NCBI RefSeq assembly: GCF_001598215.1
Contig: NZ_BCXJ01000008.1
Location: forward strand, 1 to 64,000
Direction: 5' to 3'
DNA length: 64,000 nt
From: Shouchella clausii
GTDB lineage: Bacteria; Bacillota; Bacilli; Bacillales; Bacillaceae_D
Part shown: one piece after another, positions 1-64,000 of the stretch
Layout: each line of letters opens with the position of its first letter
Numbering within the stretch: the first letter of the stretch is position 1
Made by a program: the position numbers and the translations under genes
Notes under the pieces: model-generated
The model's database searches: none
Seen by the model: only the letters and a program-made list of their open reading frames with translations
What the model was told of the DNA's origin: nothing

Positions 1-116
1 CACAACCGAAGTTGTGACTCACTATGATTGACGAGATACCTTGTATCTCTTTTACGCTTGGCTTTTGTTCAGTTTTCAAAGGACTCGGTTGCTAACTTTA
101 TTTCAGCAACTTTTTT
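1..116 (-). other. rRNA operon leader (5' end of rrn transcript)
   Basis: On the minus strand this stretch contains CTTTGAAAACTGAACAAA (64-81), the conserved leader motif found upstream of 16S and 23S genes in Bacillus. It also has two short perfect hairpins (arms at 35-41/45-51 and 1-6/11-16) of the kind found in pre-16S processing stems. The 16S gene itself would begin beyond base 1. The position after lysS matches B. subtilis, where an rrn operon follows lysS. Confidence 0.8.
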
Positions 117-145
117 ATTCTAGCAAAACAATCGACGTTTGTCAA
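117..145 (-). promoter_or_regulatory. rrn promoter P2
   Basis: On the minus strand: -35 TTGACA (140-145), a 17-bp spacer and -10 TAGAAT (117-122). It is a near-consensus sigma-A promoter and the nearer of two tandem promoters to the rRNA leader. Confidence 0.85.
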
Positions 146-200
146 TAAAATCTTTTGGTTTGCTTTGTTTGGTGAACATCGCATCTTAGCGACAAGAAAT

Positions 201-229
201 AATATATCACTATAAAACAAAAAGCGCAA
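201..229 (-). promoter_or_regulatory. rrn promoter P1
   Basis: On the minus strand: -35 TTGCGC (224-229), a 17-bp spacer and -10 TATATT (201-206), about 84 bp upstream of P2. Tandem promoters are typical of Bacillus rrn operons. Confidence 0.7.
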
Positions 230-260
230 CACTTTTTTAAAAGATTTTCTTATGTTTTTT

Positions 261-307
261 TAAACAAACGGTTGGCTGACCTCTAGAAAGCGACAGATCA
301 GCCAACC
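261..307 (-). terminator. terminator after lysS
   Basis: A 10-bp perfect inverted repeat (270-279 with 298-307) lies 6 bp after the lysS stop and is followed on the minus strand by a T-rich tail broken by other bases. It separates lysS from the rrn promoters. Confidence 0.6.
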
Positions 308-312
308 ATTGC

Positions 313-1818
<1,506 letters not shown>

Positions 1819-1842
1819 TCAACCCCTTGTCCTCATTCACTG

Positions 1843-1878
1843 AAAAAGGGTAGACCGAGTAAACCGGTCAAACCCTTT
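1843..1878 (-). terminator. hairpin terminator between dusB and lysS
   Basis: On the minus strand an AAAGGGT/ACCCTTT stem with an inner GACCG/CGGTC pair and a 7-nt loop is followed by five T. It would end the dusB transcript or attenuate read-through into lysS. Confidence 0.5.
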
Positions 1879-1903
1879 GCCGTTCATCACTATGAACAGT
1901 GTA

Positions 1904-2905
1904 CTATATCGCAGAACTCTCCGCCAGTTCGCGCCCCTCTAAGTAATCAACGTATTCATAAAGGGCTTTTACTACATCATCCCTTGTTTCAAATTGGTTC
2001 ACTTTGTCGCGGATTTTCGCTTTGCCACGCAATCCCTTAATATACCAAGCTGTATGTTTACGCATCTCGCGCACTGCCACACGCTCGCCTTTTAAAGCAA
2101 CCAAACGATCCAAATGGATTAAACAAACTTCGATTTTCTCACGTGGAGTCGGTTCTGGAGGAAGAGTACCATTCTCAAGATATTGGATTGTACGGTACAG
2201 CATCCAAGGGTTTCCAAGAGCTGCACGGCCAATCATCACACCATCAACGCCATACTCGTCTAGCATCCGCTTGGCGTCTTGCGGTGTAGCAACATCACCG
2301 TTTCCTATAACCGGAATGTTCACTGCCTTTTTCACATCGCCAATAATATTCCAATCAGCCACACCCTCGTACATCTGAACGCGCGTGCGACCATGTACTG
2401 CCACTGCACTTCCGCCCGCTCGTTCAACTGCACGAGCATTCTCGATTGCATAAATATGGTCTTCATCCCAACCAATCCGCATTTTGACGGTTACCGGCTT
2501 TTTGACTGCATCAACAACGGCAGCGACCATTTCGTAAATTTTATTGGGGTCAAGAAGCCAACGGGCTCCTGCGTCACACTTTGTAATTTTCGGTACCGGG
2601 CAACCCATATTAATGTCGATGATATCGGCATTGGTATTTTGGTCTACGAAGCGTGCTGCTTCTACTAGTGTGTCTTTTTCTCCACCAAAAATTTGCAAAC
2701 TAAGTGGCTTTTCTCGCTCATCTACGTAAAGCATTTGTAACGATTTTTCGTTTTTATGCAAGATGGCTTTGTCACTAACCATTTCCGCGCAAACTAGGCC
2801 GGCGCCAAATTCTTTCGCAATCAAGCGAAACGCCGGGTTGCATACTCCTGCCATAGGCGCGAGTACGACTTGGTTTTTCATTTCTATGTCGCCTATTTTC
2901 AGCAT
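1904..2905 (-). CDS. dusB: tRNA-dihydrouridine synthase B
   Basis: FMN-dependent enzyme that reduces uridines in the D-loop of tRNA. The 333-residue protein has the Dus family signatures: the N-terminal APMAGVCNPAFR, the catalytic loop segment MGCPVPKITKCDAGA (containing the active-site cysteine), and the FMN-phosphate region NGDVATPQDA...DGVMIGRAALGNPW. A strong GGAGGTG ribosome site sits before ATG 2905. In B. subtilis (yacF) it also lies between the folate genes and lysS. The small HTH gene yazB that B. subtilis has between folK and this gene is not found in the 119-bp gap. Confidence 0.93.
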   Translation of the reverse strand: MLKIGDIEMKNQVVLAPMAGVCNPAFRLIAKEFGAGLVCAEMVSDKAILHKNEKSLQMLYVDEREKPLSLQIFGGEKDTLVEAARFVDQNTNADIIDINMGCPVPKITKCDAGARWLLDPNKIYEMVAAVVDAVKKPVTVKMRIGWDEDHIYAIENARAVERAGGSAVAVHGRTRVQMYEGVADWNIIGDVKKAVNIPVIGNGDVATPQDAKRMLDEYGVDGVMIGRAALGNPWMLYRTIQYLENGTLPPEPTPREKIEVCLIHLDRLVALKGERVAVREMRKHTAWYIKGLRGKAKIRDKVNQFETRDDVVKALYEYVDYLEGRELAESSAI

Positions 2906-3024
2906 AGGTCACACCTCCATTTGCTCTCCTTTGTATCATCTCCGCTTTGGACATGTATAAACACTTCAGGATCGATGATCCTGCTCTATTCACCTAAATA
3001 CAGATGCGCTTACAGCAACAGCGT

Positions 3025-3543
3025 TTAGCTTTCTGTATGGACGTATTGGTCAACGCCGCTCCAATCTCTCCACCATGTTACACCAGCTTGAGTCGCCGAA
3101 GCCAATTCAGCCACTGTTTGCTTACAGGTTTCGCTGTATACATCAGGCGCTATTTCTGCTAGTGGAACGAGCACAAACGCGCGCTCCCACATTCGTGGAT
3201 GGGGGATTTGCAGCTCACCCGTCTCTATATTTTCATGATCAAACAACAAAATGTCAAGATCTAGTGTACGAGGGCCAAAGCGGATAAGGCGTTTTCGACC
3301 AAGTTTCCTCTCTATTGCTTGTGTTGCCGCAAGCAATGAAAACGGGCTAAGAGTTGTTTCGACTTCAGCGACCATATTTAAAAATGGCCCTTGGTCTGTA
3401 AAGCCAACAGGCTCCGTTTCATATATAGAAGAAGCTTGAATGACTTGAATCGAAGCATCGGCGTCAAGCAGCTTCATTGCTTCCTGCAAATAATTTTCCC
3501 GGTCTCCTACATTCGAGCCTAACGCAATATAAGCCTTATGCAT
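3025..3543 (-). CDS. folK: 2-amino-4-hydroxy-6-hydroxymethyldihydropteridine diphosphokinase
   Basis: Transfers pyrophosphate from ATP to the pterin in folate synthesis. The 172-residue protein has the HPPK signatures YIALGSNVGDRENYL at the N-terminus and RFGPRTLDLDILLF near residues 90-103, followed by IPHPRMWERAFVL. The gene overlaps the end of folB by 8 bp, which points to translational coupling. It is the last gene of the pab/fol run (pabB-pabA-pabC-folP-folB-folK). Confidence 0.95.
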   Translation of the reverse strand: MHKAYIALGSNVGDRENYLQEAMKLLDADASIQVIQASSIYETEPVGFTDQGPFLNMVAEVETTLSPFSLLAATQAIERKLGRKRLIRFGPRTLDLDILLFDHENIETGELQIPHPRMWERAFVLVPLAEIAPDVYSETCKQTVAELASATQAGVTWWRDWSGVDQYVHTES

Positions 3544-3910
3544 GGCGTGACCTCGTTAGCTCTACTGCAACCGAGTCGTAATGCCCCGCAATGGGCGGAT
3601 TAGGCTTGATCACTTTCACTGTACATGTTTGCAGTTGCTCATACGCCTGTAAAAGTTCGGTGCAAATCCGTTCAGCAACTGCTTCTACCAGCTTGTACGG
3701 TTTCCCTTCAACAATCGTTTTTACACGCTCATGTACGTCGCCGTAATCGATGGATGCCTCCAAATCATCATGGCGTGCAGCATGCCTTAAATCGAGCTCA
3801 AGCACTAAATCGACGATAAAGTGTTGGCCTAACTTTGTTTCTTCTGGATAGACGCCATGGTATCCGTAAAAAGACAGTTGATTTAAAAAGATTTTATCCA
3901 ACATCATCAC
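3536..3910 (-). CDS. folB: dihydroneopterin aldolase
   Basis: Converts dihydroneopterin to hydroxymethyl-dihydropterin and glycolaldehyde. The roughly 122-residue product carries the family landmarks YGYHGVYPEE (catalytic glutamate) and the C-terminal VKVIKPNPPIAGHYDSVAVE. Four start codons lie in a row (GTG 3910, ATG 3907, ATG 3904, TTG 3901); the AAAGGAG site is best spaced for the TTG, which would also align with B. subtilis FolB. It overlaps folP by up to 17 bp and folK by 8 bp, so the three are tightly coupled. Confidence 0.93.
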   Translation of the reverse strand: MMMLDKIFLNQLSFYGYHGVYPEETKLGQHFIVDLVLELDLRHAARHDDLEASIDYGDVHERVKTIVEGKPYKLVEAVAERICTELLQAYEQLQTCTVKVIKPNPPIAGHYDSVAVELTRSRHA

Positions 3911-4718
3911 TCCTTTTCAGCATGGCGTCCATCATAATGGCCATGCGCGCCATTTCCTTTACATCATGGACACGAATCATTTGGCAGCCTTTCGCAATTC
4001 CTAAGCAAATTGTCGCGCCAGTGCCCTCTATACGGTCTTCAACCGGCAAATTTAAGGTTTTGGCAATTAAAGATTTTCTTGAAGTGCCCAGCAACACCGG
4101 ATAGCCCATTTCGACAATTTGGTCTAGTTCACGAATAACCTCCAAATTTTGTTCATACGTTTTCGCAAACCCGACCCCTGGATCAAGCCAAATTTGCTCT
4201 TTTTGCACACCTGCCTTCACGCAGATGTCTATGCTTTCTTGCAAATCCGCTTTCACATCTTCCATGAATGATTGGTAACTCCTATTCTCGCGGTTGTGCA
4301 TCAAAATGATTGGAACAGCATGGGCTGCAGCAACTGTCGCCATTTCCGGGTCCGCTTTTGCTCCCCAAACATCGTTAATAATGGCAGCGCCGGCATCTAC
4401 TGCTGCTTTTGCCGTTTTAGCTTTGTATGTGTCAATGGAAATCGGTACGTCCATCCGTGCTGTGATCGCTTCAATGACAGGAATAACCCGTTCCATTTCT
4501 TCTTCTGCTGGCACCGGTGTGTACCCTGGCCTTGTTGATTCTCCGCCAATATCAATTAAGTCGGCGCCAGCTTTTACAAGCTCATGGGCACGGTCAACTG
4601 CCGTGTCAAGGCGATGGTAGCGACCCCCATCTGAAAAAGAGTCAGGCGTTACGTTTAAGATGCCCATCACTTTTGTTCGTGCTCCCCTATTGACTTGAAG
4701 AGAAAATCGCTTGCTCAT
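3894..4718 (-). CDS. folP: dihydropteroate synthase
   Basis: Condenses p-aminobenzoate with hydroxymethyl-dihydropterin diphosphate; the target of sulfonamides. The 274-residue TIM barrel has both DHPS signatures, MGILNVTPDSFSDGG near residue 18 and the pterin-binding IDIGGESTRPG near residue 56, plus the later LLGTSRKS segment. It overlaps pabC by four bases (ATGA), a standard coupling arrangement, and sits between PABA synthesis genes and the rest of the pterin branch. Confidence 0.96.
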   Translation of the reverse strand: MSKRFSLQVNRGARTKVMGILNVTPDSFSDGGRYHRLDTAVDRAHELVKAGADLIDIGGESTRPGYTPVPAEEEMERVIPVIEAITARMDVPISIDTYKAKTAKAAVDAGAAIINDVWGAKADPEMATVAAAHAVPIILMHNRENRSYQSFMEDVKADLQESIDICVKAGVQKEQIWLDPGVGFAKTYEQNLEVIRELDQIVEMGYPVLLGTSRKSLIAKTLNLPVEDRIEGTGATICLGIAKGCQMIRVHDVKEMARMAIMMDAMLKRSDDVG

Positions 4719-5554
4719 GTTGTTTTGCTTCCTCCATTCGCTGCATGGGTGTAGTTGGCAGCAATGACCGGCACAAGTGAGCCCACTTCCAGCTCCCGGC
4801 CGTCCAATTTTGTAACAGGCACGACGCCTTGGATTGAATTCGTGAAAAAAAGGGCATCCGCTTCCTGAAGAGCTTCCCCTTTAAATAAGCCTACGCGCAC
4901 TTCATGCCCTGCACTTTGTAATTGTTTGATCACAAAGCTTCTCGTTACCCCGCCTAAGATGCCTGTTTCTAACGAGGGGGTGAAGACAACATCGCCTTTT
5001 ATCCAAAATAAATTGGAGACAATGCCTTCCGCTACATGTCCTTCTTTTGTTAAAAAAATGCCTTCAGCATAAGGGGACTGTTTTAGCTCTTGTTTGGCGA
5101 GAACATTATTTAAATAATGATGTGATTTTAGCCGTAAGCCCCCTTCAGGCGTGTTCCGAACCGTGTGTAAAACAACGGCTTCTTTACTAAGCGGCTTTTT
5201 CGGCAATGGCTTCATATACACTATTTCCGTTGGCGCCTCATAGCGATCTGGAAACAAGCCAATCTCGCGCATGCCAGCTGATACATTCCAGCGGACATAG
5301 CCTTCCTCGAGCTGGTTTGCTTCAAGCAATGTATAGACGGTTTCAAGCGCCCGTTCTTTTGTCAATGAGTAGGCAATTCCAACCGATTCCAAGCCTGTTA
5401 AGAGACGGTCAATATGCGCTTCGAGCAAAAACACACCGTTTTTATGTGCTGCAAATGTCTCAAACAGACCAATGCCGTATAAAAAACCATGGTCAAACGG
5501 AGAAATGGCCGCCTGCTCTTTTGCAACGACAGCTCCATTTATACTGAGGAACAT
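4715..5554 (-). CDS. pabC: 4-amino-4-deoxychorismate lyase
   Basis: PLP enzyme that releases p-aminobenzoate and pyruvate from aminodeoxychorismate. The 279-residue protein is a fold-type IV aminotransferase: N-terminal [19 protein letters not shown], the PLP lysine predicted at K143 ([10 protein letters not shown]), and the [10 protein letters not shown] and GILGGVTR segments. It overlaps pabA by 16 bp and folP by 4 bp. Branched-chain or D-amino-acid aminotransferases share this fold, but the operon context makes PabC the clear choice. Confidence 0.92.
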
Positions 5555-6132
5555 GCCGTGCCACCTTGATAAGAATCAATAAATTGACGCAACAACGTTT
5601 TCCCTTCTTTCGTCATAATCGATTCGGGATGGAATTGGACGCCTTCAATCGCCAACTCCTTATGGCGAATCGCCATTACTTCCCCTTCCGCTGTTTCCGC
5701 GCTAATTTCAAAACATCCAGGCAACGTTTCCCGTTCAACAATAAGCGAATGGTAACGTGTCACGACAAGTGGGTTTGGAAGGCCAGCAAATATTGATTTT
5801 CCATCATGCTGGACATCAGATGTTTTTCCGTGCATCAGCTGGTCCGCCTGGACAACATGGCCGCCAAACGCCTGGGCAATCGCCTGGTGTCCTAAGCAAA
5901 CGCCAAAAATCGGCACTTTTCCCGCAAAAGCACGAATTGCTTCTAAGCTGATTCCTGCTTCATTTGGGCTACATGGCCCTGGAGAAATCATAATACAATC
6001 GGGATTTAAGCTGGCTATTTCCGTAATCGTTATAGCATCATTTCGTTTGACGACCAGCTCTTGTCCCATTTCGCCTAAATACTGAACCAAATTGTACGTA
6101 AATGAATCATAATTGTCGATCATTAAAATCAT
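5539..6132 (-). CDS. pabA: aminodeoxychorismate/anthranilate synthase glutaminase subunit
   Basis: Class I glutamine amidotransferase that supplies ammonia to PabB, and in Bacillus often also to anthranilate synthase. The 197-residue protein has the catalytic triad: C79 in FGVCLGHQ, H168 and E170 in VQFHPES; the SPGPCSP oxyanion-strand motif is near residue 50. It starts 12 bp after pabB. The sequence around its ribosome site is rich in GAG/TAG triplets, which may be a TRAP target as in B. subtilis trpG. Confidence 0.94.
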
Positions 6133-6144
6133 CTCTTGCTCCTC

Positions 6145-7578
6145 CTAGGCTCTGCTCGTTTTTGTTAAAACTCTCTGCTCTGCTAATTCAAGCGCACGCC
6201 ATAGCGCCTGCGCCTTTTTCATTGATTCTTTGTACTCGTTTTCGGCATTGGAATCAATCACTATTCCAGCGCCTGCCTGAACATGGGCGTTCCCATCCTG
6301 GCACAGCATTGTGCGAATGACTATATTTAGTTCCATGTCGCCGTTAAAACCAATCCAACCAATTGATCCTGTGTATAGGCCACGGCGAACGGGCTCCAAC
6401 TCTTCAATGATCTCCATTGTCCTTACTTTTGGCGCTCCCGTTATCGTCCCCCCTGGAAATGTGGCACGAATGCAATCGTATAGCGTCAGGCCATCCGCCA
6501 ATTGCCCCTTCACACTAGAAACAAGGTGCATGACATGTGAGTACCGTTCAACTACTAATAAATCGTCAACAGCTACCGTGCCGTATTGGCTCACCCTACC
6601 GAGATCGTTTCGTTCCAAGTCAACGAGCATCACATGCTCAGCACGCTCTTTTTCATTGCTTAACAGTTCTGCTTCAAGCCAGGCATCTTCTTCCTCACTC
6701 GCTCCTCTTGAGCGTGTTCCAGCTATTGGCCGCGTTTCCAGTTCATTGCCCCGCTTTTTAATCAACAATTCGGGCGATGCACTAACAATTTGTGTTTTTG
6801 GGCTATGAATATAGCTCATGTACGGCGATGGATTAAGCTGCCTTAGCTCTTTATACACGCTAAAAGGGTCTACTTGGAGGCTGCGGGTATGGCGAACGGA
6901 TAAATTGACTTGAAATACATCACCGCTTCGAATGTAGTCCTGCACCCTTTCGACAGCACGAACAAACTGCTCTTTCGTGAATGTCGCTTCTTTGTGGGAA
7001 CGGGATGTAAACAGATTTCTGCTTGGCGTCGAAGCAGGCTCTGTTTGCAGCCACCGCTGTTCAAGCAGCGCCACCTTCTCCTGCAGCAATTGGCTATCGC
7101 TTCCATTTGCACACAGCCACAACTGCTCTTCCTCATGGTCGTACACGGATACTTCCTCAAAAACGAGAAAATAGACTTCAGGCAGTTGCAAATCATCAAC
7201 CGCCGTTTCCTTTAATGACTCAATTTCTCGGACTACATCATACGACAAGTATCCAATCGCCCCGCCTTGCATTGGTGGGCCTGTTAAGGTGTACTCTGTC
7301 TGGTAGGGTGCAAGCGCCGTTTCTAATGAAGATAACAGCGGGCCTGTAAAAAGATGGTTGCCGTTTTGATCGCTAACCATTAATGTATTGCCCTTGCCTT
7401 CGATCACAGCAACAGGCGACAAGCCGATTATGCTATACCGCCCTGTCTGCCCACTTTCCAACAGTACATGATAGGGCTCGTCTTTCGCCAATGCGGAAAA
7501 TCGGTGAAACCACTCGTTTTGCGGCATGACGATTTTTTTATTTATTGATATGCGAATGGCAGACCCTTTTTGTGCCAT
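6145..7578 (-). CDS. pabB: aminodeoxychorismate synthase component I
   Basis: Uses chorismate and ammonia from PabA to form 4-amino-4-deoxychorismate for folate. The 477-residue protein has the chorismate-binding domain with PIAGTRSRG, the metal and substrate segment LVDLERNDLGRV, FPGGTITGAPKVRTMEII, and a C-terminal AGAGIVIDSNAENEYKESMKK. The ATG at 7578 follows GGAGTGAGTCT. PIAGTRSRG, rather than the tryptophan-sensing LLES pattern of TrpE, and the operon position favour PabB. First gene of the pab/fol unit; no clear consensus promoter was found upstream. Confidence 0.93.
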   Translation of the reverse strand: MAQKGSAIRISINKKIVMPQNEWFHRFSALAKDEPYHVLLESGQTGRYSIIGLSPVAVIEGKGNTLMVSDQNGNHLFTGPLLSSLETALAPYQTEYTLTGPPMQGGAIGYLSYDVVREIESLKETAVDDLQLPEVYFLVFEEVSVYDHEEEQLWLCANGSDSQLLQEKVALLEQRWLQTEPASTPSRNLFTSRSHKEATFTKEQFVRAVERVQDYIRSGDVFQVNLSVRHTRSLQVDPFSVYKELRQLNPSPYMSYIHSPKTQIVSASPELLIKKRGNELETRPIAGTRSRGASEEEDAWLEAELLSNEKERAEHVMLVDLERNDLGRVSQYGTVAVDDLLVVERYSHVMHLVSSVKGQLADGLTLYDCIRATFPGGTITGAPKVRTMEIIEELEPVRRGLYTGSIGWIGFNGDMELNIVIRTMLCQDGNAHVQAGAGIVIDSNAENEYKESMKKAQALWRALELAEQRVLTKTSRA

Positions 7579-7630
7579 AGACTCACTCCGTCTCTAAAGC
7601 ATATGTGCTTATTCTACTAAACAATTTCTA

Positions 7631-7664
7631 AGAAGAAAAGCAGCCTCTTTGAAAAGAGACTGCT
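7631..7664 (-). terminator. terminator after cysK
   Basis: An AGCAG-x-CTCTTT hairpin (7639-7664) is followed on the minus strand by a TTTTCTTCTT tail. It lies just beyond the repeat copy downstream of cysK and upstream of pabB. Confidence 0.7.
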
Positions 7665-7667
7665 ACA

Positions 7668-7750
7668 GATTGTAGACAAACGTTCACATAGGCAACGTTT
7701 GTCTTGTTCATATGCTTTAAAACCTCATGTTCGAGTTGCCGACAAACTTA
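7668..7750 (-). repeat. dispersed 3'-end repeat, copy A (shortened)
   Basis: On the plus strand the block begins GATTGTAGACAAACGTTCACAT and ends near GTTGCCGACAAAC. It shares TGTAGACAAACG with copies C, D and E. Inside is an 11-bp perfect inverted repeat, AGACAAACGTT (7674-7684) with AACGTTTGTCT (7694-7704). It sits about 10 bp after the cysK stop codon. Confidence 0.55.
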
Positions 7751-7760
7751 AGCTGGTAAA

Positions 7761-8699
7761 TTATGAATGAGTGGTTTCTTCCTCAAATTGGTACAGCGGC
7801 GTGCTCAAGTACCGTTCTCCATTTGAAGGAATGATGGCAACCACTTTTTTACCTGGGCCTAGCTCTTTCGCAAGCTCTAATGCTCCATAAATCGCTGCCC
7901 CTGAGGAAATACCGCCTAAAATACCTTCTTCACGTGCCGCACGGCGTGCATATTCAAACGCTTGTTCAGTCGATACTTGTAAAACCGAATCATACACATC
8001 TGTATTTAAGATGCCTGGCACAAAGCCTGGGCCAATGCCTTGAAGTTTATGAGGGCCAGGCTTGCCGCCTGACAGAACAGGAGAGTCTTTCGGCTCAATC
8101 GCAACAATTTTTAATTCTGGAAAATGCTCTTTTAATAGGCCGCCTGCTCCAGTTATTGTGCCGCCTGTGCCGATGCCGGCGACAAAGCCGTCAAGCTGCC
8201 CATCGACTTGCTCAAGCAGCTCCTTGCCAGTCGTTTCACGATGGATTTTCGGATTGGCGCTGTTTTCAAATTGCTGCGGCATAAAATGCCCGTCTTGTTT
8301 GGCCAGCTCTGTCGCTTTTCGAATTGCCCCGCCCATGCCTTCTGGCCCTGGGGTCAACACAAGCTCGGCTCCGTAAGCACGTAGCAAGTTACGCCGCTCC
8401 ATACTCATTGTTTCAGGCATAACCAGTTTTGTTTTATAACCTTTTGCTGCCGCAACCATAGCGAGGCCAATGCCCGTATTGCCACTCGTTGGTTCAACAA
8501 TGGTCGCTCCTGGCTTTAGTTCTCCGGATTCTTCAGCTGCATTCACCATCGCCAGTGCTATCCGATCTTTTACGCTGCTTCCTGGATTTTGGTATTCAAG
8601 CTTTAAGTACACGTCTGCATGTTCAGCAGTCGCCAGGCGGTTTAATTTTACAAGCGGGGTATTGCCGATCAATTCCGTAATGTTGTTTACAACGGTCAC
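7761..8699 (-). CDS. cysK: cysteine synthase A (O-acetylserine sulfhydrylase)
   Basis: PLP enzyme that makes cysteine from O-acetylserine and sulfide. With the start at GTG 8699 the protein has 312 residues and begins like B. subtilis CysK. The PLP lysine is K44 (PGSSVKDR), the phosphate loop is PTSGNTG (71-76), and the C-terminal [13 protein letters not shown] and [10 protein letters not shown] motifs are present. The open frame runs upstream to a TTG at 8717, but that extension contains the GAGGAGG ribosome site, nine bases before the GTG, so it is excluded. The B. subtilis neighbour yacD (foldase-like) is absent here. Confidence 0.95.
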
Positions 8700-8748
8700 A
8701 ATCAAACGCCTCCTCAATCCCTAGTATCTTCATTGGTTTTATAAAAAT

Positions 8749-8777
8749 AGGATAGCAAACATTTTCAGATAAGTCAA
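8749..8777 (-). promoter_or_regulatory. cysK promoter
   Basis: Minus strand -35 TTGACT (8772-8777), a 17-bp spacer and -10 TATCCT (8749-8754), about 50 bp upstream of the cysK start. A CymR site is plausible from biology but was not recognised. Confidence 0.7.
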
Positions 8778-8833
8778 TCAGACATCCCTGATTTTCACGC
8801 TTTTCGCCTGCGCCAATGAAGGATGGTTTTTGG

Positions 8834-9721
8834 CTACCGTTTGCTCTCGGCTTCTTCTAACAACGCCTTTAGTTCTGCTTTTGTGAATGAATACGATTCA
8901 TTGCAAAAATGGCACACCGTTTCAGCGCCAGCATCCTCTGTAATCATTGCTTCAATCTCCTTCGGCCCAAGGCTAATAATAGCGTTGCCGATCCTCTCCT
9001 TCGAGCACGTGCATTCGAAGAAAACAGGTTTTGTTTCAAGGAACTTGACATTTCCCTCTCCAAGAAGGCCATTAATTATTTCTTCAGGTGTTTTGCCCTG
9101 TTCCACCAGCTTTGAAATAGGCGGCGTTTCCCCAATCCGTTTTTCAATTTCTGTAACGGTTGTTTCCTTTGCTCCAGGCAATAGTTGGATGACAAACCCT
9201 CCCGCTGCAAGGACGCTTTCATCAGGATTGACAAGGACACCGACACCAACTGAGGAAGGTGTTTGCTCTGAGTTGGCAAAGTAGTACGTGAAGTCATCGC
9301 CAATTTCGCCCGAAACAATCGGCACACTTCCTGTAAATGGTTCTTTCATACCGATATCTTTTACAACTGAAAGTGTCCCTTCATTCCCGACAACTCTTGC
9401 CACATCGAGCTTGCCTTGGCTGTTTAACTCTGGGCTGACATGAGGGTTGGTCACTGTCCCACGCGTTGCCCCCGATGCATGGGCGTCAACGATGATTTCC
9501 CCAATCGGCCCATTTCCTTGAATTCGTACTGTTAGCTTATCCTTGCCTTTTAACATTGATGCCATAAGGGCTCCGCCCATCATGGTCCGTCCAAGGGCAG
9601 CGGAAGCAGTCGGCCAAGTACCCTGTCTTTTGCATGCTTCTTTGACCATTTCGGTTGCTCTAAGGGCAATCGCCCGGACCTCACCGTTGTAGGCTGTTGC
9701 CTTTACTACATAGTCTTCCAT
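8834..9721 (-). CDS. hslO: Hsp33 redox-regulated chaperone
   Basis: Cytosolic holdase that is activated when oxidation releases its zinc. The 295-residue protein has the Hsp33 core and the C-terminal zinc site: C237-x-C239 (ECTCSK) and C270-x-x-C273 (VCHFC). The N-terminal [25 protein letters not shown] segment is diagnostic. It follows coaX by 16 bp and is probably co-transcribed with it. A GGAGCGG ribosome site precedes ATG 9721. Confidence 0.95.
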
Positions 9722-9737
9722 TTCAAAACCGCTCCAA

Positions 9738-10508
9738 TCATTGGTTTTTATCGTAAATATATTTTAGCCCACTTAACGTTAACTCTTGTTCCAAATGTTG
9801 AATTTGCCTTGATTCTTCCGCATAAAGATAGGCTAGTCCACCCGTTGCAATGACTTTAGCATTGTCAAGACGCTGCTCGTCCTTGATTCGTTCAACCACG
9901 CCGTCAATCATCGCTATATGCCCATAGAATGTCCCACTTTCCATGGAGGCAATCGTTGTCTTTCCTACAACAGATGCCGGCTTTGTAAGTTCGATTTTAG
10001 GCAATTTAGATGCTTTACTCGACAAAGCTGCCGTCGAAATAGCCGCTCCAGGGGCAATAACGCCTCCACGGTAACGGTGCTTTGCATCAATACAGCAAAA
10101 CGTCGTAGCCGTGCCAATGTCGACTACAATACACGGAGCGCCGTAGCGAGCAATTGCTGCAACGGCATTAGCAATCCGATCGGCACCAACTTCTTTCGGA
10201 TCTTGATAATGGATCGAGAGGCCCGTGCGAATGCCAGGACCGACAATTAAGGGGGTTAAGTGTAAATAATCTTGGCACATGCGCCGAAAGCGGTGCATAA
10301 TTGTGGGAACGACAGAAGCGATAATCACACCTTTTACGTCGTTGAAACGGCAACCTTTTTGTTCAAAAAAAGAGTGCAGCAACATGGCATATTCATCACT
10401 CGTTTTATCGTGCGTGGTTGCGATCCGAAATATGAATGCAAGTTGGTCGTTCTCGTCGTAAACGCCTGTTACGATCGAAGAATTGCCAATATCAATGGCC
10501 AACATCAT
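9738..10508 (-). CDS. coaX: type III pantothenate kinase
   Basis: First step of coenzyme A synthesis, ATP-dependent phosphorylation of pantothenate. The protein starts [11 protein letters not shown] and carries GPGIRTGL, the [11 protein letters not shown] segment and [11 protein letters not shown] typical of CoaX (ASKHA fold). The frame is open 45 bp further upstream, but that part is the ftsH terminator hairpin; AAAGGGG spaced before ATG 10508 supports the shorter 256-residue form. Downstream of ftsH and upstream of hslO, as in B. subtilis. Confidence 0.93.
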
Positions 10509-10527
10509 TGGCTTTAACCCCTTTCTT

Positions 10528-10558
10528 ACAAAAAGAGAGTGCCATCTAGGCACCCTCT
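10528..10558 (-). terminator. terminator/attenuator between ftsH and coaX
   Basis: On the minus strand AGAGGGTGCC-TAGAT-GGCACTCTCT (one G-U pair) is followed by five T. It sits 8 bp after the ftsH stop, so coaX-hslO expression from the ftsH promoter would depend on read-through. Confidence 0.65.
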
Positions 10559-10566
10559 ATTTTCCC

Positions 10567-12555
10567 TTAATCGCGATTCTCCTTTGTTTCCTCTGAAGAC
10601 GGCGGACGGTTTTCGCCTACGTTTGTCGTTTCTTCATAAGCGCCTTCCACTTCTTCCGCTGAATCTTTTGACTGGATGTTCACTTTCATGTCGCCGTTTT
10701 TCTTCGACGCATGATGGTTTTCAGGCAGCTTGCCTTCATTAATGAGGGATTGGATTTGTTCGGCATCAAGCGTTTCAAGCGTAAGCAAATTCTTGGCAAT
10801 AAGGTCTAAACTATCCTTATTCGCAAGCAAGATTTGTTTACAGCGCTCATAACTGTCTTTTATGATGCGTTGAACTTCCAAATCAATTTCATGAGCAATC
10901 GCATCTGAATAATTTTGGTCGTTTTGGATGTCTCTTCCTAGGAAAACTTGACCCCCAGAACTTTGCCCAAATTGCATCGGCCCTAATTTGTCGCTCATGC
11001 CATATTCCGTTACCATTTTCCGCGCTATGCTTGTCGCTCGTTGGAAGTCATTATGAGCACCGGTGGATACTTCACCAAATTGGATTTCTTCAGCGACACG
11101 CCCACCAAGCAAGCCGACAATTTTATCAAGCAGCTCAGGCTTTGTCATAAAATAACGGTCTTCTTTTGGCAGCATCATCGCGTAACCGCCTGCCATTCCA
11201 CGAGGGACAATCGTTACTTTGTGGACCATGTCGGCGCTTTCCAACTTGACGCCAACAACAGTATGCCCAGCTTCATGCCACGCCACAATGTTCTTTTCTT
11301 TTTCGGAAATAACGCGGCTTTTTTTAGCTGGTCCCGCAATGACACGGTCAATGGCCTCTTCAATATGTTCCATGCCAATTTCTTTTTTGTCGTTTCTTGC
11401 TGCCACAAGCGCTGCTTCATTCAACAAGTTTTCAAGATCTGCGCCGGAAAAACCAGGCGTCCGAATAGCAATGAGATCAAGCTTTACTTCCTCACGAAGT
11501 GGCTTGTTTCTCGCATGGACTTTGAGCACTTCTTCACGCCCTTTAACATCAGGGGCGTTCACTTGAATTTGCCTGTCAAAACGACCTGGACGAAGGAGGG
11601 CTGGATCAAGGATATCAGCACGGTTTGTAGCAGCAATGATGATGATGCCTTCATTTGCGCTAAAACCGTCCATTTCCACAAGCAATTGGTTCAACGTTTG
11701 CTCACGTTCGTCATGGCCGCCACCGAGTCCAGCGCCACGCTGGCGCCCAACTGCGTCAATTTCATCAATAAAAATAATACACGGGGAATTCTTTTTAGCG
11801 TTCTCAAATAAATCACGCACACGGGAAGCCCCAACCCCAACAAACATTTCGACGAAATCAGAACCACTAATTGAGAAAAACGGCACGCCTGCTTCCCCGG
11901 CAACAGCTCGGGCAAGAAGCGTTTTCCCTGTACCTGGAGGACCGACAAGCAGCACCCCTTTAGGAATCCGCGCCCCAATCGCGGCAAACTTGCGCGGGTC
12001 TTTTAAAAACTCGACGACCTCGACAAGCTCCTGCTTCTCTTCGTCAGCACCGGCGACGTCTTTAAACTTCGCCTTTTTCTTCTCATCGCTAACCATTTTT
12101 GCTTTGCTTTTACCAAAGTTCATGACGCGGTTACCGCCACCGCCGCCACCGCCTTGGGCAGAACTCATGAGAAAAATGATGATCAGAAAGATTAGTAAAA
12201 ACGGCGCGATCATAATGATGGTTGACAACCAGTTGCTTTGTTCTTCTTCTGGTTCAACCGTCAACTCGACGCCTTCTATATTAGAGAGAAGGTCTGCTGT
12301 AATGTCTGAATTCAGAATCGTTGTGGTGAAATTTTCGCCATCTGTTTGCCCTGCAAACTGTCCTGTGACAACTAAAACAGAACGTTCAGGCTGAACAGTA
12401 ATATTTTCCACTTCTCCTTGCTCGAGCTTCTCTAAGAATTCATCATAGCGAACTTGCTGGGTTTCTGTAGGGTCATTTGAAAAACTTTGGACCCCTGCAA
12501 TAATAATCAGCATCAGTATCGTCAAGATGACTATCGTGCGTACTGTACGATTCAT
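10567..12555 (-). CDS. ftsH: ATP-dependent zinc metalloprotease FtsH
   Basis: Membrane-anchored AAA+ protease that degrades misfolded membrane proteins and regulators such as Spo0E-type factors. The 662-residue protein has two membrane helices (about 5-25 and 108-131) flanking an extracytoplasmic domain, a glycine run (135-141), Walker A GPPGTGKT (205-212), Walker B IIFIDEID, the second region of homology with LLRPGRFDR, and the zinc motif HEAGH (427-431). The C-terminal tail is acidic and low complexity. It follows hprT as in B. subtilis. Confidence 0.97.
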
Positions 12556-12591
12556 TCTGTACCTCCTCCCGCGTCCAACAAAACTGCACCT

Positions 12592-12621
12592 ATCTTACCA
12601 TAAGAAATCGTTCTGTACCAA
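12592..12621 (-). promoter_or_regulatory. candidate ftsH promoter
   Basis: Minus strand -35-like TTGGTA (12616-12621), an 18-bp spacer and -10 TAAGAT (12592-12597), between hprT and ftsH. The -35 matches consensus at the first three positions and the last. Confidence 0.45.
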
Positions 12622-12624
12622 TAA

Positions 12625-13164
12625 TTAGCCTTCATAAACTTCAGGTTTCAGTATTCCGACATAAGGCAAATTACGGTAGCGTTCTGCAAAGTCTAGACCG
12701 TATCCTACTACAAATTCGTCCGGGACAACAAAACCTGTCATATCCGGCACCAAATCCACTTTTCTGCCTTCTGGCTTATCGAGAAGCGTTACCACTTTTA
12801 CCGACTTAGCCTTCCGGTATTTAAACAACTCGACTAAATAGCTTAGCGTTAAGCCGCTGTCAATGATGTCTTCGACAATTAAGACATCACGCCCTTCCAC
12901 TTTCGTGTCAAGGTCTTTTACAATTTTCACTTCACCTGAGGAGACAGTGCCTTTTCCATAGCTGGACACATCCATAAAATCAATTTCCAAGTGGGTATCC
13001 ACAGCTTTAATCAAATCAGCCATGAAAGGCAGGGCGCCTTTTAAAACACCGACAAATAGTGGAAAACGGCCTTCATACTCTTTTGTGATAGCCTGCCCCA
13101 ATTCCTTGATTTTTTGCTGAATTTGTTCCTCAGTCAATAAAATTTCTTTCATGTCGTTCTTCAT
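12625..13164 (-). CDS. hprT: hypoxanthine-guanine phosphoribosyltransferase
   Basis: Purine salvage enzyme that couples hypoxanthine or guanine to PRPP. With ATG 13164 it has 179 residues, close to the 180 of B. subtilis HprT, and carries the PRPP loop [14 protein letters not shown] and the [16 protein letters not shown] ending. The frame continues upstream to 13215 into tilS, but AGGAGGT lies inside that extension. In Bacillus TilS and HprT form a complex that controls ftsH, and the gene trio is kept here (tilS-hprT-ftsH). Confidence 0.94.
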
Positions 13165-13205
13165 GTACGGTCTTGTACCTCCTGTAAGTTGGTGCCTTTT
13201 TCTCG

Positions 13206-14615
13206 TTATGGCCATTTATGTTGGGAAAAAGTAACATGGAGTAGCTCGCCTTGTTCATCAGCGGAGCGGGTGAGAATGCGGGATGTTTGAAGTGAAGGCA
13301 CCCAAAGAATCGAGTCATTTGCATCGACAAGCAGAGGCCAAGCATCTCTTTTGGCGCGATCTACTTTTCGATCGATAAACAAACGGTTCACTTTTTTGCT
13401 TCCGCTCATTCCGCTTGGGGAAAGCTTATCTCCCGGCTTGCGATTTCGTATGTATAGCGGAAAAGCCACTTGGCTCGCCTGAAATGAAACAGCATCCGTA
13501 TGTTCTAATTCCAATAGTTCTTCTCGTGTATCCGCCCTGATTACTCCAAGGGGCGTGTCTACTTTACCTGGGATACAAAGCAGATGACAATAAGCTTTTA
13601 TTTCTGTAAAAGAGGCGGTTGTGAACAAGCACGTCCCGTAGGAACGTTTCACTTGTACCCCACCTGGCAAATCTAGTTGAGCGGAAGGGGCACTTGTTTG
13701 GAGAAACGCTTGGATCTGCTCAATTGCATCAGGAAAAGCACGCATGTCATTTACTCCGTGAACATTTAAGTGAAGATAATTTAATATTAGATGAATCATT
13801 CTTCTTTGTAAAGGAAAGGGGGCAAGACAAAGCGCCTGAATTTCAAGTTCGATACTTTTCTCGCTTTTTCCCATTAAAATTTGATTCAAATGAGCTTTCG
13901 CCTGCTCCATTAAATAGTGGTTGTCATCATCCTGCCAGCGGTCAAAACGGCCAATGTGTTTATGGATATGGGGGTTTTCCTCGACAAGATAAGGAGCGAT
14001 GTTCATTCGAAACCGATTGCGCGTATAAGCATCGGAAAAATTACTCTGGTCGATTCGGTAAGGAATGTCATTTTCGTTACAGTATGCGACAATGGATCGC
14101 TTCGTTTCTTCAAGAAGCGGTCGCGCCAAAACACCATTTGAAAAGGGTCTTGTAGCCGCAATGCCTAGTTTCGTCAACGGCGTCGTTCCACGAGTCAGTT
14201 TCATAAAAGCCGTTTCTACTTCATCGTCGCCATGGTGGGCAGTCAAAAGCACCGTTGCATGTACTCGCTCCATTTCCCCTTGAAAGACCTGGTAGCGGAG
14301 TGTACGGGCCGCTTGTTGCGTACCAACATGGCGCTCGGCTTTAAAGGCAGCGACGTCGACGTCTTTCACATTGCACGGCACGCCGAGGCGAGCAGAGAAA
14401 GCTTGAACAAGTTCGGCATCTCTATTTGACTCTTCGCCTCGCAGGCGGTGGTTTACATGAACGACAAACAGATTGAGCCTCCACTTTGCTTGCAATTTGG
14501 CCATTATTGCAAGGAGCGCCATTGAATCGGGGCCGCCTGAGACGGCAACGAGTACGTTTGCTTCCATTTCAAACAATCGATTGTTTGCGATAAACTGTTC
14601 CACGCGTGCTTCCAT
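13206..14615 (-). CDS. tilS: tRNA(Ile)-lysidine synthase
   Basis: Modifies C34 of the AUA-decoding tRNA-Ile to lysidine, an essential reaction. The 469-residue protein has the PP-loop SGGPDS at 26-31, the [11 protein letters not shown] segment and [12 protein letters not shown], followed by the substrate-binding domain and a C-terminal TilS_C region ([18 protein letters not shown]). It lies directly upstream of hprT. The order yabT-tilS-hprT-ftsH is the standard Bacillus one. Confidence 0.95.
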
Positions 14616-14636
14616 TCTATTCGCCCCTATAGCTTT

Positions 14637-15584
14637 TCAAAATGATTGTATTAATAAGTATAGGACAAAAAGGATGAGAACAAAAGACATCACTAGGATT
14701 AAGTCGATCGGCGCCCCTTTCTGTTTTCTTGCTTTATGTTGCTGTTTCCGTTTCACTCGGCTATGTCCTTCGGTTTGCTTCACTGAGGCAAGAAAGTCGT
14801 TTTTCATTGCTTCCGCAGATCCATACCCTCCCATTAACGCTTTATAAACCACTTCCCGGTAAGGTTTTAATAGCGGCGCTTGATAAACAAGCTTTTTTAA
14901 TTGGTTTGCCGTATTGCCCCGCTCTTTTTTTACTTGCCGTGGATACGCACAGTCGACGATCATCATCGCCGCCGCAAATAAGTCATAGGTCGGTTCCGCC
15001 TTTCGTGTTCCTTGTTCCCAGTAACCTCGGTCGTAATACTCGGTATATTCCTTGATCGCACGTCCCACTCGTGTGGTCCCGCCTACATCTAACAATCTTA
15101 CTTCAGCCGAACGACGAGTGACGATCACATTTTCGGGCTTTAAATCGCCAAATACCCAGCCCTGTTGATGGAGCGCGCTTAATGCACCCAACAATTGCAA
15201 TGCTAATACAGGCAGCCACTCTGGCCCTTTGCCCCGGAGGAAGTCAACAAAATTTTCGCCTTCAATATACTCCATTGCGTAGAAAGGAAGGACGCTGTTG
15301 ACAGACAGGAAGTCGTCAACGTCAAATAAGCAAGGCCCAAGCGGCTTGCCTTGGACCTTGCTGAACTGTTTCAGTACATTCGCTTCTGCTGTAATTGACA
15401 TCGGTTCTGTGCCGATCTTTAAAGCAACTGAACCCGTTTCTCCTTCTGCCAAGTAAACATAGCCAGTGACCCCTGCCCCAAGTTTTCGAATCAACTTATA
15501 AGGTTTACGGTTCCACTTGCCGCGAAATGCCAGTCCTGGGTAAAGTTCAAAATCCAAATCGCCCTTGGCGCTGTTCATTCTCAT
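14637..15584 (-). CDS. yabT: membrane-anchored serine/threonine kinase YabT
   Basis: Hanks-type kinase; its B. subtilis counterpart acts in sporulation and phosphorylates RecA. Seen: glycine loop KLGAGVTGYVY, VAIK-like VALKIG, the catalytic loop FGDLKPENVIV (the usual HRD is replaced by FGD but the aspartate and asparagine remain), DVGG in place of DFG, a basic stretch, and one C-terminal membrane helix (last ~20 residues) with almost nothing after it. ATG 15584 has AAAGGAG upstream, giving 315 residues; the frame extends to 15620. It overlaps yabS by 38 bp. Confidence 0.88.
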   Translation of the reverse strand: MRMNSAKGDLDFELYPGLAFRGKWNRKPYKLIRKLGAGVTGYVYLAEGETGSVALKIGTEPMSITAEANVLKQFSKVQGKPLGPCLFDVDDFLSVNSVLPFYAMEYIEGENFVDFLRGKGPEWLPVLALQLLGALSALHQQGWVFGDLKPENVIVTRRSAEVRLLDVGGTTRVGRAIKEYTEYYDRGYWEQGTRKAEPTYDLFAAAMMIVDCAYPRQVKKERGNTANQLKKLVYQAPLLKPYREVVYKALMGGYGSAEAMKNDFLASVKQTEGHSRVKRKQQHKARKQKGAPIDLILVMSFVLILFVLYLLIQSF

Positions 15585-16284
15585 CGTCTTCCAATCTCCT
15601 TTTGCCCCGTCTTTCCTCAAACACTTGGAGTGCTGCTTGTAAAGCTGGGCCAGTCGGTGTCATTCCCGCCGTTGACAGTTTTGTAAAAGTCGCAGTTAGT
15701 GATTGGAGCTTTGGAGTCCAATCAAGCAATCTCTCAATCGGCTTTCTTTTCCCGGGAAATGAATACAAAGAAAATTTCGTATCCCCTGAGCGGGAGTTTA
15801 AGCTGATTGACAAATCCAATAACGCTTCTTGTACCATCGGTAATTTATTTGCCATGCTTGCACTTGTGTCGATTAATACAAGTACCTCTAAGAGCACTTT
15901 CTCACCTAGATCATCCACTACTTCCATCACTTGTCCACGTTTTTCCGGCGGCAAGTCTTCCATTTCATCGTTTTGACCTAATATTTGTTTAAGTTCTTGG
16001 TTGACGACACCGTGGAGTGTTTGCGTCATCGCTTTTCTTGTTACCATCTGAACTGTTTTAGCCAGTTGCCTGGCAAAAACAATTTCGCTTACCCCTCCAC
16101 CAGCCAGTGCAATCGCTTCAACCTCTTGAAGCCCTTTTTCATTTTCGCGATTTTCATCAGTAATGCCGATTACATTTACCGTAACGTCATACTCTTGGGC
16201 CAAGCGCGCAATCGCTACAGGATCTTCGCCATAGTTCGAATGCCCGTCAGTCATGAGCAAAATTTGCCTTAATGTCCCATTCAT
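15547..16284 (-). CDS. yabS: VWA-domain protein YabS (permuted order)
   Basis: Von Willebrand A-type protein of unknown exact role, next to spoIIE and the kinase yabT. Start ATG 16284 has GGAGGGG upstream and gives 245 residues beginning MNGTLRQILLMTDG. The order of elements is unusual: the TDGxSN strand and GITVNVIGI half, normally C-terminal, comes first (residues 5-85). The metal-binding DTSASM motif and the TPTGPAL threonine loop, normally N-terminal, come last (about residues 136-215). B. subtilis YabS appears to share this arrangement. Confidence 0.88.
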   Translation of the reverse strand: MNGTLRQILLMTDGHSNYGEDPVAIARLAQEYDVTVNVIGITDENRENEKGLQEVEAIALAGGGVSEIVFARQLAKTVQMVTRKAMTQTLHGVVNQELKQILGQNDEMEDLPPEKRGQVMEVVDDLGEKVLLEVLVLIDTSASMANKLPMVQEALLDLSISLNSRSGDTKFSLYSFPGKRKPIERLLDWTPKLQSLTATFTKLSTAGMTPTGPALQAALQVFEERRGKRRLEDDENEQRQGRFGF

Positions 16285-16346
16285 TCGTTTCCCCTCCATC
16301 TGATTTCGTGTTACCATCATGGTCATATTGGAGGGAAAATATACTT

Positions 16347-18869
16347 TTAAGTGCCTGTTGCCTGTTTATAGAACGGTGTAGCTTTCTTGTTTTTTGTCGT
16401 CTTCGGATGGATCGGGATCGAAGACCATTTCGGCGTATTGTGTTTCAACTGTGTAACGACGATCGTCATGTCATCTTCAATCACAATCCCTTTTTCCGAA
16501 CGAATGACTTTCTCTAAGAGCACATCGGCCACTTCTTGTGGGTCATCTGTTTCAATTTCCTTAATCATACGCTTCATCCATTGCTCCTTGTTCTCAATTT
16601 GCCTTTTCGCATCAAACACCCCATCGCTGCACATAATCAGCAAGTCACCTGGCTTAAGCTGCTCGCTAACAACATCTACTTCAAATTCATGGAGAATTCC
16701 CATTGGCAAGTTGCCTGCTTCAATTTTTATGACGTGGTCTTTGCGTTTAATAAAGCTTGGTGTTGATCCAATTTTCAGGAACTTTGCTCCTGCATCTTGC
16801 ATATCTATCATCGCCAGATCGATTGTAGAGAACATTTCTTCTGTGTTGCGCAATGACAATATGGAATTGACTGACTTGATTGCCACTGTTTCTTCAATCC
16901 CTGATTGCAACACTTTTTGCAGCAACTTCAACGTTTCACTGCTTTCCAAATGAGCTTTTTCACCGTTTCCCATGCCGTCACTTATCGCAACTGCGAACTT
17001 TTCGCTATTTAATTTGATCATGGCATAATTGTCTCCAGATAACCATTCGCCGCCTTTGGCGACTTTGGCAATGCCTGTTTCAACAGCAAAAGGCTTTGCT
17101 GATCCAAATGAAATATGGCTATATCCATTTGAATAAAAGCCTGGTTCTTCCCGCATTAATACAATCGTTTCCTTGACTAAATCAGAAAGCATTGGCGCGA
17201 TGATTTTTTCCGCCTCGCCATTTTCATGGCTGCATAGAACACTCATTTCAATTTCAATGCTGCCACTCTCCATGCTGTAAATGTCTATATGCCCAACCTC
17301 AAGGCCGGCGTTTCTCAAAGCATCTACCATGTGCTCTTCTTGGATGACATGAGGCTGCTTTTCTTTTTGGATCTCTTTTGCGAAATCACCCATTACCCGG
17401 GAAACGCCAAGCAATTGGTCGGCGACTAGCCGCTGGCTCTCTAACACTTGTCTCTTCAATTCCTTGTTTGCCCGATAATGGTTCACCTCAGCATTAAGGG
17501 CAGCCATGACTTGGTCAGGCTTGCGGCAATGGCTGCGCCATTGCCTTTGTAATTTTGCATCGACAACCGCTCCGTGCACCTCGCTTTCCTGGACCATTTG
17601 CTTCATTGAATCATAGGTAGCATTAAAATTTTGCACCCAGCACTTTTCTTTCAACATGCACGTTTGGCATGTTTTTTCCGTCACGCGGCTAAGGAGCACA
17701 TCGACCTCATGGTCATGCTCTTCTTCCTCATTTTTAGGAGGTGTATGAAAGCTGTTCGATAGCGTTTGGAACAAAGACGAAAACCGTTCAACCTTTCCCG
17801 CTGTCGCGTCTCGGACTTTGCGTAAATATTGCTGCTGTTCCTGGGAATGCTCCACAGTCCCAGGAATATAGCGTGCTACCTTTGTCAGCCAGCTCTTTGG
17901 CGTCAGTAAAAATAGCGTGATTGCAATGGCAGACTCCGACACACTTGCCCCAAGCCCGCCCCCTTGGCCATACATGCCAATTAAGAGCGTTCCTACAAGG
18001 AGGCCAAGTGACACGCCGATCCGTTTTCCTTCCTTTAACAACCCGCCTAACAAACCCGCAAAGGCAAGCAGGCTCATCTGATAGAGACTTGCTAAACTCG
18101 CTAAGCTTAAAATCAAGCCTGTCACCACCCCGACCGTCGAGCCGATTGCGGCCCCGCCAACAAAAGCGAACACTAAAACGAGGTAACTTGCAAAGCTATG
18201 CTGAAGCACGGCCTCATTTATCGTCCAACCGACTGTTCCAGTCATTACAGAGGCAAGCAATATGATCAAACAAATAATTTCTTCGTTCCGAAGGGCTTGT
18301 CCGCCTCTTTTTCCTGTCACAAGCGGTATGCTTTGGATAAAGATCATCGTCAGGATAAAGCTAAGTGCCGCTTCGACTGTAGCCATCATCATCGCATATT
18401 GGCTTAATCCACCTTCTGTGAAAAATACGAGTAACAGCCTCGTTGCGATACTAGCTGAAAACACAAGATAAGGGAGCGATTTAGCAGGGTGTTTCATGAA
18501 CATTTTCATACATTTGTACAGGATAAGAAAGAACCCGATCCCTGCAATGGCAAAAATAAATTGACCGTGGAAACTAAATACAGCACCGGCTAATAACGAA
18601 GCCGCGGCAATGAGTGATTGAGAGCGTCTTAACAAAAACACGGCAGCCAAAAATGGCAAGATAAATGGAGTCAACTCTGATAAAATCATAGCCCTTCCTA
18701 GCAGAAAACCAAGAATAGCAATGAATATCCCCCAATCATAAAGCACCGTTTTGGCTCCGCTTTTAAGGGCTTGTCCACCGCTTGCACATTTGGCCCATAT
18801 ACCATTGAGCTTTTCAGCTACTTTTGCTGTACCCATTTCTTCTGACGTCTTTATCACTTTACTTATCAT
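16347..18869 (-). CDS. spoIIE: stage II sporulation protein E, membrane PP2C phosphatase
   Basis: Dephosphorylates SpoIIAA to activate sigma-F in the forespore and helps polar septation. The 840-residue protein has about ten membrane helices in the first ~330 residues, a central regulatory region with an HDHEVDVLLSRV segment and CQTCMLKEKC, and a C-terminal PP2C domain with AISDGMGNGEKA and LLIMCSDGVFDA aspartates. It is monocistronic, with spoIIE-yabS-yabT in the usual order. Spo0A-like boxes lie upstream. Confidence 0.97.
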   Translation of the reverse strand: MISKVIKTSEEMGTAKVAEKLNGIWAKCASGGQALKSGAKTVLYDWGIFIAILGFLLGRAMILSELTPFILPFLAAVFLLRRSQSLIAAASLLAGAVFSFHGQFIFAIAGIGFFLILYKCMKMFMKHPAKSLPYLVFSASIATRLLLVFFTEGGLSQYAMMMATVEAALSFILTMIFIQSIPLVTGKRGGQALRNEEIICLIILLASVMTGTVGWTINEAVLQHSFASYLVLVFAFVGGAAIGSTVGVVTGLILSLASLASLYQMSLLAFAGLLGGLLKEGKRIGVSLGLLVGTLLIGMYGQGGGLGASVSESAIAITLFLLTPKSWLTKVARYIPGTVEHSQEQQQYLRKVRDATAGKVERFSSLFQTLSNSFHTPPKNEEEEHDHEVDVLLSRVTEKTCQTCMLKEKCWVQNFNATYDSMKQMVQESEVHGAVVDAKLQRQWRSHCRKPDQVMAALNAEVNHYRANKELKRQVLESQRLVADQLLGVSRVMGDFAKEIQKEKQPHVIQEEHMVDALRNAGLEVGHIDIYSMESGSIEIEMSVLCSHENGEAEKIIAPMLSDLVKETIVLMREEPGFYSNGYSHISFGSAKPFAVETGIAKVAKGGEWLSGDNYAMIKLNSEKFAVAISDGMGNGEKAHLESSETLKLLQKVLQSGIEETVAIKSVNSILSLRNTEEMFSTIDLAMIDMQDAGAKFLKIGSTPSFIKRKDHVIKIEAGNLPMGILHEFEVDVVSEQLKPGDLLIMCSDGVFDAKRQIENKEQWMKRMIKEIETDDPQEVADVLLEKVIRSEKGIVIEDDMTIVVTQLKHNTPKWSSIPIHPKTTKNKKATPFYKQATGT

Positions 18870-18902
18870 TCTCGCCCACCACCCTATTAATATCGTACGT
18901 AC

Positions 18903-18968
18903 ACTATAGCAAGCAAAGCTGGAGCAATTTGTCAGAATTAAGGGCCAATATGAAAAATTATTTCGACG
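18903..18968 (-). promoter_or_regulatory. spoIIE promoter with Spo0A-like boxes
   Basis: Minus strand -10 TATAGT (18903-18908) lacks a consensus -35 at 17 bp. Instead it has a Spo0A-like TGACAAA (18928-18934) and an upstream CGTCGAAA (18961-18968, 6 of 7 to TGTCGAA). Spo0A-activated promoters such as B. subtilis spoIIE have a box displaced in this way. The assignment is an inference from position and motif. Confidence 0.45.
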
Positions 18969-19121
18969 TACTTCGGGCTAATCAGTGTGGATGATTCACA
19001 AAAATCGAATAATAGGGGTTTGATGTTAGCGTATCTTTGGGTAGATGCTCAATGGTTGGCTAGAAATGACGTACGAATTAAGGCATAGGGAAAACTCATT
19101 TTTCTCAATCTGTTGACAACA

Positions 19122-19147
19122 TAAAAGCCGCACCCAACGATGCGGCT
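19122..19147 (-). terminator. terminator after citrate transporter gene
   Basis: AGCCGCA/TGCGGCT stem (19126-19132 with 19141-19147), followed by TTTTAT on the minus strand, 10 bp after the stop codon. Confidence 0.75.
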
Positions 19148-19156
19148 CTCACGCTA

Positions 19157-20479
19157 TTATGCGAATGTAATAATGCCCAGGAAGTAAGCGCTCACAAGCA
19201 TGATGATGCTAAATCCCCACATAATAAAAAAGGAATAACGGATATGTTTCCCCATTTCAAGGCCTGCAAGCTGCAATGCCAGCCATACGGCCGGAGCAAG
19301 AGGGCTAACAAATGTACCAATGATGTTTCCGATCACGAGCGCATATGCGGCTGAAGTGGAAGAAACCCCGACTTCTGTTACAATCTGTTCAACGAGTGGC
19401 AACAATGCAAAATAATAGGCATCTGTGCTTAAAATTAAGTCAAATGGGACGCCAAAAAAGCCGATAATGACATGAAGATAAGGAACAACAGCGTGTGGAA
19501 GCACGCCAACTATATCGACTGCCAGCGCCCGAAGCATCCCTGACTCGTTTAAGATTCCTAAAAAACAGCCTGCCGCAATGATGATCGTTGCCATCATTAA
19601 CGCATTTGGAGCATGCCTTTTAATTGCTTCCATTTGGTCGTCTACTTTCCGTAAATTAAACGGCAGCGCCAGCGCCACGCCAAGCATAAATACGAGCGGA
19701 GACGGCAAGACGTCGACGGCCAAAACAATAATGACAGCAGCCATTAGAAGAGCATTGACAGTCATTTGCAGAGCGCCTGCTTTCTTTTGACTTTCTTTTC
19801 CTTTCGAGGCATTTGCCGCGTAGGCTGTAGCTGCTGCTTCATTCCATACATGGCGATCGGCAATTCTCTTTTTTTCTCTGAGAGCAAGCAACACCGCTAG
19901 CCCGAGCAGAAACGCGATGCCAATAAGTTGCAAAGGGATAAGCGGCAACCAAAGTTCTCCGGCGCTCATATTAAGTACGGTACCAACACGCGCCACCGGT
20001 CCTGCCCACGGCACCATATTCATGATGCTTGCCCCTAGACCAATTAATAGCAGAAGCAAATACGGGCTCATCTGTAAACGCTTGTAAGTAGGCAAAAGCG
20101 CCGGGACTGTCAACAAGAACGTCGTTGCTCCCGAGCCATCGAGATGAGCGACGCTGGCAACGATAACTGTTGCTACTGCTACGCCAATGACATTTCCTTT
20201 TGAGAGGGCAAGCACTTTATTGATAACTGGATCAAACAAGCCTGCATCTTGCATAATGCCAAAAAAGAGTATCGCGAAAATAAACATAACGGCGACAGAA
20301 ATAACATCATTGACGCCTACACTGAAAAAACCACTAATGTCATCTAATTCGAAGCCTGCAACGACAGCAGCTATAATGGGAATAAGCGTAAAAGCAACGA
20401 TTGGCGACACTTTTTTGCTGATAAGCAAAGCGACAACTGCCACAATCGCAATCAGTCCAATAAAACTAAGGCTAAACAT
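19157..20479 (-). CDS. CitMHS-family divalent cation-citrate symporter
   Basis: Predicted 440-residue inner-membrane transporter taking up citrate complexed with Mg2+ or another metal. It has about 11-12 hydrophobic helices and the CitMHS-type central segment VAHLDGSGATTFLLTVPALLP, plus STDAYYFALLPL and ASIMNMVPWAGP. Not part of the B. subtilis order at this place, so an accessory insertion between spoIIE and the tRNA gene. GGAAGGAG precedes ATG 20479. A cre-like site upstream suggests carbon catabolite repression, as for B. subtilis citM. The metal specificity cannot be read from the sequence. Confidence 0.88.
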   Translation of the reverse strand: MFSLSFIGLIAIVAVVALLISKKVSPIVAFTLIPIIAAVVAGFELDDISGFFSVGVNDVISVAVMFIFAILFFGIMQDAGLFDPVINKVLALSKGNVIGVAVATVIVASVAHLDGSGATTFLLTVPALLPTYKRLQMSPYLLLLLIGLGASIMNMVPWAGPVARVGTVLNMSAGELWLPLIPLQLIGIAFLLGLAVLLALREKKRIADRHVWNEAAATAYAANASKGKESQKKAGALQMTVNALLMAAVIIVLAVDVLPSPLVFMLGVALALPFNLRKVDDQMEAIKRHAPNALMMATIIIAAGCFLGILNESGMLRALAVDIVGVLPHAVVPYLHVIIGFFGVPFDLILSTDAYYFALLPLVEQIVTEVGVSSTSAAYALVIGNIIGTFVSPLAPAVWLALQLAGLEMGKHIRYSFFIMWGFSIIMLVSAYFLGIITFA

Positions 20480-20551
20480 ACCGGTCTCCTTCCAAACAAT
20501 TAATCAATCTTATAATGAGATTTCTCTTATCTTAACGAAACAGGCGGGCCC

Positions 20552-20565
20552 TGTAACCGTTTCCA
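20552..20565 (-). promoter_or_regulatory. CcpA cre site upstream of citrate transporter
   Basis: Minus strand TGGAAACGGTTACA matches the cre consensus TGWAANCGNTNWCA at 13 of 14 positions. It lies 73 bp upstream of the transporter start. Confidence 0.6.
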
Positions 20566-20622
20566 ATTTAATGGGCATTCTATTCATTTTTTTTATTTTG
20601 TCCATTTTGTTTACGAGACGCG

Positions 20623-20659
20623 AAAAAACCCTCTTTTCCTTTTCAGAAAAGAGGGTTTT
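20623..20659 (-). terminator. terminator after tRNA-Met
   Basis: A 13-bp perfect stem AAACCCTCTTTTC/GAAAAGAGGGTTT, followed on the minus strand by six T. It ends the tRNA-Met transcript; the plus strand also has a T run. Confidence 0.85.
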
Positions 20660-20726
20660 ATCCTGCAGAAAACACTCAGGATCGTTCTATTGACAAGCAT
20701 TTTCTACCAGTTTGATAACTAATAGA

Positions 20727-20800
20727 TAGCGGCGGAGGGGATCGAACCCCCGACCTCACGGGTATGAACCGTACGCTCTAGCCAGCTGAGCTACACCGCC
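20727..20800 (-). tRNA. tRNA-Met (anticodon CAT)
   Basis: Minus-strand 74-nt cloverleaf beginning GGCGGTGTAGCTCAG, anticodon loop TTCATAC with CAT, T-loop TTCGATC and a seven-pair acceptor stem ending with a G-U pair at the open end. The position between yabR and spoIIE matches the B. subtilis elongator tRNA-Met there. No CCA is encoded (TCT follows A73). The CAT anticodon could also be tRNA-Ile2, but the body is like the B. subtilis Met tRNA. Confidence 0.93.
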
Positions 20801-20821
20801 TCGCTTTTCACGACATTATTT

Positions 20822-20850
20822 AATATACTTGTTTTTTCTACGAAAGTCAA
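20822..20850 (-). promoter_or_regulatory. tRNA-Met promoter
   Basis: Minus strand -35 TTGACT (20845-20850), a 17-bp spacer and -10 TATATT (20822-20827), ending about 20 bp before the tRNA. Confidence 0.8.
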
Positions 20851-20888
20851 CATTAAAATCTAGTGAGGAACAGGGTTTCCTTCTCACC

Positions 20889-20984
20889 TCTGACTGTAGG
20901 AACAACTCGCAAACGTCATCTTCGCCCCATCTGTCAAGTGTTTTCTATCAGTCTGAGGATGTTGTCGACTTTGTCGACAACATC
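20889..20984 (-). repeat. dispersed 3'-end repeat, copy B
   Basis: On the plus strand it runs from CTGACTGTAG to GTGTTTTCTATCAGTCTGAGG and on into GATGTTGTCGAC-TTT-GTCGACAACATC, a perfect 12-bp inverted repeat (20958-20969 with 20973-20984). The right end GTTTTCTATCAGTCTGAGG is identical to copy C. It lies downstream of yabR. Confidence 0.65.
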
Positions 20985-21011
20985 AGAGGAGCAGGATTAC
21001 CCTGCTCCTCT
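20985..21011 (-). terminator. hairpin after yabR
   Basis: Perfect 11-bp stem AGAGGAGCAGG/CCTGCTCCTCT with a 5-nt loop, 46 bp after the yabR stop. It lacks a T run and abuts repeat copy B, whose own hairpin follows. The pair may act together as a 3'-end structure. Confidence 0.5.
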
Positions 21012-21056
21012 ATCATTCCTATTTACAAACAGATATACGTTACACAAGCAACATCG

Positions 21057-21485
21057 CTATCCGCGTTTTGCACCCCGACCGCCGCGTTTAGACTCTGTTT
21101 GCCTTTTGATCGTCGACAAACGTTCTTCGCTATCCTTTAGGAAACGGCTCATCTTGTCTTCAAAAGACGCAGCAGGGCGCGATTTTCCGCCTCCTCGATT
21201 ATTACTGGAGCGCGGATGAGGGCGCGGAGGGCGGCTTTCTCCTTCGGGACGGTCAACCGCTTTACGGATCGAAAGACCAATTTTGCCGTCTTTTTCTATA
21301 TTGACGACTTTCACTGTCACTTCATCGCCAACCTTTAAAAGTTCATTTATATCTTTTACATAATGATCCGCAACCTCACTAATGTGAACCAGACCCGTTG
21401 ACCCGCCTGGCAATTCCACAAATGCACCGAAATGTGTAATGCCAGTCACCTTGCCTTGCAGCTTGCTGCCTGCTTCAATGGACAT
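21057..21485 (-). CDS. yabR: S1 RNA-binding domain protein YabR
   Basis: Small general RNA-binding protein, 142 residues from ATG 21485. The S1 domain fills residues 1-75 (GKVTGITHFGAFVELPGGSTGLVHISEVAD and DGKIGLSIRKA). The rest is a basic, proline- and glycine-rich linker and a C-terminal motif SFEDKMSRFLKDSEERLSTIKR that B. subtilis YabR shares. The frame extends four codons upstream, but AAGGAGG directly abuts that ATG and is correctly spaced only for 21485. Follows divIC as in B. subtilis. Confidence 0.92.
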   Translation of the reverse strand: MSIEAGSKLQGKVTGITHFGAFVELPGGSTGLVHISEVADHYVKDINELLKVGDEVTVKVVNIEKDGKIGLSIRKAVDRPEGESRPPRPHPRSSNNRGGGKSRPAASFEDKMSRFLKDSEERLSTIKRQTESKRGGRGAKRG

Positions 21486-21562
21486 GAAAACGTACATCCT
21501 CCTTAAATTTTGGGTGAACTAAACGTACTCCAATATATTATACCCGACCTGAAATTTTGGTG

Positions 21563-21955
21563 TCAATCGCTCGACTGCTGCTTGGAGACGTTAATTCTTG
21601 TTTCGCCTGGAAGAGTGAGGTAATAATCACGTCTGGCAATCTCTTTAATAAATTCATCGTCTTGAAAATTGGCAATGTCGCGTAAGAGTTGTTCTTCCTC
21701 ATTCTTTAGCTGCTCCAATTGTTCAGCCGCAGCTTGTTGTTCTTCCCGTTTTTCATTAATATCGGCTCGTTGTGAGAACAGCGTTACACTGCAACAAATA
21801 GCGAGCACACTAAAGACGATGCCCATAAATCCAAGCCGACGATAGAGGCCTTTTCGCCTTTTCGCTTGTCGGATTAGTTCTTGCTGCCTTTGCTCCATAT
21901 AGTCTGTGTCAAGTTCTTTAATCGTTGCCCGGTGTTTCACTGCCAAATCGCTCAC
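21563..21955 (-). CDS. divIC: cell division protein DivIC (FtsB-like)
   Basis: Bitopic septum protein acting with DivIB and FtsL. The 130-residue product has a basic cytoplasmic N-terminus, one membrane helix (about residues 42-62), then an extracytoplasmic coiled coil (NEKREEQQAAAEQLEQLKNEEEQL) and the conserved FIKEIARRDYYLTLPGETR end. It overlaps the end of yabQ by 4 bp, so the two are coupled. Confidence 0.93.
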   Translation of the reverse strand: MSDLAVKHRATIKELDTDYMEQRQQELIRQAKRRKGLYRRLGFMGIVFSVLAICCSVTLFSQRADINEKREEQQAAAEQLEQLKNEEEQLLRDIANFQDDEFIKEIARRDYYLTLPGETRINVSKQQSSD

Positions 21956-22515
21956 CTCTCATCTTTTTTCCTAAAACGCTCCAATCGTTCCTGCCATTTA
22001 CGCAAGATAGGCTGTCCTTTTTTTAAAAGGCCAATAAGGCCTAGTTTTTTCATTAGCCAATATAGGGGTTTAAGCAGGACATAAAGAATGATGCTCCACA
22101 CAGAGATTACTATAATCATAACGAAGCGGCGCACGGACATCAACAACCATTTTATCGGCATGACAATGAGCGCTTTAAAAAGACTCCAAACGAAACGGAA
22201 TACAGTGTGAACGATATTAATGACCAAATTGACGAGCCAATTATATACGCCTTTAAACAATGCTTGGTAGGCAGCATAACCGCATAGTAGCGCCAAAAAT
22301 ACATAAATTCGGATATCTCCCTGGTTTGTCTTAAATAAAATATAAAAGACAAGCAGCGCTTGGACAATCCAAAATGTAATGTCAAGCAAAGCGATGTGAA
22401 TGCGGAAGGTACGTTGCCTAGGCAGAAAACGGCCGTACGTATCAATAGCCGCGCCAAGGCAAATGCCCATTGCGGCCATAGCGACCATTGTATAGAACTG
22501 AACAGTTAAAGCCAT
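21952..22515 (-). CDS. yabQ: spore cortex biosynthesis protein YabQ
   Basis: Needed for spore cortex formation in B. subtilis; a membrane protein of the mother cell. The 187-residue product has four to five hydrophobic segments: N-terminal VQFYTMVAMAAMGICLGAAIDTY, LLDITFWIVQALLVFYIL and others. It ends in a basic tail. It starts inside the last codon of yabP (TAATG overlap) and overlaps divIC, so yabP-yabQ-divIC form one coupled unit. Confidence 0.92.
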   Translation of the reverse strand: MALTVQFYTMVAMAAMGICLGAAIDTYGRFLPRQRTFRIHIALLDITFWIVQALLVFYILFKTNQGDIRIYVFLALLCGYAAYQALFKGVYNWLVNLVINIVHTVFRFVWSLFKALIVMPIKWLLMSVRRFVMIIVISVWSIILYVLLKPLYWLMKKLGLIGLLKKGQPILRKWQERLERFRKKDER

Positions 22516-22829
22516 TATTTAAACAGTTTTCCAAAGAGCCCTTTGGATTTTCCTTGCTGGTTTTGATCGACATAAATCAGGTCGTGGATTTTTCCCTCAA
22601 TCGAGACATTTCCTTGCTCTACATTTAAGTTTTTCATATAAAGGTTTTCGCCTCGGACCGATAAATAGCCTTGCACCGTTTCCAGCAAAAATTCTTCGTT
22701 ATCGAAGCTGTCTACTTGTTTGACGCCTGTTATATCTAATTGCTTGCGCCCGCGCAACGTAACGTCGTGGTCGTTGTTTTTTCGTTCACGTCCCATTGGC
22801 GTGCCAAACTCGTAAGTAGAACCGTCCAT
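22515..22829 (-). CDS. yabP: sporulation protein YabP
   Basis: Mother-cell sporulation protein of the YabP/YqfC family. From ATG 22829 (preceded by AGGAGGG) it is 104 residues with the family core HDVTLRGRKQLDITGVKQVDSFDNEEFLLET. The frame stays open to 22916, but that stretch lacks similarity and contains the ribosome site. In B. subtilis the gene sits directly after yabO (rqcP); here more than 4 kb of other genes separate them. A sigma-E promoter is expected but was not identified. Confidence 0.92.
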   Translation of the reverse strand: MDGSTYEFGTPMGRERKNNDHDVTLRGRKQLDITGVKQVDSFDNEEFLLETVQGYLSVRGENLYMKNLNVEQGNVSIEGKIHDLIYVDQNQQGKSKGLFGKLFK

Positions 22830-22963
22830 TTTCTGCACCCTCCTAGAAAGCATGTCTTTATTGCAATGTATGCATGGGGCTTTGCCCCTAGAACAAGCTT
22901 CTAGCACAAAACACACTCTAATGGAGACGGCCTACCCTATTCGTTTAAAGGAGTTACGTCCAG

Positions 22964-23557
22964 TTATGAAAGTTCTTTGCCCTTTTGCGTTTCTGTTTTT
23001 GGGCGCTCTTGAACGCGGCGCTTTAAGTAGATGCCGACTGCAAGAAGAATAGCCACTCCTAACATCGCATACGTCAAGTATGAATGAACCATGTTCTCGG
23101 CTGCACGACCATATACATAAAAGAGGATACCAACAGCATAAAATTTAGCAGCCCTTCCAAGCGCTGCATAAACCATTAGTTTCCATAACGAAAATTGGAG
23201 CGCTCCTGATAAAATCGTAAATACTTTAAAAGGGATCGGCGTAAAGGCGCCAATTAATATAGCTGCCTCTCCGTTCTTTTTAAACAGTTTCTCGGCCTTT
23301 GTTAAAGCGGTTGGCTTTAACCACTTTTGCAAGACAGAATTTCCGAGCAAACGGCCGAGCATGTATCCAACTGGCGTGCCAAGAAGACAAGCGATATACC
23401 CTACTGTTGCAAACCAAATGGCTTGGTTTGGGTGAAGCAAGCTTAAGGACACTTGTAGAAAAAACGCAGGGACTGGAAAAATCACAGCATCTGCAAAGGC
23501 GTGCACGAACAACCCCCAGTAACCAAAATCTTCTAAAAACCCCATTATTCCGTCCAA
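22964..23557 (-). CDS. VTT/DedA-family membrane protein (YqaA type)
   Basis: Predicted 197-residue inner-membrane protein of the VTT (SNARE-associated, DedA-like) superfamily, whose members flip lipids. Seen: FGYWGLFVHAFADAVIFPVPAFF at the N-terminus, the GTPVGYMLGRLLG segment, then GAFTPIPFKVFTILSGAL, which resembles the family's re-entrant loop with F-x-R/P-P; four to five hydrophobic stretches and a basic C-tail. TTG 23557 fits the GAGAGGGG site; ATG 23545 is an alternative. First of the accessory genes between rqcP and yabP; its lipid substrate is unknown. Confidence 0.8.
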   Translation of the reverse strand: MDGIMGFLEDFGYWGLFVHAFADAVIFPVPAFFLQVSLSLLHPNQAIWFATVGYIACLLGTPVGYMLGRLLGNSVLQKWLKPTALTKAEKLFKKNGEAAILIGAFTPIPFKVFTILSGALQFSLWKLMVYAALGRAAKFYAVGILFYVYGRAAENMVHSYLTYAMLGVAILLAVGIYLKRRVQERPKTETQKGKELS

Positions 23558-23644
23558 TCGATAGGCGCCCCTCTCTTAAACAAGAGCTTCTTTTATTCTC
23601 TATTTTTATGAGCGCTTGCGCTGTCTAAGTACAGCCTTGCGAAC

Positions 23645-24691
23645 TTAGTTCATTGGCTGTGCTTGTTTCTCCTGCTTTAGCTGCTCATTTTTTTTCTTAA
23701 ATTTTTCATTATGGGAAGATACATACGCTTGCTTATCCGCTTTCGGGTCCAAAAACTGCTTGACGCCATTAACCGCTGTCGCCCCTTCAACAAACGCTCC
23801 CGATATGAGCTGAAGTTTCCCTGCATGCCTTGTCACGTCCCCTGCGGCAAAAATGCCAGGCTGACTTGTCTCCATACAAGCTGATACGCGGAGAAAGCCG
23901 TCCTCTTCCAATTCAAGGCCTGCTTCAATCAAAAAGCAACCATCTAGTTTCATTCCATGGTTTACAATGACAGCATCGACTTCAATTTGTCGTTGTTCCC
24001 CTGTATCACAATGGGCAAGGGTAACCGCTTCAATGGCAGATCCTACGCCATGCAGTTCTTTTATTTGGTAAGGGGTGTGTATTTTCGTAACAGATTTCAT
24101 TTGTTCCACATTTTTCTCATGCCCGCCAAACTCATCGCGGCGATGGCACAGAACCACTTCTTTTGAAATGTTGGCAAGTTCGTTCGCCCAGTCAACGGCT
24201 GCATTGCCTCCTCCAGAAATTAAAACCCGTTTGTTTGCAAATATGTCCATTTGCGTGACCGTGTAATGGAGATTGGAAACTTCATACCGGTCGGCGCCCT
24301 CAATTTCAAGCTTTTGCATAACGGGAATGCCATGTCCAGAAGCGAGCATCACCGCCCGCGTATAATGGGCTTCGCCTTGCTCATTAAAAAGGGTGTACGT
24401 GTTGTCGGGCTCCCGCACCATCCGAACGATGTGTTCATTTAAACATATCGTTGGGTTAAAGGTCGTTGCCTGTTCAACAAGCTGATCAATTAATTTTCTA
24501 CCTGTTGTTGGCGGCATTCCCCCAACATCCCATATAATTTTTTCTGGGTAAAACAAAATTTTGCCGCCTAGCTCTTTATTGTATTCGACGAGCTTTACTT
24601 TTAAATCACGCATCCCTGCATAAAACGTGCTATATAAACCGGCCGGTCCGCCGCCAATAATGGTTAGGTCAAACATCTCTTTTTCCTGCAC
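23645..24691 (-). CDS. ferredoxin-NADP reductase, thioredoxin-reductase-like (YcgT/YumC type)
   Basis: FAD flavoenzyme moving electrons between NADPH and ferredoxin or flavodoxin. From GTG 24691 (GGAGG seven bases before) it has 348 residues: FAD motif TIIGGGPAGLYSTFYAG, NADPH motif ISGGGNAAVDWANEL, and the C-terminal GIFAAGDVTRHAGKLQLI. No CxxC redox pair is seen at the place used by thioredoxin reductase, which supports FNR. A Fur box right upstream matches the iron-regulated B. subtilis ycgT rather than yumC. The C-terminus is Lys/Gln rich. Confidence 0.9.
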   Translation of the reverse strand: MQEKEMFDLTIIGGGPAGLYSTFYAGMRDLKVKLVEYNKELGGKILFYPEKIIWDVGGMPPTTGRKLIDQLVEQATTFNPTICLNEHIVRMVREPDNTYTLFNEQGEAHYTRAVMLASGHGIPVMQKLEIEGADRYEVSNLHYTVTQMDIFANKRVLISGGGNAAVDWANELANISKEVVLCHRRDEFGGHEKNVEQMKSVTKIHTPYQIKELHGVGSAIEAVTLAHCDTGEQRQIEVDAVIVNHGMKLDGCFLIEAGLELEEDGFLRVSACMETSQPGIFAAGDVTRHAGKLQLISGAFVEGATAVNGVKQFLDPKADKQAYVSSHNEKFKKKNEQLKQEKQAQPMN

Positions 24692-24716
24692 GGTTATTCC
24701 TCCGTCCACTCTCTAG

Positions 24717-24735
24717 GATAATGAAAATCATTCTC
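24717..24735 (-). promoter_or_regulatory. Fur box
   Basis: GATAATGAAAATCATTCTC matches the Fur consensus GATAATGATTATCATTATC at 16 of 19 positions and lies 26 bp upstream of the reductase start, where it would block transcription when iron is plentiful. Confidence 0.7.
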
Positions 24736-24790
24736 ACTTTTCTTTTAGTTTAGAGGAGGAATGCACCATTTTCAAGCGCCAAATCGTGGT

Positions 24791-25288
24791 TTATAGCAAT
24801 TTCCCCATATAGATCTCATTAAGCCACTTGTGGCCATGTCGGATTGCCCGGCGGCGGACACCTTCTTGCTCGTACCCGCATTTCCGATACAAATGCAGCG
24901 CCCGTGTATTCTCTTCAATCACCGTTAGCTCCAGCCGGTGAAGCTGAACGCTCTGTGCAAAATGGTCCGCTTGCTCTAGCAGCTTCCTGCCAATGCCTTG
25001 GTTGCAGTATTCCTCTAAAATCCCAATCGTAATATAGCCAACATGGCGAATGCGTTGCAATCGGGAACCAAACACACTCAGATAGCCAACAAGCTTTTTG
25101 TTGTGTTCCGCCACAAAAATTGTGGACGACGGGGACTGCTGGATATCGGCAATCGCCTTCCGCTGTTCACGCACCGTTGTCGTTCTTTCCCCAGGCTTAT
25201 AGAGCATGTAACTTGCTTCTTTATCTAATTGCAATTGCAACTGCAAAAACTGCTTTGCATCGCTGATTGTTATTTCTCGAAGTTGCAC
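24791..25288 (-). CDS. GNAT-family N-acetyltransferase
   Basis: Predicted 165-residue acetyl-CoA-dependent acyltransferase of unknown substrate. It shows the GNAT order: LREITISDAKQFLQL at the N-terminus, VGYLSVFGS and IGILEEYCNQGIGRKLLEQ (acetyl-CoA pyrophosphate loop, Q/R-x-x-G-x-G/A type) and the ENTRALHLYRKCGYEQEG motif typical of RimJ/YhhY-like members. GTG 25288 is the start. It lies upstream of the Fur-controlled reductase and divergent from the hydroxyacid dehydrogenase. No terminator was seen between it and the reductase. Confidence 0.85.
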   Translation of the reverse strand: MQLREITISDAKQFLQLQLQLDKEASYMLYKPGERTTTVREQRKAIADIQQSPSSTIFVAEHNKKLVGYLSVFGSRLQRIRHVGYITIGILEEYCNQGIGRKLLEQADHFAQSVQLHRLELTVIEENTRALHLYRKCGYEQEGVRRRAIRHGHKWLNEIYMGKLL

Positions 25289-25335
25289 AGCTACTCGCCC
25301 CCAAATATCTAATTTACTTTCTCAGATATTCTACA

Positions 25336-25379
25336 TTGATTTGTTCCCTCCTGCATCAAGAAGGGAGGTGACAAATCAA
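25336..25379. other. long imperfect hairpin in divergent intergenic region
   Basis: TTGATTTGT ... ACAAATCAA (25336-25344 with 25371-25379) encloses a CCCTCC/GGGAGG pair. It lies between the divergent acetyltransferase and dehydrogenase genes, where no terminator is expected, so it may be an operator or a leader structure of the plus-strand gene. Confidence 0.4.
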
Positions 25380-25418
25380 GCATAGATTGCTATCGTTAAA
25401 CTTAGAGGAGGGGTACAT

Positions 25419-26384
25419 ATGAGCAAACCGACTGTTTTCTTAGCACGTTCTTTGCCTGAAGCTGCGCTTAACCATGTCTCACAATTCTGCCATTTGCGGA
25501 TATGGGATGAAAGCAAACCGCTAACGAGAGAAGCATTGGTCCACGAATTGGCTGATGTCGACGGCGCGATGCTAACAGGAATTGGCGCAGATGCCGAGCT
25601 CGTCAAACATGCTAGTAAGCTAAAAGTCATTAGCACCGCCACCGTTGGCTACGATGGCTTTGATGTTGAAGGCCTAGCAGAACAAAACATTTATGTCACA
25701 AACACGCCGTATGTTCTTGACGAAACGGTTGCAGACTTGCTGTTTGGCCTCATTCTATCAGGGGCGCGCCGTATTGCTCCACTGCACGAACAAATGAAGG
25801 CAGGCAACTGGACAAAACACACAACAGCACAGTCTCTATATGGACAAGATGTCTACAACCAAACACTCGGTATTGTTGGCATGGGGCGTATTGGCGAAAA
25901 AATCGTTCATCGCGCCAAGGAAGGTTTTGGGATGAAGATTCTTTACCATAACCGCTCAAGCAGGCCGGAAATCGAAAGAAAGTATCGCGCCAAAAAAGTA
26001 GAATTACACGAACTGCTTGAACAAGCGGATGTCGTTGTCGTCATGGTGCCACTTACTAAGGCAACAAAGCATATGATTGGAAAAGAAGAGCTAAGCAAAA
26101 TGAAAGAAACGGCCATTCTCGTCAATGGTGCTCGCGGTGCCGTTATTGACGAGGCTGCCCTGATTGAAGCATTAAAGCAAAAAACGATTTTTGGTGCTGC
26201 TCTTGATGTGTTTGAAGTCGAACCGTTGCCACCAGGACATCCATTGCTAGAGTTGGATAATGTTACACTAACACCTCATATTGGCTCAGCCACAGCCGCT
26301 ACCCGTGAAGCGATGGCGCTGCGCGCTGCAGAAAACCTCGTGGCCGGAGCACTCGGGCAAAAGCCTCGTGATGCTCTTTCCTAA
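25419..26384 (+). CDS. D-2-hydroxyacid dehydrogenase (glyoxylate/hydroxypyruvate reductase type)
   Basis: NAD(P)H-dependent reductase of 2-keto acids, 321 residues. Seen: substrate-domain ATVGYDGFD and TNTPYVLDETVADL, the dinucleotide motif LGIVGMGRIGEKIVHRAKEGFGM (about residues 150-170), NGARGAVIDEAALIEAL, and the catalytic glutamate and histidine in DVFEVEP and TPHIGSAT. The motif is followed by YHNRSSRPEIE, with NRS at the position that favours NADPH in glyoxylate reductases. GAGGAGG precedes ATG 25419. Plus-strand gene in a minus-strand neighbourhood. Confidence 0.88.
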   Translation: MSKPTVFLARSLPEAALNHVSQFCHLRIWDESKPLTREALVHELADVDGAMLTGIGADAELVKHASKLKVISTATVGYDGFDVEGLAEQNIYVTNTPYVLDETVADLLFGLILSGARRIAPLHEQMKAGNWTKHTTAQSLYGQDVYNQTLGIVGMGRIGEKIVHRAKEGFGMKILYHNRSSRPEIERKYRAKKVELHELLEQADVVVVMVPLTKATKHMIGKEELSKMKETAILVNGARGAVIDEAALIEALKQKTIFGAALDVFEVEPLPPGHPLLELDNVTLTPHIGSATAATREAMALRAAENLVAGALGQKPRDALS

Positions 26385-26401
26385 ACATCGTCGAACATAC
26401 T

Positions 26402-26428
26402 AGCCGTAAACAATTTTTGTTTACGGCT
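26402..26428 (+). terminator. hairpin after dehydrogenase gene
   Basis: Perfect 12-bp stem AGCCGTAAACAA/TTGTTTACGGCT with a TTT loop, 17 bp after the stop. The T run after it is poor (TGAGACTG), and repeat copy C begins three bases later. Confidence 0.6.
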
Positions 26429-26430
26429 TG

Positions 26431-26552
26431 AGACTGTAGACAAACGCTCGCATCCGTCGTCTTTTGCCTCAGTCGTATGCTTATGAACCCCCGTTCTACT
26501 CACATCTTCCCTCGCCTGCACTCCTCGTCTAACAAGCGTTTTCTATCAGTCT
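26431..26552 (-). repeat. dispersed 3'-end repeat, copy C (most complete)
   Basis: A 122-bp unit between the convergent dehydrogenase and HAD genes. Its ends are imperfect inverted repeats: AGACTGTAGACAAACGC (26431-26447) and GCGTTTTCTATCAGTCT (26536-26552, which reads AGACTGATAGAAAACGC on the other strand). The interior is C- and T-rich on the plus strand. It ends 8 bp before the HAD stop codon. Confidence 0.7.
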
Positions 26553-26560
26553 GAGGGCAG

Positions 26561-27223
26561 TTATCGATTTTTCTGGACCACTATTTCCGCCGCTCGCGGT
26601 TGGATTTGCCCTATCTCATTTACTTGGTCGTGTGCTGCACTCAAGTCTTGGCTACCTGAATTTGGGTTCACAAAGCCAATGACGCGCATTCCCGCGGCCA
26701 AGGCAGCCTGCACGCCATGTGCAGCGTCTTCTACTACCGTGCAAGCATCCGGTTGAACGCCAAGTTTTTTGGCTGTTTCCCTATAAACGTCAGGTGCAGG
26801 CTTCCCGTTAGCGACTTCCTCTCCGCTCATGACAACATCAAAATAGTCGCTGATGCCAAAACCGTTAAGCACCGCTTCAATGAACGGTCGCGGCGACGAA
26901 GACGCTAAACCAATGCGGTACCCGTTATTTTTTAAAGCTGCAAGCAGTTCTTTAATGCCAGGGATCGGTTCGACTTCCCCACTGACAACATAGGCTTGCT
27001 TTCGCTCATTGGCCTCGTTCAGCACGGCAGATACTTCAAACGTAGCACTGTGCGTTTTCTTAATTTGCTGCCACATATCCCTTGCGCGGGTGCCTACATA
27101 GGATTCTAATTCTTTTTCTCCCAGCTCGACGCCGTATTTCTTACACAGGTCTTGCTCCACTTGGAAATGGAGCGGCTCGCTGTCAATGATGACGCCGTCC
27201 ATATCAAAAATAAAACCGCGCAT
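26561..27223 (-). CDS. HAD-superfamily phosphatase/phosphoglucomutase-like protein
   Basis: Predicted 220-residue HAD hydrolase of the beta-phosphoglucomutase subgroup. Seen: DxDG motif FDMDGVIIDSEP with nucleophile D7 and acid/base D9, a helical cap (about 16-85), GLASSSPRPF, GKPAPDVY with the motif III lysine, and VVEDAAHGVQAALAAGM. The substrate cannot be told from sequence; the GLASSS and cap pattern also fits sugar-phosphate phosphatases. It starts inside the rqcP stop codon (TAATG) and so is translationally coupled to it, which is not the B. subtilis arrangement. Confidence 0.87.
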   Translation of the reverse strand: MRGFIFDMDGVIIDSEPLHFQVEQDLCKKYGVELGEKELESYVGTRARDMWQQIKKTHSATFEVSAVLNEANERKQAYVVSGEVEPIPGIKELLAALKNNGYRIGLASSSPRPFIEAVLNGFGISDYFDVVMSGEEVANGKPAPDVYRETAKKLGVQPDACTVVEDAAHGVQAALAAGMRVIGFVNPNSGSQDLSAAHDQVNEIGQIQPRAAEIVVQKNR

Positions 27224-27477
27224 TATACAGACTCCTCTTTAACAATCGTATACATTTCAGCAGCTTCTTCTTTTCGTGTGGTGTCACGTACGTCGTTTAT
27301 TTTTACCGTGACGATTTTTTGCCCAAATCGAATCGCCAGTTCATCTCCTGCTTTAACTGTTGTCCCCGCTTTTGCCACTTGGCCATTGACTGTTATTCTG
27401 CCTTGGTCGCTAACTTCTTTCGCTAACGTTCTCCTTTTAATCAGGCGCGAGACTTTTAAAAATTTATCCAACCGCAT
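27223..27477 (-). CDS. rqcP: S4-domain ribosome quality control factor RqcP
   Basis: Works with RqcH on stalled 50S subunits to add C-terminal alanine tails. The product from ATG 27477 has 84 residues; it is nearly all S4 domain (MRLDKFLKVSRLIKRRTLAKE) followed by GDELAIRFGQKIVTVKI and the conserved tail KEEAAEMYTIVKEE. AGAGGAG lies nine bases before the chosen ATG; the frame extends into yabN but that part is not conserved. Formerly yabO. Confidence 0.94.
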   Translation of the reverse strand: MRLDKFLKVSRLIKRRTLAKEVSDQGRITVNGQVAKAGTTVKAGDELAIRFGQKIVTVKINDVRDTTRKEEAAEMYTIVKEESV

Positions 27478-27490
27478 CCAATCACTCCTC

Positions 27491-28957
27491 TTATTCGCTA
27501 AATTTACCTTTTGCTTCATTCCACCAGCAATCCAGTTCGCTCATCTCGATGTCGGCTATCGCCTGCCCTTTTTCCTGCGCTTTTTGTTCAATATACAAAA
27601 ACCGCTTTTTAAATGTAGTCAACGAACGGTGGAGTGCGACTTCTGGGGATAGATCATAAAATCTAGCTAAGCTTACCGCTGCAAGCAGAATATCTCCGTA
27701 TTCTTTTTCCATTTTGCTTTTGCTTGACTTGGCAGCTTCCACTTTAAATTCTTCTATTTCCTCAAAGAACTTTTCCCACACTTCTTCGACGTTCGCCCAT
27801 TCAAAACCAGTCTTGGCTGCACGCTTTTGCAAGGCCGCTGCATCTACAAGCATGGAATTCGTTTCAGCTAGCCCGTCTAATGCAGACTTAGGCTTGGGCT
27901 GTTCTTCTTGTTCTTGCGCTTTTATTTGCTGCCATGTCTGTAACGCTTCGCCAGCTGTTTCCGCCTTTGCATTACCAAACACATGGGGATGGCGGCGAAT
28001 CATTTTTTCTGTAAGGGCCCCAATCACATCATCCACGTTAAAATAGCCTTGTTCTTCGCCAATTTGCGCATGTAAGAGCACTTGTAGCAGGACATCGCCC
28101 AACTCTTCTGCCAAATGGCTGTCGTCTTCTTCATCAATCGCCTCAAACACTTCAAATGCTTCCTCAAGCAAGTACCGTTTTAATGTATGGTGTGTTTGCT
28201 TCTGGTCCCAAGGACAGCCTTCTGGTCCCCGCAACGTTGCAATGACGCCTCGCAAATAGGAAAAGTCGCGGTACAATAATGGGTCCTCTGTTACAGGCGG
28301 CACATATACAGCGGTTAAATTGTTTGCTTTTACATAATGGTCCAATTCAAACAAAGGCACTCGCAAAATCGACTGCTCTGACGTGCCGGCTGCAGTCACA
28401 ATCGACACTTCATAATCGTCTGGCAACTTTTCCATTAACGTCAGTTTTACTTCTGACGCAATCAGTGTATCGTATACTTGCACGATGATGAGGTGATGGC
28501 GAATTTGCAATTCTTCAGCACGTAACGCCGTGCCGTCAACAATTTGGCAGCCTTCAATTGGATCGATTGCCAAAGCCGTGTACATGTCGTCTAAAAAGGA
28601 GGCACCGCCAATTACGTGAATCGCTACTTCTGTTCCTTGCGCTTGCTTTTGCAAAAGTTGGACCGTCCGCTCCGCCACAAATGGATGCCCAGGCACGGCA
28701 TAAAGGACGTCACCTTGTTTTGCTTCTTCTAGCAAACGCGTTGCAATCTCTTTGTAAACATCTTCAAACTCGCTATGTTGTTCATAAACAGCATCAAATG
28801 ACGTAAACGCCAGCCCCTCTTCCGCTAATTCCACTAGGACGGGATGGTTGTCTGTGCGCACATAAATGCAATTCGCCTTTTTTAATGCACGGTAAATGCC
28901 AAGGGGCAGTTGCGCAAGATTGCCTGCTCCTAGTCCAACAACTGATATGGTTCCCAT
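27491..28957 (-). CDS. yabN: YabN: tetrapyrrole-methylase-like plus MazG nucleotide pyrophosphohydrolase
   Basis: Two-domain protein, about 488 residues. The N-terminal half (1-225) is a SAM-dependent tetrapyrrole-methylase-like domain: ISVVGLGAGNLAQLPLG and VPGHPFVAERTVQLL. The C-terminal half has two MazG modules with EEAFEVFEAIDEED and EELGDVLLQVLLHAQ metal ligands, and a second EIEEFKVEAA/EYGDILLAAVSLAR. MazG proteins hydrolyse abnormal (d)NTPs. ATG 28957 follows AAGGTGA closely; GTG 28963 is an alternative. Same order as B. subtilis (yabM-yabN-yabO). Confidence 0.92.
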   Translation of the reverse strand: MGTISVVGLGAGNLAQLPLGIYRALKKANCIYVRTDNHPVLVELAEEGLAFTSFDAVYEQHSEFEDVYKEIATRLLEEAKQGDVLYAVPGHPFVAERTVQLLQKQAQGTEVAIHVIGGASFLDDMYTALAIDPIEGCQIVDGTALRAEELQIRHHLIIVQVYDTLIASEVKLTLMEKLPDDYEVSIVTAAGTSEQSILRVPLFELDHYVKANNLTAVYVPPVTEDPLLYRDFSYLRGVIATLRGPEGCPWDQKQTHHTLKRYLLEEAFEVFEAIDEEDDSHLAEELGDVLLQVLLHAQIGEEQGYFNVDDVIGALTEKMIRRHPHVFGNAKAETAGEALQTWQQIKAQEQEEQPKPKSALDGLAETNSMLVDAAALQKRAAKTGFEWANVEEVWEKFFEEIEEFKVEAAKSSKSKMEKEYGDILLAAVSLARFYDLSPEVALHRSLTTFKKRFLYIEQKAQEKGQAIADIEMSELDCWWNEAKGKFSE

Positions 28958-28970
28958 AGTCACCTTGCCT

Positions 28971-29149
28971 TTACTTTAAAATATTCATTGCTTTCCGCCG
29001 CCAATTTGCCAGCTTTGGAACGCTTGCCCACTCGCGCAATGTTAAGACAGAACTGGCAAGCAGACAACAAGCAACGGCAGCTACCCCAACAAGCGATGTT
29101 GATAGGGCAATCACTGTATCGCCTACTCGTTCTTCACTTGTAAAAAAAA
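28971..29149 (-). pseudogene. yabM: detached C-terminal segment of yabM in another frame
   Basis: Downstream of an eight-A run on the plus strand (29142-29149; eight T in the gene), a different frame reads TSEERVGDTVIAL, a hydrophobic segment and a basic tail ending at 28971. This is what the end of a YabM/SpoVB-type flippase should look like. Adding one T, or losing two, would join it to the preceding frame and give about 537 residues, near the roughly 530 of B. subtilis YabM. Confidence 0.65.
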
Positions 29150-30589
29150 TGCCTCCAACAGCCACTTCCATCCATAAGCGACCAGAAACAGCAGGAAAAG
29201 CGTCACACCAGTGCTTATATAAGAGCGCTTTTGCACAAGCAGAATACCATCTTGGCGCCTAATCGCGTGCAGTGCGATAGCCGCCATCGCCAAAAAGGCA
29301 AGTAAACTTGCACACGCCCCTCCCATTGCTGATGCCATCACTGGTATAAACAAAAGGTTGCCCGCCAGCTTTACTGCAAGACCAACAGCCACGGCATAGA
29401 GGGGAATATGGATTTTGCCATAGCCTTGCAAAATTGCTGCAGCCGTCAAGTAGAGCGAAGCAGGGAAAATCGAGAGAGCAACAACTTGCAAAATGTCTGT
29501 CCCTGCACGGTCTGTAAACAGCATATGGTTGACCGGTCCCATTAGTACAACTAAACCAATCGCGGCCCCTCCCCCTAGCAAAATCGTCATCCGAACTGCT
29601 GCATCGCGGTACATCTGCGCATTTCGCTCCTTTCCTCCTGCCAGCGCTTTCGCTAACAGAGGAACAAGGGCGAGAGCAAGGGAAGTGGCGAGCACCGTGC
29701 CAAGCTGTATGAGCGGCTGGCCTCGATCATACACACCCTTTGCCAAATAAGCTTGTTCTTCTTGTAAGCCTGCTTCTTGGAGCAAACGAACGACAGTAAA
29801 AACGTCAATCATTTGAAACAGCAATAAGACTAAAGCGTTGATACAAACGTAAACGCTTTGCGATAAAGTCGATGTACTTTGCCTAAGCACTGAGCCTATA
29901 GAGGCGAAGGAAAGCGTCCATTTTTTCCATTTAATCTGCTTTGTAGCAACTATGACAATGATACAACCAGCAAAGCTTCCTAAAAGCGAGCCGTACACAG
30001 CACCTGTGCCGATCATATAAGGCCCACTATTGGCAGCTGCCAAAGCATATGTCACAAAAATAATTGCCGCTACCCGTAAAAACTGTTCCCCTATATGGGA
30101 AAAAGCAGTCGGTTTCATATCGCCGTATCCTTGTCCAACTCCCCTACCTACGCTCAGTATAGGCAAAAACAAAAAGCCAACGCTTACGAGGCGGAGAAGG
30201 GGGGCAAGGCGTTCATCCCCCATAAATTGGGCAACTAACGGCGCTGCTGCTGCAAATCCAATGCTAGCAACGACAGCGAATACGGTCATTCCCACAAACG
30301 CTTGTATGGCCAATTCATGTGCTTGTTTTTCTAGCCCTTGCGCCTTCTTCTCAGCAACTTGCCGGGAAATCACAACTGGAAAGCCATAAAGGGCTAGAAT
30401 TGCAATTGTCCCGTAAAAAGGGTAGATTTGCTGATATACGTAAAAACCAAAGTCACCAGCAATGTTTTGAAATGGGATTCGATAGACAGCCGATAGTACT
30501 TTAGCCATCAGTGCTGCAAACGCGATAACCACTGCGCCTTTAACTGCTCCCGTCCTGCCTGAATCACCCAACCATTCTTTGCTACTCAA
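29123..30589 (-). CDS. yabM: YabM, MOP-family polysaccharide/lipid flippase (frameshifted near the end)
   Basis: Multi-helix exporter of the MurJ/SpoVB superfamily, 488 residues as it stands. N-terminal conserved KGAVVIAFAALMAKVLSAVYRIPFQN and YVYQQIYPFYG match SpoVB/YabM proteins, with 12-13 helices following. The last eight residues after the homopolymer at 29142-29149 are out of frame with the family, so the final helix is lost unless slippage restores it. The start is also unclear: the frame opens with TTG 30589 without a visible ribosome site. The gene may be decaying, or expressed by transcriptional slippage. Confidence 0.8.
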   Translation of the reverse strand: MSSKEWLGDSGRTGAVKGAVVIAFAALMAKVLSAVYRIPFQNIAGDFGFYVYQQIYPFYGTIAILALYGFPVVISRQVAEKKAQGLEKQAHELAIQAFVGMTVFAVVASIGFAAAAPLVAQFMGDERLAPLLRLVSVGFLFLPILSVGRGVGQGYGDMKPTAFSHIGEQFLRVAAIIFVTYALAAANSGPYMIGTGAVYGSLLGSFAGCIIVIVATKQIKWKKWTLSFASIGSVLRQSTSTLSQSVYVCINALVLLLFQMIDVFTVVRLLQEAGLQEEQAYLAKGVYDRGQPLIQLGTVLATSLALALVPLLAKALAGGKERNAQMYRDAAVRMTILLGGGAAIGLVVLMGPVNHMLFTDRAGTDILQVVALSIFPASLYLTAAAILQGYGKIHIPLYAVAVGLAVKLAGNLLFIPVMASAMGGACASLLAFLAMAAIALHAIRRQDGILLVQKRSYISTGVTLFLLFLVAYGWKWLLEAFFLQVKNE

Positions 30590-30689
30590 AACATAAACAA
30601 AAGCGAAAACGAGCCCATCGCATCTTTGTTTACGGTGTTATTAAAAGCAGCATTCCTCTCCTTTTTGACACTAACACAGTGTTCTCTAA

Positions 30690-30790
30690 ACATGCCCCGT
30701 TGAATGGGCAACGGACTTCGATCCCCACCCCTAAGTAGGGTGGTCGGCCCAAACCGTCCAACCGGTATCTTTGCGTCTTTCTCTATGTAT
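30690..30790. other. GC-rich structured intergenic block of unknown role
   Basis: Between the divergent yabM and Yip1-type genes. Visible helices: CCGTTG/CAACGG (30701-30718), CCACCCC/GGGTGG around 30734-30752, and a competing ACGG/CCGT pairing that would enclose the second hairpin. The GC content contrasts with the A/T-rich flanks. No known riboswitch class was recognised on either strand. It could be the 5' leader of yabM or of the plus-strand gene. Confidence 0.35.
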
Positions 30791-30886
30791 GATACTAATA
30801 ATTATTTTCTTTTTCCAGTACGCTTCAATCCAACTGGAGAAACGTGGTATGATAGGGGGTAGAATTTGATAAGCGAAGGTGATGTT

Positions 30887-31495
30887 TTGAAAGCGCGAAA
30901 CCTATGGTTTTCGGTCTGGCTCCACCCGCGTAGGCAGATGCAGGATGTCCTTCAGTATGGCTTACATAAAAAAGCCGCCCTATTGATCTCGTTATTGTTT
31001 GGCTTGCTTATGACATTGTCCTATTCCCACATCCAAGCCTTTATTTTGCTAGGCGAGTTGTCAGCCGCCTCGATATTGGCTATTTTAGTGATTGGCTCTT
31101 TGATGGGTCCTTTGCTTTACTACGTGTTTGGCCTTCTTCTGGGACGGGTCGGCAGTTGGTATGGTGGCAATGGCAATGTGGAAGCGACGAGAAAAGCACT
31201 GGTTTATGGCTTTTTTATGCCAGGAATCCTGCTAGGGCTTGTCAGCATACTCCTTTTTGGTATAGCCTATGTGCAGGCTTATTTTTTACACAGCAACGTC
31301 ATTTATATCGTTTATCAAATCGGCGTGTTTGGCCATAACGTGGCTTCGATTTGGTTGATCGGCATCTTTCTCGTTGCTTTTGCAGAAGCGCAAAATATTA
31401 AACTGTGGCGATCCATGCTGATTTTGATTGCTTTTCTTGGCTGCATGGCGATACTTTTTATCGTCATTGACCAAATCACACGGCTTTTTATATAG
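30887..31495 (+). CDS. Yip1-type membrane protein (first of two)
   Basis: Predicted 202-residue membrane protein with five hydrophobic helices, of the YIP1 family, function unknown. It begins NLWFSVWLHPRRQMQDVL, which parallels NWFKVWIRPRQVVADEI in the gene at 32627-33265, and both contain a VGSW(Y/L)GG motif after the second or third helix. TTG 30887 follows AAGGTGA; the frame is open to 30866. Followed 34 bp later by the MurG paralogue, so probably one operon. Confidence 0.72.
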   Translation: MKARNLWFSVWLHPRRQMQDVLQYGLHKKAALLISLLFGLLMTLSYSHIQAFILLGELSAASILAILVIGSLMGPLLYYVFGLLLGRVGSWYGGNGNVEATRKALVYGFFMPGILLGLVSILLFGIAYVQAYFLHSNVIYIVYQIGVFGHNVASIWLIGIFLVAFAEAQNIKLWRSMLILIAFLGCMAILFIVIDQITRLFI

Positions 31496-31529
31496 GAAAT
31501 GGAAATCCGTTTGAACAGAAGGGACTTTT

Positions 31530-32594
31530 ATGAAAAAAATCATTTTTACTGGTGGAGGGTCGGCTGGCCATGTCACCCCGAATCTTGCTATTATCAACGA
31601 GCTTAACAACAAAGACTGGTCAATTGCCTATATCGGCTCTTATGAGGGGATTGAACGGCAACTAGTTGAAAAGGCCGGGATTCGCTACTTTGGCATCTCC
31701 AGCGGCAAGCTACGCCGCTATATGGATTGGAAAAATGTGACCGATATTGCTCGAATTGCAAACGGTTTTCGCCAAGCCCGGAAAATTTTAAAAGCGGAAA
31801 AGCCCGATGTTGTGTTTTCTAAGGGAGGCTTTGTCACGGTACCAGTTGTTGCTGCAGCTTATACGCTCCGCATTCCCGTCCATTTGCATGAAAGCGACTT
31901 GACGCCTGGGCTTGCAAACCGCCTTGCTAAACGGTTTGCTAACACATTTTATACATCATTCGCTGAAACAGCCGCCCATTTCCCAAAAGGAGCAACCACA
32001 ACGGTCGGCTCTCCGATTCGCCGCGAGCTCCTTGAAGGCTCCCGCATTCAAGGGCTGACCATAACAGACTTTAGCCGAGAGCGGCCAACATTGCTTGTGA
32101 TGGGCGGGAGCTTAGGGGCAAAGCGGATCAACGAAGCCATTCGCGAATCCCTTGATACACTAACAAACACGTATCAAATCATCCATATTTGCGGAAAAGG
32201 CCACCTCGATCCAGCGTTGGAAGGGCGCCGCAACTACAAACAGTATGAATATGTTCATGATGAACTGCCTCACTTTCTTCAAGCCGCTGACCTCGTTGTC
32301 ACACGCGGCGGTTCGAATGCCATTTTTGAGTTTTTGGCTTTGCACATTCCAATGCTCATCATCCCTCTTTCACGAGCACAAAGCCGAGGCGACCAAATCC
32401 TGAACGCCCAAACTTTTGTCAAAAATGGCTATGCACGCATGTTAGAGGAAGAAAACTTGACAAAGGAAACATTGCAACAAGAAGTCCAGGAGCTTTATGA
32501 TGGCAGGCAAACATACATTGAGGCAATGAATGCGAGCCAAGCAACAAACGCTGTTGCCTACATTACGGAGAAGCTTGAGCAAGAGGTCCAATAA
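31530..32594 (+). CDS. MurG paralogue, UDP-GlcNAc glycosyltransferase-like
   Basis: GT28-family enzyme similar to MurG, the lipid II-forming GlcNAc transferase on the inner membrane face. The 354-residue protein has the N-terminal glycine loop TGGGSAGHVTPNLA, FSKGGFVTVP and the C-terminal nucleotide-sugar region RGGSNAIFEFLALHIPMLIIPL. The HEQN segment typical of the housekeeping MurG reads HESDLTPGLANR here, and the gene is away from the dcw cluster. It is therefore more likely a second enzyme than the essential MurG. AGAAGGGA precedes ATG 31530. Confidence 0.8.
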   Translation: MKKIIFTGGGSAGHVTPNLAIINELNNKDWSIAYIGSYEGIERQLVEKAGIRYFGISSGKLRRYMDWKNVTDIARIANGFRQARKILKAEKPDVVFSKGGFVTVPVVAAAYTLRIPVHLHESDLTPGLANRLAKRFANTFYTSFAETAAHFPKGATTTVGSPIRRELLEGSRIQGLTITDFSRERPTLLVMGGSLGAKRINEAIRESLDTLTNTYQIIHICGKGHLDPALEGRRNYKQYEYVHDELPHFLQAADLVVTRGGSNAIFEFLALHIPMLIIPLSRAQSRGDQILNAQTFVKNGYARMLEEENLTKETLQQEVQELYDGRQTYIEAMNASQATNAVAYITEKLEQEVQ

Positions 32595-32620
32595 AAAAAC
32601 GCCTGTGGGGCGTTTTTTTA
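32593..32620. terminator. bidirectional terminator between MurG paralogue and second Yip1 gene
   Basis: AAAAAAACGCC-TGTG-GGCGTTTTTTT hairpin with T runs on both strands, between two convergent genes ending at 32594 and 32627. Confidence 0.88.
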
Positions 32621-32626
32621 TTGGAA

Positions 32627-33265
32627 TCATACAGCACCGGCTATTACGAGAAAAAAGCTAACAACCACTGCAATCACGACGAGCATCGCTCCTAAAATGA
32701 GAACAACTAAAACCGATTTCCATGCAGAAAATTGATGGGCTTCGCCAATTCCATGCATCAAAAGCACGAATGTCCAAATGCTCGCTGTCACACTAAGAAG
32801 GGTGAGGATGTTTTGTGCCCACAGTTGTAGTGGCGAAAGCGCGATCTCGATACCTAAAAGAATGCTTTCTATGTCGAACCAATAATAGGATTCGCCGATA
32901 ACGAGAATAAAAGGGATGCTAATAAGGCCAATAATACTCAATGGGATCATGCTTGTATGTACAGTAGCGACGCGAAGGTCAAGTGCTGTCCCTTTCCCGC
33001 CAAGCCAACTGCCGACCCACTTGTATAGCCAAGAGAGGACATAGAGGCTAAACGGAGCTACCACAATGCTAGTAAGTAAAGCAAACATAATAACGTAAGC
33101 AAAAGTTGGAACAACCTCGCTCGAAAAATTTGTAAAAGTGCTCAGTACAGCAGACACATAAGCAATCAGCAAATAATTCCATGTCTGACTCTTTTCTTTG
33201 GCTGTTTTTATTTCATCAGCGACAACTTGCCGGGGACGAATCCATACTTTAAACCAATTTTGCAT
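32627..33265 (-). CDS. Yip1-type membrane protein (second of two)
   Basis: Predicted membrane protein of 212 residues from ATG 33265, with five to six hydrophobic helices, same family as the protein at 30887-31495: N-terminal NWFKVWIRPRQVV and the VGSWLGGKGTALD motif. AAGGAGG is 13 bases before this ATG, which is long, and the frame is open to 33358 without conserved sequence. It converges on the MurG paralogue and follows spoVT. Function unknown; two Yip1 genes beside a lipid-linked glycosyltransferase suggest an envelope role. Confidence 0.72.
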   Translation of the reverse strand: MQNWFKVWIRPRQVVADEIKTAKEKSQTWNYLLIAYVSAVLSTFTNFSSEVVPTFAYVIMFALLTSIVVAPFSLYVLSWLYKWVGSWLGGKGTALDLRVATVHTSMIPLSIIGLISIPFILVIGESYYWFDIESILLGIEIALSPLQLWAQNILTLLSVTASIWTFVLLMHGIGEAHQFSAWKSVLVVLILGAMLVVIAVVVSFFLVIAGAV

Positions 33266-33345
33266 GTTTTTTGATGTACCTCCTTTTTTTACTTGAACTC
33301 TTATCGTACCATACTCTCTTCTCGATTGATGCAGAGAAAGCACAC

Positions 33346-33378
33346 GAAAAAACACCATGCCGTTCCCATGGTGTTTTT
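33346..33378. terminator. bidirectional terminator after spoVT
   Basis: AACACCATG/CATGGTGTT hairpin with six T on the minus strand and five on the plus strand, just beyond the spoVT stop at 33385. The plus-strand copy faces no known gene. Confidence 0.8.
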
Positions 33379-33384
33379 GTCGTG

Positions 33385-33924
33385 CTACTGCTCCATTTGC
33401 CTAGCCAAAAAGCCAGCAGCGGTTTCAGCCATTTTTTGTTCAAGATTGCCGTTCAATGGTTCATTTTTAGAGAAGATTACAACCGTACCAATGGGATCGC
33501 CGCCCGCAATGATTGGCGCGACCACGTATCCTTGAAAATCGTCTTTGTGATCGCCAACAAGGTTGTATTCACCAGCATTGGCTTGCAAGTAAGATTTACG
33601 CTCTACCATAGCAGACTCAACCGCATCGCCAATTGCCTTATTGGCAAATTCTTTCTTTGGCGCCCCCGCTACAGCAATATACGTATCACGATCCGAGATG
33701 AGTACATTTTGATTTAAGCTATCATAAAGGGCTTCCGCATATTCTTTTGCAAAATCGCCAAGCTCGGAAATCGGCGAGTATTTTTTCAAAATCACTTCGC
33801 CGTCACGATCAACAAATATTTCCAAAGGGTCGCCTTCACGAATCCGCAACGTGCGGCGTATTTCTTTCGGGATGACTACTCTCCCGAGGTCGTCAATGCG
33901 TCGTACAATTCCTGTTGCTTTCAT
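33385..33924 (-). CDS. spoVT: stage V sporulation protein T, AbrB-type regulator
   Basis: Forespore transcription regulator that tunes sigma-G genes. The 179-residue protein has an N-terminal swapped-hairpin AbrB domain (MKATGIVRRIDDLGRVVIPKEIRR, residues 1-50) and a C-terminal GAF-like sensor domain (ISDRDTYIAVAGAPKKEF through VIFSKNEPLNG). GAGAGG lies eight bases before ATG 33924. In B. subtilis it also follows mfd. Its N-domain is close to that of AbrB at 62629. Confidence 0.96.
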   Translation of the reverse strand: MKATGIVRRIDDLGRVVIPKEIRRTLRIREGDPLEIFVDRDGEVILKKYSPISELGDFAKEYAEALYDSLNQNVLISDRDTYIAVAGAPKKEFANKAIGDAVESAMVERKSYLQANAGEYNLVGDHKDDFQGYVVAPIIAGGDPIGTVVIFSKNEPLNGNLEQKMAETAAGFLARQMEQ

Positions 33925-33975
33925 AAGAAGAGCCTCTCTTTCTGAAGGTGTTTACACAGAATGATGCAAATCAGA

Positions 33976-34010
33976 AGAATACATTCAATGGGGTGTAAAT
34001 GTAGTATTCT
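33976..34010 (-). terminator. hairpin between mfd and spoVT
   Basis: AGAATAC/GTATTCT arms (33976-33982 with 34004-34010) plus an inner ATT/AAT pair, followed on the minus strand by TTCTGATTTG. A weak terminator for mfd or part of the spoVT promoter region; the T run is poor. Confidence 0.35.
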
Positions 34011-34091
34011 TCCGTTTCTATGAACTATTCACCAGCGAATGAATTATTTTGTAATCTTTTTTGAAAGGAGGCTCGTGAAGCGGAAACGGCC

Positions 34092-37000
34092 TTACGACGC
34101 AGACATCGCTTTCTTTGATTTGTCAGCACGGATCAATGCTTCAAGTAATTCGATGATGTATGCAAGCAGCGTTTCATCAGAAAGTTGCTTTGTCTTAATA
34201 ACCAGTTTAATTTGGTTTCCTTGTGAGCCGATGCTAACGTCTCGACCGATTTTTTGGGCAGCATCGACAAGTGTGGCAACATGGATCCGACTGGTTGTTT
34301 CCTCTGTCAATAAAATCGTAACGGCGTCCTTGCCTTCTGTAATTTTCTCGACTTTTTCTTGATCGGCAATCAGCTTGATTTTTGTCATTTCAAAAAGATA
34401 AGCGACTTGTTTTGGGTATTCGCCGAAACGATCAACGAGCTCGTCTTGCAAGTCAGCAATTTCTTCTAACGTTTCCACGCCTTTAAAGCGCTTGTACATC
34501 TCGATTTTTTGTTTCGCGTCAGGGATATACCGCTCTGGAATGTAGGCATCAATATTTACATTCAGCTCCGCCTTAAATGGCGGTTCTTTCGGTTTTTCCC
34601 CTTTCCGTTCTTCAATTGCTTCTTTCAACATTTGCGAATACAAGTCAAACCCGACTGAGTCAATAAACCCATGCTGTTGGGACCCTAACAAGTTTCCAGC
34701 CCCGCGGATCGTTAAATCACGCATTGCAATTTTAAAGCCTGAGCCAAGCTCAGTAAATTCTTTGATTGCCTGTAGGCGCTTTTCAGCCACTTCGGTTAAC
34801 ACTTTGTCAGGCTGGTACGTAAAATACGAGTACGCCACCCGGTTTGAGCGACCAACGCGCCCGCGGATTTGATAAAGTTGGGACAAACCCATCTTGTCAG
34901 CGTTGCAAACAATGAGCGTATTGACGTTTGGAATGTCTACGCCCGTTTCAATAATAGTCGTCGTCACGAGCACATCGCTTTCCCCTTCAAGGAAATCCAA
35001 AATGATTGATTCCAGTTCACGCTCATTCATTTGTCCATGTGCATAGCTTACCCTTGCGTCAGGGACGAGCGTAGAAATTTGCTCCGTCATCCGCTCAATG
35101 TCTTCTACACGGTTATAGAGGACATACACTTGGCCACCACGGCTTAATTCACGCTCAATCGCTTCGCGTACAATGGCTGGATTAAACTCAACGACATACG
35201 TTTGGACAGGAAAGCGGTTTTCCGGCGGCGTCTCAATAACTGATAAATCGCGAACACCGAGCATCGACATATGGAGAGTTCGCGGAATCGGCGTCGCTGT
35301 CAACGTCAGCACATCGATATTGGCTTTCATGCGTTTGATTTTCTCTTTATGGGTAACGCCAAAACGCTGTTCTTCATCGACGATCAATAATCCTAAGTCT
35401 TTAAACTGTACGTCTTTTGAGAGCAGACGGTGCGTACCGACGACCAAATCTACAGATCCTGCTTTCAAGCCTTTCAGCACTTCATTTTGCTCTTTTCGTG
35501 AACGGAAACGGCTTAGAACGCCAACTGTAATCGGAAAGTCAGAAAATCGTTCTGAAATGGTTTCAAAATGCTGTTGGGCTAAAATGGTTGTCGGCACTAA
35601 AATGGCGACTTGCTTACCATCCATAATCGCCTTAAAGACAGCGCGAATAGCCACTTCCGTTTTTCCGTACCCAACATCGCCGCACAATAGGCGATCCATT
35701 GGCCGTTGCTTTTCCATGTCTTCCTTAATTTCCTTAATGGCTCGCAGCTGGTCTTCCGTTTCCTGGTACGGAAATGAGCTTTCAAACTCGGCTTGTTCTG
35801 GCCCGTCAGGAGAAAAGCGGTGGCCAACACTTGCTTCACGTTCTGCATACAGCTTAATCAAATCATCAGCAATGTCTTCAACCGAAGATTGGACTTTCTT
35901 TTTTACTTTTTTCCAATCGCTTCCTCCGAGTGCATAAATCTTCGGATCCTTTTCTTCTGTACCGACATATTTCTGCACTTGGTCAATTTGTTCGACGGGC
36001 ACATAGAGCTTGTCATTGCCAGCATAGCGCAAATTTAAATAATCTTTGTGGACACCATTAATTTCAAGCGTCTCGACGCCTAAATATTTACCGACACCAT
36101 GATTGGTATGAACGACCAAGTCGCCAACAGCCAATTCAGAATAGCTTTTGATCCGCTCAGCGTTTGATAGCTTTTGCCGACGCTTAGGACGTTTCGCCCG
36201 CTTCGAAAATACTTCCTCTTCTGTAACAACGACAAGTTTCTGTTCGGATAGCTCAAATCCGGTGTGCAGGTGCCCAGTATAAATTTGCACTTTACCAGGA
36301 GTCAGATCCGTTATCGCCTCAATCAAATGGGCATCGATTTTTTCATCTTCTAAATTTAAAGCAAGCCGATTGGCACGATCCTCTGTTCCGGCAATGAACA
36401 AAACCGTATAATCGTTTGAAAGCCAGCGATTCACTTCAGAAGTAAGCAAATCCATTTGACCATGGAAATTTTGCATCGATTTACATGATAAGTTTATGAT
36501 TTGTTCTGGCTTGGTTGAAGGCACTTGTTTTTGGAAAAGCGACGTATAAAGAACCGGCTGTGGCGCCTGTTGCAGCCTTGCGAGTGCATCAAGGGACAAC
36601 TGCGTACCGTGGACGATGCTCCCTTGTTCAAGCATCGCCGTATGCCATTCGGCTTCTTCTTTTTGCAAGTGTTCAGCCATTTCTTTGACTCGATTCATTT
36701 CGTCAACCCAGACAAACGCATTTTCTGGCATATAAGACAATAACGATTGCGGCGTTTCATAGTAAAGCGACATGTATTTGTACATGCCTTCAAACGTAGC
36801 CGATTGCTTCAGTTGGGCAATTTCAAAGGGAATATGCTCTTGCAATTTATCCCGTGTTTGTTTGCTTGCTACTTTTTTTAGCGTTGCCTCATATTTTTCT
36901 TCCAACAACTTCGCCCCGTGGCTATAGTGTTGATGATGCAGCAGCACTTCTTGAGCAGGACCGATTGTTACTTCGTCGATCATTCCTTCCGAACGCTGCG

Positions 37001-37634
37001 TTTCCAATGAAAAGTAGCGCATTGAATCGACTTCTGTATCAAAAAGCTCAATTCGCAAAGGATGTTCTTTCGTAAGCGGATACAGATCAACAATTCCTCC
37101 GCGCACACTAAATTCCCCAGGTGCTGACACCATATCAGACCTGCGGTAACCCATTGTGACGAAATTTTTTATAAATTCTTCCAAATCGCCAATGTCGTCA
37201 CCTGTTTTCAACGGGAGCTGGCTGCTTTGCCATAAAGCCTTTGGCGGCAATAAGCGGCGAATGCCAGCAAGCGGAGCGACGACAATGCCCTTAAAATCTT
37301 GTACTAGCGCATTAAGCAAATCCAAGCGCTGCACTTTCATTTCCGGGCTTGCGACGGCAATTTCTGCTGAGATGAGCTCATTCACAGGATAAAGATAAAC
37401 CGTGTCCTCATCTAATAATTCAACAAGATCCTCATATATTTTTTGGGCTTGGTATAAATTATGGGTAACCACGAGTTGACTTCTTCCTGTTTCCCTGAAT
37501 AACGCAGCGCTTACAACCGTGCGAGCGGAACCGGTCAAGCCAGTAAGAAGTTGCTCATTCATTTCATTTTCAATACCCTTTGCAACAGCGCGCACTTCTT
37601 TTACGCTGCCCACCAATTGCTGCAATCCTAACAT
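34092..37634 (-). CDS. mfd: transcription-repair coupling factor Mfd
   Basis: ATP-driven translocase that removes stalled RNA polymerase and recruits UvrA. The 1180-residue protein has the UvrB-homology N-terminal part, the RNA polymerase-interacting domain around LAVGDLVVHTNHGVGKYLG, and the superfamily 2 motor: DRLLCGDVGYGKTEVAIRA (Walker A), LLIVDEEQRFGV (DEEQ box), TLTATPIPRTL, and QIRGRVGRSNR. The C-terminal TRCF domain follows. AGGGGGA precedes ATG 37634. Same place as in B. subtilis, between fin and spoVT. Confidence 0.98.
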   Translation of the reverse strand: MLGLQQLVGSVKEVRAVAKGIENEMNEQLLTGLTGSARTVVSAALFRETGRSQLVVTHNLYQAQKIYEDLVELLDEDTVYLYPVNELISAEIAVASPEMKVQRLDLLNALVQDFKGIVVAPLAGIRRLLPPKALWQSSQLPLKTGDDIGDLEEFIKNFVTMGYRRSDMVSAPGEFSVRGGIVDLYPLTKEHPLRIELFDTEVDSMRYFSLETQRSEGMIDEVTIGPAQEVLLHHQHYSHGAKLLEEKYEATLKKVASKQTRDKLQEHIPFEIAQLKQSATFEGMYKYMSLYYETPQSLLSYMPENAFVWVDEMNRVKEMAEHLQKEEAEWHTAMLEQGSIVHGTQLSLDALARLQQAPQPVLYTSLFQKQVPSTKPEQIINLSCKSMQNFHGQMDLLTSEVNRWLSNDYTVLFIAGTEDRANRLALNLEDEKIDAHLIEAITDLTPGKVQIYTGHLHTGFELSEQKLVVVTEEEVFSKRAKRPKRRQKLSNAERIKSYSELAVGDLVVHTNHGVGKYLGVETLEINGVHKDYLNLRYAGNDKLYVPVEQIDQVQKYVGTEEKDPKIYALGGSDWKKVKKKVQSSVEDIADDLIKLYAEREASVGHRFSPDGPEQAEFESSFPYQETEDQLRAIKEIKEDMEKQRPMDRLLCGDVGYGKTEVAIRAVFKAIMDGKQVAILVPTTILAQQHFETISERFSDFPITVGVLSRFRSRKEQNEVLKGLKAGSVDLVVGTHRLLSKDVQFKDLGLLIVDEEQRFGVTHKEKIKRMKANIDVLTLTATPIPRTLHMSMLGVRDLSVIETPPENRFPVQTYVVEFNPAIVREAIERELSRGGQVYVLYNRVEDIERMTEQISTLVPDARVSYAHGQMNERELESIILDFLEGESDVLVTTTIIETGVDIPNVNTLIVCNADKMGLSQLYQIRGRVGRSNRVAYSYFTYQPDKVLTEVAEKRLQAIKEFTELGSGFKIAMRDLTIRGAGNLLGSQQHGFIDSVGFDLYSQMLKEAIEERKGEKPKEPPFKAELNVNIDAYIPERYIPDAKQKIEMYKRFKGVETLEEIADLQDELVDRFGEYPKQVAYLFEMTKIKLIADQEKVEKITEGKDAVTILLTEETTSRIHVATLVDAAQKIGRDVSIGSQGNQIKLVIKTKQLSDETLLAYIIELLEALIRADKSKKAMSAS

Positions 37635-37834
37635 CTTTTATATCCCCCTGAATTTCTTCTCTTCGCGTATTCACATAAGCGGAAAAACAAGTCGAGACGC
37701 GTTAAAGAAACCCCGAGCGCCGTACGTATTTTTACGGATACATACTCGACTTTTTAACGATAACTCCTTAAAGGAACTTGCTTATTGCTACTCATTGACA
37801 GCGCGGAATATGCCAATGCATCTTATGAACGGAA

Positions 37835-37875
37835 AAATGCTTTGGTTAAAAAGCTGACCAAAGCGTTGTTTTTTT
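37835..37875. terminator. terminator after fin (both strands)
   Basis: Perfect 8-bp stem GCTTTGGT/ACCAAAGC (37839-37846 with 37857-37864). The minus strand continues ATTTTTCC, fitting an end for fin; the plus strand has eight T but no recognised gene ahead of it. The rest of the 270-bp gap between fin and mfd shows no gene. Confidence 0.7.
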
Positions 37876-37905
37876 TGTTCTTTCTATAAACGAAGCCGCC
37901 TCTTT

Positions 37906-38133
37906 TCAATGGATGAAATACGGGTAACTATACAGCTGAGGGTTATCGCTCAACGCGGTATAGCAATCTTCACATATGGCCTTCACATGTATATCACCAT
38001 TCTCGTAGTAAGTCAATAGTTCGTCTTTTTCCATTTCATTCAATTCATGAAAACCTAAGTCAACTTCCGTTGCGTTTTCAAACACAACACCGATCGTCTG
38101 TCCACAATGACGGCAGCCATAGTATACAGCCAT
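37906..38133 (-). CDS. fin: anti-sigma factor Fin
   Basis: Small forespore protein that binds RNA polymerase and sigma-F to help the switch to sigma-G. The 75-residue product has a zinc-binding pair C7-x-x-C10 (GCRHCG) and C54-x-x-C57 (ICEDCY), and the ENATEVDLGFHELNEMEKDELLTYYENG core. AGAGGTGG precedes ATG 38133. A forespore-type promoter lies 32 bp upstream. Between pth and mfd as in B. subtilis (yabK). Confidence 0.95.
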   Translation of the reverse strand: MAVYYGCRHCGQTIGVVFENATEVDLGFHELNEMEKDELLTYYENGDIHVKAICEDCYTALSDNPQLYSYPYFIH

Positions 38134-38164
38134 TTTTCCACCTCTTTTTCACACGTGATTTCCA

Positions 38165-38194
38165 TAGTATGGACAAAAAAAAGGGGAAATATCC
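38165..38194 (-). promoter_or_regulatory. forespore (sigma-F/sigma-G) promoter of fin
   Basis: Minus strand -10 CATACTA (38165-38171), identical to the sigma-G consensus, with -35-like GGATA 18 bp upstream (38190-38194). It fits the known forespore expression of fin. Confidence 0.65.
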
Positions 38195-38299
38195 GAATTC
38201 TAGTAGCTGCCATCCGCTTGAGCCTTCAACATGGCTAAAGCCATGGAATCGCTCGTTCACCCATCCATGGAACGGCCAGTTATCGTTATCAAAATCAAC

Positions 38300-38857
38300 T
38301 CAGTTAAACGTATTCATCACTTCAAGAAAAGGTTTTTCTAACCACGCCTCAATCGCCTTTGCCGATTTTTCGGCTGCTTCATTTATAAGAGGCAATTCCT
38401 CTTTGCGATACGTATCGAGGACATAATTGACAACAGGCTCACCATGTGCCGGCCTGCCTATTCCAACACGAATACGGTTAAACTCCTCTGTTCCTAAATG
38501 AGCAATCAGTGATTTAATGCCGTTGTGGCCGCCAGCGCTGCCTTTCTTTCGCAAGCGTATTTTCCCTACAGGCAAGTCGAGGTCATCATAAATAACAACA
38601 AGCTCGTCGTTGCTAATATTAAAATAATCCATAAACGGGCGTACAGCTTCGCCTGATAAATTCATATACGTTAACGGCTTTAAAAGAACAACTTTTTCAC
38701 TACCGATCCGCTTTTCTCCATAAATTGCTTTAAACTTTTGCTTGTCCAGGGGCAAGTCAAGTTCTTGTGCGCAACGGTCAATAATGTCAAACCCAATATT
38801 ATGCCGCGTGTGTTCATACTTTTTCCCAGGATTCCCTAGACCCACTACTAACTTCAT
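38300..38857 (-). CDS. pth: peptidyl-tRNA hydrolase (SpoVC)
   Basis: Recycles tRNA from peptidyl-tRNA released by stalled ribosomes; B. subtilis spoVC. The 185-residue protein has VGLGNPGKKYEHTRHNIGFD with the catalytic histidine, LLKPLTYMNLSGEAV, and VVIYDDLDLPVGKIRLRKKGSAGGHNG with the key aspartate. Located between ctc and fin. The 166-bp gap to fin holds the fin promoter and a small CATGGCT/AGCCATG hairpin (38230-38245). Confidence 0.97.
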   Translation of the reverse strand: MKLVVGLGNPGKKYEHTRHNIGFDIIDRCAQELDLPLDKQKFKAIYGEKRIGSEKVVLLKPLTYMNLSGEAVRPFMDYFNISNDELVVIYDDLDLPVGKIRLRKKGSAGGHNGIKSLIAHLGTEEFNRIRVGIGRPAHGEPVVNYVLDTYRKEELPLINEAAEKSAKAIEAWLEKPFLEVMNTFN

Positions 38858-38872
38858 TTGCTACTCCTTTAC

Positions 38873-38905
38873 GAAAAAGGCATAACTCACACGAGCCATA
38901 CCTTT
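38873..38905 (-). terminator. terminator after ctc
   Basis: A 13-bp stem with G-U pairs (38876-38888 with 38893-38905) and a GTGT loop on the minus strand, followed by a short T tail, 10 bp after the ctc stop. Confidence 0.65.
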
Positions 38906-38914
38906 CCTTTACAC

Positions 38915-39571
38915 TTATTCTACACGTCCTGGCCGATCAAGGTTATCGTCATTACGTTCTCCTGTCGCTTCCACTGATTCTGCCGTCGTATTATCTTCCT
39001 CTGTTGCATCTAGGTCTTCAGCGACCGTCGGCGGCGTTACCGTAACAACGGTCTCATCGTCTTCATTGACAATCGTAACGGGCACATTGGCACGGATGTC
39101 AGAAACAGAAAGGCTATCGCCAATGTTCAGGCTTGAAATATCAACCGTTATTGTTTCAGGAATGTCAGCAGGAAGGCAATTGACCGTTATTTCATAAAGC
39201 AAATGGTTGACGATGCCACCTTCCTTCGCTCCCGGCGCATCTCCTTCTAAATGGACGGGAACATTCACATCCCGTTCTACATTCATATCAACTTCAAAAA
39301 AATCAACGTGCATATACTGATTGTTAAGAGGATCAATTTGTACTTCTTGAACCATGACGTGATGTTTGCCGCCGTTCTCTAATTGAAGGTCAAACAAGCC
39401 ATTTTGGCCAACATCGCGGAATGTCTTTAAAAAGGCGACAGCTTCTACAGATACAGGTGTGCTTTTAACCTTTTTGCCATATAATACGCCTGGGACATGC
39501 CCTTGATTACGGAGTTCTTTTGTTTGGTGTGCTTTTTGGTCTTTGCGTTCACGAGCATTCAATACGGTCAT
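38915..39571 (-). CDS. rplY: 50S ribosomal protein L25/general stress protein Ctc
   Basis: Binds 5S rRNA; in B. subtilis this gene (ctc) is induced by sigma-B. The 218-residue protein has the L25 domain (ARERKDQKAHQTKELRNQGHVPGVLYGKK) and the TL5-type C-terminal beta domain. A long acidic tail (about residues 185-218, rich in Glu, Asp and Thr) ends it. Follows prs. A sigma-B promoter was looked for between prs and ctc but not confidently found. Confidence 0.94.
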   Translation of the reverse strand: MTVLNARERKDQKAHQTKELRNQGHVPGVLYGKKVKSTPVSVEAVAFLKTFRDVGQNGLFDLQLENGGKHHVMVQEVQIDPLNNQYMHVDFFEVDMNVERDVNVPVHLEGDAPGAKEGGIVNHLLYEITVNCLPADIPETITVDISSLNIGDSLSVSDIRANVPVTIVNEDDETVVTVTPPTVAEDLDATEEDNTTAESVEATGERNDDNLDRPGRVE

Positions 39572-39690
39572 GATCTTTCACCTCTACTGTAAGATTTAAC
39601 ACAACTACTTACATGTGTTCCCTCATAGCTAGGTTTTCAAACAGACATGGATCGTTTTTTCCCGTGACCTTCCGACATCACCAGCTAACC

Positions 39691-40641
39691 TTAATCAAAA
39701 AGGGTTGACACCGACGCGTCTTCATGGACGCGGATAATCGCTTCAGCCATCAAGCCGGCAACAGAAAGTTGTGTAATGTTTTCCCCTTTTTGGCCTTCAT
39801 TTAGTGCAATCGTATTAGTTACGACTAGCTCTTTTATTTTTGAATTGCTAATACGTTCGATAGCCGGTCCCGACAAAACAGGATGTGTACAGCACGCGTA
39901 CACTTCTGTAGCCCCTTGCTCTACTAATGCATTCGCCGCAAGTGTAATTGTTCCTGCCGTATCAATAATATCGTCAATAATAATAGCTGTTTTCCCTTCA
40001 ATATTGCCGACAATATTCATGACTTCTGAAACATTTGGTTTCGGGCGACGCTTATCAATAATTGCAATTGGTGCTTTTAAGCGGTCCGCCATTTTCCTCG
40101 CGCGTACAACACCGCCGTGGTCAGGCGATACAACAACAATATCATCAAGCTTTTTGCTCTCAAAGTAATCAGACAAGAGCGGAACGCCCATTAGCTGGTC
40201 AACTGGAATGTCAAAAAACCCTTGGATTTGCGTAGCATGTAAATCAATGGTCAACACACGGGTTGCCCCTGCTGTTTCAAGTAAATTGGCAACGAGTTTG
40301 GCGGTAATTGGCTCCCGCGCCCGCGCTTTCCTGTCTTGGCGCGCATAGCCGTAATAAGGGATCACGACATTTATCGTTCGTGCTGAAGCCCGTTTTACTG
40401 CGTCAATCATAATGAGAAGCTCCATTAAATGTTCGTTGGCTGGAGCTGATGTCGATTGAATCAAATAGACATCACAGCCACGGATGCTTTCTTCAATGTT
40501 AATTTGCACTTCTCCGTCGCTAAATCGCATCACTGAGTTCTTTCCAAGTGAGACGCCGATGTGCCGGGCAATCTCTTCAGCCAACCCTTTATTAGAATTG
40601 AGCGTAAACACCTTTAAGCTTGGATCGCTGTAATTTGCCAT
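39691..40641 (-). CDS. prs: ribose-phosphate pyrophosphokinase
   Basis: Makes PRPP for nucleotides, histidine and tryptophan. From ATG 40641 it has 316 residues, like other Bacillus Prs proteins, with [17 protein letters not shown], the [24 protein letters not shown] segment and the PRPP loop [18 protein letters not shown] site lies 12 bases before the chosen start; the frame continues 33 bp upstream into the end of glmU. glmU-prs-ctc is the conserved order. Confidence 0.96.
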
Positions 40642-40666
40642 TTCGTTGCTTGACCTCCAGTTGTTC

Positions 40667-42031
40667 TTATACATCTTTTTTCACGTAATTGTCCTTATTT
40701 ACTTGCCTCGACCTTGCAATCGATAGTGCTTGGCTCGGAACATCATTCGTGATCGTTGAGCCGGCTGCAACAAATGCACGCTCGCCAATCTCTACAGGCG
40801 CAATCAAATTCGATCCTGAACCAACAAAAGCGCCGTCTTTAATAATTGTCTTATGTTTGTTTTTGCCATCATAATTGACAGTCACGACGCCGCAGCCGAC
40901 ATTGACATCACTGCCTACTTCCGCATCGCCCACATAAGAGAGATGTGAAACTTTGCTTCCATTACCGACGCTTGCCTTTTTTAGCTCGACAAAATTGCCA
41001 ACGCGTACATTTTCTCCAACATCTGAGCCAGGACGGATATGGGCAAATGGGCCAATCGATGAGCCGGCGGCCACCACGCTGTCGCTTATTACCGAACTGC
41101 ACACGTGAACGCCTCTGCCAAGCGTTGCAGAAGCGATTTCTGTCCCTGATTCAATCACACAGTCTTCCCCAATAACAGACCGCCCTTTTATGGTCGTATT
41201 TGGGTAAAGGACCGTATCTTGACCAATCGATGCGTCTGCAGAAATATACGTTGTTTGCGGGTCAATAATCGTAACGCCTTGGCGCATCCACTCTTCATTA
41301 ATGCGCATGCGCATCGCAGCCTCTGCTTGTGAGAGAGCTACACGATCATTCACGCCCATCGTTTCCGCAAGCGTGTCTGTTTGGTAGGCAGAAATGGTTT
41401 CGCCCTTTTGCCGTAAAATGCCAATAACGTCAGGCAAATAATATTCCCCTTGTGCATTTTCATTTTTTACTTCTGCAAGAGCTTCAAACAATGCTTCATT
41501 GTCAAAACAGTACGTACCTGTATTCACTTCCGCAATCGCCAGCTCCTCCACAGAAGCATCTTTATGTTCAACAATTTTCTCCACTTGCCCATGGCTTCCG
41601 CGAATCACACGGCCATAGCCATTAGGATCTGGAGCGTGAGCCGTCAACACTGTTGCTTTGGCTCCGTTTGCTTCATGGGTATCCATCAATTTCTTAATTG
41701 TGGCGGCTGTAATCAAAGGGGTGTCGCCGCACAGCACAACCGTTGTGCCCTTATGGCTTGCCAATAGATGCTCAGCACATTTAACAGCATGGCCTGTACC
41801 AAGCTGTTCTGGTTGCATTACAAATTCAATTTTTTCAGTTAGTGTTTTTTTTACTTCCTCTGCTCCATGCCCCACAATAACCGCTGTTTTATCAAAAGCC
41901 AATTTGGAAACTTGATCGACTACATGTTCAACCATCGGTTTGCCACAGACAGGGTGTAGCACTTTATAAAGCTTTGACTTCATACGCGTCCCTTGCCCTG
42001 CTGCTAAAATAACCGCAAATCGTCCGCTCAT
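40667..42031 (-). CDS. glmU: bifunctional UDP-N-acetylglucosamine pyrophosphorylase/glucosamine-1-phosphate acetyltransferase
   Basis: Makes UDP-GlcNAc for peptidoglycan and teichoic acid. The 454-residue protein has the uridyltransferase domain ([27 protein letters not shown]) in the first ~230 residues and a left-handed hexapeptide-repeat acetyltransferase domain behind it ([42 protein letters not shown]). TGGAGGG precedes ATG 42031 and a good promoter lies upstream. Also called gcaD in Bacillus. Confidence 0.97.
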
Positions 42032-42063
42032 TATGTCCCTCCAGCCAATCCTTTGTCATTAAA

Positions 42064-42092
42064 ACTATACTTTAAAAAATGCGGTATTTCAA
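42064..42092 (-). promoter_or_regulatory. glmU promoter
   Basis: Minus strand -35 TTGAAA (42087-42092), a 17-bp spacer and -10 TATAGT (42064-42069), 33 bp before the start codon. Confidence 0.75.
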
Positions 42093-42127
42093 GGCATTCC
42101 ACCGCCTTTACACAGTTTAGGCAGTTG

Positions 42128-42176
42128 CAGTTGTAAAAAGCCAGCCTAGATTTTGCCGGCCGGCTTTTTACAACTG
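42128..42176. terminator. long-stem terminator between spoVG and glmU
   Basis: A 19-bp inverted repeat with one mismatch: CAGTTGTAAAAAGCC and its complement around GCC/GGC, loop of 11. It ends the spoVG transcript 190 bp after the stop. The rest of this 334-bp gap holds repeat copy D and a TTTTAGC/GCTAAAA hairpin (42201-42219). Confidence 0.7.
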
Positions 42177-42257
42177 TAACATCCATTTTTGGCCATCCTC
42201 TTTTAGCAGATAGCTAAAAATGAAAACACTTACCATGTTCAGGAAGTTCGACGTTCT

Positions 42258-42365
42258 CAAACTGTAGACAAACGCCTCGCTTGCATACTTTGGAAGCATG
42301 AAAACAAGCTATGTGCTAATTCGCACCTTTTAGCCTGAGTGATTTTGCCGACTCTTCCGACAACC
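42258..42365 (-). repeat. dispersed 3'-end repeat, copy D (diverged)
   Basis: Starts CAAACTGTAGACAAACGC on the plus strand like copy C and ends with TTTTAGCCTGAGTGATTTTGCCGACTCTTCCGACAACCTC, which resembles the GTCTGAGG...GTTGTCGAC...GACAAC end of copy B. It directly abuts the spoVG stop codon. Confidence 0.5.
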
Positions 42366-42671
42366 TCAAGAAGCTCCTGCTTCCTCATAATTAGGAGCGT
42401 CTTCATATTCGCCGACACGCTCATACTCGTTTATAACGGCAATCTGGATCTTTTCTCTCGTTTTTGAGGAAATAGGATGGGCAATATCTCTAAATTCGCC
42501 GTCAGGCGTCCGCTTGCTTGGCATTGCGACAAAAAGCCCGTTGTTGCCATCTATTACGCGGATATCATGAACAACAAACTCATGGTCCATTGTAATCGAT
42601 GCGATTGCACGCATGCGGCCTTCCGTATGGACACGGCGAAGTCTCACGTCAGTAATTTCCATGTTAGCCAC
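42366..42671 (-). CDS. spoVG: SpoVG regulatory protein
   Basis: Small nucleic-acid-binding regulator affecting asymmetric septation and many stationary-phase genes. The 101-residue protein has the typical [26 protein letters not shown] start and [22 protein letters not shown] segment; the C-terminus is acidic and variable. GAGAGGTGG precedes ATG 42671. A sigma-H-type promoter lies upstream, as in B. subtilis. Confidence 0.97.
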
Positions 42672-42696
42672 CTCTCTTATTGTTGATCTGTTTAAA

Positions 42697-42723
42697 CAAT
42701 TCGCGGTAAAAAGAAAATTACCT
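42697..42723 (-). promoter_or_regulatory. sigma-H promoter of spoVG
   Basis: Minus strand AGGTAAT (42717-42723), a 14-bp gap and GAATTG. The same elements (AGGATTT, 14 bp, GAATTG) and spacing form the known B. subtilis spoVG sigma-H promoter, recalled from memory. Confidence 0.65.
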
Positions 42724-42763
42724 TCACCTATTTCAAATCTTTTTTGCTAAACTTTTTCACCAG

Positions 42764-42797
42764 CGAAAAAGCACCTTTCCCAGCATGAGAAAGGTGC
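42764..42797 (-). terminator. terminator after ridA
   Basis: Stem GCACCTTTC/GAAAGGTGC (42771-42779 with 42789-42797), followed by five T on the minus strand. Confidence 0.88.
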
Positions 42798-42798
42798 T

Positions 42799-42836
42799 TC
42801 AGTCGACTTTGACGACAACCGTACTCAGACGATCAT
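42799..42836 (-). repeat. fragment related to the dispersed 3'-end repeat (copy F)
   Basis: On the minus strand it reads GTCTGAGTACGGTTGTCGTC followed by AAAGTCGAC, close to GTCTGAGGATGTTGTCGAC in copy B but in the opposite orientation. It lies between the ridA stop and its terminator. Only the right-hand end of the repeat is recognisable. Confidence 0.35.
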
Positions 42837-42860
42837 CCAGAGTAGTAGAAGATCAGTGTT

Positions 42861-43232
42861 TTAAATGGTTGCAATGACTTCCACTTCAATAAGTACATCT
42901 TTAGGCAGCCGCGCTACTTCCACACATGACCTTGCCGGCTTATGTTCACGGAAATAGCTGCCGTACACTTCATTAATACGCGGGAAATCGTTCATATCTT
43001 TGATGAAAACGGTCGCCTTTACCACTTTTTCAAGTGATGAACCGGCTTCTTCCAATACCGCCTTTACGTTTGCAAACACTTGATGGGTTTGCTCTTCTAC
43101 TCCACCTGTAACCAGTTCCCCAGCAGGAGTAAGTGGAATTTGCCCAGATGAAAAGAAGAGATTTCCTACAATAATTCCTTGTGAATAAGGGCCGATTGCT
43201 GCCGGCGCTTCATTGGTATGCACGACTTTCAT
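42861..43232 (-). CDS. ridA: RidA family 2-iminobutanoate/2-iminopropanoate deaminase
   Basis: Hydrolyses reactive enamine/imine products of PLP enzymes; B. subtilis yabJ, also linked to PurR control. The 123-residue protein has [18 protein letters not shown], the GQIPLTPAG segment and the conserved [21 protein letters not shown] with the substrate-binding arginine. AAAGGAGG precedes ATG 43232, 13 bp after purR, so purR-ridA form an operon. Confidence 0.95.
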
Positions 43233-43245
43233 AAAGCAGCCTCCT

Positions 43246-44079
43246 TTAAGATGTTTCTAATTTGGTTAGAATGTTTCCTTCTGTAACATCGATCACTTTT
43301 TCACGAACATTGACGTTCGTTAATTTTGTCAAAGACAAATAATCATCAACAAGCCTTTCCGACACTTCCGCCGACTCGACCAATACGCCAATGCCAACTA
43401 AATCGGCTTCAAACTCTTCGAGCAAATCGACCATTCCTCGAAGTGTACCGCCTGCTTTCATAAAATCATCAACGATGAATACGTTTGATCCTGGCGCCAA
43501 GCTTCTTCGTGCGAGCGTCATTGTCTGGATTCGGTCAGAAGATCCAGAAGCATAATTAATGCTGACCATTGAACCTTCTGTAATGCGGTGATCCCTTCTT
43601 ACAATGCTAACGGGAACCCCTAAATAATGGCCGACAGCATAAGCAAGGGGGATGCCTTTCGTTGCTACTGTCATAACCGCATCAATTTCCTTATCGGCAA
43701 GCACTGCTGCAAACAAGCGGCCCACTTTGTGCATTAACTTTGGATTGCCTAACAAGTCCATCATATACAGGTAACCGCCTGGCAAAATCCGTTCTTGTTT
43801 GTTTAACGCCTGTACCAATTCGCCAATTAATTGCTCTGCTTCTTTTTTGTTCATTTTTGGCATAAACTTTACGCCGCCGCTTGCCCCTGGTATCGTCACT
43901 AACGCACCGTAGCCTTCTTCTTCAAACATGTCTTTAATAATGACCAAGTCTTCACTAATAGAGGATTTAGCCGCTTGATAACGTTCAGAAAAATGGGTTA
44001 GTGATACGATTTCATGGGGATGTTGCAGCAAAAAATGAGTCATATCTACAAGGCGCCCACTGCGCTTCAACTTTTTCAT
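43246..44079 (-). CDS. purR: purine operon repressor PurR
   Basis: DNA-binding repressor of purine synthesis genes, released by PRPP. The 277-residue protein has an N-terminal winged helix ([38 protein letters not shown]) and a C-terminal phosphoribosyltransferase-like domain with the PRPP-binding loop [23 protein letters not shown] precedes ATG 44079. A near-consensus PurBox lies 16-28 bp upstream, suggesting autoregulation. Confidence 0.96.
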
Positions 44080-44094
44080 AATCCCTCCGCACTC

Positions 44095-44107
44095 ATAACC
44101 GAATATT
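44095..44107 (-). promoter_or_regulatory. PurBox upstream of purR
   Basis: Plus strand ATAACCGAATATT (minus AATATTCGGTTAT) matches the PurBox AWWWCCGAACWWT at 12 of 13 positions. A second box was not clearly seen. Confidence 0.5.
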
Positions 44108-44110
44108 TAT

Positions 44111-45004
44111 TTATAACATACCATTTTCATCCGTATTTGGACAAGTGTCGCTTGTACGAATCAGTCGCACTGCGTACACTTCATCACAAAAGCCACGAAG
44201 GCCGTTATAAATCCGGTTAACCCGCGACTCCTTTTCGACAATGCCAAAAACAGTCGGACCGCTTCCACTCATTAGTACACCGTTAGCGCCAAAGCGTTTC
44301 ATTTGCTCTTTAATATGGGCGACCTCCGGATAAAGCCGTAGCGTCACATCTTCCAATGTATTATGGAGCAACGCACAAATGGATGCAGCATCTTGGCGCT
44401 CAAGAGCCGCAATCATCTCTGCTGTTTTTGCATGCCTTGCCTCGCTTAACTTTAGGCCATTATAAACGTCCGCCGTTGACAGGCCAATTGGTGGCTTTGC
44501 CAAAATTACCCATAAGGGCGGGGGGGAAGCAATCGGCTTAATTTGCTCTCCTCTTCCTGTCGCTAGCGCCGTGCCGCCGTACACACAAAAAGAAACGTCA
44601 GAACCAATCTCAGCGCCTAGCGTTGCCAGTTCATCCACTGAGAGGCCGAGTTTCCAAAGCTCATTTAAGCCCTTTAACGTTGCGGCTGCATCGCTGCTGC
44701 CGCCAGCCAGGCCCGCTGCTACCGGTATCCGTTTCGTAATGTAAATGTGTACGCCTTCTTTAACATTGTACCGTTTTTTTAACAACGATGCCGCTTGGTA
44801 AGCAAAGTTCCGCTCATCACTCGGGACAAACCCTTCAGAAACGTCTATCGATATGCCTCCATCAGCCCGGAGTGATAAATCGACTCGGTCAGCTAAGTCC
44901 ACCATTGTCATGATCATTTCAACTTCATGATAACCATCTTCCCGTTTCCTTATCACATCAAGGGACAAATTGATCTTTGCAGGCGCTTTAATTGAATACT
45001 TCAC
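44111..45004 (-). CDS. ispE: 4-diphosphocytidyl-2-C-methyl-D-erythritol kinase
   Basis: ATP-dependent step of the non-mevalonate isoprenoid route. The 297-residue GHMP kinase has [22 protein letters not shown], the ATP loop [17 protein letters not shown] and [11 protein letters not shown] near the end. GTG 45004 follows AGAAGGTGA. It sits between sspF and purR as in B. subtilis (yabH). Confidence 0.96.
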
Positions 45005-45140
45005 ATCGTCACCTTCTATACTCGCATATGCTTTCGTTATTTTATCACTTGTCCGTGCAACATACCACCTTTTCTATCCTGCCAGCTCTAGCAACAGAGA
45101 AACACCTCTGTATGCCCTATTTCGTTCACAGATATAAACA

Positions 45141-45168
45141 AGCCTGTTGCGCGGCTGCGCAACAGGCT
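45141..45168 (-). terminator. terminator after sspF
   Basis: Perfect 12-bp stem AGCCTGTTGCGC/GCGCAACAGGCT with a GGCT loop, 8 bp after the sspF stop, followed on the minus strand by TGTTTATAT. Confidence 0.75.
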
Positions 45169-45176
45169 TCAAACCA

Positions 45177-45353
45177 TTACTGTCCATTTTGCAAGTTTCG
45201 TTCGGCAATTTCGATCGCACGTTTCACCATGTTCCCTGCGTCTCTTGTCGTAATGCCGCCCCAGCCTTCTTTTTGGACCGTATCATAAAAACCAAGCTCT
45301 TTTGCAAGTTCTTCTTTTAAGCGATCTGACATAATGCCTCGTCTTCTCCCCAT
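45177..45353 (-). CDS. sspF: small acid-soluble spore protein SspF (alpha/beta type)
   Basis: A 58-residue spore DNA-binding protein. It reads [20 protein letters not shown], then [31 protein letters not shown] and a short tail, close to B. subtilis SspF. The [11 protein letters not shown] segment is the conserved alpha/beta SASP region, including the germination protease cleavage area in related proteins. AAAGGAG precedes ATG 45353. It lies between veg and ispE as expected, with a sigma-G-type -10 upstream. Confidence 0.96.
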
Positions 45354-45398
45354 TTTAAACCCGCTCCTTTTGCTTGTTGCTGGTTAGCCCAGCACCCT

Positions 45399-45405
45399 TA
45401 GTATG
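45399..45405 (-). promoter_or_regulatory. sigma-G -10 element of sspF
   Basis: Minus strand CATACTA, identical to the sigma-G -10 consensus, 46 bp before the start. No good -35 element was found at 17-18 bp, so the call rests on the -10 and on known forespore expression. Confidence 0.5.
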
Positions 45406-45414
45406 AGCAAATGG

Positions 45415-45451
45415 ACAAAAAAAAGACTTTCTTTTTGCTGGAAAGAAAGTC
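45415..45451 (-). terminator. terminator after veg
   Basis: Stem GACTTTCTTT/AAAGAAAGTC (45425-45434 with 45442-45451) with a run of about eight T on the minus strand. Confidence 0.9.
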
Positions 45452-45471
45452 ACTGAGGCAAACGCCTATTC

Positions 45472-45735
45472 CTATATAATTGTTGCTTTTTGGCCGTTTT
45501 CTCCTGACAAAAACAGTTCAACTGTTTCAGTGAGCACATCCGCATAGCTGTAAGAGACGCGTTCCACCGAGTTTTGGTCTTCATCCAATTTAACAATAAA
45601 CACGGCAGGATATGTCTCCTCAATCATGCCTGACTGCTCTGAAGAGCGTCTGCGTCCGCCATTTGCCTTAATGGTAATACGCTTGCCAACATTTTTGTCT
45701 AGTGCCCGTTTAATGTCAATTATTGTGTTTGCCAT
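45472..45735 (-). CDS. veg: Veg protein
   Basis: Small protein, in B. subtilis very strongly expressed and linked to biofilm gene control by antagonising SinR. The product from ATG 45735 has 87 residues: [71 protein letters not shown] lies upstream. The open frame continues to 45828 through the promoter and is not coding there. Confidence 0.95.
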
Positions 45736-45795
45736 ACTCACAACCACCTCGCTCTTCATAGTATATAACGCAATTACAAAAAAGTCAAATTTTAA

Positions 45796-45825
45796 ATTAT
45801 AACAACCAGTAAACCTGTTTGTCAA
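45796..45825 (-). promoter_or_regulatory. veg promoter
   Basis: Minus strand consensus -35 TTGACA (45820-45825) and -10 TATAAT (45796-45801) with an 18-bp spacer. A second TTGACA lies 15 bp further upstream. It fits the very strong veg promoter known in B. subtilis. Confidence 0.85.
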
Positions 45826-45904
45826 CAACTATCTTTGTCAACTTTTGTTGTTTGTAGGATATACTAAAAACGCTTCCTTTATGTATGCTAATAAATGTCA
45901 ATGA

Positions 45905-45940
45905 CAGCCAAAAAAACGCCTCAGTCGGTTTGAGGCGTTT
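45905..45940 (-). terminator. terminator overlapping the yabG stop codon
   Basis: AAACGCCTCA/TGAGGCGTTT stem with seven T on the minus strand. One arm is made of the last yabG codons, so the stop codon lies inside the hairpin. Confidence 0.85.
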
Positions 45941-46808
45941 GAGGCGTTTCATCTTGCTCTTTTAACGGCAAACCGAGGCGCATACAGCCACGTGTTTCAA
46001 TGCCGCCTATTCCTTTTTGTCCTGTAATGGTATTGCGCAATATTTCCCATAAATTAACCGTCTCTAAAAAAGAAGTACGACTAAGCCTTGATGCAATATA
46101 GACTGGATCAAGCGCGTGGATGTTAACACGTTCTGGGGAACTGGCAAAATTAGCGCCAGCTTTAATTAACGTCTCAAAATGGGACTGACAGGCCCCAGCA
46201 AAAATAAGCAAGTCATCACGGCTTTGTACCGTGCTTCTTGCAATACGGACACAGTCCGCAAAATACTTTGTGTGGCGATAAGCCTTTAACTCATTCCGGT
46301 CTCCTTTTGCTTTTGAGTAGGCATCATGCCCTGTAATCACAACAATATCCGGTTGGACCATTTCCATAAGCGAGGCCATTTGCGTTGGCATTTCTTTTTC
46401 TTCCATGTGGACGCCGTAAACGGGGACGCCGAATTTTTCATATAACGCCGTGCAACGATTTAAATAATTTGAGTCTCCATCTAAGTGAAGAACACGGCCT
46501 CTCATTTCAAAAAAACGCGGCGTTTCTTCGTAGCCTGATGCAGCTTGATATTCTTGCCTTCGTTTCATTAATTTTGCATCTTGGCGAAACAACCGGTAGG
46601 AAACATCCTCTCGCTCTTTTTGTCGCTTTTTATCCGTTTCCCGTTCTTTTGCGGACATCTTTTTTAGATCGGTCACTGGCGCATCCGCCAGCAGACGCAT
46701 TTCTTCACCGACTAATGTTGCCAAGCCGCGCTCGATTGCAAGCACACGAAACAAGACATCGCAATCATAAGAGAGTCGGCCTACCACATCACCAACTTGT
46801 ATTGTCAT
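45921..46808 (-). CDS. yabG: sporulation-specific protease YabG
   Basis: Mother-cell cysteine protease (peptidase family U57) that processes coat proteins. The 295-residue protein has the N-terminal QVGDVVGRLSYDCDVLFRV, a lysine/arginine-rich segment (about 48-72), and the conserved core LHLDGDSNYLNRC, PDIVVITGHDAY, FAGACQSHFETLIKAGANFASSPERVNIHALDP with the predicted catalytic histidine and cysteine. GAGGGGG precedes ATG 46808. It follows ksgA as in B. subtilis. Confidence 0.94.
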   Translation of the reverse strand: MTIQVGDVVGRLSYDCDVLFRVLAIERGLATLVGEEMRLLADAPVTDLKKMSAKERETDKKRQKEREDVSYRLFRQDAKLMKRRQEYQAASGYEETPRFFEMRGRVLHLDGDSNYLNRCTALYEKFGVPVYGVHMEEKEMPTQMASLMEMVQPDIVVITGHDAYSKAKGDRNELKAYRHTKYFADCVRIARSTVQSRDDLLIFAGACQSHFETLIKAGANFASSPERVNIHALDPVYIASRLSRTSFLETVNLWEILRNTITGQKGIGGIETRGCMRLGLPLKEQDETPQTPQTD

Positions 46809-46859
46809 CGCGTTGCCCCCTCTGCGATAGCCTATGAAGAGGCAACGGCGATGGTTCCT

Positions 46860-48309
<1,450 letters not shown>

Positions 48310-48371
48310 TAAAATGTCGTTCACTCCGTTCTCTAAAAAGACCATGACGTTATTGTAGCCTGTTTTCATGC

Positions 48372-48410
48372 AAAAAAAAAGCAAGTGCTTTGCCAGCAGC
48401 TTGCTTTTTT
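48372..48410 (-). terminator. terminator after yabE
   Basis: GCAAG/CTTGC stem with extension (48381-48388 with 48396-48404) and nine T on the minus strand, 7 bp after the yabE stop. Confidence 0.88.
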
Positions 48411-48416
48411 CGCTTA

Positions 48417-49772
48417 TTAATCGAGTATTGTCACTTTCACGCTTTTGCTTCCATAGTTCGTAGCATCTTCTTTAGTCGGGACGTGTACGTCAATTTTGTT
48501 TCCTTTGATAGCACCGCCTGTATCACCAGCAATGGCTTCGCCGTACCCTTCAACGTGTACACGGGTGCCGAGGGGGATGACACTTGGATCTACAGCAATA
48601 ACTTTCATATTGGCGTTGCTTTTTAAATCAATGCCAGTTGCTGTAACTCCGCTGCAGCCGTCACAAGCTGCTGTATAAGCAGTCGATTGCATTTGCAACG
48701 TCTTTTGTTGTTTCTCTTGCTGCACTTCTTGTTTTTCTTGCGGTTGCGGCTCGCTTTCCTGTTCCGTTTTTTCCGACTTTGCCGGTTCTTTTTCCGGTTG
48801 GCTAACCGGCTCTTCATTCACTGGTTCTTCATTCACTGGTTCTTGGGTTACTGTTTCATGGGCCGTTTGCGTCTCAGAGACATACTCTTTTGCCTCTTCT
48901 TGTTTTGTTCCAATCGCAATAATGCGGTTTTCACTCTCTTCAACGGTTTCCTTCTTCACAAGCTGCCTGTCAACCTCGATGCCGTCTTCGAGCGTCACTT
49001 CATAGTGAAGAGCTTGCTTGCCTTTTTTCCCTTGTTCTACTACACGCTCCACGCCCTGGTTTAAATCGTTGTCTTCTTCGCGAAGCGTTTCAAATGCAGT
49101 TGGTTCCTCAATGACATCGGTGACTTTTTCAACACGTACGAGGCGGATATCAAGCCCGTCTCGCAATTCTTCGTCTAGATCTGGCTCAACTCGGTCGAGT
49201 TCGCCAAGCTCGACATTGGCTTCTTTCAAAAAGTCAGCGACAGTCGCTGAGGTGCTCCAGTACTCGTCTTCATTGCCGTCAGAGGCAAAAGTTAAAAGTA
49301 CGGCTGGCGAATAGGCAATATGTAACCCATCCTCAATCGGGGTATCTCCACTTGGTTCAATCTCGTCTTCGGCTTTTGGTTCGATTCCTAACTCAGCAAA
49401 CAAATCGTTTACATTGTCAGCAACTGTGTAGACTGTTGTCTCTTCACCGGCAACAGACAATGTCACTTCAGCCGCAGGCTTATAAACAATGTCCATCCCA
49501 GATTCAATCTCCGTTTGCAACGACGGCTCAATCAAATCATGCTCCCCTACACGAATCTCCAAGCTTTCAAGCAAATCCGCGACTGTCGATTCGTGCGTGC
49601 GCACAGTAACCTTCTCACCGTTTTGTTCAACAGCAACCGCTTTTTTGGTCAACTCAAATAATCCAGATAAAATAAGAATTAGTCCTAGGAAAAGCGCGAC
49701 TGCAATCAAGATCCTCCGCCTAATGGCAGGGTCGGCTTCAGGCCTATTCAACAGGTTGTGCTTATCGCTCAT
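48417..49772 (-). CDS. yabE: YabE, G5 and 3D domain cell-wall protein
   Basis: Predicted wall-remodelling enzyme related to resuscitation-promoting factors. From ATG 49772 (GAGGAGGG upstream) it has 451 residues: a short cytoplasmic part, one membrane anchor (about 21-43), three DUF348 repeats (50-220), a G5 domain (about 225-300), a low-complexity Glu/Gln/Pro spacer with a tandem NEEPV repeat (320-370), and a C-terminal 3D domain with the three aspartates (TGIDLK, VIAVDPSVIPLGT, AGDTGGAIKGNKIDV). B. subtilis yabE is controlled by an antisense RNA; none was seen here. Confidence 0.93.
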   Translation of the reverse strand: MSDKHNLLNRPEADPAIRRRILIAVALFLGLILILSGLFELTKKAVAVEQNGEKVTVRTHESTVADLLESLEIRVGEHDLIEPSLQTEIESGMDIVYKPAAEVTLSVAGEETTVYTVADNVNDLFAELGIEPKAEDEIEPSGDTPIEDGLHIAYSPAVLLTFASDGNEDEYWSTSATVADFLKEANVELGELDRVEPDLDEELRDGLDIRLVRVEKVTDVIEEPTAFETLREEDNDLNQGVERVVEQGKKGKQALHYEVTLEDGIEVDRQLVKKETVEESENRIIAIGTKQEEAKEYVSETQTAHETVTQEPVNEEPVNEEPVSQPEKEPAKSEKTEQESEPQPQEKQEVQQEKQQKTLQMQSTAYTAACDGCSGVTATGIDLKSNANMKVIAVDPSVIPLGTRVHVEGYGEAIAGDTGGAIKGNKIDVHVPTKEDATNYGSKSVKVTILD

Positions 49773-49796
49773 CGTTCGTCCCTCCTCAAGCACCGA

Positions 49797-49825
49797 ATTA
49801 TAGAGACGAACGAATAGCGTGTCAA
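49797..49825 (-). promoter_or_regulatory. yabE promoter
   Basis: Minus strand full-consensus -35 TTGACA (49820-49825) and -10 TATAAT (49797-49802) with a 17-bp spacer. Confidence 0.85.
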
Positions 49826-49890
49826 CAACAGTTACACAAACGTAACAAAGCAGTAACCTTTGCAATTTGCCCAAATGATAGGAACAATAA

Positions 49891-50667
49891 CTAATTATTA
49901 TATTTAATTCCAAATAATTTCAGTGCGTTTTCCCTCGTTTTCCGGCTCAGCTCCTCATAACTTATACCCCGTAATTCTGCGATATCTTCTGCAACCCGCT
50001 TTACATAGGCCGGCTCATTTCGTTTTCCTCGATAAGGGTGAGGAGCCAAATAAGGACAATCGGTTTCGATCAGCAACCGTTCAATCGGCACATGCGCAGC
50101 TACTTCTTTTGGCCGTCTGGCATTTTTAAATGTGACAGGGCCGCCTAGGCCTATATGGAAATTCATGTTTAAGCAACGGTCTGCTATTTCAACGCTGCCG
50201 CCAAAACAATGCATAATGCCGCCAACTTCAGCTGCTCCTTCTTGCTCAAGGAGTTGGACAACATCTTGGTCGGCTTCGCGATTGTGAATAATAATCGGCA
50301 AGTTTACTTTTTTTGCTAAAGCAATTTGTTTGCGGAACACTTCTTTTTGGACATCCTTTGGCGATTTGTCCCAATGGTAATCAAGGCCCATTTCGCCAAG
50401 AGCAACCACTTTCGGATCGGCTGACAGCTCTTCCAACCAGTGCAAATGCTTATCCTTCATATCTATGGCGTCTACCGGGTGCCAACCGACAGCCGCATAT
50501 AAATCGTTGTATTGTTCGATCAGTTCCATCGCCCGCTCAATTGTAGGCTCGTCAAACCCTATGACAACCATTTCTTTAACGCCTGCTTCCTGCGCCCTGG
50601 CAATCGTTTCCTTGACATCTCCGTGGAACTGCTTGGCATTCAAGTGGACATGCGTATCAAATAACAT
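49891..50667 (-). CDS. tatD: TatD-family metal-dependent deoxyribonuclease
   Basis: TIM-barrel hydrolase of the TatD family; B. subtilis yabD. The 258-residue protein has the metal ligands LFDTHVHLN, GEMGLDYHW, PIIIHNREAD, GIMHCFGGS and LIETDCPYLAPHPYRGKRNEP. ATG 50667 is nine bases after GAGG; GTG 50670 directly before it is an alternative. In the conserved order it would follow metG directly, but here a roughly 6-kb accessory block separates them. Confidence 0.95.
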   Translation of the reverse strand: MLFDTHVHLNAKQFHGDVKETIARAQEAGVKEMVVIGFDEPTIERAMELIEQYNDLYAAVGWHPVDAIDMKDKHLHWLEELSADPKVVALGEMGLDYHWDKSPKDVQKEVFRKQIALAKKVNLPIIIHNREADQDVVQLLEQEGAAEVGGIMHCFGGSVEIADRCLNMNFHIGLGGPVTFKNARRPKEVAAHVPIERLLIETDCPYLAPHPYRGKRNEPAYVKRVAEDIAELRGISYEELSRKTRENALKLFGIKYNN

Positions 50668-50747
50668 CACTATTCACCTCAAAGGCATTTTATGCCTTTT
50701 GGCTATGTGAACGCAAGTAAAGCATTAAAAAAGTGGGCACCCTTTAC

Positions 50748-50870
50748 AGACTAGAGACAAACGCACGCATACTTCGCCGCTTGCCTCTCCTAGCCATTTC
50801 GTGTACACAAAACCCTTTGCCCATGAACACCCATTTCCCCTCGTTTTCTGGCAGTTTTCCATCAGTTTGG
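50748..50870 (-). repeat. dispersed 3'-end repeat, copy E
   Basis: A 123-bp unit with ends AGACTAGAGACAAACGC (50748-50764) and GCAGTTTTCCATCAGTTTG (50852-50870), near-matches to the inverted ends of copy C. The interior shares CGCTTGCCTC and ATGAACACCC-like blocks with copy C. Its right end overlaps the last codons of the WG-repeat gene. Confidence 0.6.
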
Positions 50871-52565
50871 CTGATGGTGATAGTGGAACGACTGCCAAAA
50901 CGGCCCTGATTGGTCAATGATCGGTTCAATCTCGGCAAAGGGGATTTTGAAAGTAGGAAAACCAGCCGCATAAGGCGCCAGCTCATATACATCAAAGACA
51001 AGATAGAGCGCATGCTCATCAACATAGAAAGGTTGGGTGCTTTTCACCCCTTTGTATGCATCTGGAAAGTAATCATCAGCCCTTTTTTTAATTTGTTCGC
51101 CTACTAGTTTGCTTAACGCTGTCACATAATCACGGCCATGTTTAAATAGCTCCGAAAGGGCATAATCATGGCCATTGCGTACGTCTACATTTGCAAAAGT
51201 CCTTGTTGGCATCCCATGCGCTGCTCCAAATGGATACGTATAGCCATCGATTTCCAACACAACGAGGTGTTTTTTAAAAAATAAAACATTAAAATCACCT
51301 GTAAACGTACGTTCCTTTGTTTCTGTCTCCGTAACATGGCGTACTCCCGCTTGTTTCGCCAATTTTTGGTTGATGGCCTGTTGTTCAAGTTGGTTCGCCA
51401 TTCCTTCAATTTGTGGATAATAGACGTAATAATTGGGTCCACGTTTATAGAGGCGTTCTTGGATGCGATAAGGACGGCGCAGTGGTATTTCTGTCTCCGG
51501 GTGCCAAATGATTTTTCCATGCTCATCTGTATAAAAAAGGCGCTGGTCAATAAATGCTGAAACAATGCCATTATCCTTCCGAAGTACACCTGTACCAGAA
51601 AAAGCCGGAAATGTCTTGACTTTATGGCCTTCTTTATCAATAAAAAACGTTTTGTCTGACTTCACCGCGCTGGCAGTACCTTTCCTAAAAGAGCCAACAT
51701 CATCATAGACAAAGTCCGTCAATACGGCCCCGCTTGTATCAGCAATCGCATAACGGCTTAAAAACGGCCTATTGGCGTCCTTCGCTTTCCCAAGCGCAAT
51801 ACGTCCTTCTTGAAGCAAGCGTATTTCATTGTATATAGGTTCAAATACGGTGTCGCCTGCTTTGTTGATCAACCCATAAGAATAGTTGTCGCCACTGGTT
51901 GCGATAATCGCAAAGCCATCCTCATAGGCAAAAGCCATGCCATATTTGGGCGGAATAACAACATTTCCTGCCTCATCCAAATAGCCATAAAGATCGCCTT
52001 CCTTAAAAGCTATCCGTCCTTCGCTTAGTGATCCAACATCGGTATATGGATATGTATGCAGCACATGACCGTTCTCATCAATCAGTTGAAATTCTGCGGT
52101 TTTCGTTTGCACTACTGCTTTTCCTTCGTCAAAATCAAAGGCAAAAAGATAATGGGCTGCTATGACTTCCTCGCCAGCAGGATTAAGAAACCCGTAACGG
52201 CCATTTGTTTGAAACAGCGCACGGCCATTTTTCATTGGAGCAATGTAGGCATACGTTTTTTTCGTGCGTACATGGCCTTCCTCATCCATCATTTTAAACC
52301 CGTCTTTTGTTTGAATTATGGCCCGTTCTTCTGAAAAAGGCTGAATGCTTTTATAGACTGGCTTAACGGCAAAACGGCCAAATTGATTAATAAGCCCTTG
52401 CTTTTCAGTTAACGTAACAATCGCCATACCATTCTTTTGGAAAGGCTCTGCCCCATCATAAACGAGTGAAATGCGGATACGCCCTCTGTCGTTTATATAC
52501 CCCCATTTTGTGCCATTCACCGTCTTCGTCGAAACGGGATAAAGGTTCTCGGTCAATCGTTCCAT
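50862..52565 (-). CDS. WG-repeat protein with C-terminal DUF3298/RsiV-like domain
   Basis: 567-residue protein, function unknown. Residues 1 to about 350 hold eight or nine WG-type repeats of roughly 40 residues with the pattern (Y/W)G(Y/L)(I/L)(N/D)..G.........Y....F..G.A; examples are KWGYINDRG, QGLINQFG, RYGFLNPAG, YGYLDEAG and YGLINKAG. The C-terminal 170 residues contain GDFNVLFFKKHLVVLEIDGYTYPFGAAHG and PTFKIPFAEIEPII, as in DUF3298 domains of RsiV and PdaC. No signal peptide or membrane helix is visible, so it may be cytoplasmic. The start could be ATG 52565. Confidence 0.78.
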   Translation of the reverse strand: MERLTENLYPVSTKTVNGTKWGYINDRGRIRISLVYDGAEPFQKNGMAIVTLTEKQGLINQFGRFAVKPVYKSIQPFSEERAIIQTKDGFKMMDEEGHVRTKKTYAYIAPMKNGRALFQTNGRYGFLNPAGEEVIAAHYLFAFDFDEGKAVVQTKTAEFQLIDENGHVLHTYPYTDVGSLSEGRIAFKEGDLYGYLDEAGNVVIPPKYGMAFAYEDGFAIIATSGDNYSYGLINKAGDTVFEPIYNEIRLLQEGRIALGKAKDANRPFLSRYAIADTSGAVLTDFVYDDVGSFRKGTASAVKSDKTFFIDKEGHKVKTFPAFSGTGVLRKDNGIVSAFIDQRLFYTDEHGKIIWHPETEIPLRRPYRIQERLYKRGPNYYVYYPQIEGMANQLEQQAINQKLAKQAGVRHVTETETKERTFTGDFNVLFFKKHLVVLEIDGYTYPFGAAHGMPTRTFANVDVRNGHDYALSELFKHGRDYVTALSKLVGEQIKKRADDYFPDAYKGVKSTQPFYVDEHALYLVFDVYELAPYAAGFPTFKIPFAEIEPIIDQSGPFWQSFHYHHQPN

Positions 52566-52695
52566 GCTACCAACCTCCTGCTTCGCCTGGTTGGTCCAGT
52601 ATATGACGGCTTTTCCTAAGCCATGTACAAAAATTGCCGATTTTCATTCGGCCATTGCCGTGTGTAAGTATCAGAAAAGGAATGGAGGGAAATGG

Positions 52696-53109
52696 ATGTC
52701 TACTTCGCCTAACGAACAGATCCTTATTTGCGTCCATTACGGCCATCACAACAGCAAACTCATTAAAAGAGGGGCCGCTCTTGCATCTCAACTTAACGCG
52801 CCTTTATCGATCCTTGTGTTTGATTCTTTGCCAGAGGAGGAGTATAAACACGATAAAAAAATGGATATGTCCATTTTTAAAGAACTTGCTGATGAATACG
52901 GCGCTGATTTGAGTGTAGAGAAATCTCATGCCTACAACATTACAAACGTCATCCTCAACTTGGCAAAAGAAAAACAAGCAACACAAATTGCCGAAAATTT
53001 ATGGACTGCCTTACTTGACGGTTCGATTATTGACACGTTGCTTGAAAAAGCGCCTTTCGCTGATCTTCATGTAGTCCCTAAAGAACGGGCCGATGAAACG
53101 GATAATTAG
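52696..53109 (+). CDS. KdpD-like universal stress protein
   Basis: Small 137-residue USP-fold protein: EQILICVHYGHHNSKLIKRGAALASQLNAPLSILVF at the N-terminus and a C-terminal GSIIDTLLEKAPFADLHVVPKE that parallels the nucleotide-binding USP domain of KdpD (GSI-x-x-LL-x-x-x-P-x-x-D-x-H-V-V). There is no kinase domain. GGAGGG precedes ATG 52696; the frame is open further upstream but without conserved sequence. Such stand-alone KdpD-type proteins have been tied to cyclic-di-AMP and potassium control, but no kdp genes are in this window. Confidence 0.72.
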   Translation: MSTSPNEQILICVHYGHHNSKLIKRGAALASQLNAPLSILVFDSLPEEEYKHDKKMDMSIFKELADEYGADLSVEKSHAYNITNVILNLAKEKQATQIAENLWTALLDGSIIDTLLEKAPFADLHVVPKERADETDN

Positions 53110-53115
53110 AATTAT

Positions 53116-53333
53116 GAAAGGGGCATATCTGCCTATTTGGTGGAACAAATAGATGGCCCTTATGAACGGCGATTTGACGCCAGCAAAGGCTTCACCTATG
53201 AAGGCGTCTTCTTTAAAGAGTGGCAAACGGATTTTGACAGCGGCATTTTCTCCTTCGCTAAGGACGCCATATATTTGAAGTTCGTGTTGATGATGGCACA
53301 GTCCGCCAACTGGTCGACATCGATGAAACATAA
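53116..53333 (+). pseudogene. small frameshifted ORF after the stress protein gene
   Basis: From TTG 53137 (or the in-frame codons just before it, down to the stop of the previous gene) one frame reads VEQIDGPYERRFDASKG, then GFTYEGVFFKEWQTDFDSG and IFSFAKDAI. At ATATATTT (53269-53276) a second frame takes over with FEVRVDDGTVRQLVDIDET and a stop at 53333. The two parts read as one plausible 70-residue protein broken by a one-base loss or two-base gain. The family was not recognised. Confidence 0.45.
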
Positions 53334-53374
53334 TGGTCGCGAATCCATCTATTTGCCAATCGCCCCTTCCATCT

Positions 53375-53420
53375 AAAAAAGCGCCAAACGACGGGCATTT
53401 CCCTTTGTTCTGGCGCTTTT
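53375..53420. terminator. bidirectional terminator between stress-protein region and ABC-F gene
   Basis: AAAAGCGCCA/TGGCGCTTTT arms (53377-53386 with 53411-53420) with a 24-nt loop; six T on the minus strand and four on the plus strand. The genes on either side converge. Confidence 0.7.
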
Positions 53421-53437
53421 GCTTTGGCTGGTTATTG

Positions 53438-55063
53438 CTATTGTTTTTTTCGTTTTGCCCAGGCGTATGAAAACGAGCCTTCATAACGAGTGACAGCCCC
53501 ATTTTCAAGCCAATAAGTGACAGGAAAAAGTTTGTTCAAAAAATAACGGTCATGTGATACCGTGATGATCGTGCCTGCAAACTCAGCCAATGCCTCTTCA
53601 AGCACTTCTTTTGAGTCTATATCGAGATGGTTTGTCGGTTCATCCAATAGGAGCACGTTATGTTTTTCAAAAATCAACTGGGCTAGCCGCAGCCGCATTT
53701 TTTCGCCTCCGCTTAAATCGGCGACACGCTTAAAAACATCTTGCCCATAAAACAAAAAGCGCGCCAACTGGCCTCGGGCTTCGCCATCTGTTAAAAGCGC
53801 ACTGGCACGGAATGCTTCGAGCACCGTCTGCTTTGGATCAAGTTCTGTGCCATGCTGTGACAAATAGCCTAATGAAACACTAGCCCCTATTTTGCATTGT
53901 CCTGTATCAGGTTCGATCTCCCCTAAAATTAACTTTAATAGCGTCGACTTCCCCTCTCCATTAGCGCCAACAAGGGCGACTCGTTCTTGATGGCGCACAG
54001 CTAAGTCAACTTGACCGAGCACTTGCCGTTCGCCAAATGTTTTCGAAACTGATGTTAGTTCAACTACATCTTCACCACTGCGCCCTTGCTGCTCAAAAGA
54101 CAGTTCTACTTTCTTCGTTTGCGGCGGCTTTTTTAGCTCTTCCATTCGCGCTAATGCTTTTTCCATGCTCTTAGCCTGACGGTGCATCCCTGCATTAGGC
54201 GGGTTAGCGCGGTTCGCCCATTCTTTCAAGCGCTTAATCGCTTCCCGCATCTTTTTGATCTTTTTCTGTTGATCCGCGTATTGCTGGAATTCTCTCATGA
54301 GGCGTTCTTCCCGCTCTATTAAATAACCACTGTAATTGGCTGCATAGTGATGCAACACACCGTTCTCCATTTCCCATATTTCCGTTACAGCAGCATCAAG
54401 GAAAGCACGGTCATGAGAAATAATGAGCACTGCTCCTGCATAATGGCGCACCCAGTCAGCAAGCCAATCAAACGCGTACAGATCAAGATGGTTAGTTGGT
54501 TCATCTAGAATGAGTAATTCAGGCTTTTGCAACAATAAACAGGCTAGGCCGACTTTCGTCCGTTCGCCACCGCTAAGAGCCCCCCAACGTTTCTCAAGCA
54601 ATCCCGTAATGCCAAGCCCTGCGGCAATGCGGCGAATATTGGCCTCATATTCAAAGCCACCAACATCAGCAAACTGCTGCTGCAAGCTGCCGTATTCCTC
54701 TAAGACACGTTCTAGCTTGGCTGGTTGCTGCTCGATTGCGAGCACTTCTTCCAATCGCGTCATATGTTCTTTCACTTTTTTTATATCGCTAAATACCGTT
54801 TCTAGTATCGTGTAGACACACTTGTCTGGCGAATAGGTAGGTGCTTGGGCTAACATGCCTTTCGTCAGTCCTTTTCGCCAGCCGATCTCGCCACTTGCAG
54901 GGCGTTCTACTCCGGCAAGAATCCGGGCCAGCGTTGTCTTCCCTTCGCCATTCCGCCCGACGAGGCCAATGCGGGCACCGCTTTTAATTTCCATTGACAG
55001 GTTCGCAAACACTTGTGTAGCTCCATATGATTGGCTGACTTGATTGGCATAACAAAGAATCAC
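53438..55063 (-). CDS. ABC-F ATPase, likely antibiotic-resistance ribosome protection type
   Basis: Soluble twin-ATPase that acts on ribosomes. The 541-residue protein has no membrane helix. First domain: Walker A GRNGEGKT (36-43), LSGGE (162-166), LDEPTNHLD (185-193); linker of about 85 residues rich in Lys/Glu (about 245-330); second domain: Walker A GANGEGKS (365-372), LSGGEK (449-454), LDEPTNHLD (472-480). GTG 55063 follows AGGAGG. Size and the leader-peptide/attenuator upstream fit VmlR/Vga-type members rather than housekeeping EttA-like ones. Which drugs it protects against cannot be read. Confidence 0.9.
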   Translation of the reverse strand: MILCYANQVSQSYGATQVFANLSMEIKSGARIGLVGRNGEGKTTLARILAGVERPASGEIGWRKGLTKGMLAQAPTYSPDKCVYTILETVFSDIKKVKEHMTRLEEVLAIEQQPAKLERVLEEYGSLQQQFADVGGFEYEANIRRIAAGLGITGLLEKRWGALSGGERTKVGLACLLLQKPELLILDEPTNHLDLYAFDWLADWVRHYAGAVLIISHDRAFLDAAVTEIWEMENGVLHHYAANYSGYLIEREERLMREFQQYADQQKKIKKMREAIKRLKEWANRANPPNAGMHRQAKSMEKALARMEELKKPPQTKKVELSFEQQGRSGEDVVELTSVSKTFGERQVLGQVDLAVRHQERVALVGANGEGKSTLLKLILGEIEPDTGQCKIGASVSLGYLSQHGTELDPKQTVLEAFRASALLTDGEARGQLARFLFYGQDVFKRVADLSGGEKMRLRLAQLIFEKHNVLLLDEPTNHLDIDSKEVLEEALAEFAGTIITVSHDRYFLNKLFPVTYWLENGAVTRYEGSFSYAWAKRKKQ

Positions 55064-55086
55064 GTTTCGTTCCTCCTATTTGATAG

Positions 55087-55172
55087 TAGGAAGAGACTTG
55101 GGTACACCAAAAAGACGGCAGAGAAATTCTCCGCCGCCTCAATCCGTATGCGAGTAGAAATGTCTCTTCCTA
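55087..55172 (-). promoter_or_regulatory. attenuator upstream of ABC-F gene
   Basis: On the minus strand an 11-bp stem with two G-U pairs (55114-55124 with 55128-55138), a 3-nt loop and five T (55109-55113) forms an intrinsic terminator before the ABC-F start. It is enclosed by a perfect 11-bp inverted repeat TAGGAAGAGAC (55087-55097 with 55162-55172). The upstream arm begins 10 bp after the leader ORF stop, so a stalled ribosome could change the folding. Confidence 0.75.
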
Positions 55173-55182
55173 ATGGTTTTTC

Positions 55183-55302
55183 CTATGCAGTTGCGTAAAA
55201 AAGGACAGACTGGTCCAATTTTGCAACAACAGCGGAAAAAATAGCCTGACAAATCCACAAATAGGCGCGAAACTTTGCCTGGCTGCCATTAAAAAGATCC
55301 AT
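55183..55302 (-). CDS. leader peptide for the ABC-F gene
   Basis: A 39-residue ORF starting MDLFNGSQAKFRAYLW and ending DQSVLFYATA, with an excellent GAAGGAGGTGA ribosome site before ATG 55302. It is followed by the attenuator and then the ABC-F gene. Antibiotic-induced ABC-F, erm and similar genes often use such peptides: drug-stalled ribosomes on the leader prevent termination. The sequence is not itself recognised. An upstream CATTAC/GTAATG hairpin (55323-55341) and TTTACA/TACGCT elements may be part of the promoter. Confidence 0.75.
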   Translation of the reverse strand: MDLFNGSQAKFRAYLWICQAIFSAVVAKLDQSVLFYATA

Positions 55303-55427
55303 TATCTACTCACCTCCTTCATCATTACTGTTAGCGTAATGGAAGAAGGCAAAAATGTAAAGCGTTCTATTCCTAGAACGAGAGACGGTTGCCTTTCTAT
55401 CTCTCTAGATAGCGCTTTCACACAGCT

Positions 55428-56432
55428 TTAAGGAGAAATAACGCCAACTCCGGCGTTCGCCCGCACCACATCCTTGACTTGGTTTACAGGCGTTGCTTGA
55501 TAGCTGTATGGCGGATTATAAGTCGTTGTCGAGACAGTTGGCTGCTCGCCAGTCGATTGAACATAGCGGTTATTGACCAAATGCCAATACCCGATTTCCT
55601 TGCTGTCTCGGCTCACAATTGGATTGTTTGCCCTTTCAAAATAGTTCTCCTCGATTCGTACTTGAGCGCCCATCCGAGAATTGATCCCTGTCGCTTTAAT
55701 ATCTGCGTAGTAATTGCTGAAAATATGGGCTTCGCCAAAACGAACAGAAGGCACACGGGAATTCAAGTTTTCAAAGTAATTATTGTGGAATGTGATTTTT
55801 CGTCCGTATGAATCGCTGTCAGACGAACCCATCAGCATTGACTTCCAGCTGTCATGTACATAGTTCCATGAGAAAGTGATGTAATCAGCATCGCGTTTCA
55901 CATCAAACAATCCATCATAATAGTCCTTATGCACATCAAGGCTATTATATAATTCGTTATGGTCAACCCAAATGTTTTTGGACGGGCCTTCAATGCTAAT
56001 TGCATCTTTATCGCCTGTATTCACATGATGGATTTTTAAATTGCGGATAATCACGTTATTGGCCCGCCATACTTTAATGCCAATTCCATTAAGTTCCCCA
56101 TTTGTTCCCACCCCTAACAAAGACACATCATTGACATCTTTAATGTCAATCTTGCTTGCAGATGTGTTTGCAGGCGTGATCGTTCCGTCTATATAAATGG
56201 TTAAAGGTGTGTTTGCCTTTTTATTTTTTAGCGCGGCTATCAATTGATCACCAGTGGAAACAGTTACAACCTCTCCTCCAGCACCCCCTGTTGTCCCACC
56301 ATTAAGAGTGGCAAACCCTTGCATTGAAAAATTAACATTGGCTGCTTCAGCCCCTTCTTGCCCATACGCTGGTACGGAAAAAGCACCAAACGCCAGCAAA
56401 AACGCAACCATTAACGACCACAACTTTCTCAA
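55428..56432 (-). CDS. secreted pectate lyase, polysaccharide lyase family 1
   Basis: Extracellular beta-helix enzyme that cleaves polygalacturonate by elimination with calcium. The 334-residue protein has a signal peptide (basic RKLW, hydrophobic [18 protein letters not shown] near residue 24), then PL1 signatures: [57 protein letters not shown] and the catalytic-arginine segment [20 protein letters not shown] 56432 follows AGGGGATGAG. No neighbours of pectin breakdown are seen. Alkaliphilic Bacilli are known for such enzymes. Confidence 0.92.
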
Positions 56433-56465
56433 ATCTCATCCCCTGCTTTCTTTTATTTTTTCTAC

Positions 56466-56483
56466 TTAGCAACCGACTTCCAT
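56466..56483 (-). other. five-codon mini-ORF with strong ribosome site upstream of pectate lyase
   Basis: ATGGAAGTCGGTTGCTAA on the minus strand (codes MEVGC) follows AAAGGAGG at ideal spacing and ends 33 bp before the pectate lyase start. Its ribosome site is better than that of the lyase. It could be a leader peptide, or chance. Confidence 0.35.
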
Positions 56484-56541
56484 ACTTGCCTCCTTTCATT
56501 TGTAAATCATGCTCAGTTTATTACACAGCTTGCTATAACCA

Positions 56542-56556
56542 TGATAATCATTCTCT
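56542..56556. promoter_or_regulatory. Fur-like box between pectate lyase and winged-helix gene
   Basis: TGATAATCATTCTCT matches the 7-1-7 Fur pattern TGATAATNATTATCA at 13 of 15 positions. It lies about 110 bp upstream of the pectate lyase start. The rest of the 323-bp gap (56433-56755) is A/T-rich with the promoter of the plus-strand gene. Confidence 0.4.
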
Positions 56557-56664
56557 CAGAACCCACTCAAAGCAACTCGTCACTCGCTTTTTTTTCGTTA
56601 TTTTTTTACTCGGACAATGGAGTCCTTATCGGCTGTTATAAAGATTTTTGTACTGGCAATACAG

Positions 56665-56701
56665 TTGCAATTTTGTTTCTCAATAGGTAGAATAGATCTA
56701 C
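56665..56701 (+). promoter_or_regulatory. promoter and possible operator of winged-helix gene
   Basis: -35 TTGCAA (56665-56670), a 17-bp spacer and -10 TAGAAT (56688-56693). The -10 lies in an inverted repeat GTAGA-ATAGA-TCTAC (56687-56701) that could be an autoregulatory site. Confidence 0.55.
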
Positions 56702-56755
56702 TGTCAATTTAAAAAAATAAATCGACTTGCATATTCACTAAAATGAGGGATCGTC

Positions 56756-57223
56756 ATGCAAAAATATGAAATTATGGACATTACGTTAAAACAACAAAAA
56801 ATCATATCCGATCCTTTGCGTGGGCAAATCATCAGTTTGCTCGCAGAAAAACCGATGACTTCAAAACAAACAGCCGTTCAGCTAGGGAAGAACCCTGGAA
56901 CAATTTATTACCATATTAAGCAATTGTATGACCATGGCATTCTGGAACTTGACCATGTGGAAACAGTAAAAGGAATTGTTGAAAAGTATTATAAGGCGAA
57001 AACCGTTTTGTTCAGGGGACCTGGGGGACAGGGGGAAGAGCATCGTGCGAAAAGCAGGGCGCCTTTATACTTGTCCGATACGTTAATTGAAGAAATGCGT
57101 GAAGAGATGCACCAGCTTTTTATAAAATACGGCGAAAAGGCACGGGCCGATAAAACTGCGCAAATCCCATGTGTCGTTGAATTTTCCATCACCGAAATAC
57201 AGGAAGAAGGCAAAAGTGAGTGA
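56756..57223 (+). CDS. ArsR-like winged-helix transcriptional regulator
   Basis: 155-residue protein with a helix-turn-helix in residues 10-75: SDPLRGQIISLLAEKPMTSKQTAVQLGKNPGTIYYHIKQLYDHGILEL, the HTH_20/ArsR-type pattern with a recognition helix PGTIYYHIKQL. The C-terminal half (80-155) is charged with no recognised domain and ends VVEFSITEIQEEGKSE, perhaps a dimerisation or ligand part. It is divergent from the pectate lyase gene and convergent with metG. The target is unknown; neighbouring pel is the nearest candidate. Confidence 0.78.
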   Translation: MQKYEIMDITLKQQKIISDPLRGQIISLLAEKPMTSKQTAVQLGKNPGTIYYHIKQLYDHGILELDHVETVKGIVEKYYKAKTVLFRGPGGQGEEHRAKSRAPLYLSDTLIEEMREEMHQLFIKYGEKARADKTAQIPCVVEFSITEIQEEGKSE

Positions 57224-57243
57224 GAGTGTGTAAACAAACAATA

Positions 57244-57278
57244 GAACCAGTCGGCCGGCAACTCCGGTCAACTGGTTC
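57244..57278. terminator. terminator between winged-helix gene and metG
   Basis: GAACCAGT/ACTGGTTC arms with an inner CCGG/CCGG pair, between convergent genes ending at 57223 and 57300. The T tails are short on both strands. Confidence 0.65.
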
Positions 57279-57299
57279 TTTGTATGATTAGGCAAAATG

Positions 57300-59548
<2,249 letters not shown>

Positions 59549-59555
59549 TATCCAA

Positions 59556-59585
59556 AATATAGCCAATCATACATCACTTTGTCAA
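59556..59585 (-). promoter_or_regulatory. metG promoter
   Basis: Minus strand -35 TTGACA (59580-59585), an 18-bp spacer and -10 TATATT (59556-59561). The -35 overlaps the last codons of the herA-like gene, so the two units abut. Confidence 0.75.
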
Positions 59586-61414
59586 GCCTGGTCATACAAC
59601 GTCGCAAATGGTGTTTTCTCTTTTTTAAGCTTTCCTTCCCTGCATAAGCGTTCAAGTTCGCTTTTCCACTCAGAGACATCCCATGCTTTGGACGCTTGTT
59701 TGTTTAATGCATCCAGCTTTTGCATCACATGCATTTCCGCCATCGGCAAAAAGTCCGCTAATGCAGCGATGATTTCTTCATCGTCTGCTGCATTCATTTG
59801 CTCAAGCTCATCAAATGGATTCATCGTATGGGGACTCGTTGAATGGGCTAGCCGAATCCGAACCGCCATTGTCCGCCCGATAATCGCCGATGAAACAAAC
59901 ACATCACCTGAACGCAAATAGGGCAGGCGCTTGCCTTCTTCCGCCGTTAAGTCGGTTTCTTCCTTAATCGTTTGGATGTCCGTTCCCCGAACTGTACGAA
60001 AGACAAATTTTGAATTAAGCTGTGCCGTAATCGTTTCATCGAGCAACGTCGGTCGTTGCGTTGCGAAGATTAAAAACGTCCCATACTTCCGTCCTTCCTG
60101 AGCAATTTCCTTTAACACCGACTTGGCTGGCGCATCAAAGCCTTTCGGCGCAAAGTTGTGCGCTTCATCGGTCACAATCACAAACGGCGGGAAAAATTGG
60201 GCTTGTTGTTGCTGGAGTTTCGCATCTTTATAAGAGCGCCTTTTTGAATAAAGCGTACCAATGACATAGCTGGAGAACACTTGCAGCAACCAAACAGCCC
60301 CTTGGACGACAACAAGCTTGCCGCTATGGATGCCGTGCTCAATGGCACGGATATTTTGTTGGAAAAGCCCTGCTTGGTTGAGCCGGTGCAAGCGCCATTG
60401 GATCCCTTTTACAGAGGACGGCGGCAAACTGCCAAACTGGTCTAACAGCTTTTTAAAGGTGCCGTATCTGGCGATTTCATCCCGTGACATGCCGCCATCA
60501 TGGAGCATACCGTCTATTTTTTGTTTGCCCAGATCAAGTGCTTCTATTAAATTGGCAACACGGTCGGAAAACGATTGATAACTGTCTTTCTTTTTATGGA
60601 GTGTTTGCACGACATTGACCATCGACTCCGTCAACGATCCAGCAGCGCCGAGGAGCCTTTCGATGTCCCTTGTCGACAAGGCGGAGAAATCGACACCGAC
60701 ATCGCGGCCGATTTGTACGACTTCATAGCGGGAGTCGTAGTCAACCTGACCTTTATGCGCTTCCGTTTTGCCTGAAAAATTCATTTCAAAATGGGGATCA
60801 AACACAAGCGCTGGAATTTTTAGCTTCATTAATTCCTCAAGCATCACCCGCAAACCGAATGATTTCCCTGACCCCGAGCCACCAAATACGCCAATATGGG
60901 GATATTGCTGCATTGCGCGAATGTCAAAAATAAACGGGACACCCTGTTGCGGCGTTGTCTTTCCTTGTTCGTGCAAAAGCATGAGCCCTTGTAAATGTTC
61001 AGGAATCGTTTCAGCGATAAAGTCAGTCGACTTTACTTCTCCGAGTACCATCCCTTTCTCTGGTCCAGTCGTCAACAGCAAATGCTCGATTTCACTGAAC
61101 TCAGGATGGCGCACTGCCGCACCTGTTTGGATTGGCTTTTGTGCCTCTTCAAATAAGCGCACTTTAGCTAGATGGATATCGTCTTGGCCAATATCGTATC
61201 CAATCGCTTCGAGTGTTTCCAGTACATCGCGATCGACTAACCCTTTGTCCATTCCCATTGGAATATAGCGATTGTAAGAAAATGTTTCGACGACTTCCCC
61301 CTTTGGCTTAAACAGTTCGTCGTCTTCAATGACAAGCATTTCATTCATGCGGAACTTATGGGTTTTTGAAGCAACATGGACTTCATGCTGCGTCGTGACA
61401 CCAACCACTTGCAT
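59582..61414 (-). CDS. HerA-type DNA-translocating ATPase
   Basis: Hexameric FtsK/HerA-superfamily motor that pumps DNA; partner of NurA. The 610-residue protein has an N-terminal HAS-barrel (about 1-60), Walker A GGSGSGKS (178-185), Walker B VIVTDEAH (412-419), the LIFATQRPTLLDETITAQLNSKFVFRT segment with sensor and arginine residues, and an acidic C-terminal part. It starts 15 bp after the NurA gene. In B. subtilis metS and abrB are adjacent, so this pair is extra. Ends inside the metG promoter. Confidence 0.88.
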   Translation of the reverse strand: MQVVGVTTQHEVHVASKTHKFRMNEMLVIEDDELFKPKGEVVETFSYNRYIPMGMDKGLVDRDVLETLEAIGYDIGQDDIHLAKVRLFEEAQKPIQTGAAVRHPEFSEIEHLLLTTGPEKGMVLGEVKSTDFIAETIPEHLQGLMLLHEQGKTTPQQGVPFIFDIRAMQQYPHIGVFGGSGSGKSFGLRVMLEELMKLKIPALVFDPHFEMNFSGKTEAHKGQVDYDSRYEVVQIGRDVGVDFSALSTRDIERLLGAAGSLTESMVNVVQTLHKKKDSYQSFSDRVANLIEALDLGKQKIDGMLHDGGMSRDEIARYGTFKKLLDQFGSLPPSSVKGIQWRLHRLNQAGLFQQNIRAIEHGIHSGKLVVVQGAVWLLQVFSSYVIGTLYSKRRSYKDAKLQQQQAQFFPPFVIVTDEAHNFAPKGFDAPAKSVLKEIAQEGRKYGTFLIFATQRPTLLDETITAQLNSKFVFRTVRGTDIQTIKEETDLTAEEGKRLPYLRSGDVFVSSAIIGRTMAVRIRLAHSTSPHTMNPFDELEQMNAADDEEIIAALADFLPMAEMHVMQKLDALNKQASKAWDVSEWKSELERLCREGKLKKEKTPFATLYDQA

Positions 61415-61429
61415 CGTTGTTTCCTCCTT

Positions 61430-62374
61430 TTAATAAGGCCGGCTTTGCCGCATTTTTGTAAAAAACTGCTTACGAACATCGGGATCTAAATATTGTTCAA
61501 CCAACCCTTCGACAAGCTGGTCCGTTATCCGGATTTCTTTGTCAATGTAATCAAGCCAAAGAGGAATGCCCCGGCCTTCTTTTGGTGTGAGCGTACAAAG
61601 CAAATCGCCGACAAGCGCCATATGTGTCGCTTGTTCTTCAAGCATATCAAATCCGGTAATCGCAGGCGTCGCCCCAAGCCTCATCCAAACAGATGTTAAG
61701 CCTGCTTTATGTTGGATATCTTCAAGGTAAACCATTTCATTTTCGTTTAACACACCAAACAGCAAGTCTCTATCATAAGAATACGGGTTCTTCGCAAATG
61801 GGGCAAAAGCTGGCAATTGGACTAAATTTTCCGTTGTGATTTCTTCTGATACGCCAACAAGCAACGTATCGTTTTTTAACGCAAGCGCCCGCAACGCTTC
61901 CCATTCCTCTGGGGCATCGATCCGATAATGGTAGAGCGCCCCGTCCATGAGCATGACGCGGATATCTTCTGCTTCAAGCAAGCGGGTAGCCGCTTCAAGC
62001 TCCAACTTGGCAAGTAAGTACGAACGGCGGTTTCCTGAAGACTCATCTAGTTCCTCCAACAGTGGAACATACAAATCAGAAGCCCATTGTTCCTTTCCAT
62101 CTGTGGTTTTCGCCAACGCTTGAAAAAAATAGAGTACATGTGGTGGTTCGCCATTTGTTTGGTTGACCGAACCATCAGCGCCGCCAATTTTCCGCCCTTC
62201 TAAAAGATCAATGAGTTGGCCTGCCGAAATTGTCTCCATTTGTCGAATAAGCGTTGCCGACTTTCTCAAATTTTGTCGAATCAAATCTTTTTGACTATGA
62301 CTATTTGAATACTGCTTTTTTAAAAGGATGTTAGATTGCTTTAATTTGGAAATTATTTCTTCGCTTAAATCCAT
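61430..62374 (-). CDS. NurA-domain nuclease
   Basis: Predicted 5'-3' exonuclease/endonuclease that works with HerA on DNA ends. The 314-residue protein shows NurA features: a coiled N-terminus (1-50), IGGADGSVNQ with acidic D67, VMLMDGALYHY with D144, LVGVSEEI, the YDRDLLF segment near 200 and a late PLWLDYID near 272-278. GAAAGGAGG is a very strong ribosome site before ATG 62374. Operon with the downstream herA-like gene; no other repair genes are nearby. Metal ligand assignments are inferred by comparison with archaeal NurA. Confidence 0.82.
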   Translation of the reverse strand: MDLSEEIISKLKQSNILLKKQYSNSHSQKDLIRQNLRKSATLIRQMETISAGQLIDLLEGRKIGGADGSVNQTNGEPPHVLYFFQALAKTTDGKEQWASDLYVPLLEELDESSGNRRSYLLAKLELEAATRLLEAEDIRVMLMDGALYHYRIDAPEEWEALRALALKNDTLLVGVSEEITTENLVQLPAFAPFAKNPYSYDRDLLFGVLNENEMVYLEDIQHKAGLTSVWMRLGATPAITGFDMLEEQATHMALVGDLLCTLTPKEGRGIPLWLDYIDKEIRITDQLVEGLVEQYLDPDVRKQFFTKMRQSRPY

Positions 62375-62500
62375 TTTTCCTTTCCTCCTTTCTGAGACAC
62401 TACCTCTGTTAAACCATTGCTATTACAGGATTATTCTTTCCAATGCTTCCTCGGGACGCACAAGTTTTCACAAAATATGCGATTTTTTATATAAATTTGT

Positions 62501-62529
62501 TTGACTTGTTTTGGAAATATTGTTATTCT
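62501..62529 (+). promoter_or_regulatory. abrB promoter
   Basis: -35 TTGACT (62501-62506), a 17-bp spacer and -10 TATTCT (62524-62529). About 100 bp upstream of the abrB start, so a long leader is expected. Confidence 0.7.
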
Positions 62530-62547
62530 TAGATTACTATAGAATTA

Positions 62548-62554
62548 TGTCGAA
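62548..62554 (+). promoter_or_regulatory. Spo0A box at abrB
   Basis: TGTCGAA is a perfect Spo0A box just downstream of the -10 element. A TGACACA follows at 62558-62564 as a possible second box. In B. subtilis Spo0A-P represses abrB from boxes in the same place. Confidence 0.7.
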
Positions 62555-62628
62555 TTATGACACATACAGAGTCCGTTTATTTTTCGTAAATAAGCGCACA
62601 CCACCATATTTGAGGAGGAAATCTAAGA

Positions 62629-62913
62629 ATGAAATCTACAGGAATTGTACGCAAAGTGGATGAACTAGGTCGTGTTGTCATTCCCATCGAACTGAGACGT
62701 ACATTGGAAATCGCCGAAAAAGACGCGTTGGAAATTTATGTCGACAATGACCGCATCATTCTCAAGAAGTATAAAGCTAACATGACTTGCCAAGTAACTG
62801 GCGAAGTGTCTGATGACAACCTATCACTCGCAAACGGCAAGATCATTCTTAGTCCTCAAGGTGCCGAAGCAATTATTGGCCAACTGCAAGAATATGTCGC
62901 AAAAAAATCATAA
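62629..62913 (+). CDS. abrB: transition-state regulator AbrB
   Basis: Global repressor of stationary-phase, biofilm and sporulation genes during growth. The 94-residue protein has the N-terminal AbrB DNA-binding domain KSTGIVRKVDELGRVVIPIELRRTLEI and the C-terminal dimer part with KYKANMTCQVTGEVSDDN, including the single cysteine. GAGGAGG precedes ATG 62629. It lies on the strand opposite to its neighbours, exactly as in B. subtilis. Confidence 0.97.
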   Translation: MKSTGIVRKVDELGRVVIPIELRRTLEIAEKDALEIYVDNDRIILKKYKANMTCQVTGEVSDDNLSLANGKIILSPQGAEAIIGQLQEYVAKKS

Positions 62914-62926
62914 GCATGATGCTTTT

Positions 62927-62955
62927 AAAACCTGCCCCTTATGTGCAGGTTTTTT
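62927..62955. terminator. bidirectional terminator between abrB and rsmI
   Basis: AAAACCTGC/GCAGGTTTT hairpin with a 9-nt loop. It has six T after it on the plus strand for abrB and four on the minus strand for rsmI. Confidence 0.88.
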
Positions 62956-62960
62956 GTTTT

Positions 62961-63827
62961 TTAGTGTTGATGGTACGCTTGATAAATTTGCCGTTTCGGA
63001 ACGTCACGATCAACAGCTACTTGCTTAATCGCGTCTTTTTGGCTTAGACCAATGGCGATATAATGATCAACATGTGCTGTTTCACTTAACAGTGCCCACC
63101 ACTGTTCTTGATCTTCATTTGCTTGTTGGCTTGCCCCTTCTACAACTAAACAAAACTCCCCCTTGATTGTCCCTGTTTCTGTCCAAGCGACCGCTTCACT
63201 TAGAAGACCACGCTGATACTCTTCAAATTTCTTAGTCAGTTCCCGGCCAATGGCGATTTCCCTGTCGCCAAACGCTTCATACATCGCTGCTAACGTCTGG
63301 CTAAGGCGGTGTGGCGCTTCGTAAAACAACATGGTTTCGTTTGCAGTGGCCAAACGGGCTAACACTTCTCTCCGCTCTTTTTTCCCTCGCGGCAAGAAAC
63401 CGTGGAAAGCAAATTGCTTAGCAGGCAAGCCTGAAGCGACCAAAGCAGTCAATGCTGCATTTGCCCCAGGCAAGGCAACCACTGGAATGCCTGCATCAAT
63501 GCAAAGCTTGGCAAGCGCTTCACCAGGATCGGAAATTCCAGGCATGCCTGCATCACTGACAAGAGCAATTGTTTTTCCCTTTTCCATTTCCGCTAAAAGT
63601 TCAGCACCGGCCTGCTTTTGATTATGCTCATGATAGCTGACTAGCGGCGTATGAATTTCAAAGTGAGCCGTAAGCTTACGAGTTTGCCTTGTATCTTCAG
63701 CAGCAATTAAATCGGCTTCTTTCAACATTCGAATGCCGCGGAATGTCATGTCCTCCAAGTTACCAATTGGCGTCGGCACCAAATAAAGGCACCCAGCAGT
63801 GTGCTGGAAACTTTTTTGCTCTTTCAT
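62961..63827 (-). CDS. rsmI: 16S rRNA (cytidine1402-2'-O)-methyltransferase
   Basis: SAM-dependent 2'-O-methylation of C1402 in the decoding centre. The 288-residue protein has LYLVPTPIGNLEDMTFRGIRML, AAEDTRQTRKL, SYHEHN, the SAM-loop region ALVSDAGMPGISDPG and LPGANAALTALVASGL, and FYEAPHRLSQTL. It overlaps the stop of yazA by four bases (ATGA). Formerly yabC/yraL-like; conserved next to abrB. Confidence 0.96.
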   Translation of the reverse strand: MKEQKSFQHTAGCLYLVPTPIGNLEDMTFRGIRMLKEADLIAAEDTRQTRKLTAHFEIHTPLVSYHEHNQKQAGAELLAEMEKGKTIALVSDAGMPGISDPGEALAKLCIDAGIPVVALPGANAALTALVASGLPAKQFAFHGFLPRGKKERREVLARLATANETMLFYEAPHRLSQTLAAMYEAFGDREIAIGRELTKKFEEYQRGLLSEAVAWTETGTIKGEFCLVVEGASQQANEDQEQWWALLSETAHVDHYIAIGLSQKDAIKQVAVDRDVPKRQIYQAYHQH

Positions 63828-64000
63828 CGTCCTTCCTCTTTTCTTCGCTTGGCTATGTAAAGCTGTTTTTCCTTTTTGGACAGTTGTTTAAAGGCATATT
63901 CGTAGCGCATCGCCTCTTCTTTTGTGGGAAATTCTTCAAAGAACACGAGCGTAAACGGTCCTCTTCCCCGGGTATACTTTGCCCCTTTGCCTGCTTCATG
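63824..64000 (-). CDS. yazA: GIY-YIG domain protein YazA (partial, N-terminus beyond window)
   Basis: UPF0213-family small GIY-YIG nuclease-fold protein. The minus strand from 64000 reads HEAGKGAKYTRGRGPFTLVF, FEEFPTKEEAMRYEYAFKQL and a basic tail ending RRKEEGR, with the stop TGA at 63824-63826. The KGAKYTRGRGP and E-x-A-x-x-x-E-x-x-x-K segments are typical of the family's second half. The GIY and YIG motifs lie outside the window. It is coupled to rsmI, as in B. subtilis. Confidence 0.88.
   Translation of the reverse strand, partial: HEAGKGAKYTRGRGPFTLVFFEEFPTKEEAMRYEYAFKQLSKKEKQLYIAKRRKEEGR

Follow-up and report, generated by a model that had tools for sequence, protein, structure and literature searches.

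Leaders are already known to control several ABC-F genes, the described cases being vmlR (PMC9226507), cplR (PMC10201436), Rli53 (PMC8079631) and msrD. RNA polymerase has been reported to pause in the tlrB leader (PMC6851288), and a NusG-dependent pause has been reported in the ribD leader of B. subtilis (PMC12288461). In Listeria, the passages of PMC8079631 considered here describe RliI as a putative conditional terminator of lmo2760, detected by term-seq and credited to Dar et al. 2016, and they also report its binding to the lmo1035-lmo1036 mRNA, while those of PMC11394854 report the binding of Rli21/RliI to Rli51. In the passages dealing with rliI or lmo2760, rliI is not said to encode a leader peptide, and relatives of this RNA outside Listeria are not mentioned.

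We have analysed the region upstream of an ABC-F gene in a 64,000-nt stretch of DNA (hereafter the window), which is part of contig 8 of a 4.66-Mb genome (G000). The best Rfam match of this region is RF01487 (rliI), over the full length of the model (30.8 bits, E 2.3e-6). As this score is below the gathering cut-off of 45, we regard the region as a distant relative of rliI, not as a member by the Rfam rule. Similarly to the window leader, Listeria rliI stands directly upstream of a related ABC-F gene: in L. monocytogenes NCTC7974 (locus L371, the Listeria leader being taken from the plasmid collection) rliI (282.6 bits) ends at position 1135 and the ABC-F gene starts at 1201, with 65 nt between them, and the encoded protein is 50.7% identical to the ABC-F of the window. 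The neighbouring guaB and glycoside hydrolase genes fit what we take to be the rliI/lmo2760 locus. Furthermore, rliI encodes a leader peptide of the same kind, MFLLNARTSIAKFLYIVRAIFSVIAVTLAKSAQKTV. No RF01487 match above the cut-off, and hence no leader identifiable as that of Listeria, was found in 398 sampled Bacilli genomes. The Rfam model recovers few leaders of the window's kind: a RF01487 search gave matches in 25 of 150 genomes, 20 of the 25 being located upstream of an ABC-F gene of the window's kind.

Layout of the leader region

The elements of the locus are listed below in the 5' to 3' order of the minus strand, with their positions in the window (SD, Shine-Dalgarno sequence).

55333..55361, minus strand: candidate promoter, read by eye, with TTTACA at 55361-55356, a 17-nt spacer and a weak -10 TACGCT at 55338-55333
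55319-55313, minus strand: leader SD AAGGAGG, read from the sequence
55302-55183, minus strand: leader ORF of 39 codons with an ATG start, MDLFNGSQAKFRAYLWICQAIFSAVVAKLDQSVLFYATA, read from the sequence; peptide core conserved in relatives
55286..55313, minus strand: 5' strand of the long-range helix H1, from the last G of the leader SD through codon 6 (fold and covariation, 34 loci)
55243..55284, minus strand: hairpin P2, codons 7-20, containing YLWICQA (fold and anchored swap test, p = 0.0004)
55177..55240, minus strand: hairpin P3 (fold and anchored swap test, p = 2e-10)
55197..55216, minus strand: inner hairpin of P3, GGAC-CAGUCU-GUCC followed by U6, the recurring module and a candidate RNA polymerase pause site (motif and genome counts)
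55150..55176, minus strand: 3' strand of H1, containing arm A (fold and covariation)
55172-55162, minus strand: arm A, TAGGAAGAGAC, whose partners in the fold are the leader start region or arm C
55109..55140, minus strand: intrinsic terminator, with a hairpin at 55140-55112 (13 pairs) and a U run at 55113-55109
55097-55087, minus strand: arm C, GTCTCTTCCTA, whose partners in the fold are arm A or the ABC-F SD
55072..55077, minus strand: ABC-F SD AGGAGG, read from the sequence, bound to arm C in the modelled state without a ribosome on the leader start
53438..55063, minus strand: ABC-F gene, 541 aa, GTG start at 55063 (ORF and NCBIfam model)

An earlier note on this DNA had described the leader ORF with its strong ribosome site, two 11-bp arms flanking a terminator at 55109-55138, and an ABC-F gene downstream. 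All of these are present, the arms at the same positions (arm A following the ORF after 10 nt) and the terminator within 2 nt of its earlier coordinates. The layout also exceeds chance: the 281-nt region folds at -109.6 kcal/mol, as compared to -71.3 +/- 5.1 kcal/mol for 200 shuffled sequences (z -7.56; 0/200 as good), and the leader ORF, the long-range pairing and the terminator recur upstream of ABC-F relatives. Two features are additions to that description, namely the second partners of the arms in the fold (the leader start region, 55313-55286, for arm A and the ABC-F SD for arm C) and the hairpin with its U tract inside the leader ORF (55216-55197). The TTTACA of the candidate promoter is retained in several close relatives; we grade this promoter as weak because a promoter scan of the region did not report it.

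Leader peptide and RNA fold in related loci

A protein search in 40 related genomes, including the window's own, yielded 25 full-length loci with 47-100% identity (L002-L026, L002 being the window). The leader ORF occurs in 24/24 of the full-length ABC-F loci (at least 47% identity) that are readable far enough upstream, and is thus conserved in relatives of the gene. This count is exclusive of L011, where the sequence ends 150 nt upstream, and of the genomes G005, G020 and G037, which have partial ABC-F matches only. In five further genomes, the best matches (L027-L031, 41-43% identity) have no recognised leader.

The related-genome loci (without L015, a near copy of L014), 17 loci from the rliI search and five from a contig scan were combined into a set of 45 loci. 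The contig scan returned mostly unrelated ABC-F proteins (5 of its 80 loci were used, and a sixth in the model search only). The addition of 20 of the 30 covariance-model matches that were fetched (see below) extended the set to 65 leaders. The motif xA[IKLVN][FIVTS] is present in 61/65 leaders, with the alanine at codon 20 in 39 of them and at codons 17-23 in all 61. The presence of such a motif had, however, been required of the 20 added leaders, and a looser version had served to select most of the 45. The consensus of the leader peptide is F-L-Y-I-C-R-A-I-F-H; in L241 (25 codons) and L243 (26), which represent two genera of the same family, the ORF stops a few codons past RAIFH. For 47 non-redundant segments, we obtained a synonymous fraction of 0.242 in frame versus 0.087 and 0.064 in the other frames (0/300 column shuffles as high); the test is weaker when the three anchored codons are removed (0.202 versus 0.112; 2/300 shuffles as high). 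This substitution pattern indicates that the peptide core is under coding constraint. The leader therefore has what marks attenuators of the vmlR, tlrB and erm kind, an SD-bearing ORF conserved as a peptide. The peptide had been called unfamiliar and possibly new, and its core is indeed not described in the literature passages that we examined.

In single folds of 41 leader segments, we found H1, which connects the SD and start of the leader with the sequence that follows the ORF, in 41/41 (at least 10 pairs); P2, formed by the RA codons and those preceding them, in 41/41 (at least five pairs); and P3, made of the second half, in 40/41 (at least six pairs; L022 is without P3). When strands were swapped between loci (34 non-redundant of 44 loci, L059 being left out), H1 fell from -25.6 kcal/mol for cognate strands to -17.0 kcal/mol for swapped ones (cognate strands beating 93% of swaps, p = 6e-11); the terminator likewise lost stability, from -14.8 to -6.1 kcal/mol (p = 6e-11). 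An anchored swap test on 32 loci supported P3 (p = 2e-10) and P2 (p = 0.0004), the two negative controls giving p > 0.6. Earlier, badly placed windows had given p = 0.34 for P2; the anchored windows replaced them. A consensus fold of 33 leaders (MAFFT/RNAalifold) contained 0 pairs; the alignment of these leaders is therefore not trivial, and the RNA structure rests on the single folds, the swap tests and a 13-sequence subset. In this subset, from which the tested structure was itself derived, 78.4% of the cells pair (shuffled, 73.4 +/- 0.8) with a covariation score of 0.236 (0.162 +/- 0.013), and both values also exceed those of slid versions.

A covariance model built from this subset, in which the window's family is not represented, matched the window at 48.8 bits (E 3.9e-10), recovered 11 other given loci of that family (L059 was missed) and, at E <= 0.01, had matches in 125/398 Bacilli genomes. 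We inspected 50 matches and found 45 of them directly upstream of an ABC-F gene of the window's kind. These comprise 30/30 of the best matches, at least four of which were already in the 45-locus set, and 15 of 20 weaker ones; the others precede an ABC-F remnant at a contig end (one), an MFS gene (two) or another ABC-F gene (one), or are spurious (one). A terminator-like hairpin lies between the leader and the ABC-F gene in 45/45 loci, and two good tandem terminators occur in 17/33 loci outside the window's family. Together, sequence comparison and covariation establish the leader ORF, its peptide core, H1, P3, the terminator and the recurrence of the module described below.

A recurrent hairpin and U-tract module

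The P3 hairpin carries a GUNUGYCY-type motif in 65/65 leaders. This motif falls in leader frame 1 in 48 of them, in frame 2 in 16 and in frame 0 in one, which indicates that it is kept as RNA and not as peptide. The pattern GGGRnnnGUMUGYCCnUUUUU (GGGRNNNGTMTGYCCNTTTTT) had 127 matches in 104/398 Bacilli genomes, the reversed and loop-scrambled controls giving two and five matches, respectively, in the same genomes. The window hairpin, GGAC...GUCC, is a variant outside this pattern. The only match in the window's genome lies upstream of an Erm-type gene, at a site that is also the second-best covariance-model match of this genome (E 2.2, not significant by itself).

Among the 127 matches, we inspected 88 distinct loci, several others being among the inspected model matches. 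Genes of ribosome-drug resistance types (ABC-F, Erm, Cfr, RlmA, Mef and Mph types) follow the module at 69/88 loci: an ABC-F of the window's kind at 40 (tblastn, at least 42.8% identity), another ABC-F at 12 (a family search assigned 10, BLAST alone L361 and L362), Erm at six, Cfr at four, and RlmA-type, Mef-type and Mph-type genes, all below curated cut-offs, at three, three and one, respectively. Three of the 88 loci are riboswitch leaders, where the module comes after two FMN aptamers and one glycine aptamer and an ORF scan found no leader ORF; other or unassigned genes follow at 16. An RLR-type leader is present at 19/88 loci, and in several RLR leaders the module letters pair with the leader itself in predicted folds. 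We also weighed, by eye, whether the loop of the hairpin might pair with a CANAC further downstream, and dropped the idea.

The position of the hairpin and its T tract matches the NusG pause geometry described in passages of PMC12288461, by analogy with which a pause at the inner hairpin of P3 and U6 would be expected to end near 55192. TTNTTT occurs within 8 nt of the hairpin in 36/65 leaders, as compared to 3% of windows. Together with the pauses reported in the tlrB and ribD leaders, these features favour a pause role. Two observations argue against a simple pause signal: the loop is fixed, which is not required in those passages, and 29/65 leaders are without TTNTTT. From the conserved loop, we tentatively propose that the module is read by sequence, by RNA polymerase, NusG or another factor, and operates as an interchangeable regulatory unit in the attenuators of unrelated resistance genes and in a few riboswitches. 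The genes named in this proposal are several ABC-F groups, the Erm, Cfr, RlmA, Mef and Mph types and a FexA-like pump. If RNA polymerase or NusG does read the module, this would help to tell true pause sites from other TTNTTT occurrences, the motif being called necessary, but not sufficient, for pausing (PMC12288461).

Proposed control of the ABC-F gene and comparison with known leaders

Ribosome states were modelled by masking positions in the equilibrium fold. In the window with a free leader start, arm A pairs with the leader (0.82) and arm C with the ABC-F SD (0.71), which is unpaired at only 0.06. A ribosome placed at codon 1 shifts A to C (0.96), lowers C:SD to 0.02 and raises the unpaired SD to 0.42. 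Occupation of codons 1-10 or 1-20 leaves the SD unpaired at 0.29 or 0.34, respectively. When codon 20 alone is occupied, the window fold stays as it is, with H1 closed, so that for a stall at the conserved codons to act, ribosomes would have to queue behind it. In the window, a switch is thus predicted for a ribosome on the first codon, but not for one on codon 20 alone. The terminator keeps a probability of 0.96-0.97 in every modelled state of the window, and is therefore not part of the equilibrium switch; the 11-bp arms nest around it rather than compete with it. Arm A and the terminator arms do not covary (p = 0.21 and 0.71, 34 loci), which together with the constant terminator probability in equilibrium folding speaks against an antiterminator formed by arm A. 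Neither the ribosome-masked folds of the 45 loci nor covariation over 34 revealed a conserved antiterminator excluding the terminator. Thus, of the terminator/anti-terminator leader proposed in the earlier note, the leader-ORF attenuator upstream of an ABC-F gene is supported by conservation and by NCBIfam model NF000355, and the antiterminator mode is not.

All 12 loci of the window's family are predicted to pair C with the SD (5.9-10.2 expected pairs). At equilibrium, A:C takes the place of this pairing in only 6/12 (partly so in L006); SD exposure shows a clear rise in only 3/12 and a drop in L003, L004 and L007, and in another run, it rose by at least 0.09 in 5/12. The A and C arms covary weakly inside this family (p = 0.03, n = 6) and show no covariation outside it (p = 0.21, 28 loci), and C and the SD covary weakly (p = 0.049 for 34 loci; 0.078 in the window's family). 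In the Listeria model, masking of the leader start raises A:C from 0 to 11.4 pairs and lowers C:SD from 5.5 to 0.5 pairs, SD exposure going from 0.46 to 0.39, and to 0.65 with a queue. On a staphylococcal plasmid, C:SD drops from 9.7 to 3.9 pairs; there, the arms are only 17 nt apart, with no terminator between them. We therefore regard the arms as real and as most probably serving translation attenuation, by control of the ABC-F ribosome site, with the terminator presumably acting as a second brake. The exchange of C:SD for A:C is itself predicted from folding, and covariation backs it weakly and in a single family.

Overall, we regard the locus as a probable ribosome-sensing attenuator, the same kind of element as rliI, operating as follows. 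The transcript would start just before the leader and first fold as a three-way junction (H1, P2 and P3) through which the leader ORF runs. As long as the leader start is not occupied by a ribosome, H1 would hold arm A and many transcripts would end at the terminator; in those passing it while the leader start is free, arm C would cover the ABC-F ribosome site. Ribosomes on the first ~10 leader codons, either an initiating ribosome blocked by a drug or ribosomes queuing behind one that is slow to pass the conserved FLYICRAIF codons (a presumed stall at RAIF), would prevent H1 from forming. The freed arm A would then pair with C around the terminator, and C would leave the ABC-F ribosome site. 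A putative pause of RNA polymerase at the P3 hairpin and U tract would let the ribosome load before H1 closes. The ABC-F protein, presumably induced by the drug in this way, would then protect the ribosomes.

The terminator-like hairpins of all 45 loci, the good tandem pairs in 17/33 loci outside the window's family and the antiterminator used by the vmlR leader (PMC9226507) would also suit transcription attenuation of the classical type, where a stalled ribosome frees arm A and A breaks the terminator. We find this rather improbable, given that the window terminator stays at 0.96-0.97 with or without ribosomes in equilibrium folding, that most terminators of the 45 loci are nearly unchanged (with the exceptions of L010, 0.98 to 0.71, and L043, 0.97 to 0.80) and that arm A does not covary with the terminator arms (p = 0.21 and 0.71, 34 loci). 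Still less probable is that the short terminated transcript serves mainly as a trans-acting sRNA, as rliI has been described: its binding to the lmo1035-lmo1036 mRNA (PMC8079631) and that of Rli21/RliI to Rli51 (PMC11394854) are reported, but 45/50 of the inspected model matches are directly upstream of the same ABC-F and the RNA contains an ORF under coding constraint. A trans role might nevertheless accompany the attenuator as a by-product.

Another question is the nature of the ABC-F protein. It passes NF000355 (ribosomal-protection-like ABC-F; 469 bits, cut-off 380), fails the EttA model (408 bits, cut-off 599) and, in the NCBIfam search, is below every cut-off of the named resistance families Vga, Msr, Lsa, Sal, CplR and OptrA. 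A single-sequence search of solved structures ranks EttA best (299 bits; VmlR, 266), and a profile of 24 relatives places VmlR2 (389) and EttA (384) on top, with Uup also among the closest and a loop between the two ATPase domains that is shorter than that of VmlR2 in the profile alignment. The kinship to EttA and Uup and the short loop would fit a general translation factor, the leader then sensing any translation stress and not a drug class; we regard this as unlikely in view of the two NCBIfam results, of the relatives on staphylococcal plasmids and of the hairpin common to the leaders of Erm, Cfr, Mef-type and Mph-type genes. From these sequence relationships, we take it that the protein is of the resistance type and is not VmlR itself. 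As to the module, its letters may be not a pause signal but a distant pairing partner of the SD and start codon of the leader, as in the predicted folds of RLR leaders, where GGGA..AGUCUGUCCUUUUUUAAUAAUCUUC is bound to the SD and to the start and RLR codons of the leader. This is possible but doubtful: the same letters form a local hairpin in the ABC-F class, are spread over all three leader frames (48, 16 and 1 of 65), also follow the two FMN aptamers and the glycine aptamer, where the ORF scan found no leader, and a NusG-dependent pause is reported in the ribD leader (PMC12288461).

With a ribosome-sensing attenuator as the preferred reading, the orphan "sRNA" rliI becomes one end of an attenuator family with model matches in 125/398 sampled Bacilli genomes. 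A new conserved leader peptide is offered, whose inducing drug can be tested, and one RNA module appears common to the switches of many resistance genes. As far as our searches go, no description of the RNA as a family, of the peptide core or of the module exists in the literature.

The Erm(D/K)-type RLR leaders, whose leader peptide ErmDL is presumably MTHSMRLRFPTLNQ, have the hairpin and U-tract letters in common with the window's leader class; unlike in the window, these letters come after the leader ORF and pair with it over a long range. In the passages describing it (PMC9226507), the vmlR leader of B. subtilis resembles that of the window in its translated uORF lying in a stem, its terminator, its SD-sequestering hairpin and its pause hairpin, but has a three-codon uORF (MIN) and an antiterminator, whereas the window has 39 codons with a conserved core and no antiterminator was found. 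The tlrB (yxjB) leader of B. subtilis (PMC6851288) likewise combines a leader peptide, a terminator and an SD-sequestering hairpin. Its RNA polymerase pause is described as giving time for leader translation, the role that we presume for a pause in the window; unlike the window, it has a 9-aa RYR peptide and serves an rRNA methyltransferase gene. In C. difficile, the cplR leader as described (PMC10201436) is similar in acting on an ABC-F gene by translation and transcription attenuation jointly, and differs by its three-codon uORF and by a terminator stem that itself hides the SD. Finally, Rfam RF01487 rliI shares with the window the three-way-junction RNA and terminator, the A and C arms around this terminator and the related ABC-F gene downstream, and the leader ORF of Listeria rliI has FLYIVRAIF at codons 13-21, similar to the peptide core of the window. 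The two differ in that rliI is an sRNA in Rfam and the window is below its cut-off, as well as in the sequences of the leader peptide and of the arms.

Genes around the switch and its relatives

Two genes lie upstream of the switch in the window, and by eye they look like a pectate lyase gene and metG:
55428-56432, pectate lyase-like gene
57300-59453, metG-like gene
At locus L013, the leader seems to lie directly 3' of the end of metG.

In loci outside the window's family (for example L020, L038 and L050), a second, tandem terminator stands between the leader and the ABC-F gene, and in several such loci its stem is the recurring GCCATGGG or a similar sequence. An ABC-F relative with 49% identity to that of the window is carried by the S. 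epidermidis plasmid pEpi56 (L372), whose leader retains an AGUCUG hairpin and arms resembling A and C, the arms that bracket the terminator in the window, with no terminator between them.

Other leader peptides and other downstream genes

A second type of leader peptide, resembling VFGTVQAWFVVETSSMTHDF, occurs 5' of this ABC-F gene in several genomes (the loci with this type being L280, L311, L281, L309, L316-L322, L324, L326-L328 and L331). In L280 and L311 it also precedes an unassigned gene of 265 amino acids, which looks like a methyltransferase; an NCBIfam search gave no match for it at 1e-40.

MFS genes were observed 3' of matches to the leader covariance model in L273 and L274. The MFS protein of L273 is FexA-like (709 bits, under the cut-off of 900), and what seems to be a decayed ABC-F gene lies between the leader and the MFS gene; in L274, a second hairpin sequestering the Shine-Dalgarno sequence was seen by eye immediately 5' of the MFS gene.

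The hairpin module with riboswitches and Erm-type or Cfr-type genes

The hairpin module (GGGRnnnGUMUGYCC plus a U tract) also occurs about 20-120 nt 3' of riboswitch aptamers, namely two FMN and one glycine (L293, L297 and L308). The genome containing the window also has the module (contig 1, 685421-685441; L294 and L367) in the leader MYSIRLRFLVLNK, and the gene behind this leader is Erm-type (NF000499, 272 bits; cut-off 212). The leader of a Cfr-type gene in L310 contains a match to ncr1575, which Rfam enters as a Bacillus sRNA:
L310, 206-413, minus strand, ncr1575 (RF02452), 139.4 bits
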